From Streptomyces sp. YIM 130001 (lineage in GTDB: Bacteria; Actinomycetota; Actinomycetes; Streptomycetales; Streptomycetaceae), in assembly GCF_003574445.1 (NCBI RefSeq), contig NZ_KZ984551.1:194262-258261 (forward strand): a DNA stretch of 64,000 nt, in the 5' to 3' direction. Under the pieces are notes generated by a model. It did not search any database. It had not been told where the DNA came from and saw nothing but the letters and a program-made list of their open reading frames with translations. A program made the translations under genes and the position numbers. Of the stretch, positions 1 through 64,000 are shown one piece after another. Position 1 is the first letter of the stretch. Each line of letters opens with the position of its first letter.

Positions 1-116
1 TGGCCGATGACGCCGTACACCTCGCCCTCCGGCACATGCAGGTCGACGCCGTCGAGGGCGGTGACCTCGCGGCCGCGAGAGCGGTAGACCTTGGTCAGGC
101 CCGTAGTGGTGATCAC
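1..116 (-). CDS. metN: Methionine ABC transporter ATP-binding protein, N-terminal fragment
   Basis: The first 38 codons of an ABC ATPase are present; the gene runs off the left edge. The translation opens with a GTG start, reads as a beta-strand around TGLTKVYRSRGREVTALDGV, and continues to a GEVYGVIG segment just before where Walker A should come. The loop between the first two strands and the EVYGVIG lead-in resemble MetN of D-/L-methionine importers more than sugar or peptide ATPases. It is preceded by an unusual Cys/Met leader ORF, which fits a sulfur amino acid transporter. metI and metQ would be expected further left. Family assignment is from a short fragment, so it is probable rather than certain. 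Confidence 0.7.
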   Translation of the reverse strand, partial: MITTTGLTKVYRSRGREVTALDGVDLHVPEGEVYGVIG

Positions 117-326
117 TGGGTTTCCGTCACTGTCGAGTGCGCGGCGCAGAGTGCACCGGGCACGGGGGCGTTCGTCTTCTTCGGCGCAGGCGGAGTGCTC
201 CCCGGGGTTCACGGCGGGGAAGGCGGTCGGCGCGCATGCGCGGGGCAGGCTCGGTCCGACGGGTGCTGCGGTCCGGACACGGCTCGCGTTCTCGCTTCGG
301 GGCGCGAGGCGGTGGTGCGGGGGCCC
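117..326 (-). promoter_or_regulatory. metN leader between the leader ORF and metN
   Basis: About 210 bases separate the leader ORF stop from the metN GTG. Just after the leader stop, CTCGCG and CGCGAG (283-308) can pair. Several other GC-rich stems are possible. I found no T-tract that would mark a classical intrinsic terminator and no SAM-riboswitch core. If the leader ORF acts by attenuation, the switch would lie here, perhaps through Rho or through occlusion of the metN ribosome site. Confidence 0.35.
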
Positions 327-413
327 TCAGAAGGCGCGCATTCGACACATACAACGAGCACCGGGCGCGGTGTACGCCTCGGTCGCAGGGATGCGGTTGC
401 TCGTCGTGGTCAT
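327..413 (-). CDS. Cys/Met-rich leader peptide upstream of metN (28 aa)
   Basis: An ATG opens a 28-codon frame that ends RCMCRMRAF and stops, 210 bases before metN on the same strand. Two Cys and two Met codons within five codons, separated by Arg, are very unusual for a random frame. They are what a ribosome-stalling sensor of cysteine/methionine supply would use. A possible -10 (TTTACT) lies only about 8 bases upstream of the ATG, so the transcript may be leaderless or nearly so; GGGGGA also precedes the start. I recall similar short peptides before sulfur-metabolism genes in actinobacteria, but function here is inferred. Confidence 0.6.
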   Translation of the reverse strand: MTTTSNRIPATEAYTAPGARCMCRMRAF

Positions 414-420
414 GTCCCCC

Positions 421-451
421 AGTAAAACAGACAGCACGACGAGCCGATCAA
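421..451 (-). promoter_or_regulatory. Candidate promoter of the metN leader transcript
   Basis: On the minus strand TTGATC (446-451) and TTTACT (421-426) are separated by 19 bases; TTTTAC gives an 18-base spacer. The expected transcription start falls at or next to the leader ORF ATG at 413. Confidence 0.35.
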
Positions 452-507
452 CGCTGTCCGCATAACGGACGCGAGGTGCCCGGCATCCGGACGCCCCGCT
501 CGGAGCC

Positions 508-1152
508 TCAGGCCCCGGCGGTGATCTCCAGACCGTCGCCCGTGACCTGCACGGACACCGCGGACAGGTCGGGTACGACGACATCGGCGGTGAGCTGGTC
601 CGCGCGGTGCGTTGTGGTCAAGGCCACGGTCCGCATCCCGGCCGCACGTCCCGAGGCGAGCCCCGCGGGAGCGTCCTCGAAGACCACGCAGCGCGCCGGG
701 TCGACACCGAGACGCTCGGCGGCGAGCAGGAACGGCTCGGGGTCGGGCTTGCCGCGGGTGATGTCGTTGGCCGCGATCATCACCGGGAAGTCGATGCCGA
801 CCTCGTGCAGCCGGGCTGCGGCGAGCGGGCGGGTGGCGGAGGTGACGACGGCCCAGCGGTGGGCGGGCAGCGGCTGCAGGAGTTCCTTGGTCCCGGGCAG
901 CAGCACGACGCCGCCGGGTACGTCCTCCACCTCGAGGCGCTCGATACGGGAAACGGCCTCGGGCACCTTGTCCACGGGGAGGACCTCGGCGAGGATCTCC
1001 GCGGCGGGGCGGCCGTGCAGATCGACCGAGGCCATGGCCTCGGTGACGCCGTACTCCTGCGCCAGACGGGTCCAGCAGCGGTAGACGGACTCCATGGAGG
1101 AGATCAGGGTGCCGTCGTTGTCGAACAGCAGGGCTTCGGCATGGATCTTCAT
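508..1152 (-). CDS. HAD-superfamily hydrolase (sugar-phosphatase / phosphoglucomutase-like)
   Basis: A 214-residue protein with the HAD signature LLFDNDGTL; Asp11 is the likely nucleophile and Asp13 the acid/base. A helical cap follows (about residues 18-85). Motif II is in VVTSATRPL, the motif III Lys in GKPDPEPF, and motif IV in VFEDAPAG. This arrangement is that of subfamily I phosphatases such as GPP/DOG and beta-phosphoglucomutase. Likely a cytosolic sugar- or polyol-phosphate phosphatase; substrate unknown. The ATG at 1152 is chosen because the HAD core begins immediately after it. It lies upstream of the metN leader, about 95 bases away on the same strand. Confidence 0.8.
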   Translation of the reverse strand: MKIHAEALLFDNDGTLISSMESVYRCWTRLAQEYGVTEAMASVDLHGRPAAEILAEVLPVDKVPEAVSRIERLEVEDVPGGVVLLPGTKELLQPLPAHRWAVVTSATRPLAAARLHEVGIDFPVMIAANDITRGKPDPEPFLLAAERLGVDPARCVVFEDAPAGLASGRAAGMRTVALTTTHRADQLTADVVVPDLSAVSVQVTGDGLEITAGA

Positions 1153-1221
1153 GATGCTCGACCCTACGGGCAGCCCGAGGCCGCGCGCATCGGGCCATGT
1201 GTCCCGTAATAGGCTCACGGC

Positions 1222-1581
1222 ATGCTTGCTGCCCTGACGTTCGCGACCGGTGTGGCCGCGCTCGTGCTCGCCGCGTGGTGCGGTTTCGCGGCCTACCGCG
1301 ACCAGCCCACGAAGGACTGGCACTTCATCGGCATGGCCGTGGTGTCCCTGCTCGCTGTCGCGCAACTGATCGTGGGCATCGTGCAGTTGGCGCGGGGCGA
1401 GCAGCCGGAGCAGGGCACCGTGATCTTCGTCGCCTATCTCGTCGGATCCGCTGCGTGCATTCCGGCGGCGGGCTTTCTGTCGCTGGCCGAGCGCACCCGC
1501 TGGGGCTCGGTGACGGTGGCCGCGGGCGCCGTGGTGCTCGCCGTGCTCGAAGTCCGGCTGCACGACATCTGGGGAGCCTGA
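1222..1581 (+). CDS. Small integral membrane protein
   Basis: A 119-residue protein of four hydrophobic helices (about residues 3-23, 37-56, 67-87, 93-111) with no soluble domain. It begins at ATG 1222 and ends one base before the next gene, so the two are probably co-transcribed and coupled. I do not recognise the family and infer no function. Confidence 0.7.
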   Translation: MLAALTFATGVAALVLAAWCGFAAYRDQPTKDWHFIGMAVVSLLAVAQLIVGIVQLARGEQPEQGTVIFVAYLVGSAACIPAAGFLSLAERTRWGSVTVAAGAVVLAVLEVRLHDIWGA

Positions 1582-1582
1582 G

Positions 1583-2110
1583 ATGACCGACGGACCGGCG
1601 GAGCCCGGTATGGCCGACGAATCGAACGTGGCGGGGGCGGCCGACGGCACGAGCCCGCAGGGTGAGGCCGACGGGCAGCGCGGCACCGGCCGCTCGCGGC
1701 TGATCACCGGCCCCGGTCTGCTGCTGCTCTGGCTGTACGGAGTGATGGTGGTCGGCGCCCTTTCACGCTCGGTGTACCAGATGTCCACCGAGCTCGACCG
1801 GGCGCCGCTCGCCTATTCGCTGTCCGCGCTCGCGGCCGTGGTCTACGCGTTCATCACGTACACCCTGGTCCGCGGCGGTGAGAAGGCCCGCAAGGCCGCC
1901 TTCGCGTGCTGTGCGGCGGAGCTGGCCGGGGTGCTGATCGTGGGCACCTGGACCCTGGTCGAGCCCTCCGCGTTCCCGGACGCCACGGTCTGGTCCGACT
2001 TCGGGATGGGGTACGTCTTCATCCCCGTCCTGCTGCCGGTGACCGCGATGTACTGGCTGCGGAAGGCCAGGAACCAGGCGCTCGCCGCCCAGGGCGGGCA
2101 GCACACCTGA
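1583..2110 (+). CDS. Integral membrane protein
   Basis: A 175-residue protein with a polar N-terminal tail rich in Gly, Asp and Glu (about 1-35), then four membrane spans (about 41-60, 73-96, 105-125, 138-158). The start ATG lies one base after the stop of the preceding membrane protein, indicating translational coupling. The pair probably forms a small membrane complex, but nothing in either sequence reveals a role. Confidence 0.7.
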   Translation: MTDGPAEPGMADESNVAGAADGTSPQGEADGQRGTGRSRLITGPGLLLLWLYGVMVVGALSRSVYQMSTELDRAPLAYSLSALAAVVYAFITYTLVRGGEKARKAAFACCAAELAGVLIVGTWTLVEPSAFPDATVWSDFGMGYVFIPVLLPVTAMYWLRKARNQALAAQGGQHT

Positions 2111-2114
2111 CGCT

Positions 2115-2618
2115 TCAGGCGCTCGCCGCGTACTCGGACGGAGCGGCCTCCTTGGCGAGCGTGATCAGGGTGAGGCGGCCACTGACGACCTCCGTGGAGA
2201 CCGGGGCGTAGCCGTGCTTGCGGTACAGCTGCAGGTTGTTCTCGCTGCGGTGGCCGGTGAAGAGCTGGAAGCGCTTGACCGACGAGGAGCCGCCGAGGCG
2301 TGCCTCGATCGCGATCAGGAGCCGTCCGCCCAGGCCGTGCCGCTGCATCCGGGGATGGACGACCAACTTGTCGATCCGGGCGGTGCCGTCGGTATCGACG
2401 CTGCCGCGTACGGCGGCCACCACCTCGTCGCCGAGCCGGGCCACCAGCACACCGCCGGCGGCCAGTTCTCCCCTGATGGAGTCGAGCGGCTCGGTGAGCG
2501 GCTCGATCGTGTAGTCGCCGTACAGTTCCGCCTCGCTCTGGTAGCAGAGGAACTGCAGCTTCAGGATCTGCTCGGCGTCCTGCTCGGTCGCCGCAGAGAT
2601 GGTCACGCTCATGCCCAT
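2115..2618 (-). CDS. GNAT-family N-acetyltransferase
   Basis: A protein of 167 residues with GNAT architecture: an N-terminal strand-helix segment, a central beta-hairpin (VLVARLGDEVVAAVRGSV), then the acetyl-CoA motif A V-HP-MQRHGLGGRLL and a C-terminal NNLQLYRKHGYAPV element. The start at 2618 is preferred because GAGAGG lies 9 bases upstream; an internal ATG at 2612 is also possible. It follows the sigma-factor gene by 17 bases on the same strand, suggesting an operon. Substrate not predictable. Confidence 0.8.
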   Translation of the reverse strand: MGMSVTISAATEQDAEQILKLQFLCYQSEAELYGDYTIEPLTEPLDSIRGELAAGGVLVARLGDEVVAAVRGSVDTDGTARIDKLVVHPRMQRHGLGGRLLIAIEARLGGSSSVKRFQLFTGHRSENNLQLYRKHGYAPVSTEVVSGRLTLITLAKEAAPSEYAASA

Positions 2619-2635
2619 GTGTGCATGCCTCTCGC

Positions 2636-3295
2636 TCACCTGTCCACGAATTGCCTATCTCGCACTGTTCCCCATGCATCGTGTGGCGCAACCTCCGCCG
2701 CCAGCATTCTGCGCAGGCATCCCAGGCACCGGGAACGTTCCGGCCCCAGACTGCCCTGTGACATTCCCAACTGCCCTGCGATTTCCCGGTAGGTGAGGTC
2801 CTCGGGGGACAGCAGGGCACCCAGGAGACGGGGGCAGCGACCGGGCAGGCGGCGTACGGCCGCCCGGATGACCCGGCCCTGCTCGGCGGCGAGCGCGAGC
2901 CGCTCGGGGCCTCCCCCTTCGGCCGGTGGTGCGGCCTGGCGCGGCACGTCTCCCACGGCGGGACCGGGGCGGCCGTACCGGTGTCCCGCGCGGGCGCCCG
3001 GCCCGTCGGCGTCGGGCCCTTCCTCCGCGTACGGCAGCTCCTCGGCGTACGGCACCTCGCGGCGGGCCCGGCGGCGGGCGATGCGGGCTTCGGCCCGTAC
3101 GACGGCTCGCAGCCAGCGCGGCGGGTCGGTGACCGGATCGCCCGCGCCCGCGCGCTCGAACAGCCGCAGCCACACGGTCTGTTCGAGGTCGCCCGGGTCG
3201 ATGCCGGCCGCGGCCGCTTCGGCCGCCGCCTCGGCTCTGAGCAGCGGGTGCAGACGTTCGACGGCGGCCGGGAGCAGGGATTTCACGCGGGTCAT
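2636..3295 (-). CDS. Sigma-70 family RNA polymerase sigma factor (ECF-like)
   Basis: A 219-residue protein. Residues 20-80 read like region 2 (GDLEQTVWLRLFERA, WLRAVVRAEARIARRRAR). A linker of low complexity (about 85-125, AEELPYAEEGPD and neighbours) follows. The C-terminal region 4 helix-turn-helix is LTYREIAGQLGMSQGSLGP with a conserved SRCLGCLRRML tail. That tail is common in streptomycete sigma factors of this type. No adjacent anti-sigma factor is visible; the downstream gene is a GNAT protein. The ATG at 3295 lacks a clear Shine-Dalgarno, and no other canonical start lies between it and an upstream stop. Confidence 0.75.
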   Translation of the reverse strand: MTRVKSLLPAAVERLHPLLRAEAAAEAAAAGIDPGDLEQTVWLRLFERAGAGDPVTDPPRWLRAVVRAEARIARRRARREVPYAEELPYAEEGPDADGPGARAGHRYGRPGPAVGDVPRQAAPPAEGGGPERLALAAEQGRVIRAAVRRLPGRCPRLLGALLSPEDLTYREIAGQLGMSQGSLGPERSRCLGCLRRMLAAEVAPHDAWGTVRDRQFVDR

Positions 3296-3366
3296 GCCGA
3301 TCTTGACGAGCGAGTCGTGCTCCTGGTTTCCGGAAGCGGCCGACAGTCATCCCGAACGGTGAATCA

Positions 3367-3425
3367 GGGGCGGGACGGTGACGCCGCCGCGGTGCGGCGG
3401 CCTTCTTCCGTTGTCGTCCCGCCCC
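3367..3425 (-). terminator. Stem-loop downstream of glpQ
   Basis: Ten-base arms GGGGCGGGAC and GTCCCGCCCC enclose an inner GCCGC/GCGGC stem, starting 15 bases after the phosphodiesterase stop. No T-tract, as usual for streptomycete terminators. Confidence 0.65.
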
Positions 3426-3439
3426 TGGTCACCGCGGCC

Positions 3440-4606
3440 TCAGCGGCCCTTGATCTCGGCGGCGGCGAGCAGCGCGGTGTCCGGATTGTCGGAGAAGATT
3501 CCGTCGATCCCGGTGTCGAGGTACGCCTTGAGCGCGCCGAACACGTCCCCGTAGGCGTTCGGATCCGTGCCGCGCCGGTAGTCGGCCGGCAGGAAGGTGT
3601 TCTCGTTGCGGAAGGTGTACGGGTGCAGGACCAGGTTCTGCGCGTGGGCGTCCCGCACCAGCGTGCTGGGCTCGAGGAGCTTGTCGTCCTTGTCCCGCGG
3701 GATGACCAGGTCGAGGGTCGGTCCGATGCCCTGCGCGAAGGAGGCGATCCACTTCAGGCCGTCGGGCTTGATCAGATCGGCGACCGTGCGCGGGTCGCCC
3801 GCCTCGACGAAGTCCCAGGGCTGCGAGGAGGCGGCACCGAGCAGCACCACGACCGGCCCGTCCACCAGCTTGCTCAGACGCTCGACGCTGGACGGCTCGA
3901 AGGACTGGAGGAACGTCGGCGAGTTCCTCTTGTGCCGGCCGTACTTGCGCAGCAGCTTGACGAGCGGTTCCTCGAGGCCGAGTCCGAGGCCGCGGAAGTA
4001 CGTGGGGTGCTTGGTCTCGACGTGCAGCCAGATGCGGCGGCCGCGCTTCCTGCCCTCCTGCTCGGCCCACTGCAGGACCTCTTCGAAGGTGGGCACGGAC
4101 CAGCGTCCGTCGAAGACGGTGTTGCGCTGGCGGGTCTCGGGGATCCGCTCCTTGGCCCGCAGCGTCCGCAGCTCGGCGAGCGTGAAGTCCTCGGTGAACC
4201 AGCCGGTCAGCGAGACGCCGTCCACCGACTTGGTGGCCTTGCGGTCGGCGAACTCCGGGTGGTCGGCGACATCGGTGGTGCCCGTGATGTCGTTCTCGTG
4301 ACGGCATACGAGATGGCCGTCCTTGGTGGGCACCAGGTCCTGCTCGATGACGTGCGCGCCCATGTCCAGGGCGAGCTGGTACGAGCCGAGCGTGTGCTCG
4401 GGCCGGTAGCCGCTCGTCCCCCGGTGAGCGACGACCAGGGGCACCGGCAGGTCGTGGTGCGCGTGGTCGCGTCCGCGCTCGGCGGCTCTCGCCGTGCCGG
4501 GCAGCCCGAGGGCCGCGCCACCTGCACCGAGGACCGCCGCCCCCAGTAGTGCGCGCCGCCCCGGACCTGTGCCCGGCTGCTGCTCCTTCGTCCTGCCCTG
4601 CGTCAT
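3440..4606 (-). CDS. glpQ: Secreted glycerophosphodiester phosphodiesterase
   Basis: A 388-residue enzyme that hydrolyses glycerophosphodiesters to glycerol 3-phosphate and an alcohol outside the cell. GPRRALL-like twin-arginine (GRRALLGAA, residues 17-25) and the hydrophobic stretch to ARA-A near residue 41 form a Tat signal. The catalytic HRG (61-63), RPEHT (68-72), the metal ligand IEQD (87-90) and H103 match GlpQ. The ATG at 4606 has GGGAGGAG four bases upstream. Phosphodiesterase genes of this type in Streptomyces are under PhoP control, and PHO-box-like motifs lie upstream. The divergent neighbour is an acyltransferase of phospholipid synthesis. Confidence 0.9.
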   Translation of the reverse strand: MTQGRTKEQQPGTGPGRRALLGAAVLGAGGAALGLPGTARAAERGRDHAHHDLPVPLVVAHRGTSGYRPEHTLGSYQLALDMGAHVIEQDLVPTKDGHLVCRHENDITGTTDVADHPEFADRKATKSVDGVSLTGWFTEDFTLAELRTLRAKERIPETRQRNTVFDGRWSVPTFEEVLQWAEQEGRKRGRRIWLHVETKHPTYFRGLGLGLEEPLVKLLRKYGRHKRNSPTFLQSFEPSSVERLSKLVDGPVVVLLGAASSQPWDFVEAGDPRTVADLIKPDGLKWIASFAQGIGPTLDLVIPRDKDDKLLEPSTLVRDAHAQNLVLHPYTFRNENTFLPADYRRGTDPNAYGDVFGALKAYLDTGIDGIFSDNPDTALLAAAEIKGR

Positions 4607-4705
4607 GGGACTCCTCCCGGATCGCTGTCCGCGGTGCCGACCGCGGTGTCCCGCACCTGTCAAAGCGGGTGCCCGATGCTAGGACGCTACGGATGACGGC
4701 GGGGA

Positions 4706-4763
4706 GACCCTTGAACAAACGCAGTGCAAAGGCGTGTCAACACTGCGTATCCGGTCCGTGAAC
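4706..4763 (-). promoter_or_regulatory. glpQ promoter region with PHO-box-like motifs
   Basis: On the minus strand a TTGACA (4735-4740) is flanked by two 11-base units resembling PHO-box halves: GTTCACGGACC (4753-4763) and GTTCAAGGGTC (4706-4716). The established PhoP site in Streptomyces is a direct repeat of GTTCACC-type 11-mers. Here the two units are about four helical turns apart rather than adjacent, so this is tentative. Confidence 0.4.
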
Positions 4764-4846
4764 CCGATGTGCAATCGGCGCCGACGCGCGAGTATCGTCG
4801 TCACCTGCACATACCTCATACCCGCTGCTTGACACCGGAGGGCTCG

Positions 4847-5518
4847 TTGTCCCGCTTTGCGTTCATCAAGGCAGTACTCGGACCGGTCCTGCGCCTGATG
4901 TTCCGACCACGGGTGGAGGGCATAGAGAAGATTCCCGCCACCGGTCCGGTGATCCTCGCGGGCAACCATCTGACGTTCATCGACTCGATGATCCTGCCGC
5001 TCTTCTGCAACCGGCAGGTCTTCTTCATCGGCAAGGACGAGTACGTCACCGGCAAGGGCATCAAGGGCCGCCTGATGGCCTGGTTCTTCACCGGCTGCGG
5101 CATGATCCCGGTGGACCGGGACGGCGGGCGCGGCGGGGCCGCCGCGCTGATGACCGGACGCCGAGTCCTCGAAGAGGGCAATGTGTTCAGCATCTACCCG
5201 GAGGGCACCCGCTCCCCCGACGGCCGGCTGTACCGCGGCCGTACCGGCATCGCGCGGCTGACCCTGATGACCGGCGCCCCGGTGGTGCCGTTCGCGATCA
5301 TCGGTACGGACAAGCTTCAGCCGGGTGGCGCCGGGCTGCCGCGGCCGGGCCGGGTGACGGTCCGCTTCGGCGACCCGATGGAGTTCTCCCGCTACGACGG
5401 TATGGGCCGCGACCGCTACGTCCTGCGGGCCGTGACCGACTCGGTGATGAGCGAGGTCATGACCCTGTCCGGCCAGGAGTACGTGGACATGTACGCCACC
5501 AAGGCCAAGGCCGCCTGA
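4847..5518 (+). CDS. plsC: 1-acyl-sn-glycerol-3-phosphate acyltransferase
   Basis: A 223-residue membrane-associated acyltransferase that acylates lysophosphatidate in phospholipid synthesis. Motif I is NHLTFID (H41, D46, the HX4D catalytic pair), motif II lies around FIGKDEY, motif III is YPEGTRSPDG (E119-R122) and motif IV is in GAPVVPFAI. The TTG at 4847 is chosen as start because GGAGGG lies four bases before it and homology begins there. Upstream frame sequence is not protein-like. Divergent from glpQ. Confidence 0.88.
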   Translation: MSRFAFIKAVLGPVLRLMFRPRVEGIEKIPATGPVILAGNHLTFIDSMILPLFCNRQVFFIGKDEYVTGKGIKGRLMAWFFTGCGMIPVDRDGGRGGAAALMTGRRVLEEGNVFSIYPEGTRSPDGRLYRGRTGIARLTLMTGAPVVPFAIIGTDKLQPGGAGLPRPGRVTVRFGDPMEFSRYDGMGRDRYVLRAVTDSVMSEVMTLSGQEYVDMYATKAKAA

Positions 5519-5553
5519 CGGCCTCCACCGGCTCGGGCCGGTGTGCACGACAT

Positions 5554-5587
5554 GGATGGGGCGCCCCGATTCGGGGGCGCCCCATCC
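5554..5587. terminator. Bidirectional stem-loop between plsC and the MFS gene
   Basis: Perfect 14-base arms GGATGGGGCGCCCC and GGGGCGCCCCATCC with a 6-base loop, placed between two convergent genes. Confidence 0.8.
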
Positions 5588-5615
5588 GCGTCTCAACTCC
5601 CGGCGCGTATACGGG

Positions 5616-7163
5616 TCATGGGTGCTCGACGCCGTCCTCGAGGCGGCTGTGGCGGAGCAGGAACCAGGCGGCGACCGCGGCGGCGAGCAGCACGGCGGCG
5701 CCCACTCCGGCCGCCACCCGGAGACCGTCCACGAAGGCGACCTGCGCGGTCCCGAGGAGCTCCGCGCCCTGCGCGGCGGGCAGCGCGTGCGCCGATTCCA
5801 CCGCCCCGCCGAGGGATTCCCGGGCCGCGTCCACGGCTGAGCCCGGAATGCCGTCCGGAGCGGCGAAGTCGCGGTAGATGCCGGTCACGATGGAGCCGAG
5901 CAGGGCGATGCCGAGGGCCGTGCCGAGTTCGTACGCCGTCTCGGACACGGCCGATGCCGCACCGGCCTGTTCCTTGGGGACGCTGGAGAGAATCACGTCG
6001 GCCGTCACGGTGAAGGCGAAGCCGGCGCCGATGCCGACCACGAGCAGGACCGCACCGAGCAGCGGGTATCCCGTGGACCGGCTGAGCATCGTCAGTACGC
6101 CGAGTGAGAGGCCCACCGCCGCGAGTCCGCCGGCCACGACGAGACGTACCGAGTAGCGTCGCGCGGCCCGGCCGGCGAGCAGACCAGCGGTCACCGCGCC
6201 CACGGCGGCGGGCAGTTCGGCGAGGCCCGCCTCGAGCGGTGCGCGGCCCTGGACCAGCTGCAAGAACTGCGACAGGAAGAAGACCAGGCCGGACAGTCCG
6301 AGGATGGTGAGCAGGTCGGCGAGCACGGCCCCGGAGAAGCTCTTGTTGCGGAACAGTTCGACGTCGAGCAGCGGCGTATCGAGGGCCCGCTGCCGGCGTA
6401 CGAACCAGACCAGGGCGACCACGCCGAGCACCGCCGTCGCGCCGACGTCCCAGCGGACTCCGTGCGCGGCGGCCTCCTTGATCGCGTAGACCACCGCGAC
6501 CATGCCGATCAGGGACAGGCCGACGCTGGGCAGGTCCCAGGGACCGGGCGACGGGTTCTTCGACTCGGGCAGCAGCTTGACACCGACGACCACGAGGACC
6601 GCCATCACGGGCAGATTGATCAGGAAGACGCTGCCCCACCAGAAGTGCTCCAGCAGGAATCCGCCGACGACCGGGCCCACGGCCGCACCGGCCGATGCGG
6701 CCGCGCCCCAGATGCCGATCGCGAGCGAGCGCTCGCGCGGGTCGTGGAAGATGTTCCGGATCAGCGCGAGGGTGGACGGCATCAGAGTCGCACCGGCCAC
6801 TCCGAGCAGTGCCCGCGCCAGGATCATCAGTGCGGGCGTGGTGGCGTACGCGTTCAGGATGGACAGCGCGCCGAAGGCCGCAGCGCCGGTGAGCAGCAGC
6901 TTCTTGCGCCCGACCCGGTCGCCGAGACTGCCCATGGACACCAGCAGGCCGGCGATGACGAACGAGTAGACGTCACCGATCCACAGGAGCTGGGTGCCCG
7001 AGGGCTTGAGGTCCTCGCTGATGTACGGGGTGGCGAGGGCCAGGACGGTCGCGTCCACCGCGACCAGGAGGACGGCAAGCACCAGCACGGCGAGTGCGAA
7101 CCACCGTCCGGGGCGGCTCAGGGCCCCCTCGTCAGCGGTCGCCCGCTCCTTGATGCCGGTCAT
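5616..7163 (-). CDS. MFS drug exporter, DHA2 (14-helix) type
   Basis: A 515-residue transporter with about 14 hydrophobic segments. It has the DHA2 signature near the N-terminus (VAVDATVLALATP), motif A in GSLGDRVGRKKL and motif C-like GPVVGGFLLEHFWW, as in EmrB/QacA proton antiporters. The ATG overlaps the stop of the upstream TetR gene (ATGA), so regulator and pump form one operon. A long in-frame upstream extension is just the shadow of the TetR gene. Likely exports a toxic or antibiotic-like compound recognised by the TetR protein. Confidence 0.88.
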   Translation of the reverse strand: MTGIKERATADEGALSRPGRWFALAVLVLAVLLVAVDATVLALATPYISEDLKPSGTQLLWIGDVYSFVIAGLLVSMGSLGDRVGRKKLLLTGAAAFGALSILNAYATTPALMILARALLGVAGATLMPSTLALIRNIFHDPRERSLAIGIWGAAASAGAAVGPVVGGFLLEHFWWGSVFLINLPVMAVLVVVGVKLLPESKNPSPGPWDLPSVGLSLIGMVAVVYAIKEAAAHGVRWDVGATAVLGVVALVWFVRRQRALDTPLLDVELFRNKSFSGAVLADLLTILGLSGLVFFLSQFLQLVQGRAPLEAGLAELPAAVGAVTAGLLAGRAARRYSVRLVVAGGLAAVGLSLGVLTMLSRSTGYPLLGAVLLVVGIGAGFAFTVTADVILSSVPKEQAGAASAVSETAYELGTALGIALLGSIVTGIYRDFAAPDGIPGSAVDAARESLGGAVESAHALPAAQGAELLGTAQVAFVDGLRVAAGVGAAVLLAAAVAAWFLLRHSRLEDGVEHP

Positions 7164-7711
7164 TTCTTCACGCTCCGTCTTGCTCCGCCGAGCAGCAACT
7201 CGACGATCATGTACTGGAAGTCCTTGGCGGCGAGCCGCCCGTCCTGCACCGCCCAGGCGCCCGAACTGATCAGCCCGTACAGGGCTTCGGTCAGCCAGGC
7301 GGGGGTGAGGTCGATCCGGAACTCGCCGGATTCCTGGCCCCGGCGGAACAGCGCCGCGACGCGGCCGTCGATCCGGGACCAGCCCTCGTTCATCTCCTCG
7401 GCCTCGAAGAGCTGGTTCTCGGTGATCAGGAAGGCGAGTACGCCCGCGACGGGTTCGGCCTCGGCGACCAGCCGGCGCAGCGCTTCGGAAGCCGCGTCCT
7501 CGTCGAGCCGGGCGGCGTCCAGTGCCTCCTCGAAGCGCCGCAGGCTCATGTCCTCGATCGCCCGCACCAAGGTGTCGCGCCCGGCGAAGAGACGGTGCAG
7601 TGTGGCCCGGCTGATACCGGCCGCCCGTGCGACCTCGTCCATCGTCGAGGTGGCCTTCCTGGTGAGGAGGGCGGCCGCGGACTCGAGTACCTGCTCTCGG
7701 TCGGTCGTCAT
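7160..7711 (-). CDS. TetR-family repressor of the adjacent exporter
   Basis: A 183-residue regulator. The N-terminal helix-turn-helix spans about residues 10-50 (MDEVARAAGISRATLHRLFAGRDTLVRAI). The rest is an all-helical ligand-binding domain. The ATG at 7711 is chosen over an upstream GTG-like extension because the homology starts there and a perfect operator palindrome sits 15 bases upstream. It overlaps the exporter start by four bases. Expected to repress its own operon until the exporter's substrate binds. Confidence 0.88.
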   Translation of the reverse strand: MTTDREQVLESAAALLTRKATSTMDEVARAAGISRATLHRLFAGRDTLVRAIEDMSLRRFEEALDAARLDEDAASEALRRLVAEAEPVAGVLAFLITENQLFEAEEMNEGWSRIDGRVAALFRRGQESGEFRIDLTPAWLTEALYGLISSGAWAVQDGRLAAKDFQYMIVELLLGGARRSVKK

Positions 7712-7726
7712 GAGACGACCATAACC

Positions 7727-7752
7727 CGAATGAGACATGCACGTCTCATTCG
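7727..7752. promoter_or_regulatory. TetR operator palindrome
   Basis: Perfect 10-base arms CGAATGAGAC and GTCTCATTCG around a 6-base spacer, just upstream of the tetR-MFS operon; size and position fit a TetR dimer-of-dimers site. Confidence 0.8.
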
Positions 7753-7801
7753 AAGCAGAGTAGTTCCACAGCCGCGTGGGGCCGGCCGTGCGGTGGGGCG
7801 G

Positions 7802-8656
7802 TCAGAGCCGCGTGGCCGTGCGCACCAGGCCGGCGAGCGCGAGGGAGCGGCTGTGCGCGGGCCAGGCGATATGGGTGACGACGGTGGCCGCGTCGGACAG
7901 CGGTACGGCGGCGTGCTCGGCCCACAGCCAGGCGCGCGCCGAGTCCGGATAGACGGCCACGGTGCGCCCGAGGGCGATCAGTTGGGCCAACTGTGTCTGG
8001 TCGTGGATCTCCGGTCCCGGGCCTGGCGGGTAGACGCCGTGGCGGGACCAGCGTGCGAGCGGCAGATCCGGGATGCCGGTGACGTCGGCCAGGGTCAGCG
8101 TCCTGCGTGCCGCGAGGGGATGCGCGGCGGGCAGGATGGCGATCTGGCCCTCCGTCATCAGCTCCTCGCTGTCGAACCCGGCGAGGGAGTTGAAGGGCGC
8201 GTGCATGAGCGCCGCGTCGGCGCGTCCGTCCCGCAGCATCCCCTCCTGCTCGCAGGTGCCGCTCGGCAGTACCTCGATCTCCGCGGCGTCGGGCTCGGCG
8301 GCATAGGCGTCGAGGAGCTTGTGCAGCAGCTCGTGGGACGCGCCGGCCTTCACCGCCAGGACCAGGCGGTTCCGGTCACTGCCGTGGAGGCCGGCACGAC
8401 GCGTGCGGCGAGCGGCGGCGGACGCCGCGTCCAGGGCCGCGCGGCCCTCGTGCAGCAGCATCTCTCCGGCCGTGGTCAGCGCGACACCGCGGCGGTCGCG
8501 GTCCAGGAGCGAGACGCCCAGGCGCCGCTCGATCCGCTGGATCGCCCGGGACAGCGGCGGCTGAGCCATCCCGAGACGCTCGGCGGCGCGACCGAAGTGC
8601 AGCTCCTCCGCCACAGCGAGGAAATACCTGAGTTCTCGGGTCTCCAGGGTCTCCAT
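7802..8656 (-). CDS. LysR-family transcriptional regulator
   Basis: A 284-residue LTTR. The N-terminal winged HTH is typical (RELRYFLAVAEELHFGRAAERLGMAQPPLSRAIQRIERRLG, quoted in part: RYFLAVAEELHFGRAAERL). A coactivator-binding domain follows (about 90-284). ATG 8656 is the canonical start; the longer upstream frame is unlike LysR. The divergent aldo/keto reductase is its probable target, with a T-N11-A site between them. Inducer unknown. Confidence 0.87.
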   Translation of the reverse strand: METLETRELRYFLAVAEELHFGRAAERLGMAQPPLSRAIQRIERRLGVSLLDRDRRGVALTTAGEMLLHEGRAALDAASAAARRTRRAGLHGSDRNRLVLAVKAGASHELLHKLLDAYAAEPDAAEIEVLPSGTCEQEGMLRDGRADAALMHAPFNSLAGFDSEELMTEGQIAILPAAHPLAARRTLTLADVTGIPDLPLARWSRHGVYPPGPGPEIHDQTQLAQLIALGRTVAVYPDSARAWLWAEHAAVPLSDAATVVTHIAWPAHSRSLALAGLVRTATRL

Positions 8657-8676
8657 GGATCCAGCGTACGGCGGTG

Positions 8677-8691
8677 ATACCCAGCGGGTAT
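8677..8691. promoter_or_regulatory. LysR-type T-N11-A operator
   Basis: ATACCC and GGGTAT flank AGC, a perfect interrupted palindrome meeting the T-N11-A rule, in the lysR/aldo-keto reductase divergent region. Confidence 0.65.
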
Positions 8692-8749
8692 GAGACGGCA
8701 CCGGATCGGTATTGGATGCCCGGCCCGTCCACGCGTGAGCATCGACGGC

Positions 8750-9622
8750 ATGAACACGCACTCAGCGCCGCTGCCCGGCGGCACCTGGAATCTGGGCGAC
8801 CGCGCCGTCACACGCTTCGGCTACGGCGCCATGCAGCTCGCCGGCCCCGGGGTCATGGGCCCGCCCGCCGACCACGACGGCGCGCTCGCCGTCCTGCGCG
8901 CGGCCGCCGACCTCGGGATCACCCATATCGACACCGCCTCCGCGTACGGACCGCAGGTCACCAACCGGCTGATCCGAGAAGCGCTGCACCCCTACCCCGC
9001 ATCGCTGCGCATCGCCACGAAGGTCGGCGCGGTCCGTGACCAGCACGGCGGCTGGCCCCCTGCCCGTAAGCCCGAGGAGCTGCGCCGCGCGGTCCACGAG
9101 AACCTCGACGAGCTCGGCCTGGACACGCTCGACGTCGTCAACCTCCGGCTGGGCGACGCCCAGGGACCTCGACCGGGATCACTCGCCGAGCCCTTGGAAG
9201 CTCTCGCCGAACTCAAGGAGCAGGGCCTGATCCGGCACCTCGGCGTCAGCAACGCGACACACGAACAGGTCACCGAGGCTCAGACCGTCGCCCCGATCGT
9301 CTGCGTGCAGAACATGTACAACCTCGCCCACCGCCAGGACGACGAGCTCATCGACGACCTCGCCGGCAAGGGCATCGCCTACGTGCCCTTCTTCCCGCTC
9401 GGCGGCTTCACTCCGCTGCAGTCAAGCGCCCTTTCGGCCGTCGCCACCCGGCTGGACGCGAGCCCGATGGCGATCGCCCTGGCCTGGCTCCTGCGGCGGT
9501 CACCGAACATCCTCCTCATCCCCGGCACCTCTTCCGTGGCGCATCTGCGGGAGAACGCCGCCGGCGCGGGGCTCCCCCTCTCGGACGGGGACCTCGCCGA
9601 GCTGGACAGGATCGCCCCGTAG
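8750..9622 (+). CDS. Aldo/keto reductase
   Basis: A 290-residue (beta/alpha)8 NADPH-dependent oxidoreductase. The catalytic tetrad is visible as Asp in HIDTASAYG, Tyr in the same segment (AYG), Lys in IATKVGAV, and a position in the following strand where His is normally found but this protein reads VVNLRLGDA, so the usual His is replaced by Asn/Leu-type residues. The C-terminal NADP-binding IPGTSSVAHLREN is conserved. ATG 8750 starts at the family N-terminus but has no strong ribosome site. Divergent from and probably controlled by the LysR protein. Confidence 0.87.
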   Translation: MNTHSAPLPGGTWNLGDRAVTRFGYGAMQLAGPGVMGPPADHDGALAVLRAAADLGITHIDTASAYGPQVTNRLIREALHPYPASLRIATKVGAVRDQHGGWPPARKPEELRRAVHENLDELGLDTLDVVNLRLGDAQGPRPGSLAEPLEALAELKEQGLIRHLGVSNATHEQVTEAQTVAPIVCVQNMYNLAHRQDDELIDDLAGKGIAYVPFFPLGGFTPLQSSALSAVATRLDASPMAIALAWLLRRSPNILLIPGTSSVAHLRENAAGAGLPLSDGDLAELDRIAP

Positions 9623-9646
9623 CGCGGGCCCCCACACACGGAACGC

Positions 9647-9685
9647 GCGAGGGCCCGGCCACCGTGACGGCGGCCGGGCCCTCGC
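9647..9685. terminator. Bidirectional stem-loop between aldo/keto reductase and argH
   Basis: Perfect 14-base arms GCGAGGGCCCGGCC and GGCCGGGCCCTCGC with an 11-base loop between convergent genes. Confidence 0.8.
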
Positions 9686-9700
9686 AACCGACTGCTCCGG

Positions 9701-11278
<1,578 letters not shown>

Positions 11279-11319
11279 TCATTAGACAAGCGAAAGGTGA
11301 GCGTGGACAATCGTTAGCT

Positions 11320-11904
11320 GTGGGAAAGACTTACGAACGGATCGACGGCAGGCTGCGCACCTTTATAGAGGCCCAGCCCATGTTCTTCACCGCGACCGCC
11401 CCGCTCTCCGCGGACGGTACGGTCAACCTCTCGCCGAAGGGACTGACCGGGTCCTTCGCCGTACTCGACGAACTCACGGTCGCCTACCTGGACTTCGCCG
11501 GAAGCAACGCGGAGACGGTCGCACACCTACGGGAGAACGGCCGCATCACCCTGATGTGGTGCGCCTTCCAGGGCCCGCCCAACATCGTCCGGGTACACGG
11601 CCGCGGTGAGCCGGTCTTCCGCGACGACCCGCGCTTCGTGGAACTGCTCGGGCACTTCCCGGACATCGACCACACACAGCACGGCCTGCGCGCGATCATC
11701 GTCGTCAGCGCTGAACTGGTCCGCGACACCTGCGGATACGCCGTGCCGTTCATGTCCTACGACAGCGACCGCGATCTGCACAGCAGGCGCTTCGCGCGCG
11801 ACGACGACGCCTCGCTCGACGCGTACTTCACCAAGAAGGACGACATCGCGACGAGCATCGACGGTCTGCCCGGCCTTCCCCTGCCGCTGCCTCCGACCCC
11901 CTGA
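11320..11904 (+). CDS. Pyridoxamine 5'-phosphate oxidase-family protein
   Basis: A 194-residue split-barrel FMN-binding protein: FFTATAPLSADGTVNLSPKG and VAYLDFAGSNAET mark the nucleotide-binding barrel, with MWCAFQGPPNIVRVHG further on. The C-terminal half (DSDRDLHSRRFARDDD) is typical of a streptomycete subgroup without a known substrate. GTG 11320 is chosen as start. It has no good ribosome site, but TTAGAC/GACAAT upstream could give a nearly leaderless mRNA. A longer frame would start inside the ARG boxes and is unlikely. Confidence 0.78.
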   Translation: MGKTYERIDGRLRTFIEAQPMFFTATAPLSADGTVNLSPKGLTGSFAVLDELTVAYLDFAGSNAETVAHLRENGRITLMWCAFQGPPNIVRVHGRGEPVFRDDPRFVELLGHFPDIDHTQHGLRAIIVVSAELVRDTCGYAVPFMSYDSDRDLHSRRFARDDDASLDAYFTKKDDIATSIDGLPGLPLPLPPTP

Positions 11905-11912
11905 CATGCGAC

Positions 11913-11954
11913 GGCCCGCCCCGCACATCCCTCCGGGGGTGTACGGGACGGGCC
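11913..11954. terminator. Stem-loop between the PPOX-type gene and argR
   Basis: Arms GGCCCGCCCC and GGGACGGGCC (one mismatch) lie between two convergent genes. Confidence 0.6.
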
Positions 11955-11965
11955 GGAGGCACAGG

Positions 11966-12499
11966 TCAGTGCGCGTCCTGTGCCAGGTGCAGCATGTGGT
12001 CGGCGAGCGCCTGGCCGCCGTCCGGCTCCCGGCTGATGAGCATGAGGGTGTCGTCGCCGGCGATGGTGCCGAGGATGTCGTGCAGTTCGGCCTGGTCGAT
12101 GGCCGAGGCCAGGAACTGCGCGGCACCGGGCGGTGTCCGCAGGACCACGAGGTTCGCCGACGCCTCCGCGGAGATCAGCAGCTCCCCGGACAGCCGCCGC
12201 ATCCGCTCCTCCTTCGCCGACTCCCCCAACGGGGCGCGCGGGGTGCGGAATCCGCCCTCGCTCGGCACCGCGTAGATGAGATCCCCGTCGTTGTTGCGGA
12301 TCTTGACCGCGTTCAACTCGTCCAGGTCGCGCGAGAGCGTGGCCTGGGTGACGGTCAGCCCGTCGTCCGCGAGCAGCTTCGCCAACTGGCTCTGGGAGCG
12401 CACCGCCTGCCGGTTGAGGATGTCCACGATCCGGCGGTGGCGGGCGGTACGGGTCTGCGGCACGGCCGCTCCCGCTTGCTCGTTCTCCTGCAGACTCAT
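11966..12499 (-). CDS. argR: Arginine repressor
   Basis: A 177-residue ArgR/AhrC-type regulator. The N-terminal winged helix ([19 protein letters not shown], then [10 protein letters not shown] and [13 protein letters not shown]) binds ARG boxes. The C-terminal domain has the arginine-binding and hexamerisation motifs ([27 protein letters not shown]). It is the last gene of argCJBDR, 19 bases after argD, so it controls its own expression with the pathway. Targets visible here are the argC and argH promoters. Confidence 0.96.
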
Positions 12500-12518
12500 C
12501 GTCGTCCCATTCTCCGGA

Positions 12519-13739
12519 TCATCCTTCCCCGTCGGCCTGCTGGGCCCTCGCGGCCCGCTCGGCCCGGTCGAGGACGCCGGGCAGCGCCCGCAGCAGCGCG
12601 TCCACGTCGTCGTCGCCGATCGTCAGCGCCGGCATCAGCCGGACGATGTCGGGCGCTGCCACATTCACCAGGAACCCCGCGTCCTGAGCCGCCGCCCGCA
12701 CCTGCTGTGCCAGCGGTTCGGTGAGCACGATACCCAGCAGCAGCCCTGCGCCACGGACTTGGCCGACGAGTGGGTGGCCGATCGACTCGATTCCACCGCG
12801 CAACCGCTCGCCGGCCCGCTTGACGTGGTCGAGCAGCCCTTCGCCGGCGATGGTGTCGAGCACGGCGAGACCTGCCGCGCAGGCGACCGGATTCCCGCCG
12901 AACGTCGTGCCGTGGTTGCCGGGCTTCAGCAGTTCGGCAGCGGCGCCGAAGGCGACGGTGGCGCCGATCGGCAGCCCGCCGCCGAGCCCCTTCGCGAGCG
13001 TCACGACGTCGGGCAGCACACCCTCGTGGGCCTGATGCTCGAACCAGTGCCCCGTCCTGCCGATGCCGGTCTGCACCTCGTCGAGCACCAGGAGGGTTCC
13101 GGTGGCCTCGGTGATCTCACGGGCCGCCCGCAGGTAGCCGGGCGGAGGCGGCAGCACACCGATCTCACCCTGGATCGGCTCGAGCACGACCAGGGCGGTG
13201 TCCTCGGTCACCGCGCCGCGCAGCGCCTCCACGTCGCCGTACGGCACATGCGTCACGTCACCCGGCAGCGGTACGAACGGAGCCCGCTTGTCGTCCTGCC
13301 CGGTCAGTGCGAGCGCGCCCATCGACCGGCCGTGGAATCCGCCCTGCGCCGCCACCATGTGCGAACGGCCGGTAAGGCGGCCGATCTTGAAGGCCGCCTC
13401 CATGGCCTCGGTGCCCGAGTTGCAGAAGAAGACCCGGCCCGCGCGGCCGAAGTGCTGGAGCAGCCGCTCGGCGAGTGCGACGACCGGCTCGGAGGCGAAG
13501 TAGTTGGAGATCTGGCCGAGCGTCGCGATCTGGTCGCTGACCGCACGGACGACCGCCGGGTGCGCATGTCCGAGGGCGTTGACCGCGATGCCGCCGACGA
13601 AGTCGGTGTACTCGGTGCCGTCGGCGTCCCACACCTTCGTGCCCTCGCCGCGCTCGAGGGAGAGCTGCGGGGTTCCGTAGGTGTTCATCAGGGAGTCCTG
13701 CCACCGCTTGGCGTACGTGCCGTTCTCGGTGGTCGTCAT
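12519..13739 (-). CDS. argD: Acetylornithine aminotransferase
   Basis: A 406-residue class III PLP aminotransferase that converts N-acetylglutamate semialdehyde to N-acetylornithine. [14 protein letters not shown] binds the cofactor phosphate, [14 protein letters not shown] holds the PLP-stacking Asp, and [15 protein letters not shown] carries the Schiff-base Lys. The start ATG overlaps the argB stop (ATGA), showing translational coupling within the arg operon. Confidence 0.96.
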
Positions 13740-14650
13740 GCGTCCACACCTTTGCTCGTGGGGTCGGCATCGGGCACGACCATGGTGCCGATGCCCTCGT
13801 CGGTGAAGATCTCCAGCAGGATCGAGTGCTGCACCCGGCCGTCGATGACGCGCGCGGTGTGTACGCCGTTGCGCACGGCGTGCAGACAGCCCTCCATCTT
13901 CGGGACCATGCCGCTGGCCAGGTCCGGGAGCAGCTTCTCCAGTTCCTTGGCGGTGAGGCGGCTGATCACCTCGTCGCTGTTCGGCCAGTCCTCGTACAGC
14001 CCCTCGACGTCGGTCAGGACCATCAGCGTCTCGGCGTCGAGCGCCGCAGCGAGTGCCGCAGCCGCCGTATCAGCATTGACGTTGTAGACGTGTCCGTCGT
14101 CCTCGGAGCGGGCGATCGAGGAGACGACCGGGATACGGCCGTCGGCGAGCAGGGCCTCGATCGCGCCGGTGTCGATGCCGGTGATCTCACCGACCCGGCC
14201 GATGTCCACCAACTCGCCGTCGATACGCGGCTGATGCTTGGTCGCGGTGATGGTGTGCGCGTCCTCGCCGGTGAGACCGACGGCGAGCGGTCCGTGCTGG
14301 TTGAGCAGGCCGACCAGCTCGCGCTGCACCTGGCCGGCGAGCACCATGCGGACCACGTCCATGGCCTCGGGTGTGGTGACCCTCAGGCCCGCCTTGAACT
14401 CGCTGACCAGTCCGTGCCGGTCGAGCTGCGCGCTGATCTGCGGACCGCCGCCGTGCACGACGACCGGCTTCAGGCCGGCGTGCCGGAGGAAGACGACGTC
14501 CTGTGCGAAGGCCGCCTTCAGGTCCTCGTCGATCATGGCGTTGCCGCCGAACTTGATGACGACCGTCTTGCCGTGGTGGCGGGTGAGCCAGGGCAGCGCC
14601 TCGATGAGGGTCTGGGCCTTGGGCAGTGCCGTGTGCTTTCGCGTACTCAT
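13736..14650 (-). CDS. argB: Acetylglutamate kinase
   Basis: A 304-residue amino acid kinase that phosphorylates N-acetylglutamate. [12 protein letters not shown] is the Lys/Gly nucleotide loop, [10 protein letters not shown] binds the acetylglutamate side, and the [13 protein letters not shown] segment lies in the C-lobe. The N-terminal mobile helix preceding the kinase domain ([13 protein letters not shown]) is the feature of hexameric, arginine-inhibited enzymes, so feedback inhibition is likely. It overlaps argD and argJ by four bases at either end. Confidence 0.96.
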
Positions 14651-15804
14651 GAGCTGTACGCGCTGTTCTCGTGGACGTAGTCGGCGGTCAGGTCGTTGGC
14701 CCAGATGACCACCGGCTCGGTGTCTCCGGCGGCGAGGTCGGCGGTGATCCTGACCTCGCGGAAGCGCATGTCGACGCCGGTGCGGTCCTCGCCGACGGAG
14801 CCGTTCTTGCAGACCCATACGTCGTTGATGGCGACGCCCAGCCGGTCGGGGTCGAAGGCGGCGGACGTGGTGCCGATCGCGGACAGCACCCGGCCCCAGT
14901 TGGGGTCCTCGCCGTGGACCGCGCACTTGAGCAGGTTGTTGCGGGCGATGGAGCGGCCCACCTCGACGGCGTCGTCCTCGCTCGCGGCGTTCACCACCTC
15001 GATCCGGATGTCCTTGCTCGCGCCCTCGGCGTCGCCGATCAGCTGCCGGGCGAGGTCGGCGCAGACGGTACGGACGGCCTCGGCGAACTCGTCGTACTCC
15101 GGGGCGACTTCGGCCGCACCTGAGGCGAGCAGGAGGACGGTGTCGTTGGTGGACATACAGCCGTCGGAGTCGACCCGGTCGAAGGTGGTCCGGGTGGCGT
15201 CGCGCAGGGCGCGGTCCAGGGTGGCTGCCTCGACATCGGCGTCGGTGGTGAGGACGACGAGCATGGTGGCGAGACCGGGGGCGAGCATGCCCGCGCCCTT
15301 GGCCATGCCGCCGACGGTCCATCCCGCGCCGCCCGCCACCGCCGTCTTGTGCACGGTGTCGGTGGTCTTGATGGCCATGGCCGCCTTCTCGCCGCCGTGC
15401 GCGGACAGGGCCTCGGCGGCCTTCTCCACTCCCGGCAGGAGCTTGTCCATCGGCAGCAGTTCGCCGATGAGTCCGGTCGACGCGACGGCGACCTCGCCGG
15501 CGCTGTGACCCGGCAGGACGTCGGCGGTCTTCTCGGCGGTGGCGTGGGTGTCCTGGAAGCCCTGTGGTCCCGTACAGGCGTTGGCGCCACCGGAGTTGAG
15601 GATCACTGCGGAGATCCGACCGCCCTTGACGACCTGCTCGGACCACAGGACGGGCGCGGCCTTGACGCGGTTGGAGGTGAAGACGCCGGCGGCCTCCAGG
15701 CGGGGGCCGTTGTTGACCACGAGGGCCAGGTCCGGGTCCCCGCTCTGCTTGATGCCTGCTGCGATGCCGGAGGCGGTGAAGCCCCCTGCTGCCGTCACAC
15801 TCAC
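14647..15804 (-). CDS. argJ: Bifunctional ornithine acetyltransferase / N-acetylglutamate synthase
   Basis: A 385-residue self-cleaving enzyme that transfers acetyl from N-acetylornithine to glutamate, recycling the acetyl group. The autoproteolysis site is AKGAGMLAP, where the Thr nucleophile of the canonical KGSGMI-A/T-MLATM motif should follow. This protein reads [20 protein letters not shown], so the break falls before or near the ATMLV segment. [18 protein letters not shown] and [11 protein letters not shown] are typical. Overlaps argB by four bases. Confidence 0.95.
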
Positions 15805-15877
15805 TGTGTCTCCTCGTTCACTTCCGCGTTCATGCTGGCGGGCGGCGCCGGTGTGGTGGTCGTGGCTCCGGGGGCGT

Positions 15878-16959
<1,082 letters not shown>

Positions 16960-17127
16960 CGCGATACGGGGGCGCCGCCTCGCGCGCCCGGGAGGCAGCG
17001 TCCCAGGCCTCGGGGGCGCTCGCCAGGCGACGGATTCCGGGCACGCCGCGCGGCAGCCTCCCCGACGGCGACCTGGCCGTTCGGGACGAGCGCCCGGTCC
17101 GGGGCCCGCACCCCGCACCCCGCACCC

Positions 17128-17660
17128 GTGACGGAGGAAGACGAGAACGGCCGGACGGCCAGGTCGGAGGCAGTAAGGGCGGCGAGGTCTTCCTGCGCTG
17201 CCACCGATTGTCACGCACCTGTCCGGAATGGCGCGGCGACCCGATTCGCGACTTCCTCGTGACGGCTCGGGGCCAGTCGGTGCATGTCGAGACGACGGTG
17301 ACGACCTGGGCCGGTGACCGTCCCGGCATCTTCCCTGCCGAGCCGGCGGAAGCGTTTCGAGGATGGACAGGCGCCCGGACATGGCGCGCCTGGAGGGCGA
17401 CCTGACCCTGGCCAACGAGCACGCCGGGGCGCGCGTCCGGTTGCCGTGGGGGCTCCACGACCCCGTGCCCGCGGCCGTTTGGCGCTTGGCGCTTGGCGCT
17501 TGGCGCTTGGCGCTTGGCGCTTGGCGCTTGGCGCTTGGCGCTTGGCGCTTGGCGCTTCAACGTGATGACCACGCATGCCGCTGGGGATGACATGCGCCGT
17601 CTCACCGGACACATGCACGCCTTCCTGGAGTCCCGCCCACAGCAGCGAGCGGAGGCGGTT
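17128..17660 (+). pseudogene. Decayed small DUF6228-like gene broken by a frameshift and a heptamer expansion
   Basis: No single frame is intact, but three pieces join into one protein. Frame one ends FLVTARGQSVHVETTVTTW ... FRGWTGARTWRA. Restoring one C near 17387-17391 continues it as LEGDLTLANEHAGARVRL. Beyond the 7-bp repeat the protein resumes WRFNVMTT ... DDMRRLTGHMHAFLESR. Collapsing the repeat to one copy makes that junction perfectly in frame (GTT TGG CGC TTC AAC). The rebuilt product of about 150 residues resembles, from memory, small actinomycete DUF6228 proteins. The 5' boundary (GTG 17128) and the 3' end are approximate. Confidence 0.6.
17479..17555 (+). repeat. Eleven perfect tandem copies of the heptamer TTGGCGC
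   Basis: The unit TTGGCGC repeats without error from 17479 to 17555 (77 bases), followed by TTCAACG. Seven is not a multiple of three, so each copy gained or lost shifts the frame. All frames through it are open, giving a WRLALGA-periodic peptide on the plus strand. It lies inside the decayed gene. Confidence 0.97.
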
Positions 17661-17802
17661 CGGCCGGCGGTCATCAGCTCACATCCGCTCAACCCACCGA
17701 GCGGGGCGGCCGGACACGCTGGATCACGTGACCGGCCGCCGGGTACCGAATTCAGAAAGCGGAATTCAGTGAGCGAAGTTCAGCGCGTGGAATTCAAGGA
17801 AC

Positions 17803-18861
17803 TCAGAGCATGATGAGGAGACGGGTCTTCGGCTTGAGTTTCCGGTTCACCGAGCGGCTCTGGACGTAGACCTCGAGTTTCGGGTTGTTCCCCGCCTTGA
17901 CCGAGACGGTGCCCTGGATTCCAGTGCCGAAAAGAAGGCTGCGGGCGGCGTCTCCGGTATAAGCGCGGTCGGTGTCCTTTTCCACCACGACGACTTCCTT
18001 GTTCGCCTGCACCTGGGCGCGCGCACCCAACTGGTAATAGCACGCGCCGCGTTCGTACGTGACGCCCGGGTGCGAGTCGACGAAGGGGCGGATCTCGGCC
18101 TCCTTGTCGACCTTCAGGAGCCGATAGCGGTCGGCGGGAATCGGTTCGAGATTCGCCCGCACCTCGTCCACCGATATGTCCTGGCCGACGGCGAACAGGT
18201 TCTTCGTCCCGCGCACGCCCTGTTCCCGCCCGCGCAGGAAGCTGGTGGCGGCGGCGCGCACGGTGCCGATCGCCTCCTCGACGCCCTCCTTGGAGTCCGC
18301 GTCCCAGATCGCGATGTTCCCCGCGGGGAAGCCGTAGTTCTGCGCGGTGCGCTTGGCCAGCGAATTCGGCACGAGGATCGCCGAGGTCCAGTGACCGGGC
18401 AGCGCACCCATCTTCGCCGCGATCCTGTCCAGCCAGGGGCCGAGGATCGCCATGTCACCGTCGTGCCGCCGGTCGCCTCCCGAGGCGTTCTCCTCGCCGT
18501 CCGTCACCACGATCTGGAGGAAGCTGTGCTCGCCGTACTCCTCCCATATGTGGCCCAGGTCGTCCAGGGACTTGAGTGATGCCTGAATCAGGGCCGTGGC
18601 GCCGTTGTCCACGTGGTACAGGCCGCGCATCGACGGCAGGTGTTTGACGTCCATGTCCCAGACCAGGTTTTCCACCCTGTGGTCGAAGGAATAGAGACTG
18701 ATCCGGGTTTCGTGACCGAGACTGTCCGATTCCGCCTTGAGGCCCGCTACGAACTCGTCTACCACACGGACGAGTTGATCCTGGTGCGGGCGCATGGAAC
18801 CCGAACAGTCCACTACCAGCGCTACGTGATTCACCTTGTGCTGGATCTTCTTGACGGACAC
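17803..18861 (-). CDS. von Willebrand factor A domain protein
   Basis: A 352-residue soluble protein. The vWA MIDAS is intact: DCSGS (D18, S20, S22), Thr in the NGATALIQA region and Asp in VTDGEEN. The vWA fold covers about residues 8-220. A C-terminal beta-rich part (about 225-352) holds repeats of charged strands ending KPKTRLLIML. No signal peptide or membrane span. Such stand-alone vWA proteins bind divalent metal and partner proteins in stress or tellurite-type complexes, but no ter or AAA partner gene is adjacent. Confidence 0.8.
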   Translation of the reverse strand: MSVKKIQHKVNHVALVVDCSGSMRPHQDQLVRVVDEFVAGLKAESDSLGHETRISLYSFDHRVENLVWDMDVKHLPSMRGLYHVDNGATALIQASLKSLDDLGHIWEEYGEHSFLQIVVTDGEENASGGDRRHDGDMAILGPWLDRIAAKMGALPGHWTSAILVPNSLAKRTAQNYGFPAGNIAIWDADSKEGVEEAIGTVRAAATSFLRGREQGVRGTKNLFAVGQDISVDEVRANLEPIPADRYRLLKVDKEAEIRPFVDSHPGVTYERGACYYQLGARAQVQANKEVVVVEKDTDRAYTGDAARSLLFGTGIQGTVSVKAGNNPKLEVYVQSRSVNRKLKPKTRLLIML

Positions 18862-18950
18862 GACTTGGCTCCCCCTCCGGAGTTCCCGAGTGACGTATTC
18901 ACTCTATGCGGAGGCACTGACAACGGAGTTGGGAGCGAGAACCGCACCTC

Positions 18951-19610
18951 TCAACGGCCGCCGGACACCGATTCCGGCGGTGCAACCTCGCGCTCGAACC
19001 CGGACAGCAGCGCGCCGAGCGCGAAGTCGAAGCGCTCCGCGGCCGGCGCGGCACCCGACTCCTGCGCGGCTCGGACAAGAAGCGGATAGGTCTCCGCGTC
19101 CACGTCGGCGAGGTCGGCACTCTCCCCCTCGACGGCGCCCGCCTGCGTCGCGGCATGGCCGATCACGAAGCTCGTCACGGCGTACACCACGTCCAGCGCC
19201 CTGCGCAGGCTGAACCCCGCCCCGTACAACGCACCGACCACGTCCTCCATCAGTTGCAGATTGCGCGGCGTCACCGCGGGCCGGGACATCAGCAGGGGGA
19301 CCACGTGCGGATGCTCGGCGAGTGCCGCCGTGAGTGACTCCGCGTAAGTACGCAGCCCCTCCTGCCAGTTGGCGGTCTCGAACCCTCCGGGCACCGCATC
19401 AGCCACCACCTGCTCGACCATGCCGTCCAGGAGCGCAGCCTTGTTCGGAACGTGGTGGTAGAGGGTCATCGCCTCCACGCCCAGTGCCTCGCCGAGCCGG
19501 CGCATCGACAGAGCCTTCAGGCCCTCGCGGTCGGCGAGAGCCAGCGCCGCCTCCAGAATCGCCTGCCGCGTGAGCCCTGCGCTGTGACCGCGCGCCCTCC
19601 TGGCCGCCAT
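18951..19610 (-). CDS. TetR-family regulator with TetR-type C-terminal domain
   Basis: A 219-residue regulator. The HTH is at about residues 14-60 (ILEAALALADREGLKALSMR, then LGEALGVEAMTLYHHVPNKA). The C-terminal domain (from about 80) resembles that of tetracycline-type repressors. ATG 19610 is chosen; two copies of TTACGnCGTAA lie upstream in the divergent region with a small membrane protein gene, which is the likely target. Confidence 0.87.
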   Translation of the reverse strand: MAARRARGHSAGLTRQAILEAALALADREGLKALSMRRLGEALGVEAMTLYHHVPNKAALLDGMVEQVVADAVPGGFETANWQEGLRTYAESLTAALAEHPHVVPLLMSRPAVTPRNLQLMEDVVGALYGAGFSLRRALDVVYAVTSFVIGHAATQAGAVEGESADLADVDAETYPLLVRAAQESGAAPAAERFDFALGALLSGFEREVAPPESVSGGR

Positions 19611-19674
19611 GTCACCGCCTCCTTCCGTGCTGGACGCACCGGCGCCGGGCGCCAGGGATCCAGGTTGACCATTC

Positions 19675-19716
19675 TTACGGCGTAAATATAACCTGGAGGC
19701 GAAATTTACGACGTAA
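19675..19716. promoter_or_regulatory. Double TetR operator TTACGnCGTAA
   Basis: Two 11-base palindromes, TTACGGCGTAA (19675-19685) and TTACGACGTAA (19706-19716), are centred 31 bases apart, about three helical turns. They also form a 17-base inverted pair with one mismatch. Confidence 0.75.
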
Positions 19717-19746
19717 GAATCCCTGTGACCCGAAGGGGCGACGACC

Positions 19747-20238
19747 GTGAACTCCCGTACCGTCATGCAACTGGGACTGGCCCTCACCGCCGCAGTGGCG
19801 GCGGTTCCGCTGGTCGACCTGGCCACCGCGGACAGCATCGCCGGTCACGTACGCGACGCCTATCCGAACTGGCCCGCCACGGAGGTGGCCAAGGACCGCA
19901 CCGCGATCACCGTCTACCTGGGCACCGTCGGACTCCTCGGCATTCCCTGCTGGCTGTGGGCGATCCGCTCCGCGGGCCGCGGTTCACGCCGCGCTCCGGT
20001 GCTCGCAGGCACCCTGTTCACCGCGGGGATGTGCATGGCGCTTTTCGGCCTGACCTACGCCTCGGCGCCGTACGAGCGGGTACTGCCACTCCCCTATGGA
20101 CTGCTCGGCCTGCTGCCCTGCCTGGCGGGGCTCGCCGCGGTGGTCCTGCTCCGCAGGGAACGCGCCGACACCCCGCCCTCCGTCACCGACGAGGCAACGG
20201 CGGGAGCCGGCCGGAGGGCACCATCGCGCACCTCCTAG
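19747..20238 (+). CDS. Four-helix membrane protein, target of the divergent TetR
   Basis: A 163-residue protein with four membrane spans (about 7-27, 56-75, 83-105, 115-136) and a polar C-terminal tail. Start GTG 19747 follows GAAGGGG. The family is not one I can name confidently. Its divergent arrangement with a TetR gene and a shared double operator suggest that it is induced by a small molecule. Confidence 0.7.
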   Translation: MNSRTVMQLGLALTAAVAAVPLVDLATADSIAGHVRDAYPNWPATEVAKDRTAITVYLGTVGLLGIPCWLWAIRSAGRGSRRAPVLAGTLFTAGMCMALFGLTYASAPYERVLPLPYGLLGLLPCLAGLAAVVLLRRERADTPPSVTDEATAGAGRRAPSRTS

Positions 20239-20311
20239 CGCCTCGGCGCACGGCCGGATGGGCGCCCGGCAACTCGCCTGCGCCAAGCCGGAGTTGGCCA
20301 AGAGGGCTCCG

Positions 20312-20758
20312 TCAGCCCTCGGAGCTCGTGTGCGGGGCAGCGGCGGGCGGGACGCCCTCGGCCGTACGGCCGCGCTGCGCCGACTCGTCGGCGTCCGCGA
20401 GCCAGAACAGCACCGGGGACATCACCAACTCCAGCGCTCCCAAGGCGAGTTGGAACCAGTGCGGGCGCCCCTCCACGGCCAGCGAGAGCAGTCGGCCGAG
20501 CGCACCGAGAAAGAAGACCGCGGTCAGCAACCGCACCGCCGCAGCCGGAACGGTGGACTGCCGGCCCGCCCAGAGCCAGGCGATCCCGTACCCGGCGAAG
20601 ATCGCGCCGAGGAACCGGCCGAGGCTGTCGACCGTGGCCCCCGCCGAGGTCGCGCCGGGGATCGCCAGATTTCCGCCCAGGACATGGAAGAGGCCGATCG
20701 CCACACAGGCGTACCCCATCACCGACGCGAGCAGTCGCAAAGCCCTGACCTTGGACAT
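20312..20758 (-). CDS. DUF4345-type membrane protein
   Basis: A 148-residue protein with four hydrophobic helices: an N-terminal span (about 8-28), one around FLGAIFAGYGIAWLWA, one around LLTAVFFLGALGRLL and one near LALGALELVMSPVLFW. The GRFLGAIFAGYG and FFLGALGRLLS segments are the DUF4345 hallmarks. The C-terminal tail is polar. It is divergent from a TetR gene across a symmetric operator region. Function unknown. Confidence 0.75.
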   Translation of the reverse strand: MSKVRALRLLASVMGYACVAIGLFHVLGGNLAIPGATSAGATVDSLGRFLGAIFAGYGIAWLWAGRQSTVPAAAVRLLTAVFFLGALGRLLSLAVEGRPHWFQLALGALELVMSPVLFWLADADESAQRGRTAEGVPPAAAPHTSSEG

Positions 20759-20779
20759 GACCGCCACACTCCTCGCTGG

Positions 20780-20826
20780 TTGACACGTGTCTATTAGCAT
20801 AGGCGGCACTAGTAGACACGTGTCAA
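20780..20826. promoter_or_regulatory. Paired operators GACACGTGTC with perfect outer symmetry
   Basis: TTGACACGTGTCTA (20780-20793) and its exact reverse complement TAGACACGTGTCAA (20813-20826) face each other. Each contains the perfect palindrome GACACGTGTC and an outward-starting TTGACA hexamer. Repressor binding would block both divergent promoters. Confidence 0.8.
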
Positions 20827-20839
20827 GTAGAGTGCGGAC

Positions 20840-21496
20840 GTGCCTCCCCGCCAGCGACTGACCCCCGACGCCCGCCGTGACCAGATCCTCACCGTCGCCG
20901 CCCGGCTCTTCGCCGAACGGAGTTACGACGACGTCCTCATGGAGGACGTGGCCACCCGGGCGGGAATCTCCCGCGCGCTGCTCTACCGCCACTTCCCTGG
21001 CAAGCGCGAACTGTTCGCCGCGCTCTACCGGCAGGTGGCCGCGCAACTGCTCGAGCGGACCAGGCTCGATCCCGCGGACACCCTGGTCGAGCAGCTGACC
21101 CAGGGCCTCGACGCACACATCGAGTACTTCGCCGAGAACCGCAACACGGTGCTGGCCGCGAACCGTGTGCTCGCCGGCGACCGCGCCATCCAGACGATCA
21201 TGACCGACGAGCTGGCCGCGCTCCGCGAGCGTCTGCTCGGCGCGCTGCCGCTGATGGACGACGGATCCCGCCGCGCGGTGTCGGGCGTGCTGAACGGCTG
21301 GCTGGTCTTCGTTCAGGTGCTGTGCGTCGACTGGCTGACCGAAGAGACCTGCACACGCGCCGAATTGCGCGATGTCTGCATCGGGGCGGTACTGGGCGCG
21401 ATCCGGCCGCTCCTGGACGAGGATCCGGCGCCGGACTGGCCGCGATCGGGCATGCGGGCAGGTACGGATTCGGGGACGGGCTCCCCGGAGGCGTGA
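20840..21496 (+). CDS. TetR-family regulator
   Basis: A 218-residue regulator. The HTH lies at about residues 13-58 (ILTVAARLFAERSYDDVLME, then DVATRAGISRALLYRHFPGK). The C-terminal ligand domain includes an FAENRNTVLAANR segment. The GTG at 20840 starts the family N-terminus. The symmetric operators sit immediately upstream, so it probably represses itself and the divergent DUF4345 gene. Confidence 0.86.
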   Translation: MPPRQRLTPDARRDQILTVAARLFAERSYDDVLMEDVATRAGISRALLYRHFPGKRELFAALYRQVAAQLLERTRLDPADTLVEQLTQGLDAHIEYFAENRNTVLAANRVLAGDRAIQTIMTDELAALRERLLGALPLMDDGSRRAVSGVLNGWLVFVQVLCVDWLTEETCTRAELRDVCIGAVLGAIRPLLDEDPAPDWPRSGMRAGTDSGTGSPEA

Positions 21497-21513
21497 CCCG
21501 GCCGCCGAGCGGC

Positions 21514-22056
21514 TCAGACCCGGTCGAGAGGCCGATGCGGTCCGGCCGGCAGTTCCGCCAGGATCTCGTCGCCCGGGCGCACCACGCCGCCCTCCACGAC
21601 GACGCTCATGATCCCGGCCCTGCGTACGACGTTTCCGCTGTCGTCGCGACCGACGACCTGCTTCAGCAGCCCGTCGCGGAAGGCGTCGATCTGTACGCAC
21701 GGATTGCGCAGCCCGGTGACCTCCACGACGGCCTCCGTGCCGATGCGCAGCAGCGTGCCGGCGGGCAGGCCGAGCAGGTCGATGCCGCGCGTGGTGACGT
21801 TCTCGCCGAGGGCTCCGGGTACGACGTCGAAGCCGGCGGCCCCGACCTCGGCGAAGAGCTCCTCGTGGATGAGGTGGACCTGCCGGAGGTTCGGCTGGGT
21901 GGGGTCCTGGGCGATGCGCGAGCGGTGCTTCACCGTCACGCCGGCGTGCACATCGCCCTCCACGCCGAGGCCGGTCAGCAGTCTGATCCACTCCCGGTTC
22001 GGCTTGGTGAACGAGTACTCGCCGTTGCTGCTGACCGCCGTGACTGTCCCGCCCAT
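21514..22056 (-). CDS. MOSC-domain protein
   Basis: A 180-residue single-domain MOSC protein (molybdenum-cofactor sulfurase C-terminal fold). GVEGDVHAG near residue 32, RQVHLIHEEL, PGALGENVTTRG and VTGLRNPCVQIDAF, with the conserved Cys, are the family motifs. It may handle reactive sulfur or act in Moco-dependent detoxification, as YiiM does. No molybdoenzyme gene is near. Confidence 0.85.
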   Translation of the reverse strand: MGGTVTAVSSNGEYSFTKPNREWIRLLTGLGVEGDVHAGVTVKHRSRIAQDPTQPNLRQVHLIHEELFAEVGAAGFDVVPGALGENVTTRGIDLLGLPAGTLLRIGTEAVVEVTGLRNPCVQIDAFRDGLLKQVVGRDDSGNVVRRAGIMSVVVEGGVVRPGDEILAELPAGPHRPLDRV

Positions 22057-22168
22057 GTCCTACGCCCCCACGCCTCGACACACCCGATCACCGCCAACTC
22101 TAGGGCGTGTCCAGGGAGGTTGGTGACGCGGCAGGCTGGGGTGCGGCCTCGCCGGTGGCGCGTCCCGG

Positions 22169-22975
22169 TCAGCCGACCGGCGGCCTTGCGATGATCCCGA
22201 ACGCGGTGCCGAGCGGGTCGACGATCTCGGCCGTGCGGCCGTACGGCGAGTCGGTGACCGCACTCACCTCGGCTCCCGCCGTGCGGGCGCGCTCCGCCGA
22301 ACGGTCCGCGTCCGCCACTTCGAACACCGTGTGCCAGGCGGCCGTTCCGGCCTTCGGGTTCCCGAAGATGCCGCCGACCTCGTGCCCGTCCGGGCGGCGC
22401 AGGAAGGTGAAGTCGAAGTCCGGCAGATCGTCGTTGCGGTCCAGGGTGTAGGTGAAGACCTTTGGGTAGAACGCACGGGCGGGACCGGCGTCGGGGGTGA
22501 CGAGGTCCTGGCGGACCAGGGTGTCCGGCTCGTTCACCAGCTCGCAGCCGGGCGAACGGCGCCCCTGCCACAGCCCGAACTCCGCGCCCTGAGGGTCCGC
22601 GACGAGCGCGTGGCGCCCGAGTTCGCCGGCCTCGTTGGGGCCCTCGGCGAGGCTGCCGCCGGCCGCGACGATACGGGCGGTCGCGGCGTCGCAGTCGTCG
22701 ACCGCGAAGTACATGCGCCAACGGCGCGGCTCCGAAGGGGCGTTGAGACCTGCCGGACCGGATCCGTGCCCGGAGGCGCTCGGCCTGAGTCCCGCGACGG
22801 CCCGGCCCCGGAGCAGACAGATGACGTATCCGGCGCCCCGCTCGGGGCTCGTGCGGAACTCCCAGCCGAACAGGGAGCCGTAGAAGTCCTGGGCGCGTGC
22901 GGTCTCGTCGGTGAAGACATCGAGATCGGTCCAGGTGGGAGTGCCGTCGGGCTGGTTCACATCGATGACGCTCAT
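22169..22975 (-). CDS. VOC-family protein with two glyoxalase-like domains
   Basis: A 268-residue protein made of two vicinal-oxygen-chelate units, about residues 10-130 and 145-265. Each contains the pattern Asp/Leu-D-V-FTDETARAQDFYGSLFGWEF or its weaker second copy RAFYPKVFTYTL. It belongs to the Streptomyces group related to CFP32/27-kDa antigens and hydroxylase-like enzymes. No substrate can be read off. Confidence 0.82.
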   Translation of the reverse strand: MSVIDVNQPDGTPTWTDLDVFTDETARAQDFYGSLFGWEFRTSPERGAGYVICLLRGRAVAGLRPSASGHGSGPAGLNAPSEPRRWRMYFAVDDCDAATARIVAAGGSLAEGPNEAGELGRHALVADPQGAEFGLWQGRRSPGCELVNEPDTLVRQDLVTPDAGPARAFYPKVFTYTLDRNDDLPDFDFTFLRRPDGHEVGGIFGNPKAGTAAWHTVFEVADADRSAERARTAGAEVSAVTDSPYGRTAEIVDPLGTAFGIIARPPVG

Positions 22976-23033
22976 GGGGATTGTCCTCTCACGGGGCCCT
23001 GGGTGGTCGTCGTCGCTGAACGGTAGGCATCAT

Positions 23034-24329
23034 CTAGGCCAGTTCCCGTCCGCTTTGCCGATGGGTCGGCGCGCGTCGGCTGCGGGCCAGCAGGAGTGCT
23101 GCGCTCAGGGCCGCGAGCGTGTGAACGCCCGCCGCGGCGAGGAGCGCGCCGGGCAGCGAGCGGTCCGACAGCGGGCCGGCCGCGGCGGCGCCGCAGGCGT
23201 ATCCGGCGAGCTTCAGGCTGGCGCCGGTGGTGAAGACCTGGGCGCGGAGCCCGGCGGGCGCGGCGCGGTGCCTGATCGCGAACAGGGCGGCGAGCTGGGG
23301 CCCTTCGGCCGCGCCGGCGAGCAGCATGGCCAGGACGACCACCAGCGGATCGAGTACGGCGGTCAGCATCACGGCCAGTGCGAGGACGAGCGGGGTGACG
23401 GTGAGGATCCGCTCGGGGTGCAGGAGTCGGGGTCTGCGGGCGAGCACCCCGTTGGCCGCCAGTGCGGGCAGGGCCGTGGCGGCGATGAGCAGTACGCCGT
23501 GCGGAGCCGCGCCGAACACCCGCTCACCGAGCACCGGAAGACTCGCGACGAACAGCCCCTCCGCGGCGCAGGACAGCGTCGTGGCCACGGTGGCCCCTGC
23601 CAGCACCCGGCTCCGGCCCACGGCCGCGAATCCGTCGCCGAGCTCCCGTACAAGGGCGCGCACCGAACGCCGCACCTCGCCGCCCGGACGCGCCGCCGCA
23701 CGCCACCGCGAGGTCTCGCCGGGCCGCCTGCGCTTCTGACTGCCGTACCGGCGAAGGGAGTTGGCGCCTCCACCCGGGCCGGGCCACCGGGCCACCGACG
23801 CCGCGGCGCAGACGAGGGCCGCGGCCACCAGCAGACCCGGCGCCGCGCCGTGTCGGGCCGCCACGACGGCAGCGAGGGCGGGACCGGCGAGGGACGCCAC
23901 GTGGAACGTCATGGCGTCCACCGTCGCGGCCCGGCCCAGACGTTTTTCCGGTACGACGTAGGGCAGTTGCGAGGTCCAGCCCCCGGACAGGGCGGGCCTG
24001 AGCAGCCCCGCACCGAAGGCAACGAGCACGGCGACCGCGTACGGGGCGGCCCCGAGGGCCGGGACGACCGCCGCGAGAGCCGCGCCCTGCCCCAGGACGG
24101 CCAGGCCGAGCAGCCGGCCCGGCGCGGGCGAGCGGTCGAGGAGAGCACCGAGCACCGGCCCTCCCACCGCGGCCGCCACCGTCGCGGCCGCGAGCAGCGC
24201 ACCCGCGGCCGAGGCGGACCCCGAGACCGCGAGCCCGGCGAGGAGCAGGGCCGGCCCCGACATCTCGTCGCCCACGCGAGCGAGGGTGGCCCCCGTCACG
24301 TGACGCGGCCAGGCGTAACGCTGATTCAT
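23034..24329 (-). CDS. Major facilitator superfamily transporter
   Basis: A 431-residue protein with about 12 helices and a long Arg-rich cytoplasmic loop in the middle (SLRRYGSQKRRRPGETSRWR) between helices 6 and 7. It has no clear antiporter motif C and resembles actinomycete MFS proteins of unknown substrate. The divergent neighbour encodes a CGNR zinc-finger protein. CGTTACG-type motifs recur around both starts and may be a shared regulatory site. Confidence 0.82.
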   Translation of the reverse strand: MNQRYAWPRHVTGATLARVGDEMSGPALLLAGLAVSGSASAAGALLAAATVAAAVGGPVLGALLDRSPAPGRLLGLAVLGQGAALAAVVPALGAAPYAVAVLVAFGAGLLRPALSGGWTSQLPYVVPEKRLGRAATVDAMTFHVASLAGPALAAVVAARHGAAPGLLVAAALVCAAASVARWPGPGGGANSLRRYGSQKRRRPGETSRWRAAARPGGEVRRSVRALVRELGDGFAAVGRSRVLAGATVATTLSCAAEGLFVASLPVLGERVFGAAPHGVLLIAATALPALAANGVLARRPRLLHPERILTVTPLVLALAVMLTAVLDPLVVVLAMLLAGAAEGPQLAALFAIRHRAAPAGLRAQVFTTGASLKLAGYACGAAAAGPLSDRSLPGALLAAAGVHTLAALSAALLLARSRRAPTHRQSGRELA

Positions 24330-24385
24330 CTCGGAGACGTTACGAGCGCAACGGAAAGGTGCGCCACAAGCGTTACCTTGGCAGC

Positions 24386-25072
24386 ATGCCCCCGCCCGGA
24401 TCAGCCACCGGACCCACGCCCCATGCGCCGGAACCAGCGCCCGGCCCGGCGCGCCACGAGTGGTCCACCCGCCATTCCGTCCTCACCCTGGCCCGGCGCA
24501 CCGTGGCCCTGCTGAACGCCCTCAGTCCCGAGGAGCCGCAGCCCGAGACCGTGGCGGCCGTGCTGTGCGAGTACGGCGAACCGGCGCCGGTCCGGTTGAG
24601 CACCGCGGATGTCGCCGATCTCCGGCTCGCGGCCGAGGAGCTGCGCGCGGTCTTCGAGGCCACCGACGTGGATCTCGCCGCGTCCCGCCTCAACCGGCTG
24701 CTCGCCCGCGGCACCGGTGCGCTGCGGCTGAGCTCGCACCACGGCGAGAGCCCCTGGCACCCGCACCTCGACAGCGACGACGAGGCGCCGTGGGGTGAGT
24801 GGCTGCTCGCCTCGTCCTGCCTCGCGCTGACCGTGCTCGTCTGGGACCGGCAGGAGCCGCCGGGCGGAGTGTGCGCCTCGCCGGTGTGCCGACATGTGTT
24901 CATCACCCGCGGCAGCGGCCCGGACCGGCGCTACTGTTCCCGCCGCTGCGCCACCCGCGAGCGCGTCGCCGCCCACCGCCGCAACCGCGCCGCGGCCGGC
25001 ATCGGGCCGCGAGGCGAGGAGCGGGTCACCCCGCGTCGAGGCGCAGGCTCCAGCGGCCCGCCTGCCCCGTGA
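24386..25072 (+). CDS. CGNR zinc-finger transcriptional regulator
   Basis: A 228-residue protein. An N-terminal stress-response ABATE-type domain (about 25-165) precedes a C-terminal zinc-finger-like segment with Cys pairs (CASPVCRHVFI, then YCSRRCATRERVAAHR). The second knuckle normally reads CGNR-x-KxR; here it is CATRERVAAHRRNR, so the name motif is diverged but spacing is right. ATG 24386 is chosen. Its 3' end overlaps the convergent phosphatase-like gene by 47 bases. Confidence 0.78.
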   Translation: MPPPGSATGPTPHAPEPAPGPARHEWSTRHSVLTLARRTVALLNALSPEEPQPETVAAVLCEYGEPAPVRLSTADVADLRLAAEELRAVFEATDVDLAASRLNRLLARGTGALRLSSHHGESPWHPHLDSDDEAPWGEWLLASSCLALTVLVWDRQEPPGGVCASPVCRHVFITRGSGPDRRYCSRRCATRERVAAHRRNRAAAGIGPRGEERVTPRRGAGSSGPPAP

Positions 25073-25598
25073 GACTCACCGTGGACAGCGGCCGGACGTC
25101 GATGTTCCAGTACGTCGCGGGCGGCGCCTTGAGGGCGTAGACGAGGGCGGCGCGCACCACGCCCGGTTCGGCGACGGCGATGATCCGGCTGCCGTCGTCC
25201 ATCGGCCGGGTGTCAAGCCACCGGCCGACCCGCGAGATGAACGCGAGCAGGGATTCGCCGCCGTGCGGCGCCGAACGCGGGTTGCTCAGCCAGGCGTCCA
25301 CCGCGGCCGGATCGCGGGCGGTGACGTCGGCCAGGGTGTAGCCGCGCCAGTGCCCCATGTCGCAGTCGCGCAGGGCGGGCTGTGCGAGGGGCGCGAAGCC
25401 GAGGGCGTCGCCGGTCGCCCTGCTGCGCGCCGACGGCGAGCAGTAGCGCAGCTCGGCGGCCCCGAGCGGGACGAGGGCGTGCGCTGCGAGCTGCACCTCG
25501 TGCCAGCCGGTCTGGTCGAGCGGCCGGTCGTCGTCGAAGCGCTCCGCGAGCAGCGAGGAGTTGCGCGCGGCGGCTATGAGCGTGACCCGAACGTGCAT
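25026..25598 (-). CDS. Histidine phosphatase-fold protein lacking catalytic histidines
   Basis: A 190-residue protein with the phosphoglycerate mutase/CobC fold: CSPSARSRATGDAL, DMGHWRGYTL and APHGGESLLAFISRV are all recognisable. The catalytic RHG near the N-terminus is replaced by AAARNSS (about residues 9-15). The second His (usually SHGG) is replaced by AVAEPGVVRAA. Phosphotransfer through phosphohistidine is therefore not possible in the normal way, and a binding or regulatory role is likely. I recall a streptomycete subgroup with the same changes near cobalt-related genes; none is seen here. Confidence 0.75.
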   Translation of the reverse strand: MHVRVTLIAAARNSSLLAERFDDDRPLDQTGWHEVQLAAHALVPLGAAELRYCSPSARSRATGDALGFAPLAQPALRDCDMGHWRGYTLADVTARDPAAVDAWLSNPRSAPHGGESLLAFISRVGRWLDTRPMDDGSRIIAVAEPGVVRAALVYALKAPPATYWNIDVRPLSTVSLTGQAGRWSLRLDAG

Positions 25599-25643
25599 GC
25601 GGTGATCGTGGAGGCAGGCGCTCCGGTGGTCAAGGGGGCCCTC

Positions 25644-25666
25644 GGCCCGGCACCCGGTGCCGGGCC
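25644..25666 (-). terminator. Stem-loop after the GNAT gene
   Basis: Nine-base arms GGCCCGGCA and TGCCGGGCC around CCCGG, just beyond the GNAT stop. Confidence 0.6.
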
Positions 25667-25716
25667 TGCCGGCGTGCGGGCTGCTGCGAGGCGGCGCCGA
25701 CGGCACGTGGCTCGGC

Positions 25717-26133
25717 TCAGGCGAAGAAGTGCGCCATCCAGTTCTCCGGGTGGGCCAGCGGCTCGAAACCGACCTTCGCGTAGACCCCGTGCGCATCGTT
25801 CGTGGCGAGCAGGATGCGGCGTGGGTCGTACGGCTGCAGCTCGTCGCGGACGGCCGTGACCAGGGCCGTACCGAGACCGGTGCCGCGGGCGGCAGGGGCC
25901 ACGTACACATCGCAGAGCCAGGCGAAGGACGCGAAGTCGGTGACCACGCGCGCGTACCCGATCTGGCTCCCGGTCGCCTTGTCGTACGCGCCGAAGTTCA
26001 GGGAGTTCGCGATGGCGCGGTCCTGCTTCTCGCGGCTGCGGCCGAGTGCCCAGTAGGCGTCGGTGGAGAGCCAGTGGTGGATGCGGGCCGGGTCGAGCCG
26101 GGCCGGGTCGGTGGAGATCTCGTACGCACTCAT
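25717..26133 (-). CDS. GNAT-family N-acetyltransferase
   Basis: A 138-residue GNAT protein: YWALGRSREKQDRAIANSLN, DFASFAWLCDVYVAPAARGTGLGTALV (acetyl-CoA motif A, part) and ATNDAHGVYAKVGFEPL (motif B). The WLSTDAYWALGR start resembles the YjaB/AttT-like group common in bacteria. ATG 26133 is used, as upstream sequence is not GNAT-like. Substrate unknown. Confidence 0.83.
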   Translation of the reverse strand: MSAYEISTDPARLDPARIHHWLSTDAYWALGRSREKQDRAIANSLNFGAYDKATGSQIGYARVVTDFASFAWLCDVYVAPAARGTGLGTALVTAVRDELQPYDPRRILLATNDAHGVYAKVGFEPLAHPENWMAHFFA

Positions 26134-26203
26134 GGCGCGAAGATTTGCAGGCCACCGGATCGGCGGGCCACCGTATTTCACAGCGTGAGATCTGCCTCGG
26201 CCG

Positions 26204-27640
26204 TCACGGGAGCGTCTCGGCGCAGGCCGTGGCGAGGCGGCGTACGCCCTCGGTGATCTCCGCGACGGAGGCGAGGAAGGCATAGCTCAGCCGGACATGC
26301 CCTGCCGTGGGCTCCGCGCAGAAGTACGGCCGCCCGGGCGTGATCGCGACGCCGGTACGCAGGGCGGCGGAGACCAGGGCCGCCTCGTCCGCGCCGTCCG
26401 GCAGCCGCGCCCAGAGATGGAAGCCGCCGGAGGGCACCTGGGTGGGGGTGAGCTCCGGCAGGTCCCGGAGCAGGGCGGTGACCATGGTGTCCCGCCGCAG
26501 CCGCAGCTCACCTGCCACGTTCCGCAGGTGCCGGTCCCAGGCGGGTGATCCGACGAGTTCGACGGCCGCCTCCTGGAGCGGCCGCGGCACGAAGAACTGC
26601 TCGACGATGTGGATGGCCCGCAGCCGCTCGAGTACGGGTCCTCGGGCCACCAGGGCGCATACCCGGAAGCTCGGCGAGGTGGCTTTGGTGAGCGAGCAGA
26701 CGTGCACCACCACCCCGTCGGGGTCCTCGGAGATCAGCGGCGGCGGCAGCGTACCCGCGTCCTCGTGGGCGAGCCGCCGCACGAAGTCGTCCTCGACGAC
26801 GAAGGCACCGGCCGCTCGCGCGATCCGCACCACCTCGCGCCGCCGGTCCGCCGCGAGTACGGCACCGGTCGGGTTCTGGAAGAGCGGCTGGCACACGAAC
26901 ACCCGCGCCCCGGTGGCGCGGAAGGCGGACTCGAGCAGTTCGGGCCGTACGCCGTCGGCGTCCACCGGCACCGGCACCGGCCGCAGTCCGGCGGCCCGCG
27001 CGATGGCCAGCATGCCGGGGTAGGTGGGTGACTCGACGAGCACTTGCGCGCCGGGCGGCGCGAGGGCGCGCAGCGCGGTGGTGAGCGCGGACTGGCCGCC
27101 CGCCGTGATCAGCACCTCGGCCGCGGTGACGGCTCCGCCGCAGCCGCGTGCGAACCACTCGCGCAGTTCCGGGACGCCGTCGGTGGGCGGCCGCCCCCAG
27201 GCACCGGGCCGCCGGCCGGCGCGGGCGAGCGCGGTGGCCATGGCGCGTTCCGGCTGGAGTGCGGGGTGCAGATAACCGCCGTTGAACTCGATCACGCCGG
27301 TGGGCTGCGCGACCAGATTGACCATGACGCCGGTGGCGTCGACGGACCGCGGCGCCAGTTCGTTGCTGGAGTCGGCGCTCAAAGCCACCTCCTGCCAGGA
27401 GGTGTCCCCGGCCGGGTCCGCGGCGGTCCGCGGCTCGGCGCGGAAGGCTCCGGCCCCCGGCCGGGTGACGACAAGGCCTTCGGCGACCAGTTGCGCGAGC
27501 GCTCGCGAGACGGTGACGGGACTGACCCGGTACGTCTCCACCAAGGCCCTGCTCGATGGCAGTTTCCCGCCAGGTGAGTAGCGGTTCATCTCCATCCGCA
27601 GGCTCTGCGTCAACTGGGCCACGCTGCTACTCTGCTGCAT
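26204..27640 (-). CDS. MocR/PdxR-type GntR regulator with aminotransferase domain
   Basis: A 478-residue fusion. An N-terminal GntR winged helix (about 1-70: PGGKLPSSRALVETYRVSPV) is joined by a linker to a type I PLP aminotransferase domain. PLP-binding features are GGQSALTTALRAL, the Asn in FQNPTGAVL, the Asp in VVEDDFVRRL and the Schiff-base Lys in CSLTKATSPSFRV. MocR proteins sense PLP or amino acids. The divergent EamA exporter is the natural target. Its ATG overlaps that gene's ATG in the tetramer CATG. Confidence 0.88.
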   Translation of the reverse strand: MQQSSSVAQLTQSLRMEMNRYSPGGKLPSSRALVETYRVSPVTVSRALAQLVAEGLVVTRPGAGAFRAEPRTAADPAGDTSWQEVALSADSSNELAPRSVDATGVMVNLVAQPTGVIEFNGGYLHPALQPERAMATALARAGRRPGAWGRPPTDGVPELREWFARGCGGAVTAAEVLITAGGQSALTTALRALAPPGAQVLVESPTYPGMLAIARAAGLRPVPVPVDADGVRPELLESAFRATGARVFVCQPLFQNPTGAVLAADRRREVVRIARAAGAFVVEDDFVRRLAHEDAGTLPPPLISEDPDGVVVHVCSLTKATSPSFRVCALVARGPVLERLRAIHIVEQFFVPRPLQEAAVELVGSPAWDRHLRNVAGELRLRRDTMVTALLRDLPELTPTQVPSGGFHLWARLPDGADEAALVSAALRTGVAITPGRPYFCAEPTAGHVRLSYAFLASVAEITEGVRRLATACAETLP

Positions 27641-28589
27641 GAGAGCACAGGATAGCGCTACCGGAGTCAGGTCGATAGCGGTCACGGATCGCGGACCGTC
27701 CGACGCACCGCACCCGCAACCCCGCAGACCGACCGCACGGGCAGCCACCGTCCAGGCCGCACTCGGTGTCACCGCCTTCTCCCTGACGTTCCCCGCCACG
27801 GCCTGGGGCCTGGAGGGCTTCGGCCCCTGGTCCCTGGTGACCGTGCGCAGCGTGCTGGCCGCCGTGATCGCGGGTACCTGTCTGCTCGCCCTGCGCGTCC
27901 CGCTGCCCGCTCGCGCGTACCGGGGCGGGCTCGCCATGGTCGCGGCAGGTGTCGTGCTCGGCTTCCCGATGCTGACGACCCTGGCCCTGCAGACCTCGAC
28001 AACCTCCCATGCGGCGGTCGTCGTCGGGCTGCTGCCGCTGACAACGGCGGTGTTCGCCTCGCTGCGGACCGGCGCCCGGCCGTCGCGCACCTTCTGGTGT
28101 GCGGCGCTCGCGGGCGCGGCTGCCGTGATCGCGTTCACCGTCGGGCAGAGCGGGGGCGCGCTGAGCACGGCGGACCTGTACCTGTTCGCGGCGCTGCTGA
28201 TCTGCGCGGCCGGATACACCGAGGGCGGGCGGCTGGCGAAGGTGATGCCGGGCTGGCAGGTCATCGGCTGGGCGCTGGTCGGCTGCCTTCCACTGGTGGT
28301 GCCGGGCGCGGTGATCGCGCTCTCCTTCGAACCGGTGCAGCTGACCGCGCACAGCGTGACCGGGCTGCTCTGGGTCGCCGCCGGATCGCAGTTCCTCGGC
28401 CTCGTCGTCTGGTACCGGGGTATGGCGACGATCGGTGTGCCACGTGCCAGCCAGCTGCAGCTGGCGCAGCCGCTGCTCACGCTGGTCTGGTCGGTGCTGC
28501 TGCTCGGCGAGGACCTGGGCCCGGCCGCTCCGCTGACCGCGCTCGCCGTCCTGGTGTGCATTGCGGTGACCCAGCGGTCGCGCAGCTGA
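27639..28589 (+). CDS. EamA/DMT-family transporter
   Basis: A 316-residue exporter of the 10-helix drug/metabolite type. Two EamA repeats (about 35-165 and 175-310) carry the inner symmetry typical of RhtA/YdcZ-like amino acid or metabolite exporters. The ATG at 27639 overlaps the divergent MocR start and would give 35 polar residues before helix 1. A TACTCT six bases upstream would make a leaderless transcript. A later start is possible. It is probably regulated by the MocR protein. Confidence 0.83.
   Translation: MRAQDSATGVRSIAVTDRGPSDAPHPQPRRPTARAATVQAALGVTAFSLTFPATAWGLEGFGPWSLVTVRSVLAAVIAGTCLLALRVPLPARAYRGGLAMVAAGVVLGFPMLTTLALQTSTTSHAAVVVGLLPLTTAVFASLRTGARPSRTFWCAALAGAAAVIAFTVGQSGGALSTADLYLFAALLICAAGYTEGGRLAKVMPGWQVIGWALVGCLPLVVPGAVIALSFEPVQLTAHSVTGLLWVAAGSQFLGLVVWYRGMATIGVPRASQLQLAQPLLTLVWSVLLLGEDLGPAAPLTALAVLVCIAVTQRSRS
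27651..27687. promoter_or_regulatory. Direct repeat between/inside the MocR-EamA divergent starts
   Basis: GATAGCGCTACCGG (27651-27664) and GATAGCGGTCACGG (27674-27687) share a GATAGCG core 23 bases apart; TAGCGCTA is also palindromic. MocR proteins usually bind direct repeats. Confidence 0.4.
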
Positions 28590-28616
28590 CCGCACGGACT
28601 CCGGCTCGCTGCGCAG

Positions 28617-28651
28617 CCCGGAAGGACCGCGTTCTCCCGGGTCCTTCCGGG
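28617..28651 (+). terminator. Stem-loop after the EamA gene
   Basis: Perfect 12-base arms CCCGGAAGGACC and GGTCCTTCCGGG with an 11-base loop, 28 bases after the transporter stop. Confidence 0.75.
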
Positions 28652-28715
28652 CGGGGCGGTCGTAGAATTGCGGGCACGTACCGCTCTCCCCGTTCGAACG
28701 AGGAGGTCACGTCCC

Positions 28716-28901
28716 ATGGAAGCAACAGTGGGCGACCAGCTCCTGGTGCACGGCCGCACCGTCGGACAGCACGACCGGATCGCGGAGGTCGTCGAAGTGC
28801 TCGGCGATCACGGCACTCCCCCGTACCGCATTCGCTACGAGGACGGCCACGAGTCGGTGATGTCTCCCGGGCCGGACACCGTGGTGACGCATCCGCGCTA
28901 G
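28716..28901 (+). CDS. DUF1918 small protein
   Basis: A 61-residue protein consisting of one DUF1918 domain: VGDQLLVHGRTVGQHDR, AEVVEVLGDHGTPPYRIRY and GHESVMSPGPDTVV. AGGAGG lies nine bases before ATG 28716. DUF1918 proteins are SH3-like and common in actinomycetes, with unknown role. Confidence 0.85.
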   Translation: MEATVGDQLLVHGRTVGQHDRIAEVVEVLGDHGTPPYRIRYEDGHESVMSPGPDTVVTHPR

Positions 28902-29047
28902 GCGTTCGGCCTGAAGCGTTGTTCACGCGGTGGTGCGTGAGTGGCCGCCGAGTGCGGTGGCTGTGCGGGTGGAGCACCTTCCGGCCGGAGCCGGATGGGC
29001 GCGGCCCCAGGCTGTCCAGCGCGGCAGATCGTAGAGGTGACGGCCGA

Positions 29048-29074
29048 GGCCCGGCGGGGCATGCCCGCCGGGCC
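29048..29074 (-). terminator. Stem-loop after the GH10-like gene
   Basis: Arms GGCCCGGCGGG and CCCGCCGGGCC around GCATG, 10 bases after the hydrolase stop. Confidence 0.7.
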
Positions 29075-29084
29075 GTCACGTCGT

Positions 29085-30332
29085 TCAGCGCGGTGGGCGC
29101 ACCGGACTGCGGTAGTGGTCCGCCACCACCTTGGCCATCGCGCCGGTCGGGTCCTGGCGGATCTCCGTCCCCGAGAAGTACGCGTGTCCGCGCGCCTCGG
29201 GGAAGTCCCTGGCCAGGGTGAGGTGCCGGGAGAGTTCGGCCGGATCCTGCCAGGGCTCGGGCTGCGCGGGGTCGCCGGCCTTGTACAGCGCCTCGCCGAC
29301 GATCAGCTGCACGTCGGTGCCGCGTACGGTCTCGGCCCACCAGGGCAGGAGCTTGGCGTAGTCGGCGTCCTGGAAGCCGATGTTCCAGTACAGCTGGGGC
29401 GCGATGTAGTCGATCCAGCCGTTCCGGATCCACTGGCGGGTGTCGGCGTGCAGATCGTCGTAGGTCTGGACGCCTGCGGCGGTGTCGGAGCCCTCGGGGT
29501 CGGTCGCCCTGTTCCGCCAGACGCCGAACGGGCTGATGCCGAAGCGCACGTCGCGGCGTACCTGCCGGATGCGCTCGGACATCTCGCACACCAGACGGTC
29601 CGTGTTGTCACGGCGCCAGGCTGCCTTGTCCGGGAAGTCCGCGCCGTAGCGCCGGTACGTCTCGTCGTCGTCGAAGACCTCGCCCTCGACGGGATACGGG
29701 TAGAAGTAGTCGTCCCAGTGCACCGCGTCGATCGGATAGCGGCGGACCGCGTCCAGCATCGCGTCCTGGACGAAGCGGCGGACCTCCGGGATCCCGGGGT
29801 TGTAGTAGAGCTTCCCGCCGTACGGCAGTACCCAGTCGGGGTGCAGGCGTGCGGGGTGGGACGGTGAGAGCTTGCCGGGGTCCGCGTGGATCGCGACACG
29901 GTAGGGGTTGAACCAGGCGTGCAGTTCGAGGCCTCGCCGGTGTGCCTCCTCGACGGCGGTACCGAGCGGGTCCCAGCCCGGGTCGCGGCCCTGGACGCCG
30001 GTGAGCACCTCGGACCAGGGCTCGTACGGCGAGGGCCACAGGGCGTCCGCGGTCGGGCGGGCCTGGAAGATCACCGTGTTGAGCCGGCGGTCCACCGCGG
30101 TGTCGAGGAACCCGATGAGCTCGGCACGCTGCTGCTCGGCGCTCTGCCCCGGAGTCGTCGGCCAGTCCCTGTTGTCGACACTGGCCACCCACATCCCGCG
30201 GTACTCCGGACGGCCGGTCGCCGGCCCCGGAGCCCCGGGCCTGCCGGGTGCGGCAGCCGCGTCCCCGGCCGTCGCGATCCCGGTGAGAGCGGCCGCCGCG
30301 GCTACCGTGAAGCCCCTGCGCGTCATATGCAC
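29085..30332 (-). CDS. Tat-exported GH10-like glycosidase (YngK/DUF187 type)
   Basis: A protein of about 415 residues. TRRGFTVAAAAALTGIATAG is a twin-arginine signal. The mature part is the GHL10 fold (PF02638 type): GMWVASVDNRDWPTT, VIFQARPTADALW, ELHAWFNPYRV, AVHWDDYFYPYP and FGISPFGVWRNRA. These enzymes are extracellular hydrolases of peptidoglycan- or exopolysaccharide-like sugars; substrate unknown. The start is GTG 30332, six bases after GGGGGTG; the ATG two codons later is equally possible. Divergent from the dehydrogenase gene. Confidence 0.85.
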   Translation of the reverse strand: MHMTRRGFTVAAAAALTGIATAGDAAAAPGRPGAPGPATGRPEYRGMWVASVDNRDWPTTPGQSAEQQRAELIGFLDTAVDRRLNTVIFQARPTADALWPSPYEPWSEVLTGVQGRDPGWDPLGTAVEEAHRRGLELHAWFNPYRVAIHADPGKLSPSHPARLHPDWVLPYGGKLYYNPGIPEVRRFVQDAMLDAVRRYPIDAVHWDDYFYPYPVEGEVFDDDETYRRYGADFPDKAAWRRDNTDRLVCEMSERIRQVRRDVRFGISPFGVWRNRATDPEGSDTAAGVQTYDDLHADTRQWIRNGWIDYIAPQLYWNIGFQDADYAKLLPWWAETVRGTDVQLIVGEALYKAGDPAQPEPWQDPAELSRHLTLARDFPEARGHAYFSGTEIRQDPTGAMAKVVADHYRSPVRPPR

Positions 30333-30568
30333 CGAATGCACCCCCTTGCAACTTCTGTCAGCAGTGGTCCCGCACAGGATGCCCGCCCCCGTCACCGGAT
30401 GCACAGAACCTCGGAGTACCGTCGTGGGCTCGAGGGGTGCCCCGAAGGTCTTTTGCGGCGCCCCCGGTAAGCGGTCCCGACCGGACCGAGGGCGGGAGAC
30501 CAGCTCCGGAAGACGGGCGCCGCTCCTTGACGGCGCCGGTCGGCCCGAAGATCTGCGAGAGGCACGAG

Positions 30569-31441
30569 GTGACTGACCCCATGGGGGATATTGCACGCGT
30601 CGGAGTAGTCGGATGCGGCCAGATGGGTGCGGGGATCGCGGAGGTCTGCGCCCGCGCCGGTCTGGATGTGAAGGTCGCCGAAACCACCGGCGAGGCCCTC
30701 GAGTTCGGCCGTACCCGACTGCTCAGCTCCCTGACCAAGGCGGCCGAGCGCGGCAAGATCTCCGAGGAGGAGCGGGACGCCTCACACGCCCGGCTGAGCT
30801 TCACCACGGATCTCGGCGAGTTCGCCGACCGTGACCTGGTGATAGAGGCGGTGGTGGAGAACGAGGCGGTCAAGACCGAGATCTTCCAGGTTTTGGACCA
30901 CGTCGTGACCCGCCCCGACGCGATCCTCGCGTCGAACACGTCGTCCATCCCGCTGGTGAAGCTGGCCGTCGCCACCTCGCGGCCGGATCACGTCATCGGC
31001 ATCCACTTCTTCAACCCCGCCCCCGTGCAGCAGCTCGTCGAGCTGATTCCGGCACTGACCACCTCGGAGGGGACGATCAGCCGGGCCGAGGCCGTCGTCG
31101 AGAAGGTGCTCGGCAAGCACGCGATCCGCGCCCAGGACCGCTCGGGCTTCGTGGTCAACGCCCTGCTCATCCCGTATCTGCTCTCCGCGATCCGGATGTT
31201 CGAGTCGGGTATCGCGAGCCGCGAAGACATCGACAACGGCATGGAGATGGGCTGCGCGCACCCGATGGGTCCGCTGAAACTGGCCGATCTCATCGGCCTG
31301 GACACGGTCCACTCCGTCGCCGACTCGATGTACGAGGAGTACAAGGAGCCGCTCTACGCCGCTCCCCCGCTGCTGCAGCGCATGGTCGACGCCGGACGGC
31401 TCGGCCGTAAGTCCGGCTCGGGCTTCTACACGTACTCCTGA
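30569..31441 (+). CDS. 3-hydroxybutyryl-CoA dehydrogenase
   Basis: A 290-residue NAD(P)-dependent dehydrogenase acting on 3-hydroxyacyl-CoA in acetoacetyl-CoA metabolism. The Rossmann motif is GCGQMGAG (G15, G17, G20). SNTSSIPLVKLA binds substrate; GIHFFNPAPVQQLVEL contains the catalytic His-Glu region; the C-terminal domain has NALLIPYL and GMEMGCAHPMGPLKLADLIG. GTG 30569 is preceded by GAGAGG at six bases. Monocistronic, with a terminator following. Confidence 0.9.
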   Translation: MTDPMGDIARVGVVGCGQMGAGIAEVCARAGLDVKVAETTGEALEFGRTRLLSSLTKAAERGKISEEERDASHARLSFTTDLGEFADRDLVIEAVVENEAVKTEIFQVLDHVVTRPDAILASNTSSIPLVKLAVATSRPDHVIGIHFFNPAPVQQLVELIPALTTSEGTISRAEAVVEKVLGKHAIRAQDRSGFVVNALLIPYLLSAIRMFESGIASREDIDNGMEMGCAHPMGPLKLADLIGLDTVHSVADSMYEEYKEPLYAAPPLLQRMVDAGRLGRKSGSGFYTYS

Positions 31442-31499
31442 TCCCCGGGTGCTCCTGATCCCCGGGAGTAAGAATTCGGTCGCTTCGCCGCGACCGCGC

Positions 31500-31534
31500 G
31501 AGGGCCACCACCCGGTTCACGAGTGGTGGCCCTC
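31500..31534. terminator. Stem-loop between dehydrogenase and csbD-like gene
   Basis: Perfect 12-base arms GAGGGCCACCAC and GTGGTGGCCCTC with an 11-base loop, between convergent genes. Confidence 0.8.
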
Positions 31535-31572
31535 GGTGCGTGCCAGGGCCTCACGGGCCCTCGGGGCACGCC

Positions 31573-31758
31573 CTACTTGTCGTCGCGGAAGGAGTCGCGA
31601 GCGCCTTCGGCCTTGTCACGGGCGCTGTCCAGGCCCTCGCGCATCTTGCCCTTCGCCTGGTCGGCCTGGCCTTCGCCCTTCTTCCGGTCGTCGCCGGTGG
31701 CCTTGCCGACCATCTCCTTGGCCTTGCCCTTCGCCTTGTCCATGGCGCTGTCGCCCAT
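31573..31758 (-). CDS. CsbD-family stress protein
   Basis: A 61-residue, highly charged, Ala/Lys/Asp-rich protein: DKAKGKAKEMVGKATGDDRK, then GEGQADQAKGKMRE and a C-terminal DSARDKAEGARD. CsbD/YjbJ proteins are abundant general-stress proteins. AAGGAG lies five bases before ATG 31758; a GTG two codons upstream is an alternative. Upstream I see no unambiguous sigma-B-type promoter. Confidence 0.85.
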   Translation of the reverse strand: MGDSAMDKAKGKAKEMVGKATGDDRKKGEGQADQAKGKMREGLDSARDKAEGARDSFRDDK

Positions 31759-32137
31759 GATCACTCCTTGTTCGGTGCGGCTGGGACGCTGCCACGCTAT
31801 GGGCGGTTCGGGTGACGCGCATCTTGAGGATGCCGACGGGGCGCGCGGAGCACCGGCCGGTTCTCACCCCTCGATTCTCAGCCACGCTGGGTGAGGGGAC
31901 CGAGAACGGGAATCGGCCACTCTGCGTATCGTTCCGGCCAGGAGATCGCCGTCCGGCGCCCTGAGCGCCCTGCCGCGCACACCGGGCGCCGCCGGTTCAC
32001 ACGGTGTGCGCGCCGCGGTACACGCATATGCCCCGCGCACACACTTCCGCCGCACCCACCAGCCGAGTTGACTGTGCGTGCGCCGGCGAACAGCGGTGCG
32101 TACGGCAGCAGGATCCCGACCCGAGAGGAGCACCCCC
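31759..32137. other. Intergenic region, csbD-like to small membrane protein
   Basis: No coding frame stands out. A compound inverted repeat lies at 31860-31907: GTTCTC pairs with GAGAAC and CCCCTC with GAGGGG. A TTGACT near 32067 could be part of the promoter of the plus-strand gene. Nothing else was recognised. Confidence 0.4.
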
Positions 32138-32395
32138 GTGACCGCCGACCCGGAGCATCCCGTGGTCCCGGAAGAACACGCAGAGTTGCGCCGCAGCCTC
32201 GATGTGGGACTCGCCCGCGTCGAGGGCCGACTCGCTCTGATCACTCAGCGCGACGACCGATGCGCCAAGGATCTGGAGGAGCTGAGCGCCCGGGTGGCCG
32301 CGCTGGAGCGAACTCGCTGGCCATTGCCCGCACTTGCGGTGCTCGCTGCGCTCGGCGCGCTCGTCGTTGCGGTATGGCAGGCCGCCGGGCACTGA
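32138..32395 (+). CDS. Small coiled-coil protein with C-terminal membrane anchor
   Basis: An 85-residue protein. Residues about 15-62 are predicted coiled coil (EEHAELRRSLDVGLARVEG, then AKDLEELSARVAALERTR) and the last 20 form one hydrophobic helix (LPALAVLAALGALVVAV). GTG 32138 follows GAGGAG. Topology would be a tail-anchored protein with the coiled coil in the cytoplasm. The family is unknown to me. Confidence 0.65.
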   Translation: MTADPEHPVVPEEHAELRRSLDVGLARVEGRLALITQRDDRCAKDLEELSARVAALERTRWPLPALAVLAALGALVVAVWQAAGH

Positions 32396-32467
32396 AGTGC
32401 CGTCCTGTGCGCCGCTGTTGGGCGAGCACCGCAGGGCGCGCCGTCGATGGTCGGACGCCGACAGCCC

Positions 32468-32998
32468 CTAGCCGAGCCGCAGATGGTGCAGGAGCAGCAG
32501 AGCGGCAGCCATGTTGGCGGCCGGGACCTCCCCGCGGGCGATCATGTCGGGCACCAGCTTGAGCGGCACCCACTCGCGGCGCGACGACTCGAAGTCGTCC
32601 TCGGGAGGTCCGATGTAGTCGCCGTCCTCGGACCAGTAGATGTGGTGGCGCGCGTCCGTGAGCCCGTTGGACGGTTCGACGCTCATCAGGTGCCTGAGCG
32701 GTCCCGGCCGCCACCCGGTCTCCTCCTCCAGCTCGCGGGCGGCCGCGGTGGCGATGCCCTCACCGTCCTCGACGACCCCTGCCGCGAGTTCCCAGCCCCA
32801 GCTGTCGGTGATGAACCGGTGCCGCCACAGGAGCAGTACCTCGTTCGCCGGGTTCACCACCGTGGCCACCGCGACCGGGCGCAGGCGGATCACGAAATGA
32901 TCGAGATGCCGCCCGTCGGGCAGCTCCACATCGGCGAGATTGACCTGGAACCAACGGTTCCCGTACACGTTCCGCTCGTCTCGCTTCGTCCACTGCAC
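32468..32998 (-). CDS. Nudix hydrolase
   Basis: A 176-residue Nudix enzyme. The Nudix box starts at about residue 74 (GVVEDGEGIATAAAREL followed by EEETGW) and fits GX5EX7REUXEEXGU. The N-terminal NVYGNRWFQVNLADVELPDG and EVLLLWRHRFITD resemble ADP-ribose or NDP-sugar pyrophosphatases. The start is taken as GTG 32998. Downstream of and on the same strand as the NsdA-like gene, 53 bases away. Confidence 0.87.
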   Translation of the reverse strand: MQWTKRDERNVYGNRWFQVNLADVELPDGRHLDHFVIRLRPVAVATVVNPANEVLLLWRHRFITDSWGWELAAGVVEDGEGIATAAARELEEETGWRPGPLRHLMSVEPSNGLTDARHHIYWSEDGDYIGPPEDDFESSRREWVPLKLVPDMIARGEVPAANMAAALLLLHHLRLG

Positions 32999-33051
32999 GG
33001 TTCTGCCCACCTTCCGCCGGGATACGGGCAATATCCCAGCAGGCGAGCGGT

Positions 33052-34401
33052 TCACAGCGGCACGCGCAGCGCTCCGTCGATGAGAGCGGCCGCCTGGTCG
33101 GTGCCCGCACAGCCGTTGCGCACCAGATGCTCGCGCACCGAACGCAGTCGGTCGCGCAGGCGCTGGGACTCCATCCCCCGTGCCTGTTCGGCCATTTCGA
33201 CCGCGGTCGCCACCGCCAAGTCGGCCTCGCCCTGCCGCAGTTCGATCTGGGTGAGCATCGCCAGCCGGTGTACCCGCCCCCGGTCGTGAGCGGGAGTGTC
33301 CACCGCGGCCGCCGCGTGTTCCCGGGCCGCGATGAGGTCGCCGAGACTCAACAGCGCCTCCGCCACCTGCACATTGACCAGGCCCGGCTGCACGTAGCCG
33401 GTCTCGTCGGGCTCCCTGCTGCGGTGGATTCGGTCGGCGGCCGACTCGGCCCGCCTGATGCAGGCCAGCGCACTCGAACCGTCGCCGAGGTGGGCGTACG
33501 ACTTGGCCTGCATCGCGTGCAGATCGGCGGCGAGTGCGGGCGTGATGTCCCGGCCCGCGGCCCTGAGTGCGGCCTCCGCGAAGGCCACCGCCTGCCGGAA
33601 CTCCCGCTGGAACAAGGACTGGTTGACGAGCAGCGCGATGACGTACGCACCGAGCCCCCGGTCCGCACTGGCCTTGGCGAGCCGCAGCGCCTGGTGGAAG
33701 TAGCGCTGGGCCAGGCCGTGGGCGTCCGAGTCGTAGGCGCAGATGCCGGCGACCGCCACCAGGCCGCCCGTCGCACGGTGCAGATGGCGTCCGGTGTTGT
33801 CCGAGTAGCTGCCGCGCAGCAGCGGCGCGGTCTCGGCGTTCAGGAAGCGGATGATCCTGGCTCGGGTCGCCACGCCACCCGTCTTGCGGTACATCTGCTC
33901 GTAGTGGGCCCGCGCCGAACGGAGCATGGCGATATCGGACATGCTGACCTGCTGGCGTCCGCCGCGGGAGACGTCCACGTCCTCCGGCGGGTTCTCCCAC
34001 TCCCACACCGGCATCACCGCGGGGGTGCCGGTGACGGCGGGGGCGCCCAGGATGTGCGGGCGCTGCTGCTCGTCGGACCGCCACAGGGCGGTGGCGCGCT
34101 CGACGAAACCGGACAGGCTGGAACCGCCCCCGTCCCACCGGCCCGCGGGACCTCCCGGTACGCCGAGGCCGATGTCGTCGAGGGTGACCGGGCGGTGCAG
34201 TCGCTCCGCGAGCACCTCGCAGATCAGGTCCGGCACCTGGCCGCGCGGGCGCTGCCCCTTCAACCAGCGGGCCACGGCGGTGTGTTCGTAGCGCAGCGGC
34301 AACCCGCGGCCTCGGCCTGCCTGGTTGACGTGGGCGGCGAGGCCGGCGTGCGAGATCCCGGCTTCGTCGAGGATGGCATCGAGCAAGGTGTTGGGCTGCA
34401 T
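33052..34401 (-). CDS. NsdA-like regulator with HTH and TPR-like repeats
   Basis: A 449-residue soluble protein. The N-terminal 90 residues (PNTLLDAILDEAGISHAGLA, AVARWLKGQRPRGQVPDLI, VTLDDIGLG) match the DNA-binding-like start of NsdA-type Streptomyces regulators. From about 150 on, helical repeats of TPR character follow (ALRLAKASADRGLGAYVIAL, ALACIRRAESAADRI, ALLSLGDLIAAREHAAAAV). NsdA proteins are negative regulators of differentiation and antibiotic production; this paralogue's role is inferred. GGAGGG lies four bases before ATG 34401. Confidence 0.75.
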   Translation of the reverse strand: MQPNTLLDAILDEAGISHAGLAAHVNQAGRGRGLPLRYEHTAVARWLKGQRPRGQVPDLICEVLAERLHRPVTLDDIGLGVPGGPAGRWDGGGSSLSGFVERATALWRSDEQQRPHILGAPAVTGTPAVMPVWEWENPPEDVDVSRGGRQQVSMSDIAMLRSARAHYEQMYRKTGGVATRARIIRFLNAETAPLLRGSYSDNTGRHLHRATGGLVAVAGICAYDSDAHGLAQRYFHQALRLAKASADRGLGAYVIALLVNQSLFQREFRQAVAFAEAALRAAGRDITPALAADLHAMQAKSYAHLGDGSSALACIRRAESAADRIHRSREPDETGYVQPGLVNVQVAEALLSLGDLIAAREHAAAAVDTPAHDRGRVHRLAMLTQIELRQGEADLAVATAVEMAEQARGMESQRLRDRLRSVREHLVRNGCAGTDQAAALIDGALRVPL

Positions 34402-34507
34402 GCGGCCCTCCGGAGACTCGGTGCCAAGGAGCCTAGTCGACCCGCTTTCACACGGGGTGCGAACCAAGTGCCCGCGACCGGAGGGCTCACGCGCTGCCCT
34501 GCGGACC

Positions 34508-34773
34508 TCAGGGCCGGTTCACTTGGGAAACCTCGAAAATCCCCCCACCGTCCGGCTCCCCCGAGCCGGACCCGCCGGCCTCGTCAGAGGCGGCCGGGGC
34601 CGCCGGCTCCCCCTCGTACAGTGCGGCGGCCCACTCCACGTCGTCCGTCGGGCCGCCTGCCGATCTCCAACGCAGCCGACGGGCGACGCCGGCCGCGTCG
34701 GCGGGTGACCGGGGGCGGGCTTGCCGATGCCTCCATGACTGCGGCGGCCCGCCCCGGATCAGTACGCCTCGGG
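34508..34773 (-). other. Start-less coding-like stretch between the NsdA-like gene and GH38
   Basis: This 372-base gap (34402-34773) holds no gene with a canonical start. On the minus strand, however, one frame stays open from inside the GH38 3' end down to a stop at 34508, with GC-rich third positions and a protein-like sequence (PADAAGVARRLRWRSA, DDVEWAAALYEGEP, IFEVSQVNRP). No ATG, GTG or TTG occurs before the DDVEW part. It may be a remnant, a gene with a non-canonical start, or chance. Confidence 0.3.
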
Positions 34774-37700
34774 TCAGCGCGTCGCGCGACTCAGCCGCAA
34801 CGTGACCAGCTCGAACGGCCGCAGGTCCAACGGCACGGCACCGTCAGACGGTTCGGGCACCTGGACGTCGGGGAGCGGCCGCTCCAACAGGTCGGTCGCC
34901 ACCACCCCGGTGACCGGGAAGCCGGTGTTCAGCCGCACCCGTGCGCGGCCCCCGGTCGACTCGTAGAGCCGCACCACCACGTCACCGCTCGCGTCGTCCG
35001 CGAGCTTCACCGCGCTGACCACCACCGCGTCGTCGTCGACCGTCACCAGCGGGGCCACCTCGGAGCCACCGGACACCCGCCGCTCGGGCAGGTTCGTGCG
35101 GAAGCCCTCACGTACCGCATCCGAGATCGTCGCGCCCGGCACCAGGGCGTGCCGGAACCGGTGCAGCCCCTGGTCGGTCTCCGGGTCCGGGAAGCGGGGC
35201 GCGCGCAGCAGCGAGACCCGGACGGTCGTGGTCGTCCCCCGCCGCACCCCGGCGGCCGCGTCGGCGGCCCGCACGGTACGGGTCACATCGTGGCCGTACG
35301 TCGAGTCGTTGACGAGCGCCACGCCCCAGCCGGGCTCCTCCAGGTGTACGAAGCGGTGGTTGCAGGCCTCGAACTTGGCCGCCTCCCAACTGGTGTTGGT
35401 GTGGGTGGCCCGGTAGAAGTGCCCGAACTGCGTCTCGGAGGCGTACCGCTCGGCGTGCAGGTCGAGCGGGAAGGCGGCCTTGAGGAACTTCTCCGTCTCG
35501 TGCCAGTCGACCTCGGTGTCGATGTCCAGGCGCTTGACGCCGGACGGCAGCGCGAGCACCTGGGTGACCCGCGAGTCGCCGAAGGCACGCACGACACGGA
35601 CCGCGGGTGTGCCGTCCGCGCCGGTGAGCGCGGTCATCTCGTCGAGGGCGGTGAGGTCGGTGACCGTGTTGCGGTAGAACTCGTCCACGTCCCAGGCGTC
35701 CCACATGTTCGGGAAGTCGGGGTGGATCTGGAGCAGGTTCGCGGCGCTGCCGGGTGCCACGGTCTCGCGCTCGTGCTCCTGGTCGTAGGCGGAGACGACG
35801 AGTCCGCGGGCGTCGATCTCGACACGCAGAAGTCCGTTGTCCAGGATGTGCCCGCCGCCGGGCCGGTCGGTGATCGCGCTCTCGCCGTCGACCGTGGCCG
35901 CCGCGGCGCCGCCCGCGGGGACTCCGGTGCGGGCATGCGGAGCGGAGTTGAAGGTGAGCGTGCGCGTGCCCTCCCCCGCGAGCGCGCACTGGGCGGCGTC
36001 CACGATGCCGTTCAGCTCCTCGGCCACCGCGGCGTACGTCCTCTCCGCCTCGCGGTGCACCCAGGCGATGGAGGAGCCGGGCAGGATGTCGTGGAACTGA
36101 TGCAGCAGCACCGTCTTCCAGAGCCGGTCCAACTGCTCGTACGGGTAGGGGAACCCGGTCCGGACCGAGGCGGTCGCGGCCCACAGCTCGGCCTCGCGCA
36201 GCAGGTGCTCGCTGCGCCGGTTGCCCTGCTTGGTCCTCGCCTGGCTGGTGAGCGTGGCGCGGTGCAGTTCCAGGTACAGCTCGCCCACCCACACCGGCGG
36301 ATTGACGTACTCGGCCTCGGCCTTGGTGAAGAACTCCTCGGGGGTCTCCCACTGCACGGTCGCCGAGCCCTCGAGGTTCCGCATCCGAGCGGCCTTGGCG
36401 ACCATCTCCCGGGTGGTACCTCCGCCGCCGTCGCCCCAGCCGGTCGGGGCGAGGGAGTGCCGGGCGACGCCCTTGTCCTTGAAGTTCTTCGCCGCGTGGG
36501 CGATCTCGCTGCCCTTCATGGAGCAGTTGTAGGTGTCGACGGGCGGGAAGTGCGTGAAGATCCGGGTGCCGTCGATGCCCTCCCACTGGAAGGTGTGGTG
36601 CGGGAACTTGTTCGTCTGCGACCAGGAGATCTTCTGGGTGAGCAGCCACTTGGAGCCGGCCGCCTTGATGATCTGCGGGAGTCCGGCGGCGAATCCGAAG
36701 GTGTCGGGCAGCCACGCCTCGTCGTTCTCGATCCCGAACTCGTCGAGGAAGAACCGCTTGCCGTGCACGAACTGCCGCGCCATCGCCTCGGAACCCGGCA
36801 TGTTCGTGTCCGACTCCACCCACATACCGCCGGCCGGCACGAAACGGCCCTCGGCGACAGCCGCCTTGACCTTCTCGTACACCTCCGGACGGTGCTCCTT
36901 GATCCAGGCGAACTGCTGCGCCTGCGACATCGCGAAGACGAAGTCCGGCTCGTCCTCCAGGAGCGCGGTCATGTTGGAGGTCGTACGGGCGACCTTGCGC
37001 ACCGTCTCGCGCAGCGGCCACAGCCAGGCGGAGTCGATGTGCGCGTGACCGACCGCGCTGATGCGGTGCGCGGACGGCTGGGCGGGAGTGGTGAGCACCT
37101 CGGTGAGCTGCTCGCGCGCGGCGGCGGCGGTGCCGTTCACGTCCTGCAGGTCGACGGCGTCGAGGGCGCGGTCGACGGCGCGCAGCAGCTCCCAGCGCCG
37201 CGCACTGTCCACGGGTAGTTCCGCCATCAACTCGCCCAGGACTTCGAGGTCTTGGACGAGCTGCCAGACGGAGTCGTCGAAGACGGCGAGGTCCATCCGG
37301 GTCAGTTTGTACTGCGGGTCGCTGCCGGCGGTGTCCTTGTCGCCGAGCTGAGTGGGCAGGAAGGGGTGGTAGTCGAGGATGACCGGGTTGGAGGCGGCCT
37401 CGATGTGCAGGCGCACCTCCTCGCCGCCGTCGACGGGAGCGCCGATGCGTACCCACTGGTTGCGCGGGTTGAGGCCCTTCACCGGGCTGCCGTCGGGCCG
37501 GTAGACCAGCCCCTCGCACTGGAAGCCGGGCATGTTCTCGTCGAAGCCGAGGTCGAGGAGCGCCTCGACGGTGCGGCCCGCCCACTCGGCAGGCACGGTG
37601 CCGGTGACGCGGAACCAGCTGGTGCCCCACGGAGCACCCCACCGCTCGCCGACCGCGATCGGTTCGGGCACGGCGGCGAGGCCTTCGGCGACCGGCACGG

Positions 37701-37824
37701 GCTCGCCGGGCGCGTTCCACACGGCGACCTGGAGCGGGATCGAATCCGGGTACACGGCGGGGCGGATGCGCTCGTCGAGGACGCGCTCGAGTCGGGCCTC
37801 GACCAGGGTGCGGTCGTCATGCAT
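34774..37824 (-). CDS. Alpha-mannosidase, GH38
   Basis: A 1016-residue retaining alpha-mannosidase. An N-terminal beta domain (about 1-255) precedes the catalytic domain, which begins GHAHIDSAWLWPLRETVRK with zinc ligands H and D. WVESDTNMPGSEAM contains the nucleophile Asp and AWLPDTFGFAAGLPQII the substrate loop. The central helical region and C-terminal beta domains (about 630-1016) are those of bacterial type II GH38. No signal peptide, so it acts in the cytoplasm on imported oligosaccharides. GGAG lies eight bases before ATG 37824. It is the last gene of the glycan operon, 30 bases after GH85. Confidence 0.93.
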   Translation of the reverse strand: MHDDRTLVEARLERVLDERIRPAVYPDSIPLQVAVWNAPGEPVPVAEGLAAVPEPIAVGERWGAPWGTSWFRVTGTVPAEWAGRTVEALLDLGFDENMPGFQCEGLVYRPDGSPVKGLNPRNQWVRIGAPVDGGEEVRLHIEAASNPVILDYHPFLPTQLGDKDTAGSDPQYKLTRMDLAVFDDSVWQLVQDLEVLGELMAELPVDSARRWELLRAVDRALDAVDLQDVNGTAAAAREQLTEVLTTPAQPSAHRISAVGHAHIDSAWLWPLRETVRKVARTTSNMTALLEDEPDFVFAMSQAQQFAWIKEHRPEVYEKVKAAVAEGRFVPAGGMWVESDTNMPGSEAMARQFVHGKRFFLDEFGIENDEAWLPDTFGFAAGLPQIIKAAGSKWLLTQKISWSQTNKFPHHTFQWEGIDGTRIFTHFPPVDTYNCSMKGSEIAHAAKNFKDKGVARHSLAPTGWGDGGGGTTREMVAKAARMRNLEGSATVQWETPEEFFTKAEAEYVNPPVWVGELYLELHRATLTSQARTKQGNRRSEHLLREAELWAATASVRTGFPYPYEQLDRLWKTVLLHQFHDILPGSSIAWVHREAERTYAAVAEELNGIVDAAQCALAGEGTRTLTFNSAPHARTGVPAGGAAAATVDGESAITDRPGGGHILDNGLLRVEIDARGLVVSAYDQEHERETVAPGSAANLLQIHPDFPNMWDAWDVDEFYRNTVTDLTALDEMTALTGADGTPAVRVVRAFGDSRVTQVLALPSGVKRLDIDTEVDWHETEKFLKAAFPLDLHAERYASETQFGHFYRATHTNTSWEAAKFEACNHRFVHLEEPGWGVALVNDSTYGHDVTRTVRAADAAAGVRRGTTTTVRVSLLRAPRFPDPETDQGLHRFRHALVPGATISDAVREGFRTNLPERRVSGGSEVAPLVTVDDDAVVVSAVKLADDASGDVVVRLYESTGGRARVRLNTGFPVTGVVATDLLERPLPDVQVPEPSDGAVPLDLRPFELVTLRLSRATR

Positions 37825-37854
37825 GAGGGATGCTCCGGGGGTCGGTGGTGTCTG

Positions 37855-39879
37855 TCACCAGGGATGGACGGCGATGGTGGCGGGGGATGTGCCGTACAGC
37901 TCCCCCACCGTGCGCAGTTCGAACCGGGCCTCGTTCTCGCCCTGTTCGGGCGTGACGTCGGCAGCGAAGAAGGCCTGCTGGCAGGTGGCGCCGAGGAAGC
38001 GCCGGGTGCCGTCGGACAGGACGCGGTGCAGGGCGTCGTAGTGCCGTACCGGCCCGGTCGCGCCGCGCCAGGCGAAGCAGAGTCCGTCGCCGGCGGCCGG
38101 CTCGACGCGTAGTTCGGCGGGGGCTGCCGGTTCCTGCGGGTCGCCGCTTCGCATCGCGAGCGCGCCGAGCCGCCAGGCGACCGCTCCGCTGCCGGTGAGC
38201 CGCACGCCGAGCGCGTGCACCGTGCCTGTGAGGCCGGTAAGGCGCACGGTCGAGGTGGTCCAGTCGCCACCGGAGGTGTGCTCCACCGGCAGATACGTGT
38301 AGGGGTGGGGCTCGCCGGGGGCCTCGGGTTCGCCCGTGGCGACGGCGAGTTCGAGCGCGACGCGGCCCGTGTCGGTGCGGTGGGTGAGTTCGACGACCGT
38401 GCCCTCGGTGAGCGACAGGCGGGTGGCGTACAGGTCCAGCGTCACGGGTGCGTCGAGTGCGCCGTCGACGAGCAGGCTGCTGCCGCCGTGCCAGGCGTCG
38501 GCGAAGTCGAAGGCGGCCTCCGGACGGGTGCCTTCGGTACGCAGGACCCACTGGCGGGACGGCATGCGGTCCTGCAGGCCGAGATGGTTCCAGGGTGTCT
38601 TCGAGGTGATCTCGCCGTTCTCGTACCAGCGCAGCCCGTGGCCGGTGTTGAAGGCGGTGGCGAACGGCAGGGCGTCGACGGTGGACCGGTCGGCGACGGC
38701 GAGCGCGGGCGCGCGCCACGGGTCGTCGGTGTCGGGGCGTGACGGATCGAGTGAACGGCCGCTCCAGAAGCGGGCGTCGGCGGCGTGGAACTGCTCGGGA
38801 GTGCGGTCCTCGGGCAGGTGGTTGCGGGTCCACTCGGGCCGATAGAAGCCGAGGGACGCCGTGTGGTCCCTATCGGACGGCAGGAGGGCGTCCCAGTCGA
38901 CGGACTTGTCCCAGCCGTCGCCCTCCACGTCGACTCCGGCCCACAACTCGTAGCGGCCGCGGTCGAGTCGTCCGGCGAGCCGGCCGGAGGAGGTGAGGTC
39001 CTGCGGCGTCCAGTTGAAGTTCAGGAACATGCTGCTCGCGGCCTCGAAGAACGGCTGGTTGCGGTCGTTGAGCGCATCCTGCCAGTTCACCGAGCCGTCG
39101 ACGGTCATGGAGTCGTACCAGCACACCCGCCCGCCGTGTTCCGCGCCGAGCCGCTTCAGCTCGGCGACGAAGGCGGTCATGTCGGCGGCGAGCTCTTGGT
39201 CGCCGCCGTCGGTCTCCGCGTTGATGAACCAGCCGTCGAAGCCGTACGCGGCGGCGACGGCGGCCAGCCGGTCGGCGATCGGGAAGTGCCCCTCGGAGTC
39301 CTTCTGGACCAGGTCGCGGGTCCACTGCAGGTCGCCGTCGTACGCCACCGGGGGCAGGAACACCGAGCCGAGGACGGGCACCCCGTGCCGGTGGGCGGCG
39401 TCCACGACCGGCGCGTTGGGTGCGACGATCAGGCCCTCCGCGGACGAGCCGCCCCAGAAGACCAGTTCGTCGACGTAGCCCCAGTGGGTGGTGGCGTAGT
39501 AGTCGGCGGTGGGCGAGCCCTGGGCGGGGTTGGCCGCGGTGTCGGCGAACGAGACCAGGGACTGGATGCGGGCCTGGTCGGCACGGGCGGTGGGGTTCAC
39601 CGGGGTCGGGGTGAAGCGCCGGGCGAGGGGCACGGCCGCGCGGTTCGAGGCCAGGTCCGGGTCGTCTTCCGCGCGCCATGTCTTCAGGCTCCGCCAGGTG
39701 ATTCCGTCACCTGGGCTGCCGTCCGGCAGCGAGTCCGGGTACCAGTACGAGGCGTACGGCTGACCGGGCAGCGCGGCGCGAGCCCCGGGTGCCGCCGACG
39801 CGGCGGTGGGTACGAAGGGGGCGGTGAGGGCCGCGGCGGAGGCCACGAGGACGGTTCGTCTGCTGGGCCGGTGGGGCAT
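37855..39879 (-). CDS. Endo-beta-N-acetylglucosaminidase, GH85, exported
   Basis: A 674-residue enzyme that cleaves the chitobiose core of N-glycans, leaving one GlcNAc on the protein. SRRTVLVASAAALTAPF and the ASA-A region near residue 30 make a Tat signal. The GH85 catalytic pair is N220 and E222 in GFDGWFINAETDGG, the substrate-assisted Asn-x-Glu. QPYASYWYPDSLPDG and HWGYVDELVFWGGS are other conserved parts. After residue about 400 come beta-sandwich domains (galactose-binding-like, then Fn3-like to the C-terminus). GGAG lies nine bases before ATG 39879. Confidence 0.9.
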   Translation of the reverse strand: MPHRPSRRTVLVASAAALTAPFVPTAASAAPGARAALPGQPYASYWYPDSLPDGSPGDGITWRSLKTWRAEDDPDLASNRAAVPLARRFTPTPVNPTARADQARIQSLVSFADTAANPAQGSPTADYYATTHWGYVDELVFWGGSSAEGLIVAPNAPVVDAAHRHGVPVLGSVFLPPVAYDGDLQWTRDLVQKDSEGHFPIADRLAAVAAAYGFDGWFINAETDGGDQELAADMTAFVAELKRLGAEHGGRVCWYDSMTVDGSVNWQDALNDRNQPFFEAASSMFLNFNWTPQDLTSSGRLAGRLDRGRYELWAGVDVEGDGWDKSVDWDALLPSDRDHTASLGFYRPEWTRNHLPEDRTPEQFHAADARFWSGRSLDPSRPDTDDPWRAPALAVADRSTVDALPFATAFNTGHGLRWYENGEITSKTPWNHLGLQDRMPSRQWVLRTEGTRPEAAFDFADAWHGGSSLLVDGALDAPVTLDLYATRLSLTEGTVVELTHRTDTGRVALELAVATGEPEAPGEPHPYTYLPVEHTSGGDWTTSTVRLTGLTGTVHALGVRLTGSGAVAWRLGALAMRSGDPQEPAAPAELRVEPAAGDGLCFAWRGATGPVRHYDALHRVLSDGTRRFLGATCQQAFFAADVTPEQGENEARFELRTVGELYGTSPATIAVHPW

Positions 39880-39910
39880 GCGGGTGTGCTCCGTATCGTT
39901 CGTGGACGGC

Positions 39911-41230
39911 TTACGGTGCGGTGCGCAGGGGGCGCTGGGGCGCGGGTTCGTCGGTGGTGCGGGGCGAAACGTCGAGGGCGCCTGCCTGTTCGGGGGTGAC
40001 CACCTCGGTGATGCCGCGGGCGGCCAGGTGGGCGGGGTCGGTGGCGCGGTCGGCGAGGACGGTGGTGGGCCGGGCACCGTCGGCGGTGAGGCGGGCGAAG
40101 GCCTCGAAGACGGCGCCGCCTGGAGCGCAGACCGAACGCCGAGGCGCGGCGCTCTCGTCGCCGGCGTCGACGATCAGGGCCGTGGTGCGGGGGGCGGCGA
40201 TGTGCCGTCGGTCCCGCTGTTCCGCGACGAGATCCGCGATGGCCCGACCGGCCGGCTTGACCCGGCCGTCGTTGGTGAACAGGCCGAGGCTGTACTCGAG
40301 TTCGGGGAAGTCGGCCAGCGACCGTGACACGTCGTGCGAGCACCACCAGGTGACGCCCCACAGGTCCGGGCAGTCCAGGGCGGCCGTCACGGTCGCGGTG
40401 GTGAAGGTGGCGGCGTGCTCGGCGGAGATCAGCGGGGCCGGGGCGCCGACCTCCTGCAGCCAGACCGGGCGATCCGGCTCCAGGGCCCATGCCTTGGACA
40501 GCTCGACGAGATAGGCGGCGTGCTGTTCGGTGGCCACCCCGGTGCGCCCGTGCCGCTGGGCGGTGCCGTTGAACACCCAGGAGTGCACGGCCGTGAGCGC
40601 GCCGATCCTGGCAGCCTGGGCCGGTGTGAAGGGCTGGTCGTCCTGGTACCAGGCGGCGTCGTAGGCGGCATGCAGATGGAGGCGGCCAGGTGCGCCCTGC
40701 TCACAGGCGTCGAGCAGGGTGCGCAGCCAGTGCTCGGCCTGGTCCACCGTGATGCGGTCCGGGTCGGGGTGCGGTCCAGAGGCGAACTGGTTGACCTCGT
40801 TGCCGAGCGTCATTCCGAGGAAGTGGGGCCGGTCTGCGAGGGCCTCGGCGAGAGTGCGCAGGTACGCGGCCTGCCCGGAGACGACGTCCGGATCGGTGAA
40901 GAGGTTGCGCCGGTGCCAGGTCTGGGTCCATGCGGGCAGGAAGTCGAAGCTGGAGAGGTGGCCCTGAAGGCCGTCGACGTTCACGTCGAGGCCGCGTTCG
41001 GCGGCTGCGTCGACGAGCTGGACGAGCTGGTCGACGGCTGCGGGACGGATCAGGGTGCGGTTGGGCTGGAAGAGCGGCCAGAGCGGGAAGACCCGGATGT
41101 GGTCGAGGCCGAGCCCGGCGATCTGGTCCAGATCGGTGCGTACGGCGTCGAGGTCGAAGTCGAGCCAGTGGTGGAACCAGCCCTGGCTGGGCGTGTAGTT
41201 GACGCCGAAACGCGGCGCGGTGGAACTCAT
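39911..41230 (-). CDS. GH5-family mannosidase, probably subfamily 18-like
   Basis: A 439-residue (beta/alpha)8 glycosidase of clan A. Catalytic acid/base E145 is in GMTLGNEVNQF and nucleophile E260 in VWLQEVGAP. RFGVNYTPSQGWFHHW and GLDHIRVFPLWPLF mark the N-terminus. No signal peptide, so it is cytoplasmic. The resemblance is to GH5_18 enzymes; a Bifidobacterium member splits the Man-beta-1,4-GlcNAc left after N-glycan trimming. In this operon the same job is likely. The ATG at 41230 has no clear ribosome site. Confidence 0.78.
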   Translation of the reverse strand: MSSTAPRFGVNYTPSQGWFHHWLDFDLDAVRTDLDQIAGLGLDHIRVFPLWPLFQPNRTLIRPAAVDQLVQLVDAAAERGLDVNVDGLQGHLSSFDFLPAWTQTWHRRNLFTDPDVVSGQAAYLRTLAEALADRPHFLGMTLGNEVNQFASGPHPDPDRITVDQAEHWLRTLLDACEQGAPGRLHLHAAYDAAWYQDDQPFTPAQAARIGALTAVHSWVFNGTAQRHGRTGVATEQHAAYLVELSKAWALEPDRPVWLQEVGAPAPLISAEHAATFTTATVTAALDCPDLWGVTWWCSHDVSRSLADFPELEYSLGLFTNDGRVKPAGRAIADLVAEQRDRRHIAAPRTTALIVDAGDESAAPRRSVCAPGGAVFEAFARLTADGARPTTVLADRATDPAHLAARGITEVVTPEQAGALDVSPRTTDEPAPQRPLRTAP

Positions 41231-41292
41231 GGAGAAGTGGTGTCCCGAATCTCGTGGTGGTGGTCGGCGGGGCGGGGCCTGTACGTGCGGCG

Positions 41293-42207
41293 TCAGCCCT
41301 TCACCGCTCCCTCGCCGACGCCGCGGAAGAAGAACCGCTGCAGGCAGGCGAAGAGGACGATCAGCGGAAGCACGGCGATGATGGTGCCCGCCGCGACGAG
41401 GCGTTCGTCGTTGGCGAAGGTGCCGTGCAGATAGTTCAGTCCGATGGTCAGGGTGAAGTTCTCCGGGTCGGACAGCACGATCAGCGGCCACAGGAAGTCG
41501 TCCCAGGCGCCCATGAAGGAGAAGATCGCGACGACGGCGAGGGTGCCCTTGACCGCGGGCAGGGCGATACGGACGAAGCGCTGCCAGACGTTGGCGCCGT
41601 CCACGAAGGCCGCTTCCTCCACCTCCTGGGGCAGGTTGAGGAAGGCGTTGCGCATCAGCAGGACGTTGAGCGCGCTGACGCAGCCGGGCAGCAGTACGGC
41701 GATCAGGGTGTTGTTGAGGCCCAGGTCCCGCATGGTCGTGAACTGGGCGATGATGATGCCCTCCACGGGCACCAGCATCGCCAGGATGAAGGCGAGCAGC
41801 ACGGCCTTGCGTCCGCGGTAGCGCATCCGGGCCAGGGCGTAGCCGGCGAGTGCGGCGCCGACGCAGTTGGTCAGCACGTTGGTGACGGCGACCTTCAGCG
41901 AGTTCAGGGCGTAGTCCCATACGGGGATGGTGTCGGCGACCCGGCCGTAGTTCCCGAAGGTCGGGTCGCTGGGCAGGAACTCGGGCGGCGAGCTGAAGAT
42001 GTCCTCGTGCGGCCCCTTGAGCGATGTGGACAGCTGCCACAGGAACGGGCCGACCATCAGGGCGAGTACGGCGATCAGCAGCACGTAGCGCACGGCAAGC
42101 TGCCAGAGCGGGACCCGTTTGCCGTTCTCGTCGGTGATCCGCAGGACCCGGGGGGTGCGCCGCCGTTCGGTCGGCTCGGTGGCAGGGTGCGTGGGCGCGG
42201 TGGTCAC
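41293..42207 (-). CDS. Carbohydrate ABC transporter permease (MalG/UgpE type)
   Basis: A 304-residue permease with six membrane spans and the cytoplasmic EAA loop EEAAFVDGANVWQRFVRI, which docks to the ATPase. The start overlaps the stop of the partner permease by four bases. The cluster has no ATPase gene, so the shared MsiK-type ATPase encoded elsewhere is expected to energise it. Likely imports the oligosaccharide released by the GH85 enzyme. Confidence 0.92.
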   Translation of the reverse strand: MTTAPTHPATEPTERRRTPRVLRITDENGKRVPLWQLAVRYVLLIAVLALMVGPFLWQLSTSLKGPHEDIFSSPPEFLPSDPTFGNYGRVADTIPVWDYALNSLKVAVTNVLTNCVGAALAGYALARMRYRGRKAVLLAFILAMLVPVEGIIIAQFTTMRDLGLNNTLIAVLLPGCVSALNVLLMRNAFLNLPQEVEEAAFVDGANVWQRFVRIALPAVKGTLAVVAIFSFMGAWDDFLWPLIVLSDPENFTLTIGLNYLHGTFANDERLVAAGTIIAVLPLIVLFACLQRFFFRGVGEGAVKG

Positions 42208-43166
42208 GCGTCCTCCTTGCGGTCGGCGCGCAGGACGAGCAGCATCAGCGCGACGGTGACGACGAAGACGACGACGGAGATGGCGGAGGCGTAGCCGACC
42301 CGGCCGGAGAGCCCGGTGCCGACGCGCTGCACGAGCATCACGAGAGTGGTGTCCTCGCCGGCAGGGCCGCCGGTGGGCCCGGCCATCAGGTACACCTCGG
42401 AGAACACCTTGAAGGCGGCCACCGAGGCGAGCGCCCCGACCAGGACCATCGTGGAGCGGACCGCGGGCACGGTGACGGTGAGGAAGCGGCGTACCGCGCC
42501 CGCTCCGTCGACCGCGGCCGCTTCGTGCAGCTCACGCGGCACGTTCGCGAGCGCGGCCAGATAAATGATCATGTAGTAGCCGAGGCCCTTCCAGACCGTC
42601 ACGCCCATCGCGCTGAACAGCAGCAGCCACTGGTCACTGAGGAAGCCGACCTTGCCGACACCGACCGCTTCCAGTACGGCGTTGACGAGCCCGCGGTCGT
42701 CCAGCATCCAGACCCAGATCAGGCCGACCACCACGATGGAGGCGACCACCGGGGTGTAGAACGCGGAGCGGAAGAAGGTGATGCCGGGGATGTGCTTCTG
42801 CACCAGCATGGCGAGCAGCAGCGGCAGCAGTACCAGGGCGGGGACGACGACGAGGACGTACAGGGTGCTGTTGCGCAGGCCGATCCAGAACATGTCGTCG
42901 TGCAGCAGTTCACGGAAGTTGGCGAGTCCGACGAACTCGCCGGGGATCAGGGTCCGCTTGTCCGTGAACGCGTTGACCAGGGTGCTCAGGAACGGATACA
43001 GGATGAACACGCCGATGACGAGCAGTCCGGGCGCCGCGAACAGCCAGGGGCTGGCCGGTAGTTGACGTCTGATCCGGCGCTCGGGACGGCCGCCCGTACT
43101 GTGCTGGGCAGAGTCCTCGGCGGTCGGGTCCGGGGAGGTCGCCCGGGTGGCGGTGGGGGTCTTCAT
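42204..43166 (-). CDS. Carbohydrate ABC transporter permease (MalF/UgpA type)
   Basis: A 320-residue permease with a short polar N-terminus and six spans. Its EAA loop reads LHEAAAVDGAGAVRRFLTVTVP. It follows the binding-protein gene by 11 bases and overlaps the second permease by four, so the three are co-translated. Together they make a CUT1-type importer. Confidence 0.92.
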   Translation of the reverse strand: MKTPTATRATSPDPTAEDSAQHSTGGRPERRIRRQLPASPWLFAAPGLLVIGVFILYPFLSTLVNAFTDKRTLIPGEFVGLANFRELLHDDMFWIGLRNSTLYVLVVVPALVLLPLLLAMLVQKHIPGITFFRSAFYTPVVASIVVVGLIWVWMLDDRGLVNAVLEAVGVGKVGFLSDQWLLLFSAMGVTVWKGLGYYMIIYLAALANVPRELHEAAAVDGAGAVRRFLTVTVPAVRSTMVLVGALASVAAFKVFSEVYLMAGPTGGPAGEDTTLVMLVQRVGTGLSGRVGYASAISVVVFVVTVALMLLVLRADRKEDA

Positions 43167-43177
43167 GACGCGGCGGC

Positions 43178-44461
43178 TCAGCTCTGCTTCAGCAGGCGGT
43201 CACAGGTCTTGACAGCGTTGTCCAGTGCCGCCTTCGGGCTCTGCTTGCCCTGCAGGGCCTTGGCCACCTCGTTCTTGAGCTCGACCTTCATCTGCTCGCT
43301 GAACAGCACCGGTGTGTAGTTCTCCGCCGTCTTCAGGGACTCGGCGGCGGCGATCCTGACCTTTGTCTCGTCGGTGCCGTCCTGCTTGCTGAAGTACGGG
43401 TCGTCCAGGGAGCCACGGGTGCTCGGGAAGACGGCGACCTGCTCGGCGAACTGCATCTGCCGGGTCTTGTCCGTCACGAAGTGCGCGAAGGCGACGGACG
43501 CGGGCTTCTGCTTCGTCTGGGAGTTCACCATCACGCCCATGACGTACATGTTGGCCTTGCCGGTGCTGCTGATCTGGTCGGTGATGCCGATGTTCTTGTA
43601 CAGACTCGGGGCGTCCTTCTTGAAGTTCTCCAGGTCGAGGGCGCTGCCCGGGTTCATCGCCACGGACTGGGTCAGGAACTTGTGGCCCGCCGACTCCGGG
43701 GTCGCGGTCAGCGCCTGCCCGTCGAGGCCCTTCGCGTCGTACAACTTCTTGTAGCGGGTGAGGAGTTCGACGCCCTTGGCGTCGTTGAAGGTGAAGCCGG
43801 TGCCTTCCTTGTTCATCAGCGGGACGCCGTAGCGGCCGAAGTCCTCGATGGCCGGGACGTTGGCGAGGGCGGCGACCTTGCCCTTGCTGTTCTTCGCCAG
43901 CTCGGTGCCCGCGTCGAAGACGTCGTCGTACGTCTTCGGGGGCTTGTCCGGGTCGAGTCCGGCGTCCTCGAAGAGCTTCTTGTTGTAGAAGACCGGGCCG
44001 GTGTTCAGGTACCAGGGGAAGGCGAACGTGCCGTCCGTGCCCGGTATTTGATGGCTCTTCCAGGCGCCGTCCAGGTACTCCTTGCGGTACTTCGACGCGG
44101 CCTCGTCGAGGTCGAGGGCGAGGCCGGCCTTGGCGAGCGGGGCGACCAGGTCCGGGGAGACGTTGACGACGTCGGGCAGGGTGCCGCCCGCCGCGTCGGC
44201 GCTGATCTTGTCGGCGTATCCCTCGGCCGGCCGGTCGACCCACTCCACCTCGGTGCCGGGGTTCTTCTTCTCGAAGTCGGCGATGACCCCGTTGAAGTAG
44301 TCCTTGAACTCCGCCTTCAGGTTCCAGGTCTGGAAGGTGATCTTGCCCTCGACCTTGCCGGAGGCGTCGCTCGACCCGGAGTCGGAACCGCCGCAGGCGC
44401 TGAGTGGCAGGACGGTGGCGAGTGCGGCGGCAGTGGCGAGGGCCCTGCGGGAGATACGCAC
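43178..44461 (-). CDS. Sugar-binding lipoprotein of the ABC importer
   Basis: A 427-residue solute-binding protein. The signal peptide MRISRRALATAAALATVL ends in the lipobox LSAC, giving a diacylglyceryl-Cys anchored protein. The mature domain has the family 1 fold: FQTWNLKAEFKDYFNGVI, FAFPWYLNTGPVFYNKKLF, MNKEGTGFTF. First gene of the glycan operon, facing the lacI gene across an inverted-repeat region. Confidence 0.93.
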   Translation of the reverse strand: MRISRRALATAAALATVLPLSACGGSDSGSSDASGKVEGKITFQTWNLKAEFKDYFNGVIADFEKKNPGTEVEWVDRPAEGYADKISADAAGGTLPDVVNVSPDLVAPLAKAGLALDLDEAASKYRKEYLDGAWKSHQIPGTDGTFAFPWYLNTGPVFYNKKLFEDAGLDPDKPPKTYDDVFDAGTELAKNSKGKVAALANVPAIEDFGRYGVPLMNKEGTGFTFNDAKGVELLTRYKKLYDAKGLDGQALTATPESAGHKFLTQSVAMNPGSALDLENFKKDAPSLYKNIGITDQISSTGKANMYVMGVMVNSQTKQKPASVAFAHFVTDKTRQMQFAEQVAVFPSTRGSLDDPYFSKQDGTDETKVRIAAAESLKTAENYTPVLFSEQMKVELKNEVAKALQGKQSPKAALDNAVKTCDRLLKQS

Positions 44462-44605
44462 GGTGAACGGCTCCTTAGTTCGGACCAGGCGTGCGGACGG
44501 AAGGGACGCCAGGGCGGTGACGAAGAACCGCCGACTGCGTTCGAAGCAGACCTTGCACGGCGGCCCGGGAGAAAGTCAACAGATTCACCGGCAAAAGCTT
44601 TACTG

Positions 44606-44741
44606 TCTGACACAACTGCAGGTCAGAGCAGCCGTTTTGCGGGATTGCCAGCTCTGACTAATGCGCTTTAGAGTCCCCGACTCAAGCGCATTAGTCAGAC
44701 GGCGCACGCCTCTCGACCGGAGCCGCTCAAAGCCTTACGAT
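44606..44741. promoter_or_regulatory. Divergent regulatory region of the glycan operon and lacI
   Basis: Within this 309-base gap, 16-base arms TCTGACTAATGCGCTT and AAGCGCATTAGTCAGA (44653-44668, 44684-44699) are perfect. Inner arms GAGTC/GACTC surround CCC. CTAATGCGCTTTAG is itself nearly palindromic with a central CpG, as LacI-family sites require. A second TCTGAC...GTCAGA pair lies at 44606-44627. For lacI, TCGACC (44713-44718) and TACGAT (44736-44741) are 17 bases apart. Confidence 0.65.
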
Positions 44742-44770
44742 GCGCAGGACCAACGGGGAAAGGGGCACGG

Positions 44771-45898
44771 GTGGCAGCGAACTCCCCGTCCGCCAGGGAC
44801 ATTCCGCCGTCCCGCCGCACCGCCGCGCGCAGGCCGACGATGAAGGACATAGCCCAGCGGGCCGGAGTCTCGGAGAGCGCAGTCTCGTTCGCGCTCAACG
44901 ACCGCCCAGGGGTGTCCGAGGTAACCCGCGACCGAATCCGGCGCGTGGCCGCGCAGTTGGGCTGGCACCCGAGCACCGCCGCACGGGCGCTGTCCGGGGA
45001 GGGCTCGGCGACGGTCGGCCTCGTGGTGGCCAGACCCGCGCAGACACTCGGCGTCGATTCGTTCTTCCTGCAGTTGATCTCGGGGATCCAGGAGGTGCTC
45101 GCCGAACGCCGACTCGGCCTGCTCTTCCAGGTGGTGGACGACGTCGAGGCCGAGTGCGCGGTCTACCGGCGCTGGTGGGCCGAGCACCGCGTGGACGGCG
45201 TCCTGGTGGTCGATCCGCGGGTCGACGACCCGAGACCTGCCCTGCTCGCCGAACTCGCCCTGCCCGGGGTGGTCATCGGCGGCCTGCCGGGCGACGATCC
45301 GCATGCGGGTCTCTCCCAGATCCGCGCGGACGACGTCGGCGCCATGGCCGCCGTCGTCGGCAGGCTCTACGACCTCGGCCACCGCCGTATCGTGCACATC
45401 GCGGGCCTCGACTCACTCGCCCACACCGAGCGGCGTATCCGCACCCTGCGCGAGGAGGCCGGCCGCCGGGGACTGACCGGCGCCCGGTCGGTCACCACGG
45501 ACTACTCCGACACCGAGGGCGCCACGGTGACCCGCCGCGTCCTGGAGGAGACCGACCCGCCCACCGCCCTGATCTACGACAACGACGTGATGGCCGCCGC
45601 CGGCGCCGCCGTCACCGCGGGGCTCGCCCGCGGCATCCCCACCGACGTGTCGATCGTGTCCTGGGAGGACTCCGTACTCTGCCGCATGGTCCACCCCTGG
45701 CTCACGGCGCTCTCCCGGGACACCCTCGCCTTCGGCCGCCTCGCCGCCCAGGAACTCACCGCCCTGCTCGACGGCGGCCCCGAGCGCACCGTCCAGGTCC
45801 CGCTGCCGGCACTGATCGAACGGGAGAGCACGGGGCTCGTCTCCGGCGGCGGGGGGCAGGCCCCTGCGACTCCCCCGGGTCAGCCGGACGCGTCGTAG
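44771..45898 (+). CDS. LacI-family repressor of the glycan operon
   Basis: A 375-residue regulator. After a polar N-terminal extension of about 20 residues, the LacI HTH follows (TMKDIAQRAGVSESAVSFAL, then NDRPGVSEVTRDRI). The ligand domain is of the periplasmic-binding-protein type (VGLVVARPAQTLGVDSFF, then GHRRIVHIAG). GTG 44771 lies at a suitable site after GGGGCACGG. Likely relieved by a mannose-containing oligosaccharide. Its 3' end overlaps the convergent WYL gene by 19 bases. Confidence 0.9.
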   Translation: MAANSPSARDIPPSRRTAARRPTMKDIAQRAGVSESAVSFALNDRPGVSEVTRDRIRRVAAQLGWHPSTAARALSGEGSATVGLVVARPAQTLGVDSFFLQLISGIQEVLAERRLGLLFQVVDDVEAECAVYRRWWAEHRVDGVLVVDPRVDDPRPALLAELALPGVVIGGLPGDDPHAGLSQIRADDVGAMAAVVGRLYDLGHRRIVHIAGLDSLAHTERRIRTLREEAGRRGLTGARSVTTDYSDTEGATVTRRVLEETDPPTALIYDNDVMAAAGAAVTAGLARGIPTDVSIVSWEDSVLCRMVHPWLTALSRDTLAFGRLAAQELTALLDGGPERTVQVPLPALIERESTGLVSGGGGQAPATPPGQPDAS

Positions 45899-46854
45899 CG
45901 GTCGGCGATCACGGCGGCGCGGTCACGCAACGAGGTGCGCAACCACGGCGGCTCCAGGACCTCCGCATCGGTGGCGAGCTGCCACAGTGCCCATTCGGCG
46001 TGCCTTCGGTCCTGGAAGCTCACCTCGAGCCGCAGCCGTCCGTCCGCTTCCCGTTCTTCGGCGTGCACGGCCAGTGCGGTACCCACCAGCTCCTCCCGCC
46101 GCGCCGCGTCCACCCGCACCAGCACGGTGACTTGGTCGCCGCCGGCCTTGAACCGGATGCTGCGTTCCTGCCAGACCCGGTCCAGATCGACCTCGCCCGG
46201 TCGCTCTGCCGGTTCGGTGAGCTCCTCGGCGGCCAGGACCCGGGACAGGCGGTACGTACGGTCCGCACCGGACCTGGTGGCCAGCAAGTAGCCCTGCTCG
46301 CGCACGGTGATCAGACCGATCGGGTCCAGGGTGCGCCACTTCGGCGGCTGGTCCACGGCCGCGTAGCGGATACGCAGTTTGTGTCCGGCCAGCACCGCGC
46401 CCCTGACCTCGCCCAGGACGGCGTCGGGCACCTCATCGGCGACAAGGCGGCGCGAGAGGAGGTCGGTCTCCGGGTCGACGAGCAAGCGTTGCGCCGCGCC
46501 CGCCGCGGAGTCCCGGTAGCTCTCGGGCAGCGCGTCGACGACCTTGAGCATCGCCGACGCCAGCGCCGAACCGAGACCGAACGCCTGCGCGCCGCGCCGC
46601 GATCCGGCGACCAGCAGGGCCAGCGCCTCTTCGTGGTTCAGACCGGTGAGCTCGGTGCGCAATCCTGGCAGCAAGGCGAAGCCGCCGTGCCGGCCACGCT
46701 CGGCGTAGACCGGGATGCCTGCTGCGGACAGCGCCTCGATGTCGCGCAGCACGGTCCGGGTCGACACCTCGAGCTCGCGGGCGAGCGCGGTCGCGGAGAG
46801 ACGGCCATGCTGTCGCAGCAGCAGTACCAGCGAGACCAACCGGTCGGCGCGCAT
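45880..46854 (-). CDS. YafY-family regulator (HTH_11 plus WYL domain)
   Basis: A 324-residue regulator. The N-terminal winged HTH (RLVSLVLLLRQHGRLSATAL, then ELEVSTRTVLRDIEALSAAG) is typical of YafY. The WYL domain around residues 140-225 reads LRIRYAAVDQPPKWRTLDPI, then GYLLATRSGADRTYRLSRV. A C-terminal WCX region follows. Divergent from a SnoaL-like gene with an imperfect palindrome between them, so that gene is its likely target. ATG 46854 starts the family. Confidence 0.88.
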   Translation of the reverse strand: MRADRLVSLVLLLRQHGRLSATALARELEVSTRTVLRDIEALSAAGIPVYAERGRHGGFALLPGLRTELTGLNHEEALALLVAGSRRGAQAFGLGSALASAMLKVVDALPESYRDSAAGAAQRLLVDPETDLLSRRLVADEVPDAVLGEVRGAVLAGHKLRIRYAAVDQPPKWRTLDPIGLITVREQGYLLATRSGADRTYRLSRVLAAEELTEPAERPGEVDLDRVWQERSIRFKAGGDQVTVLVRVDAARREELVGTALAVHAEEREADGRLRLEVSFQDRRHAEWALWQLATDAEVLEPPWLRTSLRDRAAVIADRYDASG

Positions 46855-46872
46855 GCGAAAAACCTTACCGGG

Positions 46873-46897
46873 ATACGTGACAGGAGGTGTCGTGTAT
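46873..46897. promoter_or_regulatory. Imperfect palindrome in the yafY-like/snoaL-like divergent region
   Basis: ATACGTGACA and TGTCGTGTAT (8 of 10 positions symmetric) flank GGAGG. It is a likely binding site for the WYL regulator. Confidence 0.5.
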
Positions 46898-46917
46898 GCG
46901 TTGCGAGGCTTACCGGC

Positions 46918-47271
46918 ATGACAGAGAAGCAAGTGGCCACGGAGCCGAACGACTTGGGCAGGTACTTCATCGAGCGCGCCAATGCGGGCGACGTCGACGG
47001 ACTGGTGGCGTTGTACGAACCGGACGCCGTGCTGGCCTTCCCGCCGGGCAACCTCGCGACCGGGCACGTAGAGATCCGCAAGGTGTACGAGCAGTTCGTC
47101 GCAGCCGCGCCGGTGCTCTCACCGGGCAGACAGCACCCGGCGCTGGTGGCCGGTGACTTGGCACTGACGGCTGCGACCCTGACCGACGGCGAAGTGACGG
47201 TCGAGATCGCCCGTCGCCAAGCGGACGGGTCGTGGCTGTGGGCCGCGGACCAGCCGTCACTGGTGTCGTAA
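46918..47271 (+). CDS. SnoaL-like (NTF2-fold) protein
   Basis: A 117-residue NTF2-like protein: DLGRYFIERANAGDVDGLVA, LYEPDAVLAFPPGNLATGH and a C-terminal GSWLWAADQPS strand. Members are small cyclases, isomerases or binding proteins, and conserved residues here do not decide. ATG 46918 has no Shine-Dalgarno, and the preceding palindrome fits control by the divergent WYL regulator. Confidence 0.8.
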   Translation: MTEKQVATEPNDLGRYFIERANAGDVDGLVALYEPDAVLAFPPGNLATGHVEIRKVYEQFVAAAPVLSPGRQHPALVAGDLALTAATLTDGEVTVEIARRQADGSWLWAADQPSLVS

Positions 47272-47336
47272 CAGGACGTCGCAACGGCCGAGTTCGGCCG
47301 GCCGGGACGCAGGCACAGCACCGTACGAGACGGCGC

Positions 47337-47368
47337 GGTGCCGGAACCCTCCACCGGGTTCCGGCACC
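47337..47368 (-). terminator. Stem-loop downstream of pheT
   Basis: Perfect 13-base arms GGTGCCGGAACCC and GGGTTCCGGCACC with a 6-base loop, 40 bases after the pheT stop. Confidence 0.8.
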
Positions 47369-47407
47369 ACGCCGCTGTCACACTTTCCAGGGGTGTCCCC
47401 CGGCCCT

Positions 47408-49935
47408 TTACGCGCCCCGGAGTACCGCCCCGGTCCGCTCGCCCGCGAGGGCCGCCGCCGCGTCGCGGGCGGCGGTGGCCTCCTCGACCGTCAGCGTCCG
47501 GTCCTTGGCACGGAACCGCAGCGCGTACGCCAGGGACTTGTGCCCCTCGCCGACCTGTTCGCCGGTGAACAGGTCGAACAGCCGGATGGACTCGAGCAGT
47601 TCACCCGCGCCCTCGAGCAGGGCCGCCTCCACGTCTGCGGCAGGCACGTCCTGCGCGACGACGAGTGCGATGTCCTGCGTCGCCACCGGGAAGGTGGAGA
47701 TGCTCGGCGCCCGGACGACGCCCTCGGACGCCTCCGCGATGAGGTCGAGGTCGAGCTCCATGGCGCTGGTGCGCTCGGGCAGGTGCAGTGCGCCGACCAC
47801 CCTCGGGTGGAGTTCACCGGCGTGACCGACCAACGTCTGAGCACCGTCGACCGTGACGTACAGAGCGGCGCAGCGGCCCGGGTGCCACGGCGCGAACTGC
47901 GCCGCACGGACGGTCAGTTCGACCCCGGCCTCCCGGGCGACGAGCCGCGCGGACTCGACGGCGTCGGCCCAGTCCGCCGGACGGCCCTTGCCCCACCAGC
48001 CGGCCTGCTCGCGGGCTCCCGCGAGGACCACGGCGGCGTGCCGGGGCTGACGCGGCAGAGCCGCGTTCAGCGAGGCGATCTCCTCGTCCGTGGGCCGGCG
48101 GTCGACGGGCAGCACGACGGGGTGCGTCTCCGCGCCGGACGGGCGGAAGACCAGACCGGTCTCGAACAGCGCCAGATCGTGGCTGCCGCGGCCGTCGTTG
48201 CGCCGCAGCGATGCGAGAAGACCGGGCAGCAGCGTGGTGCGCAGCGCCGGCTCCTCGTCGGAGAGCGGATTGACGAGACGGACCACGCGACGGCGCTCGT
48301 CGTCCTTGTCGAGACCCAGCTGATCGAAGACCTGCTCGGACACGAACGGATAGTTCGGCGACTCGACCTGGCCCGACCCGGCGAGCACGCGGCCGACACG
48401 GCGGTGCAGCCGCTGGCGGGCGGTGAGGCCGCGGCCGGACGGCGGGGTCGGCAGTGTGGAGGGCAGGTTCTCGTAGCCCTCGAGGCGGATGACTTCCTCC
48501 GCCAGGTCGTTGGGCTCAGTGAGGTCCGGGCGCCACGACGGGACGGTGACCACGAGCTCGTCCTGGCCGTAGACGTCGCAGCCGACCTCCTGCAGGCGGC
48601 GTACGACGGTCTCGCGGCCGTAGGCGACGCCCGCGACCCTGTCCGGGTGGTCGGCAGGCATGGCCACCGTGCGCGGCGCGCTGGGCGCCACGAACTGGGT
48701 GACACCGGCCTCCGCCGTACCGCCCGCGAGCAGCACGAGCAGGTCGACGGTCCGCTGGGCCGCTGCGGCCGCGGCCTCGGGGTCGACACCCCGCTCGAAG
48801 CGCTTGGACGCCTCGGAGGAGAGCTTGTGCCGGCGCGCGGTACGGGCGATGGCGGTCGGCGCGAAGTGCGCGGCCTCGATGACGACTTCGGAGGTGCCGG
48901 TGACCCGGCCCGTCCCGGGGTCGGGTCGCGCGTCCGCGATCTCGGTGTTCGCGCCGCCCATCACGCCGGCGAGGCCGATCGGCCCGCTGTCGTCCGTGAT
49001 GACGAGGTCCTCGGCGTCGAGGGTCCGCTTGGTCCCGTCGAGGGTGGTGAGCTTCTCGCCGGGCTCGGCTCGGCGCACGCCGATCGGGCCGCTGAGCCGG
49101 GACCGGTCGTAGGCGTGCAGGGGCTGACCGAGCTCCAGCATCACGTAGTTGGTGATGTCGACGGCGAGCGAGATCGGACGCATGCCGGCCTTCTGGAGCC
49201 GGCGCTGCAGCCAGATCGGCGAGTACATCTCGGCCTGCAGTCCGACGACGGTGCGCGCGGTGAAGCGGTCGCAGCCGGCCGGGTCGGCGACCTTGACCTC
49301 GTAGCCGTGCGCGTTCGGCGCGGGTACGTCGAGCAGGGCCGGGTCGCGCAGCGGCAGTCCGTAGGCAGTGGCCGCCTCACGGGCGACACCGCGCATCGAC
49401 AGGGCGTAGCCGCGGTCCGGGGTGACGGCGATGTCGAGCACCTCGTCGACGAGCTCGAGCAGCTCGATGGCGTCGGTGCCGACCTCGTGCTCGGGCGGCA
49501 GCACGATGATGCCGCCCGTACCGTCATCGCCCATGCCGAGCTCGTCGCCGGAGCAGATCATGCCGTGCGACGTCTTGCCGTACGTCTTGCGCGCGGAGAT
49601 CGCGAAGTCGCCCGGCAGGACGGCGCCGGGCAGCACCACGACGACCTTGTCGCCGACCGCGAAGTTCCGCGCACCGCACACGATTTCCTGCGGCTCGCCA
49701 GATCCGTTGGCGCTCCCGACGTCGACCGTGCAGAAGCGGATCGGCTTACGGAAGCCCTCGAGCTCCTCGATGGTCAGTACCTTGCCGACGACGAGCGGAC
49801 CCTTGAGCCCGGTGCCGAGCTGCTCGACGGTCTCGACCTCGAGTCCGGCGGAGACGAGCCTGGCCTGTACGTCACGACCGGTCTCGGTGGCCGGCAGGTC
49901 GACGTACTCCCGCAGCCAAGAAAGCGGGACCCGCA

Positions 49936-49936
<1 letters not shown>
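47408..49936 (-). CDS. pheT: Phenylalanyl-tRNA synthetase beta subunit
   Basis: An 842-residue subunit of the (alpha-beta)2 Phe[17 protein letters not shown] starts it; an EMAP-like tRNA-binding domain lies at about 40-150 ([20 protein letters not shown]). The editing B3/B4 domain is about 210-370. B5 and the catalytic-like core follow, and the C-terminal FDX-ACB domain ([18 protein letters not shown]) is about 745-842. The start overlaps the pheS stop by one base. Confidence 0.97.
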
Positions 49937-52441
<2,505 letters not shown>

Positions 52442-52496
52442 CCCCGTACCCCCACCCTCTCGACCGGCGCAGCGGGCCCCCGAGCAGGTCAGCCTA

Positions 52497-53372
52497 CTAG
52501 GGGGTGTCGGACCTGCGACCGGGCGGTCGGGACACGGCCCGGGAACGGGGCGTGCGCTGCGCGCGGGCCGAGGCGTAGAGGCAAACGGCTGCGGCCGTCG
52601 CGAGGTTGAGGCTTTCGGCGCGGCCATGGATCGGTACCCGCACGACGGCGTCGGTGAGCGCGCGGGTCTCCTCGGGCAGGCCCCAGGCCTCGTTCCCGAA
52701 GAGCCAGGCGGTGGGGCCGCCCATGGTGCCGCGGTCCAGTTCCTCGTCGAGGTCGACGCTGCCCACTCCGTCGGCTGCGAGCACCCGCACCCCGGCGTCC
52801 CGCAGCCCTCCCACGGCCTGTTCGACGGGTACGCCGACGGCGACGGGCAGATGGAAGTGCGAACCGACGGACGCGCGTACGGCCTTGGGGTTGTAGAGGT
52901 CGACGGAGGCGTCGGTGAACACCACCGCGTCGGCCCCCGCGGCATCGGCGCAGCGCAGCACGGTGCCGGCGTTCCCGGGGTCGCGGACGTTCGCGAGTAC
53001 GGCGATCAACTTGGGCCCCGCGGCGAGGATCTCGGCGAAGGGCGCGTCGAGGAAGCGGCAGACACCGACCAGGCCCTGAGGCGTGACCGTGGTCGAGATG
53101 TCCGCGATCACGGACTCGTCGGCGAGGTGCACTCGGGCGCCGGCGTCCCGTGCGGCGCCGACGATGTCGGCGTACCGGCCGGCCGCCTCGACGGTCGCGA
53201 ACACCTCGACGAGGGTGGCCTCTGCGCCCCCACGATGTCCGGCTGCCTCTCGCACGGCCTGCGGCCCCTCCGCGAGGAACAGCCGTTCCTTCCCCCGAAA
53301 GTTCCGCCGAGCAAGCCGCCGCGCGGCCCCCACCCGCGTCGAACGCGGCGAAATCAACTCGGACTCACCCAT
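52497..53372 (-). CDS. TrmH/SpoU-family RNA 2'-O-methyltransferase
   Basis: A 291-residue SPOUT methyltransferase. An N-terminal substrate-binding domain (about 10-100: ARRNFRGKERLFLAEGPQAV) resembles RlmB/TsnR. The SpoU knot motifs are LANVRDPGNAGTVLRCADAA, WLFGNEAWGLP and VPIHGRAESLNLATAAAV. Target may be 23S rRNA or tRNA. ATG 53372 has AGAGGA upstream; a TTG one codon before is possible. It ends 55 bases before the kinase gene. Confidence 0.9.
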   Translation of the reverse strand: MGESELISPRSTRVGAARRLARRNFRGKERLFLAEGPQAVREAAGHRGGAEATLVEVFATVEAAGRYADIVGAARDAGARVHLADESVIADISTTVTPQGLVGVCRFLDAPFAEILAAGPKLIAVLANVRDPGNAGTVLRCADAAGADAVVFTDASVDLYNPKAVRASVGSHFHLPVAVGVPVEQAVGGLRDAGVRVLAADGVGSVDLDEELDRGTMGGPTAWLFGNEAWGLPEETRALTDAVVRVPIHGRAESLNLATAAAVCLYASARAQRTPRSRAVSRPPGRRSDTP

Positions 53373-53461
53373 CAATTCCTCTTTCCAGGGCGCGGGGAAC
53401 GGCGCTTCTGTTCGGCGGCGCCGGGACCTTTACTGCCACTTCCGCCGGACGGCAACACGCA

Positions 53462-53497
53462 TTCGGACCCGCAGGCCACCAGGCCTACGGGTCCGAA
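53462..53497 (-). terminator. Terminator of the infC-rpmI-rplT operon
   Basis: 16-base arms TTCGGACCCGCAGGCC and GGCCTACGGGTCCGAA (one mismatch) with a 4-base loop, 25 bases after the rplT stop. Confidence 0.85.
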
Positions 53498-53522
53498 CAA
53501 CACACTCGGCGGAGCGCCGCGG

Positions 53523-53906
53523 TCACGCAGCCTTCGGCGCGTTCACATCGCTCGGCAGAGCCTTCTGCGCGACCTCGACGAGCGCGGCGAACGCGTTGGC
53601 GTCGTTCACGGCGAGCTCCGCGAGGATCTTGCGGTCCACCTCGATGTTGGCGGCCTTCAGACCCTGGATGAAGCGGTTGTAGGTGATGCCGTTGGCGCGG
53701 GCAGCAGCGTTGATGCGCTGGATCCACAGCTGACGGAAGTCGCCCTTGCGCTTCTTGCGGTCGTTGTAGTTGTAGACGAGGGAGTGGGTGACCTGCTCCT
53801 TCGCCTTGCGGTACAGGCGGGAGCGCTGGCCGCGGTAACCGCTGGCCTGCTCGAGGATCGCCCGGCGCTTCTTGTGGGCGTTGACTGCCCGCTTGACGCG
53901 TGCCAC
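53523..53906 (-). CDS. rplT: Ribosomal protein L20
   Basis: A 127-residue basic 50S protein: [40 protein letters not shown] and [20 protein letters not shown] are diagnostic. L20 binds 23S rRNA and nucleates 50S assembly. It also represses infC operons in some bacteria. Third gene of infC-rpmI-rplT. Confidence 0.98.
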
Positions 53907-54008
53907 TTGTTGACTCCTTGTAGCGGGGCCGTGGTGGTCATCACACGGCCCGGTTCGATTGGGTCCCGGTCCTGGCGTCCGGCCCCCGGTAGTTCGGGGG
54001 CCGCGACG

Positions 54009-54203
54009 TCACTTGCCGAGAAGCTTCTTGATCTTCTTGGCGTCGCCCGGGGCCATCTCGGCGTTGCCGGTGAGGCGACGCGTCACGCGGGACGACTTGT
54101 GCTCGTTGTAGTGGCGCTTGCCGGCGCGCTCACGAAGCACCTTGCCGGAGCCGGTGATCTTGAAGCGCTTGCTGGAACCGCTGTGCGTCTTGTTCTTCGG
54201 CAT
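54009..54203 (-). CDS. rpmI: Ribosomal protein L35
   Basis: A 64-residue basic protein: [20 protein letters not shown] and [20 protein letters not shown]. Exact length and sequence character of L35. Lies between infC and rplT; about 100-base gaps on either side suggest local secondary structure, but the gene order is the universal operon. Confidence 0.98.
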
Positions 54204-54303
54204 AGCGCCGTTCTCTCCTCGTCAGTGGCCGCTCCCCCGGTGTGAACCGGCAGGCGGGAGCGACCCGTTGTTTCGGATGTCACCCAGGGGCGTGCGCCCT
54301 GGA

Positions 54304-54960
54304 TCAGGCCTCGGCAGGCTCCTCGGCGGGTGCCTCGTCGGCCGCGGTCTCGCCGGCGACACGGTCGCGACGGCTCTCGACCGCAACTCCGGCAGCTTCC
54401 GCCTTGCGGACGGCCTGCGCCTCGCGGGCCTCGGCCATCGCCTCGGTCTTCTTCTTGTGCGGCCCGAGAACCATGATCATGTTTCGGCCGTCCTGCTTCG
54501 GGTTCGACTCGATGAACCCGAGGTCCTGGACGTCCTCCGCGAGACGCTGCAGCAGCCGGAAGCCGAGCTCCGGCCTGGACTGCTCACGGCCACGGAACAT
54601 GATCGTGATCTTGACCTTGTCGCCCTGCTTGAGGAACCGAACGACGTGACCCTTCTTGGTGTCATAGTCGTGCGGGTCGATCTTCGGCCGGAGCTTCATC
54701 TCCTTGATGACCGTGTGCGCCTGGTTCTTGCGCGCCTCACGGGCCTTCATGGCCGACTCGTACTTGAACTTGCCGTAGTCCATGAGCTTGCAGACGGGCG
54801 GACGGGCATTCGCCGCCACCTCGACCAGGTCGAGGTCGTACTCCTGAGCAAGCTCAAGGGCCTTGGCAAGCGGAACAATCCCGACCTGCTCGCCGCTTGG
54901 ACCGACAAGTCGCACTTCGGGAACGCGAATCCGGTCGTTGATGCGGGGCTCGGCGCTGAT
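54304..54960 (-). CDS. infC: Translation initiation factor IF-3 with a non-canonical ATC start
   Basis: A 218-residue IF-3. The N-domain reads [20 protein letters not shown], then [13 protein letters not shown]; the C-domain has [20 protein letters not shown] and [13 protein letters not shown]; a Glu/Ala-rich tail of about 45 residues follows. No ATG, GTG, TTG or CTG occurs in frame between an upstream TAA and the ATC at 54960. That ATC has AGGAGG four bases before it and begins the conserved RINDRIR part. The first canonical start (GTG 54915) would remove that part. Rare infC starts (AUU in E. coli) allow IF-3 to repress itself, so this looks functional. Confidence 0.93.
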
Positions 54961-55047
54961 GGATCCTCCTCGGTAGCACCACGCGACGGTCTGGCGGACT
55001 GCCGCGTAACGTCTTGTTCGTTAAAAGACCTGACCGATCGGGACCAT

Positions 55048-55078
55048 GAAAAATGCCCCGGACGATCACATGCGGGGC
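55048..55078 (-). terminator. Intrinsic-terminator hairpin in the infC leader (attenuator candidate)
   Basis: On the minus strand GCCCCG and CGGGGC pair over a 12-base loop and are followed by ATTTTT, a textbook intrinsic terminator, rare in such a GC-rich genome. It lies 88 bases before the infC start and after the promoter, so it could attenuate the operon. A five-codon ORF (MEPRM) ends in the loop. Confidence 0.7.
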
Positions 55079-55429
55079 TCCATCGGTACCGGAACACCGC
55101 CGCGATCACGCGGGGCGCAGAGGGCTGCCGCTCGAAGCAGCTGCCTGACCGGTGACCCGCCACTCTCACGAGCGGCCAGGTGGGAGATCGGAGCCTCCAC
55201 TTGTGGGCCGGGCACAGGGGTGTCCGACCGGTCGATGACCAAGCATACCAGCGTTCGGCAGTACAGCAGCCCGGCCAGGTGCGGCGCCTTCCGCGCGGCG
55301 GGCGGGGCGGTCCACCGGGCCCCGTCCAGGGGCGTCCGTACGGCGTGGCCCGGGCGCCCTTTACTCTGGACCGGCCGTCCACCGTACGCATCCCGTACGT
55401 GCCCCCAGGAACCCCCAGGAAGTAGACGC
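55079..55429. promoter_or_regulatory. infC leader/promoter and DUF1844 upstream region
   Basis: The longest gene-free stretch near infC. On the minus strand TGGTATGCT is an extended -10 (hexamer 55242-55247) without an obvious -35, giving an infC leader of about 270 bases. GTGAGAGTGGCGGGTCACC-like segments can form alternative stems. No conserved element was recognised for the plus-strand gene except AGGAAG before its ATG. Confidence 0.4.
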
Positions 55430-55792
55430 ATGAGCGACGCGACCCCCGAGCCCGGTGCCACCGATTTCGACGCCATGACCCGCGACATCGCCGAGGTCCC
55501 CGCCGTCGAGGTGATCGTCACGGTCGCGGTGAACCTGATGAGCGCGGCCGCGGTCAAGCTCGGCCTCACCGAGGAGGGCGACCGGCACAAGGACCTCGAC
55601 GAGGCCCGCAAGCTGGTGCACGCGCTCGGCGGTCTGCTCGACGCCAGCGCCACGGAGATCAGTTCCTTCCACGCGGCTCCGCTGCGGGACGGGCTCAAGT
55701 CGCTGCAGCTGGCCTTCCGCGAGGCCTCCGCGGTCGCCGACGAGCCCGGTCAGGGGCCGGGCGAGAAGTACACGGGGCCGGTCTTCGGCTGA
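55430..55792 (+). CDS. DUF1844 protein
   Basis: A 120-residue protein with one DUF1844 domain: DFDAMTRDIAEVPAVEVIVT, VNLMSAAAVKLGL, LDEARKLVHALGGLLDASA. Widespread in actinobacteria next to infC; function unknown. AGGAAG lies eight bases before ATG 55430. Confidence 0.87.
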   Translation: MSDATPEPGATDFDAMTRDIAEVPAVEVIVTVAVNLMSAAAVKLGLTEEGDRHKDLDEARKLVHALGGLLDASATEISSFHAAPLRDGLKSLQLAFREASAVADEPGQGPGEKYTGPVFG

Positions 55793-55812
55793 GCCGCACT
55801 CCGGCCTGTTGC

Positions 55813-55856
55813 GACGGCCCTTCGCGGGGAGGTGTTCCTTCCGGCGGAGGGCCGTC
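55813..55856. terminator. Stem-loop between DUF1844 and sseB
   Basis: Perfect 9-base arms GACGGCCCT and AGGGCCGTC between convergent genes. Confidence 0.65.
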
Positions 55857-55891
55857 GTCCATGCCGTGCCGGGTCCGCTGCGTGCGGGATG

Positions 55892-56626
55892 TCAGTCGCG
55901 TGCGTACAGCGGTTCGCCGGGGAGGGCCGCGGCGGCCGGGACCAGGGCCAGGTCGAGACCGTTCACCAGGCGTGCCCGGAGGGTGTCGTCCGCGGCGAGT
56001 GCCTCGGCGACGCGGCGGGCGGTCTCCGGTGCCACCGCGTCCTCGGCGAGAACGAGGGCCAGGGTGCCGTCGGCGGTGCCCGGCCCGAGGTGGGCCCTGA
56101 CCACGGCGGGTTCGGCGGCGACCACCGCACGGACCGCGTCGGTGACCGCGGGATCGGCCAACGGATCGGTGGAGGCACGGCCCTCCGCGAGCGCACGCAG
56201 CGCGGGGCCGGGCAGTTCGAAGGGCACCGGGCCCGCCAGGTCGAGGACGATGGTGTCGGCGTTCTCGTGCGCGGCGGCCTGCAGCGCCTGGTGCAGCGGT
56301 ACGGCTACGGGGCGGGCCTCCGGGTCCCACAGCGCGAGGGAGGCCGTCGAGCTGAAGGCGGGCAATGCGGTGCGGTCGCCGGCCTTGAGGGTCGGGACGG
56401 CCATGTCGCTGGTCTTCTCGCGCCGCAGTCCGTGCTCGTCCTCCTCGACCTCACCGAGTACGGCCACGACGGGTACGAGCAGCCGGGAGCCGGCGAGCGC
56501 CTGCAGCACGCGGCCGGTGGCCGCCTGGGAACGGTCCGCGGTCCAGGCGGCGAGCGCCTCGGCGAGCCGGGGGTCGGCCGTGCCGTCGTCGTCGGAGAAG
56601 CCGGGATCCGGAATGTTCTTGTCCAC
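55892..56626 (-). CDS. SseB-family protein
   Basis: A 244-residue cytosolic protein. The SseB N-terminal domain is at about 15-130: LVPVVAVLGEVEEDEHGLRR, DMAVPTLKAGDRTALPAF, LALWDPEARPVAVPLHQALQ. A C-terminal helical part follows. Typical of streptomycete SseB homologues near infC; related proteins act in sulfur transfer or type III stress functions, but no role is established here. Start is GTG 56626 or the adjacent GTG 56629. Divergent from a serine hydrolase gene. Confidence 0.83.
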   Translation of the reverse strand: MDKNIPDPGFSDDDGTADPRLAEALAAWTADRSQAATGRVLQALAGSRLLVPVVAVLGEVEEDEHGLRREKTSDMAVPTLKAGDRTALPAFSSTASLALWDPEARPVAVPLHQALQAAAHENADTIVLDLAGPVPFELPGPALRALAEGRASTDPLADPAVTDAVRAVVAAEPAVVRAHLGPGTADGTLALVLAEDAVAPETARRVAEALAADDTLRARLVNGLDLALVPAAAALPGEPLYARD

Positions 56627-56699
56627 CACGGTCGTCGACCCTATCCGGGGTGGGTGGCATCCCCCGCGCACACCCTGCCCCCGAGCCCCGAGGACTGCC

Positions 56700-57431
56700 A
56701 TGTCGACCGAAGAGCACCCCGCCGAGGCGCACCGCGCCGCCCCCGCTCCCCGCGCCTCGGTCGCAGCCGCCGAACAGGGCGGCCCCGCACGTACGTTCAC
56801 CGCTCCGGACTCCCCCTACGTCACCGCGAGCCTCGCGAAGACCGGCATCCTCACCGCCCTGCTCCTGCGGGCGCAGGACGCCGGCCGTGCCCCGACCACC
56901 GCCGAGCTGGCCGCGGCGACCGAGATGATCACCACCAGCGACAACGCTGCCGCCGGCAGGTTGTGGCGGTCGATCGGCGGCGCCGACGGCTTCGATGCGG
57001 CGGCCCGACGGCTGGGCCTGACCGGCACCGAGGGCGGCGCCGACGGCTACTGGGGCTTGACGCGCACCACGGCGCGGGACCAACTCGCACTGCTGCAGGC
57101 GGTGTTCGACACCCAGCCGGCACCGGTGCCCGGAGCGGGGCTCAGCCGGGACTCACGTGCCGTCGTCCGTAGGCTGCTGCGAGGCGTGGTGCCGGACCAG
57201 CGCTGGGGCGTGTCCGCGGCCGGTGCGCAGGCGGAGCTCAAGAACGGCTGGCTGCCACGGAGCGCCACCGGGCTGTGGGTCGTCAACAGCGCGGGCCGGG
57301 TGACCCGGGACGGCCGCCGGTTCCTCGTCGCGGTGCTGTCGGACGGGCATCCGACGATGGAGTCCGGCGTCGAGGCGGTGGCCACCGCGGCACGCTCCGC
57401 GGTGGCCACCCTCACTGCCTGCGCTTCCTGA
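56700..57431 (+). CDS. Class A beta-lactamase-like serine hydrolase without signal peptide
   Basis: A 243-residue serine hydrolase. The SxxK is S44-L-A-K47, the SDN triad S80-D81-N82 and the KTG-like motif K181-N182-G183. Spacing and the following GWLPRSATGLWVVNSAG resemble D-alanyl-D-alanine-acting or beta-lactamase enzymes. Yet the first 40 residues are polar (AHRAAPAPRASVAAAEQGG) with no Sec, Tat or lipoprotein signal. A longer upstream frame gives none either. GAGG lies seven bases before ATG 56700. Either it works inside the cell or the signal has been lost. Confidence 0.78.
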   Translation: MSTEEHPAEAHRAAPAPRASVAAAEQGGPARTFTAPDSPYVTASLAKTGILTALLLRAQDAGRAPTTAELAAATEMITTSDNAAAGRLWRSIGGADGFDAAARRLGLTGTEGGADGYWGLTRTTARDQLALLQAVFDTQPAPVPGAGLSRDSRAVVRRLLRGVVPDQRWGVSAAGAQAELKNGWLPRSATGLWVVNSAGRVTRDGRRFLVAVLSDGHPTMESGVEAVATAARSAVATLTACAS

Positions 57432-57467
57432 GACCGCCGCCGCACGACGGGCCGGAGCGCGCAACCG

Positions 57468-58616
57468 TCAGGCGTGCCGGTTGCGCCACAGCGCGACGGC
57501 GCCGACCAGGAGGAGTACGCCCGCGGTGCCGGCGGCCAGGCCGACCCAGCCGGACGGGCCGTCGTCGGACGTACTGCCGTCCGGGCCGGGACCGAAGTAC
57601 TTCTCCCCGTACGCCGCGGAGCGCAGGCCGACGGGATCGAGACCGCCGCCCTTCTTCAGCGCCGCCGCCGGGTCGACGAAGCCGTGGCCGCGCGAGTCGT
57701 CCCGGCCGCTGCCGGGTTCGTCACGGGCGGTGTCCTCGAGCAGCTGCTTGATCTGGGCGGGGGTGAGATCGGGGTGTGCGGCGCGGACCAGGGCCACGGC
57801 TCCCGAGACGAAGGCGGCGGCCGCGCTGGTGCCCCAGCCCTGGTAGTACTTCCGGTCCGGGTCCGGGATCACGATGTCGACGCCGGGGGCGCTGACCGTG
57901 GCGTACCAGCGGCGGGTGGAGAACGCCGCCCGGGTGCCGTAGCGGTCGACGGCCGTCACGGCGATGACGCCGGGGTAGGCCGCGGGGAACGAGACGTGGT
58001 CGCCCTTCTCGCCGCCGTTGCCCGCGGAGGCGACGACGGCGACGCCCTTGCGCAGCGCGTACTGCACGGCGGCGTCCTCGGACGGCTCGGGATGGGCGGA
58101 CTCGCTGTCGTCGCCCAGGGACATGTTGATCACGTCGGCGCCGTGGTCGGTGGCCCAACGGATGCCCTCCGCAAGAGCGTTGCCCCGAGTCTTGCGGGCC
58201 TTCTTGCGGGACTTGTCGCCGTCCTCGAGGATCACCCGGATCGGCATGATCTCGGCCTCGGGCGCGATGCCGATCACTCCGTCGCCGCGGCCCTGGCCAT
58301 GGCCGTGACCGGCGATGATGCCGGCCATGGCGGTTCCGTGCCGGGCCCAGGGACGCTCGCCGCGGTCCGCGCCGAAGCCGACCATGTCCTTGCCCCGTCC
58401 GACGTTGTGCTCGATGTCCGGGTGGGTGGCGTCGACGCCGGTGTCGAGTACGGCGACCTTGATGCCCTTGCCCTTGGTGGTCTTCCAGGCCTGGGCGGTG
58501 TGCATGGCGTCGAGCCCCCACTGCTGGGCGCGGATCGAGTCCGCGTGCGCGGTGGTCGCCGGGAGCAGGGCGAGGGCCGCGGCGGCGAGCAGCGCCCCGG
58601 TCTTGCGGAACTTCAC
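57468..58616 (-). CDS. Mycosin-like subtilase, membrane-anchored
   Basis: A 382-residue S8 serine protease. The signal peptide is KFRKTGALLAAAALALLPAT to about residue 25. The catalytic triad is D58 (VAVLDTGVD), H93 (ARHGTAMAG) and S264 (GWGTSAAAAFVSG). A C-terminal helix (GWVGLAAGTAGVLLLVGAVA) followed by RNRHA anchors it with the catalytic domain outside. This is the layout of type VII-secretion mycosins. GTG 58616 overlaps the upstream gene's stop by four bases. No ESX genes are in the window. Confidence 0.9.
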   Translation of the reverse strand: MKFRKTGALLAAAALALLPATTAHADSIRAQQWGLDAMHTAQAWKTTKGKGIKVAVLDTGVDATHPDIEHNVGRGKDMVGFGADRGERPWARHGTAMAGIIAGHGHGQGRGDGVIGIAPEAEIMPIRVILEDGDKSRKKARKTRGNALAEGIRWATDHGADVINMSLGDDSESAHPEPSEDAAVQYALRKGVAVVASAGNGGEKGDHVSFPAAYPGVIAVTAVDRYGTRAAFSTRRWYATVSAPGVDIVIPDPDRKYYQGWGTSAAAAFVSGAVALVRAAHPDLTPAQIKQLLEDTARDEPGSGRDDSRGHGFVDPAAALKKGGGLDPVGLRSAAYGEKYFGPGPDGSTSDDGPSGWVGLAAGTAGVLLLVGAVALWRNRHA

Positions 58617-60316
58617 TGCGACTCCTCCGCGGCGCCGGTGACGGTCTTGCGCAGCTTGCGTTCCACCCGGTCCGCGATGCCCTTCGCCTCGTGGCCGAGG
58701 CCCGACTGTGCGGGCGCGGTGGTGGCGTCGGCCTCCAACGCCGCGGCGGCCGGCTGCGGATCGTCGACCGTACGGCCGTCGGCGAAGCCGGAGACGGCGT
58801 AGACGACGACGGGGGCGTCGGTCAGCACGGACACCGTCCAGGAGGCCCGCTGCCGGGCTCCGAAGTCCTGGGCGGCCGTGCCCTTGGCCGGCAGGGTGCG
58901 GGGCATCAGGTCGGTGCGGCGGTCGAGGCCCTCCTTGGCGAAACGGGTGCGCAGCTCGGCCATCGTCTCGGTGTCCGCCTTGGTGAACAGCATGCCGACG
59001 GTGGTGACATGACTGCGGGTGGCGTCGGCGTAGGTGGCCCGTATCAGGGTGCGACACCCGACCTGCTGCAGGGTCTTGGCGAGGAGCGGGTCGAGGGCGG
59101 CGGTGCACGAGTCGGCCTGCTCGACGGCGATACGCGTCCAACGCCGGTCGGCGCCGCCGGGTCCTGCCCCGTCGCCCTTGAGCGTGGCCGGGAAGAGGGA
59201 GTCGACCGGTTCGTTGCGCCAGGCGCTGCCCGCTGCGTCGTAGACACCCTGCGGGGTGGGGCTGGCGGCGGAGTCGCCGGTGAGCCAACTGCCGGTCGCG
59301 GCACCCCCGATGAGGCCCAGACCGAGTACGAGGCAGGCGGCGGCCGCCACCGTGCGCGATGCGCTGCGCGAGTCCCGTACGGGGCGCAGTGGGGCGGTGT
59401 CGTCGTCCTGCACGACGGGGCGGCCGAACACGATGGAACGGGGGCCGGGCAGGTGCGGCGGCGGGTTGGGCCCCGAGTCGGCGGAGCCGCGCGGTGTCCG
59501 GGTGGCCGAGGACGGGGTGGCGCGGTGCAGGCCGCGGGCCGAGGGGTCCGCGGCGGGGCGCCGTCCGGCCGGTGTCCGTTCATCCGTGTCGGGGCGCCGG
59601 CCGGCCGATGCGCGGCCACGCGGGCGGGGCGGCGGCATCGCCGGAGCCGGCGGCGCCGCGTCCGACAGGGCGGACGACGCGACCTTCGGCGGTGCGGAGG
59701 GCTGGGCGGGGACACGGATCCCCTCGGGGGGAGTCGGCTCCGTACGGGACGGCCGCTCGGGTCGCCGGGCGCTGCCACCGCGCCGTTCCGGAGGTGCAAC
59801 CGGAACCGCAGGCGGAGACGTCGGCGGGGCCGGGGCGACCTCGGTGGCCGGAGTCTTGGGTGCGCCACTCGGCCGGTCGGGAACCGCCACTCCCCCGGCC
59901 GGTGTCGACACCGTGGCACCGGTGGCCGCGGGAGGCGGCCCCGAAGGGCGCGGAGGCGCGGCGGCCTGCCGCACCTGCCCGGTGGACGGCGGTGCCGAAG
60001 GACGCGGAGGCACGGAGGGCGCGGGAGGCACGACGGGCGCGGCCGGCTCCCGGTCCCGTCCACCGTCGCGGGTCCCGACCGCCCGGCCCGCCCCGGAGCG
60101 GGTACCCGAGGCCGAAGACTCAGCCCCCGTCGTCGGACCGGAGAGGGAACCGGAGCCAGAAGTGGTGGTCACGTCCGAGTCAGCGCCGCCGGCGTCGTCG
60201 GCCGCGGTCACCGGCTCGTCGGCCGCCGCAGGCGGCTTGTCCGGCAGCCTGGAGGACGCGGCCGGTGGCGGCGGGGTGTAGGGACGCGAGGGGGTGCGCC
60301 GCCCGTCCGTACCCAT
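58613..60316 (-). CDS. Pro-rich single-pass membrane protein coupled to mycosin
   Basis: A 567-residue protein. The first 340 residues are low-complexity, Pro/Ala/Ser/Arg-rich and disordered. One membrane helix follows (about 345-365, TVAAAACLVLGLGLIGGAA), then an extracellular domain of about 200 residues (DGAGPGGADRRWTRIAVEQ, CTAALDPLLAKTLQQVGC with a Cys pair). The arrangement is cytoplasmic disordered tail, one span, globular exterior. ATG 60316 is used; a GTG at 60340 is possible. It overlaps the mycosin start, so the two probably act together. Confidence 0.78.
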   Translation of the reverse strand: MGTDGRRTPSRPYTPPPPAASSRLPDKPPAAADEPVTAADDAGGADSDVTTTSGSGSLSGPTTGAESSASGTRSGAGRAVGTRDGGRDREPAAPVVPPAPSVPPRPSAPPSTGQVRQAAAPPRPSGPPPAATGATVSTPAGGVAVPDRPSGAPKTPATEVAPAPPTSPPAVPVAPPERRGGSARRPERPSRTEPTPPEGIRVPAQPSAPPKVASSALSDAAPPAPAMPPPRPRGRASAGRRPDTDERTPAGRRPAADPSARGLHRATPSSATRTPRGSADSGPNPPPHLPGPRSIVFGRPVVQDDDTAPLRPVRDSRSASRTVAAAACLVLGLGLIGGAATGSWLTGDSAASPTPQGVYDAAGSAWRNEPVDSLFPATLKGDGAGPGGADRRWTRIAVEQADSCTAALDPLLAKTLQQVGCRTLIRATYADATRSHVTTVGMLFTKADTETMAELRTRFAKEGLDRRTDLMPRTLPAKGTAAQDFGARQRASWTVSVLTDAPVVVYAVSGFADGRTVDDPQPAAAALEADATTAPAQSGLGHEAKGIADRVERKLRKTVTGAAEESQ

Positions 60317-60550
60317 CAGCCCCCGCTCCTCGCTGCTCACGTGGATACCTACGCGCGCGAGCCCCCGTCGGCCGTACGCCACACGCGATCCGTGCCCCAC
60401 CGGTTCGTGCCGGGGTGACCCCGCCCTGTCTGCGTGCGCGTCACTCTACGGGCTGACGCAGGTCGGACGGGAACCTGTGAGGAACCCCGCAGGCAATCTG
60501 TCCGGATCATCCCCCTACCCCTGAGTAGGACCGTCTGGCAGGCTGCGGAC

Positions 60551-61753
60551 ATGACTGCCCGAGCCCTGGACCACGCCCGGTACGACCGGGCGACCGCCCA
60601 CCTCGACGCGCCGCTCGCCCTGGTCGACCTGGAGGCGTTCGACGCCAACGCCGACGATCTCGTGCGCCGGGCCGGCGGCAAGCCGATCCGGGTGGCGAGC
60701 AAGTCGGTGCGCTGCCGGGCCCTGCTCGAGCGGGTCGTCGCGCGCGAGGGGTTCTCCGGACTGATGTCCTTCACACTCGCGGAGTCGCTGTGGCTGGCCG
60801 AGTGCGGTTTCGACGACGTGCTTCTCGCCTACCCGTCGGCGGACCGGGCCGGATTCGCCCGGCTGACCTCGGACCCCAAGCTGGCCGGTTCGGTCACCGT
60901 GATGATCGACGACCCGGCCCAACTGCGCCTGATCGACGGGGCACGGGACGGTGGCCGCGAGGAGGTCAGGGTCTGTCTCGAGCTGGACACCGCGTGGAAG
61001 GTGCTCGGCGGCCGGATCCGGATCGGCGCCCGCCGCTCTCCCCTGCACACTCCGGCCCAACTCGCCGATGTGGCCCGGACGGTGGCGCAGACTTCCGGAT
61101 TCCGCCTGGTCGGGATCATGGCGTACGAGGGTCATGTGGCCGGGGTCGGGGACGCGGTCGCGGGCAGTCCGGTGCGCTCCCGGGCGATCCGCCTCATGCA
61201 GACGGCAGCCCGGCGCGAGCTGGCGCCCCGCAGGGCCGAGGCGGTGCGCGCGGTACGTGCCGTCGCGCCCGACCTGCAGTTCGTCAACGGCGGCGGCACG
61301 GGAAGCGTCCAGCACACCGCGGCCGAGGCCGGCGTGACCGAGATCGCCGCGGGCTCCGGGCTCTATGTGCCGCGGCTCTTCGACAACTACACGTCGTTCA
61401 CCGGGCGTCCGGCCGCCCTGTTCGCCCAGCCGGTGGTGCGCAGGCCCGGGGTGGGCGCGGTGACCGTGCTCGGCGGCGGCTATCCGGCGTCGGGCGTAGC
61501 CGGGGCGGACCGCTCGCCCGTTCCGTATCTCCCGGAGGGGCTGCGCTACGACCCGCAGGAGGGCGCCGGCGAGGTGCAGACGCCCCTGCTCGGCTCGGCC
61601 GCTGACGATCTGCTGATCGGCGACAAGGTGTGGTTCCGGCACGCGAAGGCGGGCGAGCTGTGCGAGCGGTTCGACACCCTGCAGCTGGTCGAGGGCGACC
61701 GGGTGACCGGCAGCGCCCCGACGTACCGAGGCGAGGGACACACGTTCCTGTAG
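60551..61753 (+). CDS. PLP-dependent amino acid deaminase/aldolase (D-threonine aldolase-like)
   Basis: A 400-residue enzyme of fold type III. The alanine-racemase-like barrel has the PLP Lys in PIRVASKSVRCRALL, EVRVCLELDTAWKV and the glycine-rich FVNGGGTGSVQHTA. The C-terminal beta domain (about 310-400) reads GDKVWFRHAKAGELCERFDT, with the His and Cys metal ligands of D-serine dehydratase/D-threonine aldolase. It probably acts on a D-3-hydroxy amino acid. Divergent from the Pro-rich protein gene. Confidence 0.85.
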   Translation: MTARALDHARYDRATAHLDAPLALVDLEAFDANADDLVRRAGGKPIRVASKSVRCRALLERVVAREGFSGLMSFTLAESLWLAECGFDDVLLAYPSADRAGFARLTSDPKLAGSVTVMIDDPAQLRLIDGARDGGREEVRVCLELDTAWKVLGGRIRIGARRSPLHTPAQLADVARTVAQTSGFRLVGIMAYEGHVAGVGDAVAGSPVRSRAIRLMQTAARRELAPRRAEAVRAVRAVAPDLQFVNGGGTGSVQHTAAEAGVTEIAAGSGLYVPRLFDNYTSFTGRPAALFAQPVVRRPGVGAVTVLGGGYPASGVAGADRSPVPYLPEGLRYDPQEGAGEVQTPLLGSAADDLLIGDKVWFRHAKAGELCERFDTLQLVEGDRVTGSAPTYRGEGHTFL

Positions 61754-61764
61754 GGGCCGTGGGT

Positions 61765-61795
61765 CGGATCAGCCTGGGGTCGCGACGCTGATCCG
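61765..61795. terminator. Stem-loop between the PLP enzyme and DUF2510 genes
   Basis: Perfect 9-base arms CGGATCAGC and GCTGATCCG between convergent genes. Confidence 0.6.
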
Positions 61796-61830
61796 GCCGT
61801 CGAGCTCTCGGTCGCGCGCGGACCGGTCCG

Positions 61831-62961
61831 TCACTCGGGCCCGATGCTGCTGCCCGCGCCGCCGCTGCCCTCGGTGTCCCCGACGGCCCGGATGCCCTTG
61901 GTGGTCTTGTCGATGAGCCCGAGGTCGGGTCCGTCCTTCCCGGCGTCGAGGGCGTACCGAACGATGATCATCGCCTCGGTGCCGGACTTCGACGGGAACG
62001 CCAGGGACTGGACGTAGCCGCCCGGCCCCAGCTCGGTCGCGACCTTCCAGCGGACGAAGTATCCGGAGCGGCCCGCGACGACCACGGCGCCGGACTTCAC
62101 CTCCTGGTGGGAGGTCATGCCGTTGAACGGCTCGCGGTCGAGGGCGTCGTGGTCGTACGCCTCCTCGGCGGCCTCGGAGATGTCCTTCTCGGCGATCTCC
62201 TTCGCGGTGCCGGACTCGGCGGCCGTGCGGCTGGTGACCTTGCCGTGGTGGCAGAACCCGCCGTCGCCCGGGCAGTCGTAGGTCTCCTCCGTCGTCATGA
62301 CGGGGTTCTGCTCGGCCGAATAATCCGGCTTCTCCCAGCCTTCGGGCACCGGCAGGGTGATGCCGTTCAGCTGGTCGACGAGCAGGCCCGGGTTCTCGTC
62401 CGGAGGCGGGCCGGTGTCGGTCTGGGTGGGAGTGGGCGATTCGAGCGGAGCGCTGGTACCGCTGTTCCCACCCGGCTTGGGCTTCGACTTGGCCTCGGGC
62501 TCGCCGTCGTCCCCGGTGAGCAGCACCACGCCGGTCACGATGGACGCGACGAGGGCCACGCCGGCCACGCACAGAGCGATGATCTTCGCCCGGTTCCCAC
62601 CGCCGTCGGGACCGCCCGGCTGTACGGGCCCGAAGCCCTGGGAATGCTGGAGTCCGGGCTGCTGTCCCGAGCCGAAGGGGTCCGCGGTGGGGTACGGGGA
62701 CGCGCCCGCGGGTCCGCCGAACTGGCCGGAGGGCGCGCCGAACTGGCCCGAGGCCCCGAACTGCCCCGGCCCCGTTCCCGGTTGAACCGGAGTGTCGTAC
62801 TGCCCCGGGCCGCCGGGCGCGGGCGTCGCCGGCATGGCGGGGGTCGGCGTACCCGCCTGTGTGGCTCTGGTGTGCGGGGTCCATGCGGTCCCGTCCCACC
62901 AGCGCTCGAGGGACGAGACCGACGGATCCGGGTACCAGCCCGGCGGTGTGGACATGCTCAT
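61831..62961 (-). CDS. DUF2510 membrane protein
   Basis: A 376-residue protein. DUF2510 is at the N-terminus (PPGWYPDPSVSSLERWWDGT, then AWTPHTR). A Gly/Pro/Gln-rich linker (QFGASGQFGAPSGQFGG repeats) follows, then one membrane helix at about 125-148 (IIALCVAGVALVASIVTGVV). The exterior part of about 225 residues has a Cys pair (CPGDGGFCHHG). Type II-like topology with the GWYPDP domain inside. Function unknown. Confidence 0.8.
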   Translation of the reverse strand: MSMSTPPGWYPDPSVSSLERWWDGTAWTPHTRATQAGTPTPAMPATPAPGGPGQYDTPVQPGTGPGQFGASGQFGAPSGQFGGPAGASPYPTADPFGSGQQPGLQHSQGFGPVQPGGPDGGGNRAKIIALCVAGVALVASIVTGVVLLTGDDGEPEAKSKPKPGGNSGTSAPLESPTPTQTDTGPPPDENPGLLVDQLNGITLPVPEGWEKPDYSAEQNPVMTTEETYDCPGDGGFCHHGKVTSRTAAESGTAKEIAEKDISEAAEEAYDHDALDREPFNGMTSHQEVKSGAVVVAGRSGYFVRWKVATELGPGGYVQSLAFPSKSGTEAMIIVRYALDAGKDGPDLGLIDKTTKGIRAVGDTEGSGGAGSSIGPE

Positions 62962-63021
62962 CAGGTCAGCCTAAGCGGTCCGATTCCGGGAATGCACCGG
63001 GTCCGCCCGCACGCAGGGTGA

Positions 63022-63828
63022 CTACAGCGGGGTGACGTAGGCACCGGCGATTCCGCCGTCGACCACGAAGTCCGTGGCGTTCACGAAAGAGGAATCGTCG
63101 CTGGCCAGAAAGGCGACGGCGGCGGCCACCTCGTCCGCCTCGGCGAAACGGCCGACCGGAATGTGCACCAGGCGGCGGGCCGCGCGCTCCGGATCCTTGG
63201 CGAACAGCTCCTGCAGGAGCGGGGTGTTCACCGGCCCCGGGCACAGGGCGTTGACGCGGATGCCCTCGCGGGCGAACTGGACGCCGAGTTCGCGGGACAT
63301 CGCGAGCACGCCGCCCTTCGACGCGGTGTAGGAGATCTGCGAGGTCGCGGCTCCCATGAGGGCCACGAAGGAGGCGGTGTTGATGATGGAGCCGCGTCCC
63401 TGGCGGCGCATGTAGGGGATGGCGGCCTTGCAGCACAGGTACACGGAGGTGAGGTTGACCTCCTGGACGCGCCGCCAGGCCTCGAGTCCGGTGTCCAGGA
63501 TGGAGTCGTCGTCGGGCGGTGAGATACCCGCGTTGTTGAAGGCGATGTCGACGCTTTTGCAGGTGCGGTGTGCGGTCTCGAAGAGTGCCTCGACCTGCTC
63601 GGGGTCGGTGACGTCGACGCGTACGAAGGTGCCGCCGACCTCGTCGGCCGCGGCCTTGCCGGCCTGTTCGTCGATGTCGGCGCAGACCACATGGGCGCCT
63701 TCGGAGGCGAGCCGGCGGGCGGTGGCGAGGCCGATGCCACTGCCGGCGCCGGTGATGACGGCGCCGCGGCCCACGAGCCTGCGGCACACGACCGCGTCCG
63801 CGGCGGCCTCGGGTGTCTGTGCGGTCAT
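63022..63828 (-). CDS. Short-chain dehydrogenase/reductase
   Basis: A 268-residue classical SDR. TGAGSGIG (26-33) binds the cofactor, and Asp at DIDEQAG (about 51) favours NAD. NNAGISPP follows. The catalytic residues are S153 (NTASFVALM), Y167 and K171 (YTASKGG). It follows an aldehyde dehydrogenase gene by five bases on the same strand, so the two likely act in sequence on an alcohol/aldehyde or amine-derived substrate. Confidence 0.9.
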   Translation of the reverse strand: MTAQTPEAAADAVVCRRLVGRGAVITGAGSGIGLATARRLASEGAHVVCADIDEQAGKAAADEVGGTFVRVDVTDPEQVEALFETAHRTCKSVDIAFNNAGISPPDDDSILDTGLEAWRRVQEVNLTSVYLCCKAAIPYMRRQGRGSIINTASFVALMGAATSQISYTASKGGVLAMSRELGVQFAREGIRVNALCPGPVNTPLLQELFAKDPERAARRLVHIPVGRFAEADEVAAAVAFLASDDSSFVNATDFVVDGGIAGAYVTPL

Positions 63829-63833
63829 GGGGA

Positions 63834-64000
63834 TCAGGCCTCCGTACTGAGGAAGACGTTCTTGGTTTCGGTGAAGGCGGTCAGTGCGTCGGGGCCGAGT
63901 TCGCGGCCGAGTCCGGACTGTCCGTAGCCGCCGAAGGGTGTCGCGTACCGCACGGCCGAGTGCGAGTTGACGGAGAGGTTGCCGGCGGCGACGGCGCGGG
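63834..64000 (-). CDS. Aldehyde dehydrogenase, C-terminal fragment
   Basis: The last 55 codons of an NAD-dependent aldehyde dehydrogenase are present; the 5' part lies beyond the window. AAGNLSVNSHSAVRYATPFG, GGYGQSGLGRELGPDALTAF and TETKNVFLS are the usual C-terminal motifs (SN-x-PFGG-x-GxSG variant). In streptomycetes such a gene can sit beside a glutamine synthetase-like gene for amine use; that cannot be checked here. Confidence 0.9.
   Translation of the reverse strand, partial: RAVAAGNLSVNSHSAVRYATPFGGYGQSGLGRELGPDALTAFTETKNVFLSTEA

Follow-up and report, generated by a model that had tools for sequence, protein, structure and literature searches.

Gene organization of the locus

Within the window (the whole 64,000-nucleotide stretch of Streptomyces sp. 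YIM 130001 DNA that was analyzed), positions 34774 to 45898 hold seven genes. Reading from left to right, these encode GH38, GH85, and GH5 enzymes, permease 2, permease 1, and a binding lipoprotein, all on the reverse strand, followed by a divergent LacI-family regulator on the forward strand (Table 1). A sequence-only reading had proposed this set, and open reading frames, Pfam searches, and solved relatives confirm it. Pfam matches exceeded curated cut-offs for Glyco_hydro_38N/38C/mid/38C2, Glyco_hydro_85, BPD_transp_1 (in both permeases), SBP_bac_1, and LacI with Peripla_BP_3, while an NCBIfam search of all seven proteins gave no equivalog at cut-off. The two permease reading frames share 4 bases, and the lipoprotein gene starts with GTG, with AAGGAG upstream. 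A longer, mechanically called GH85 reading frame starting at 40077 is unlikely, since it overlaps the GH5 gene.

Table 1. Features of the predicted N-glycan utilization locus (positions in the window)
Feature	Position	Strand	Remarks
GH38 alpha-mannosidase	34774-37824	-	1016 aa; predicted cytoplasmic, no signal peptide
GH85 endo-beta-N-acetylglucosaminidase	37855-39879	-	674 aa; ATG start; predicted Tat-secreted (SRRTVLV...ASA-AP)
GH5_18 beta-mannosidase (Man-beta-1,4-GlcNAc), predicted	39911-41230	-	439 aa; predicted cytoplasmic
ABC sugar permease 2 (MalG/UgpE type)	41293-42207	-	PF00528, 73 bits
ABC sugar permease 1 (UgpA/MalF type)	42204-43166	-	PF00528, 43 bits
Solute-binding lipoprotein	43178-44461	-	PF01547 (SBP_bac_1), 142 bits; lipobox LPLSAC-G
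Putative LacI-type operator O1, CTAATGCGCTTTAG	44658-44671		Exact match to CTAANGCGCNTTAG
Putative LacI-type operator O2, CTCAAGCGCATTAG	44681-44694		One mismatch; 23 bp from O1
LacI-family regulator, divergent	44771-45898	+	PF00356 (LacI) and PF13377 (Peripla_BP_3)

GH38, GH5_18, a binding protein, two permeases, and a local regulator thus occur side by side, the gene complement by which a Gram-positive N-glycan locus is recognized. The locus had also been called complete; all seven genes are indeed present, but no ABC ATPase gene lies among them. An MsiK-type shared ATPase serves sugar ABC importers in Streptomyces, and because the locus itself encodes none, it is complete only if the shared ATPase serves its permeases. 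The nearest solved relatives of the binding protein score 91 bits at best and do not indicate its ligand. Elsewhere in the window, positions 55048 to 55236 (reverse strand) match the Rfam Streptomyces RNA Scr1601 at 147.5 bits, and a reverse-strand reading frame at 29085 to 30596, which has a Tat-like signal, resembles a secreted glycoside-hydrolase-like protein.

Enzymes and their predicted locations

Pfam gave no match for the GH5 protein at an E value of ≤0.001. Among solved structures, it scores 744 bits against ScGH5_18 (PDB 7LR7), presumably the Streptomyces cattleya enzyme, 440 bits against BlGH5_18, and 376 bits against the C. acnes exo-beta-1,4-mannosidase, versus only 85 bits for the next GH5. 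Given this wide gap in match scores, the protein is firmly predicted to belong to subfamily 18, as the sequence-only reading had held. It carries GNE at residues 143 to 145 (Glu145) and QEVG at 259 (Glu260), which correspond to the acid/base and the nucleophile of CaMan5_18 from C. acnes, for which two catalytic glutamates have been described (PMC6160142).

The GH85 protein (PF03644, 284 bits) scores 343 bits against the Arthrobacter-type ENGase (2VTF/3FHA) versus 230 bits against Endo D, a closeness that would fit activity on high-mannose glycans, short of proof. Its catalytic N-x-E motif (FINAET) is intact, as it is in 61/61 aligned relatives, and its N terminus, MPHRPSRRTVLVASAAALTAPFVPTAASA, is a Tat-type signal, with a comparable RR motif in most of the relatives inspected. 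The GH38 protein contains four GH38 domains (PF01074 at 321 bits, PF07748, PF09261, and PF17677), scores 843 bits against PDB 7UFS, named "Alpha-mannosidase," and also matches the Ams1 type. Its metal-site motif, GHAHIDSAWLW, is kept in 90 of 91 orthologues, with M replacing I in the remaining one. The rest of the genome has four further GH38 matches and several GH92 matches; GH125 is absent from the genome. The Tat-type signal of GH85, the lipobox of the binding protein, and the lack of a signal peptide in both GH5 and GH38 agree with glycan release outside the cell and trimming inside, the placement predicted earlier.

A conserved putative operator pair and its probable regulator

Two 14-bp imperfect palindromes, O1 and O2, lie between the lipoprotein and LacI genes, each centered on CG, a feature of LacI-family operators. 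Using the half-site TGACTAATGCGCTT as a literal query produced extra matches in the genome at a chance level when two mismatches were allowed, and the element was redefined as the 14-bp palindrome. A scan for sites with at most two mismatches in the gap between the LacI and binding-protein genes covered the 81 loci that have this divergent pair; at least one site was found in 76 of them and at least two in 74. Of these 74 loci, 62 have their first two sites 23 or 24 bp apart, and two others show a spacing of 35 or 36 bp. Beyond the intergenic region, the same scan found 6 sites in 1.37 Mb of surrounding sequence. Among 150 Streptomyces genomes, the exact 14-mer occurs in 49 of the 81 with GH5_18 versus 8 of the 69 without (Fisher P = 4e-10). 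A promoter-like consensus match at 44645 to 44674, directed toward lacI, overlaps O1; as a consensus match only, it would fit repression. No earlier description of the operator was found in the literature searched.

The five remaining loci (L047, L071, L118, L121, and L159) lack such sites. Their LacI proteins show ~54% identity and have the recognition helix VSKGAVS versus VSESAVS, and the gap between their LacI and binding-protein genes holds a CCGG-centered palindrome, CTAAACCGGTCTAG, in 5/5 cases. GH85 in these loci is encoded beyond LacI on the other strand. The five loci are mutually related, so that the covariation amounts to one or few events, and it is the pattern that a true regulator-operator pair would show. 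The palindrome is therefore conserved near its regulator and covaries with the recognition helix, as is expected of a LacI-type operator, and the variant set offers natural regulator-operator pairs for tests of LacI specificity. Divergent control, like every enzyme assignment of the earlier reading, is borne out, and the conserved operators support a single regulated unit.

Distribution across Streptomyces

The survey sample consisted of 150 genomes drawn evenly from the genus, of which 81 encode GH5_18. Gene content was compared in 109 loci longer than 12 kb, comprising the window, 40 loci from the 150 genomes, and named records picked by GH5 closeness; the genome-derived and named-record sets overlap, and counts from the 109 loci are therefore not independent. 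With that reservation, exactly the seven genes of the window occur in the same order in 47/109 loci, and most others have the core genes. Because this order recurs across the genus, the arrangement is not due to chance. The same set without GH85 was found in 30/109 loci, and in four tested cases (G002, the closest relative, G092, G122, and G135), GH85 is absent from the whole genome. GH85 is, for these reasons, an accessory to a stable core and not a fixed part of it. A decayed copy of the locus in G044 (L238:2967-7912) retains LacI, the operator, a permease fragment, and GH38.

Operator sites outside the main locus

Thirteen regions with sites outside the main locus were inspected. The locus is split in G053 and G038, where an operon for a binding protein, two permeases, and GH38 is unlinked from the GH5-GH85 half. 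The former has the site (in one and two copies, respectively), and the latter bears the operator too. In G092 (L228:3040-3981) and G080 (L229:3038-3970), an exact operator lies ~70 bp upstream of a GH18 gene whose product has a signal-like N terminus and best solved matches to 2Y8V and 4AC1. The latter is named an endo-N-acetyl-beta-D-glucosaminidase, and we take it to be Trichoderma Endo T. This Endo T-like GH18 is rare (5/150 genomes). G092 has the operator-preceded GH18 and no GH85 in its genome; the G080 contig ends after GH5. In G085, a weaker site with two mismatches precedes the same GH18, and a distant GH85 relative (28% identity) lies beside the locus, which means that any replacement of GH85 by GH18 is not strict. 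The Endo T-like GH18 may be a stand-in for GH85. The operator thus serves as a sequence handle for unlinked parts of the pathway, having led to the split importer operons and to GH18.

Another of the regions is the operator within the decayed locus of G044, and six of the 13 are those of a different LacI family. The exact sites seen in G081 and G107 have nothing clearly related nearby; they look like chance matches and were not retained as regulon members. In the window's own genome (G000), two near-identical LacI-type sites, CTAATGCGCATTAC and CTGATGCGCATTAG, are located where another LacI gene begins on contig C13 (C13:119624-119650; L039:6625-6651), which adjoins a gene for an FAD-dependent oxidoreductase. 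Six sampled genomes in which GH5_18 had no match (L230-L235) encode orthologues of this second LacI, with CTAATGCGCATTAG nearby. The C13 site was rejected as a second regulon member, because the LacI gene is a different one and its orthologues keep the site in these six genomes; it is attributed instead to a distinct regulator whose site is similar.

Proposed pathway and alternative explanations

We propose, with high confidence, that the locus is an N-glycan utilization operon under a local LacI-family repressor. Outside the cell, Tat-exported GH85 would cut high-mannose N-glycans off glycoproteins, with one GlcNAc left attached to the protein. The lipoprotein would then bind the released Man(n)GlcNAc, and the two permeases would import it, presumably powered by an ATPase encoded elsewhere. 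In the cytoplasm, GH38 would strip the alpha-mannoses, on the assumption that a single GH38 handles all alpha linkages, and GH5_18 would yield mannose and GlcNAc by splitting the leftover Man-beta-1,4-GlcNAc. The six reverse-strand genes would form a single transcript, repressed by LacI bound to the two operators, spaced by ~23 bp within the divergent promoter region, until the oligosaccharide or a breakdown product let it go. This order of release, import, alpha-trimming, and core cleavage had been suggested from the sequence, and as a prediction it is well supported. The gene set very probably lets a soil streptomycete cut, import, and digest the glycans of fungal, plant, or animal glycoproteins, and the survey confirms that such a set for eukaryotic glycoprotein sugars is common among soil streptomycetes.

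Two other readings concern what the locus consumes. The substrate might be some other mannose-containing compound, such as mannan oligosaccharides from fungal cell walls or mannosides of bacteria, with GH85 merely incidental; the absence of GH85 from 30/109 loci, and from the entire genome in four cases that retain the core, points that way, as does the plentiful supply of GH38 and GH92 enzymes in the genome. We nevertheless regard this as very improbable, since the N-glycan core, Man-beta-1,4-GlcNAc, is the substrate of those GH5_18 relatives whose activity is known, and since in two genomes, one of which lacks GH85, the operator stands before the gene for a secreted Endo T-like GH18, which represents another N-glycan endoglycosidase type. 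It is less far-fetched, if still unlikely, that scavenging is the main role of the locus, its sources being free N-glycans or Man(n)GlcNAc that other organisms have released, with GH85 used only occasionally. The conserved core, an importer plus cytoplasmic enzymes accompanied by a variable endoglycosidase, would suit such a habit; yet GH85, where present, is co-directional within the gene run, keeps its catalytic motif intact, and has a Tat signal in most inspected relatives.

A further doubt is whether the palindromes are operators of another regulator and not of the adjacent LacI. The near-identical sites that a different LacI family has at its own start, on C13 and in L230-L235, lend this idea some substance, but the operator and the adjacent LacI, the latter in its recognition helix, change together in all five variant loci, mutually related as these are, and we give the idea little credence. 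Returning to the adjacent LacI as the regulator, we find it somewhat probable that Streptomyces has a dedicated N-glycan regulon. One orthologous LacI would act on a tandem CTAATGCGCTTTAG-type operator to control a core of importer, GH38, and GH5_18, and this control would persist when the genes are split. Secreted GH85 and Endo T-like GH18 would be interchangeable under the same operator, and a helix change from ES to KG would go with a change of the operator center from GCGC to CCGG.

Comparison with known systems

The Bifidobacterium longum high-mannose N-glycan operon contains three GH38s and a GH125 (Cordeiro et al. 2022, doi 10.1038/s41589-022-01202-4, via PMC10154615). Its GH38s reportedly act on high-mannose N-glycans after endoglycosidase release, and B. 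longum has GH5_18 enzymes as well. In contrast, the present locus has one GH38, in a genome without GH125. In C. acnes, a GH38/GH5_18/GH20 locus likewise places GH38, predicted to be cytoplasmic, beside GH5_18, but it has GH20 and GH18 where the streptomycete locus has GH85 (PMC6160142). The Arthrobacter-type enzymes (2VTF, 3FHA) are the best solved match to this GH85 over nearly its full length, albeit at a score of only 343 bits.

The closest counterpart is the Streptomyces N-glycan locus with ScGH5_18, which shares a closely related GH5_18 (744 bits) and an N-glycan core pathway in soil actinobacteria. Its enzyme structures are PDB 7LR7 and 7LR8, and the corresponding paper (Higgins et al. 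2021, doi 10.1021/acschembio.0c00995) has a title on N-glycan pathways common to gut and soil actinobacteria. The locus itself is not novel, because this type of locus is common in Streptomyces and already published. The one fresh result is the conserved operator, which appears to link the dispersed parts of the pathway, and as far as the searched literature goes, the regulon evidence is a moderately interesting addition to these known systems.
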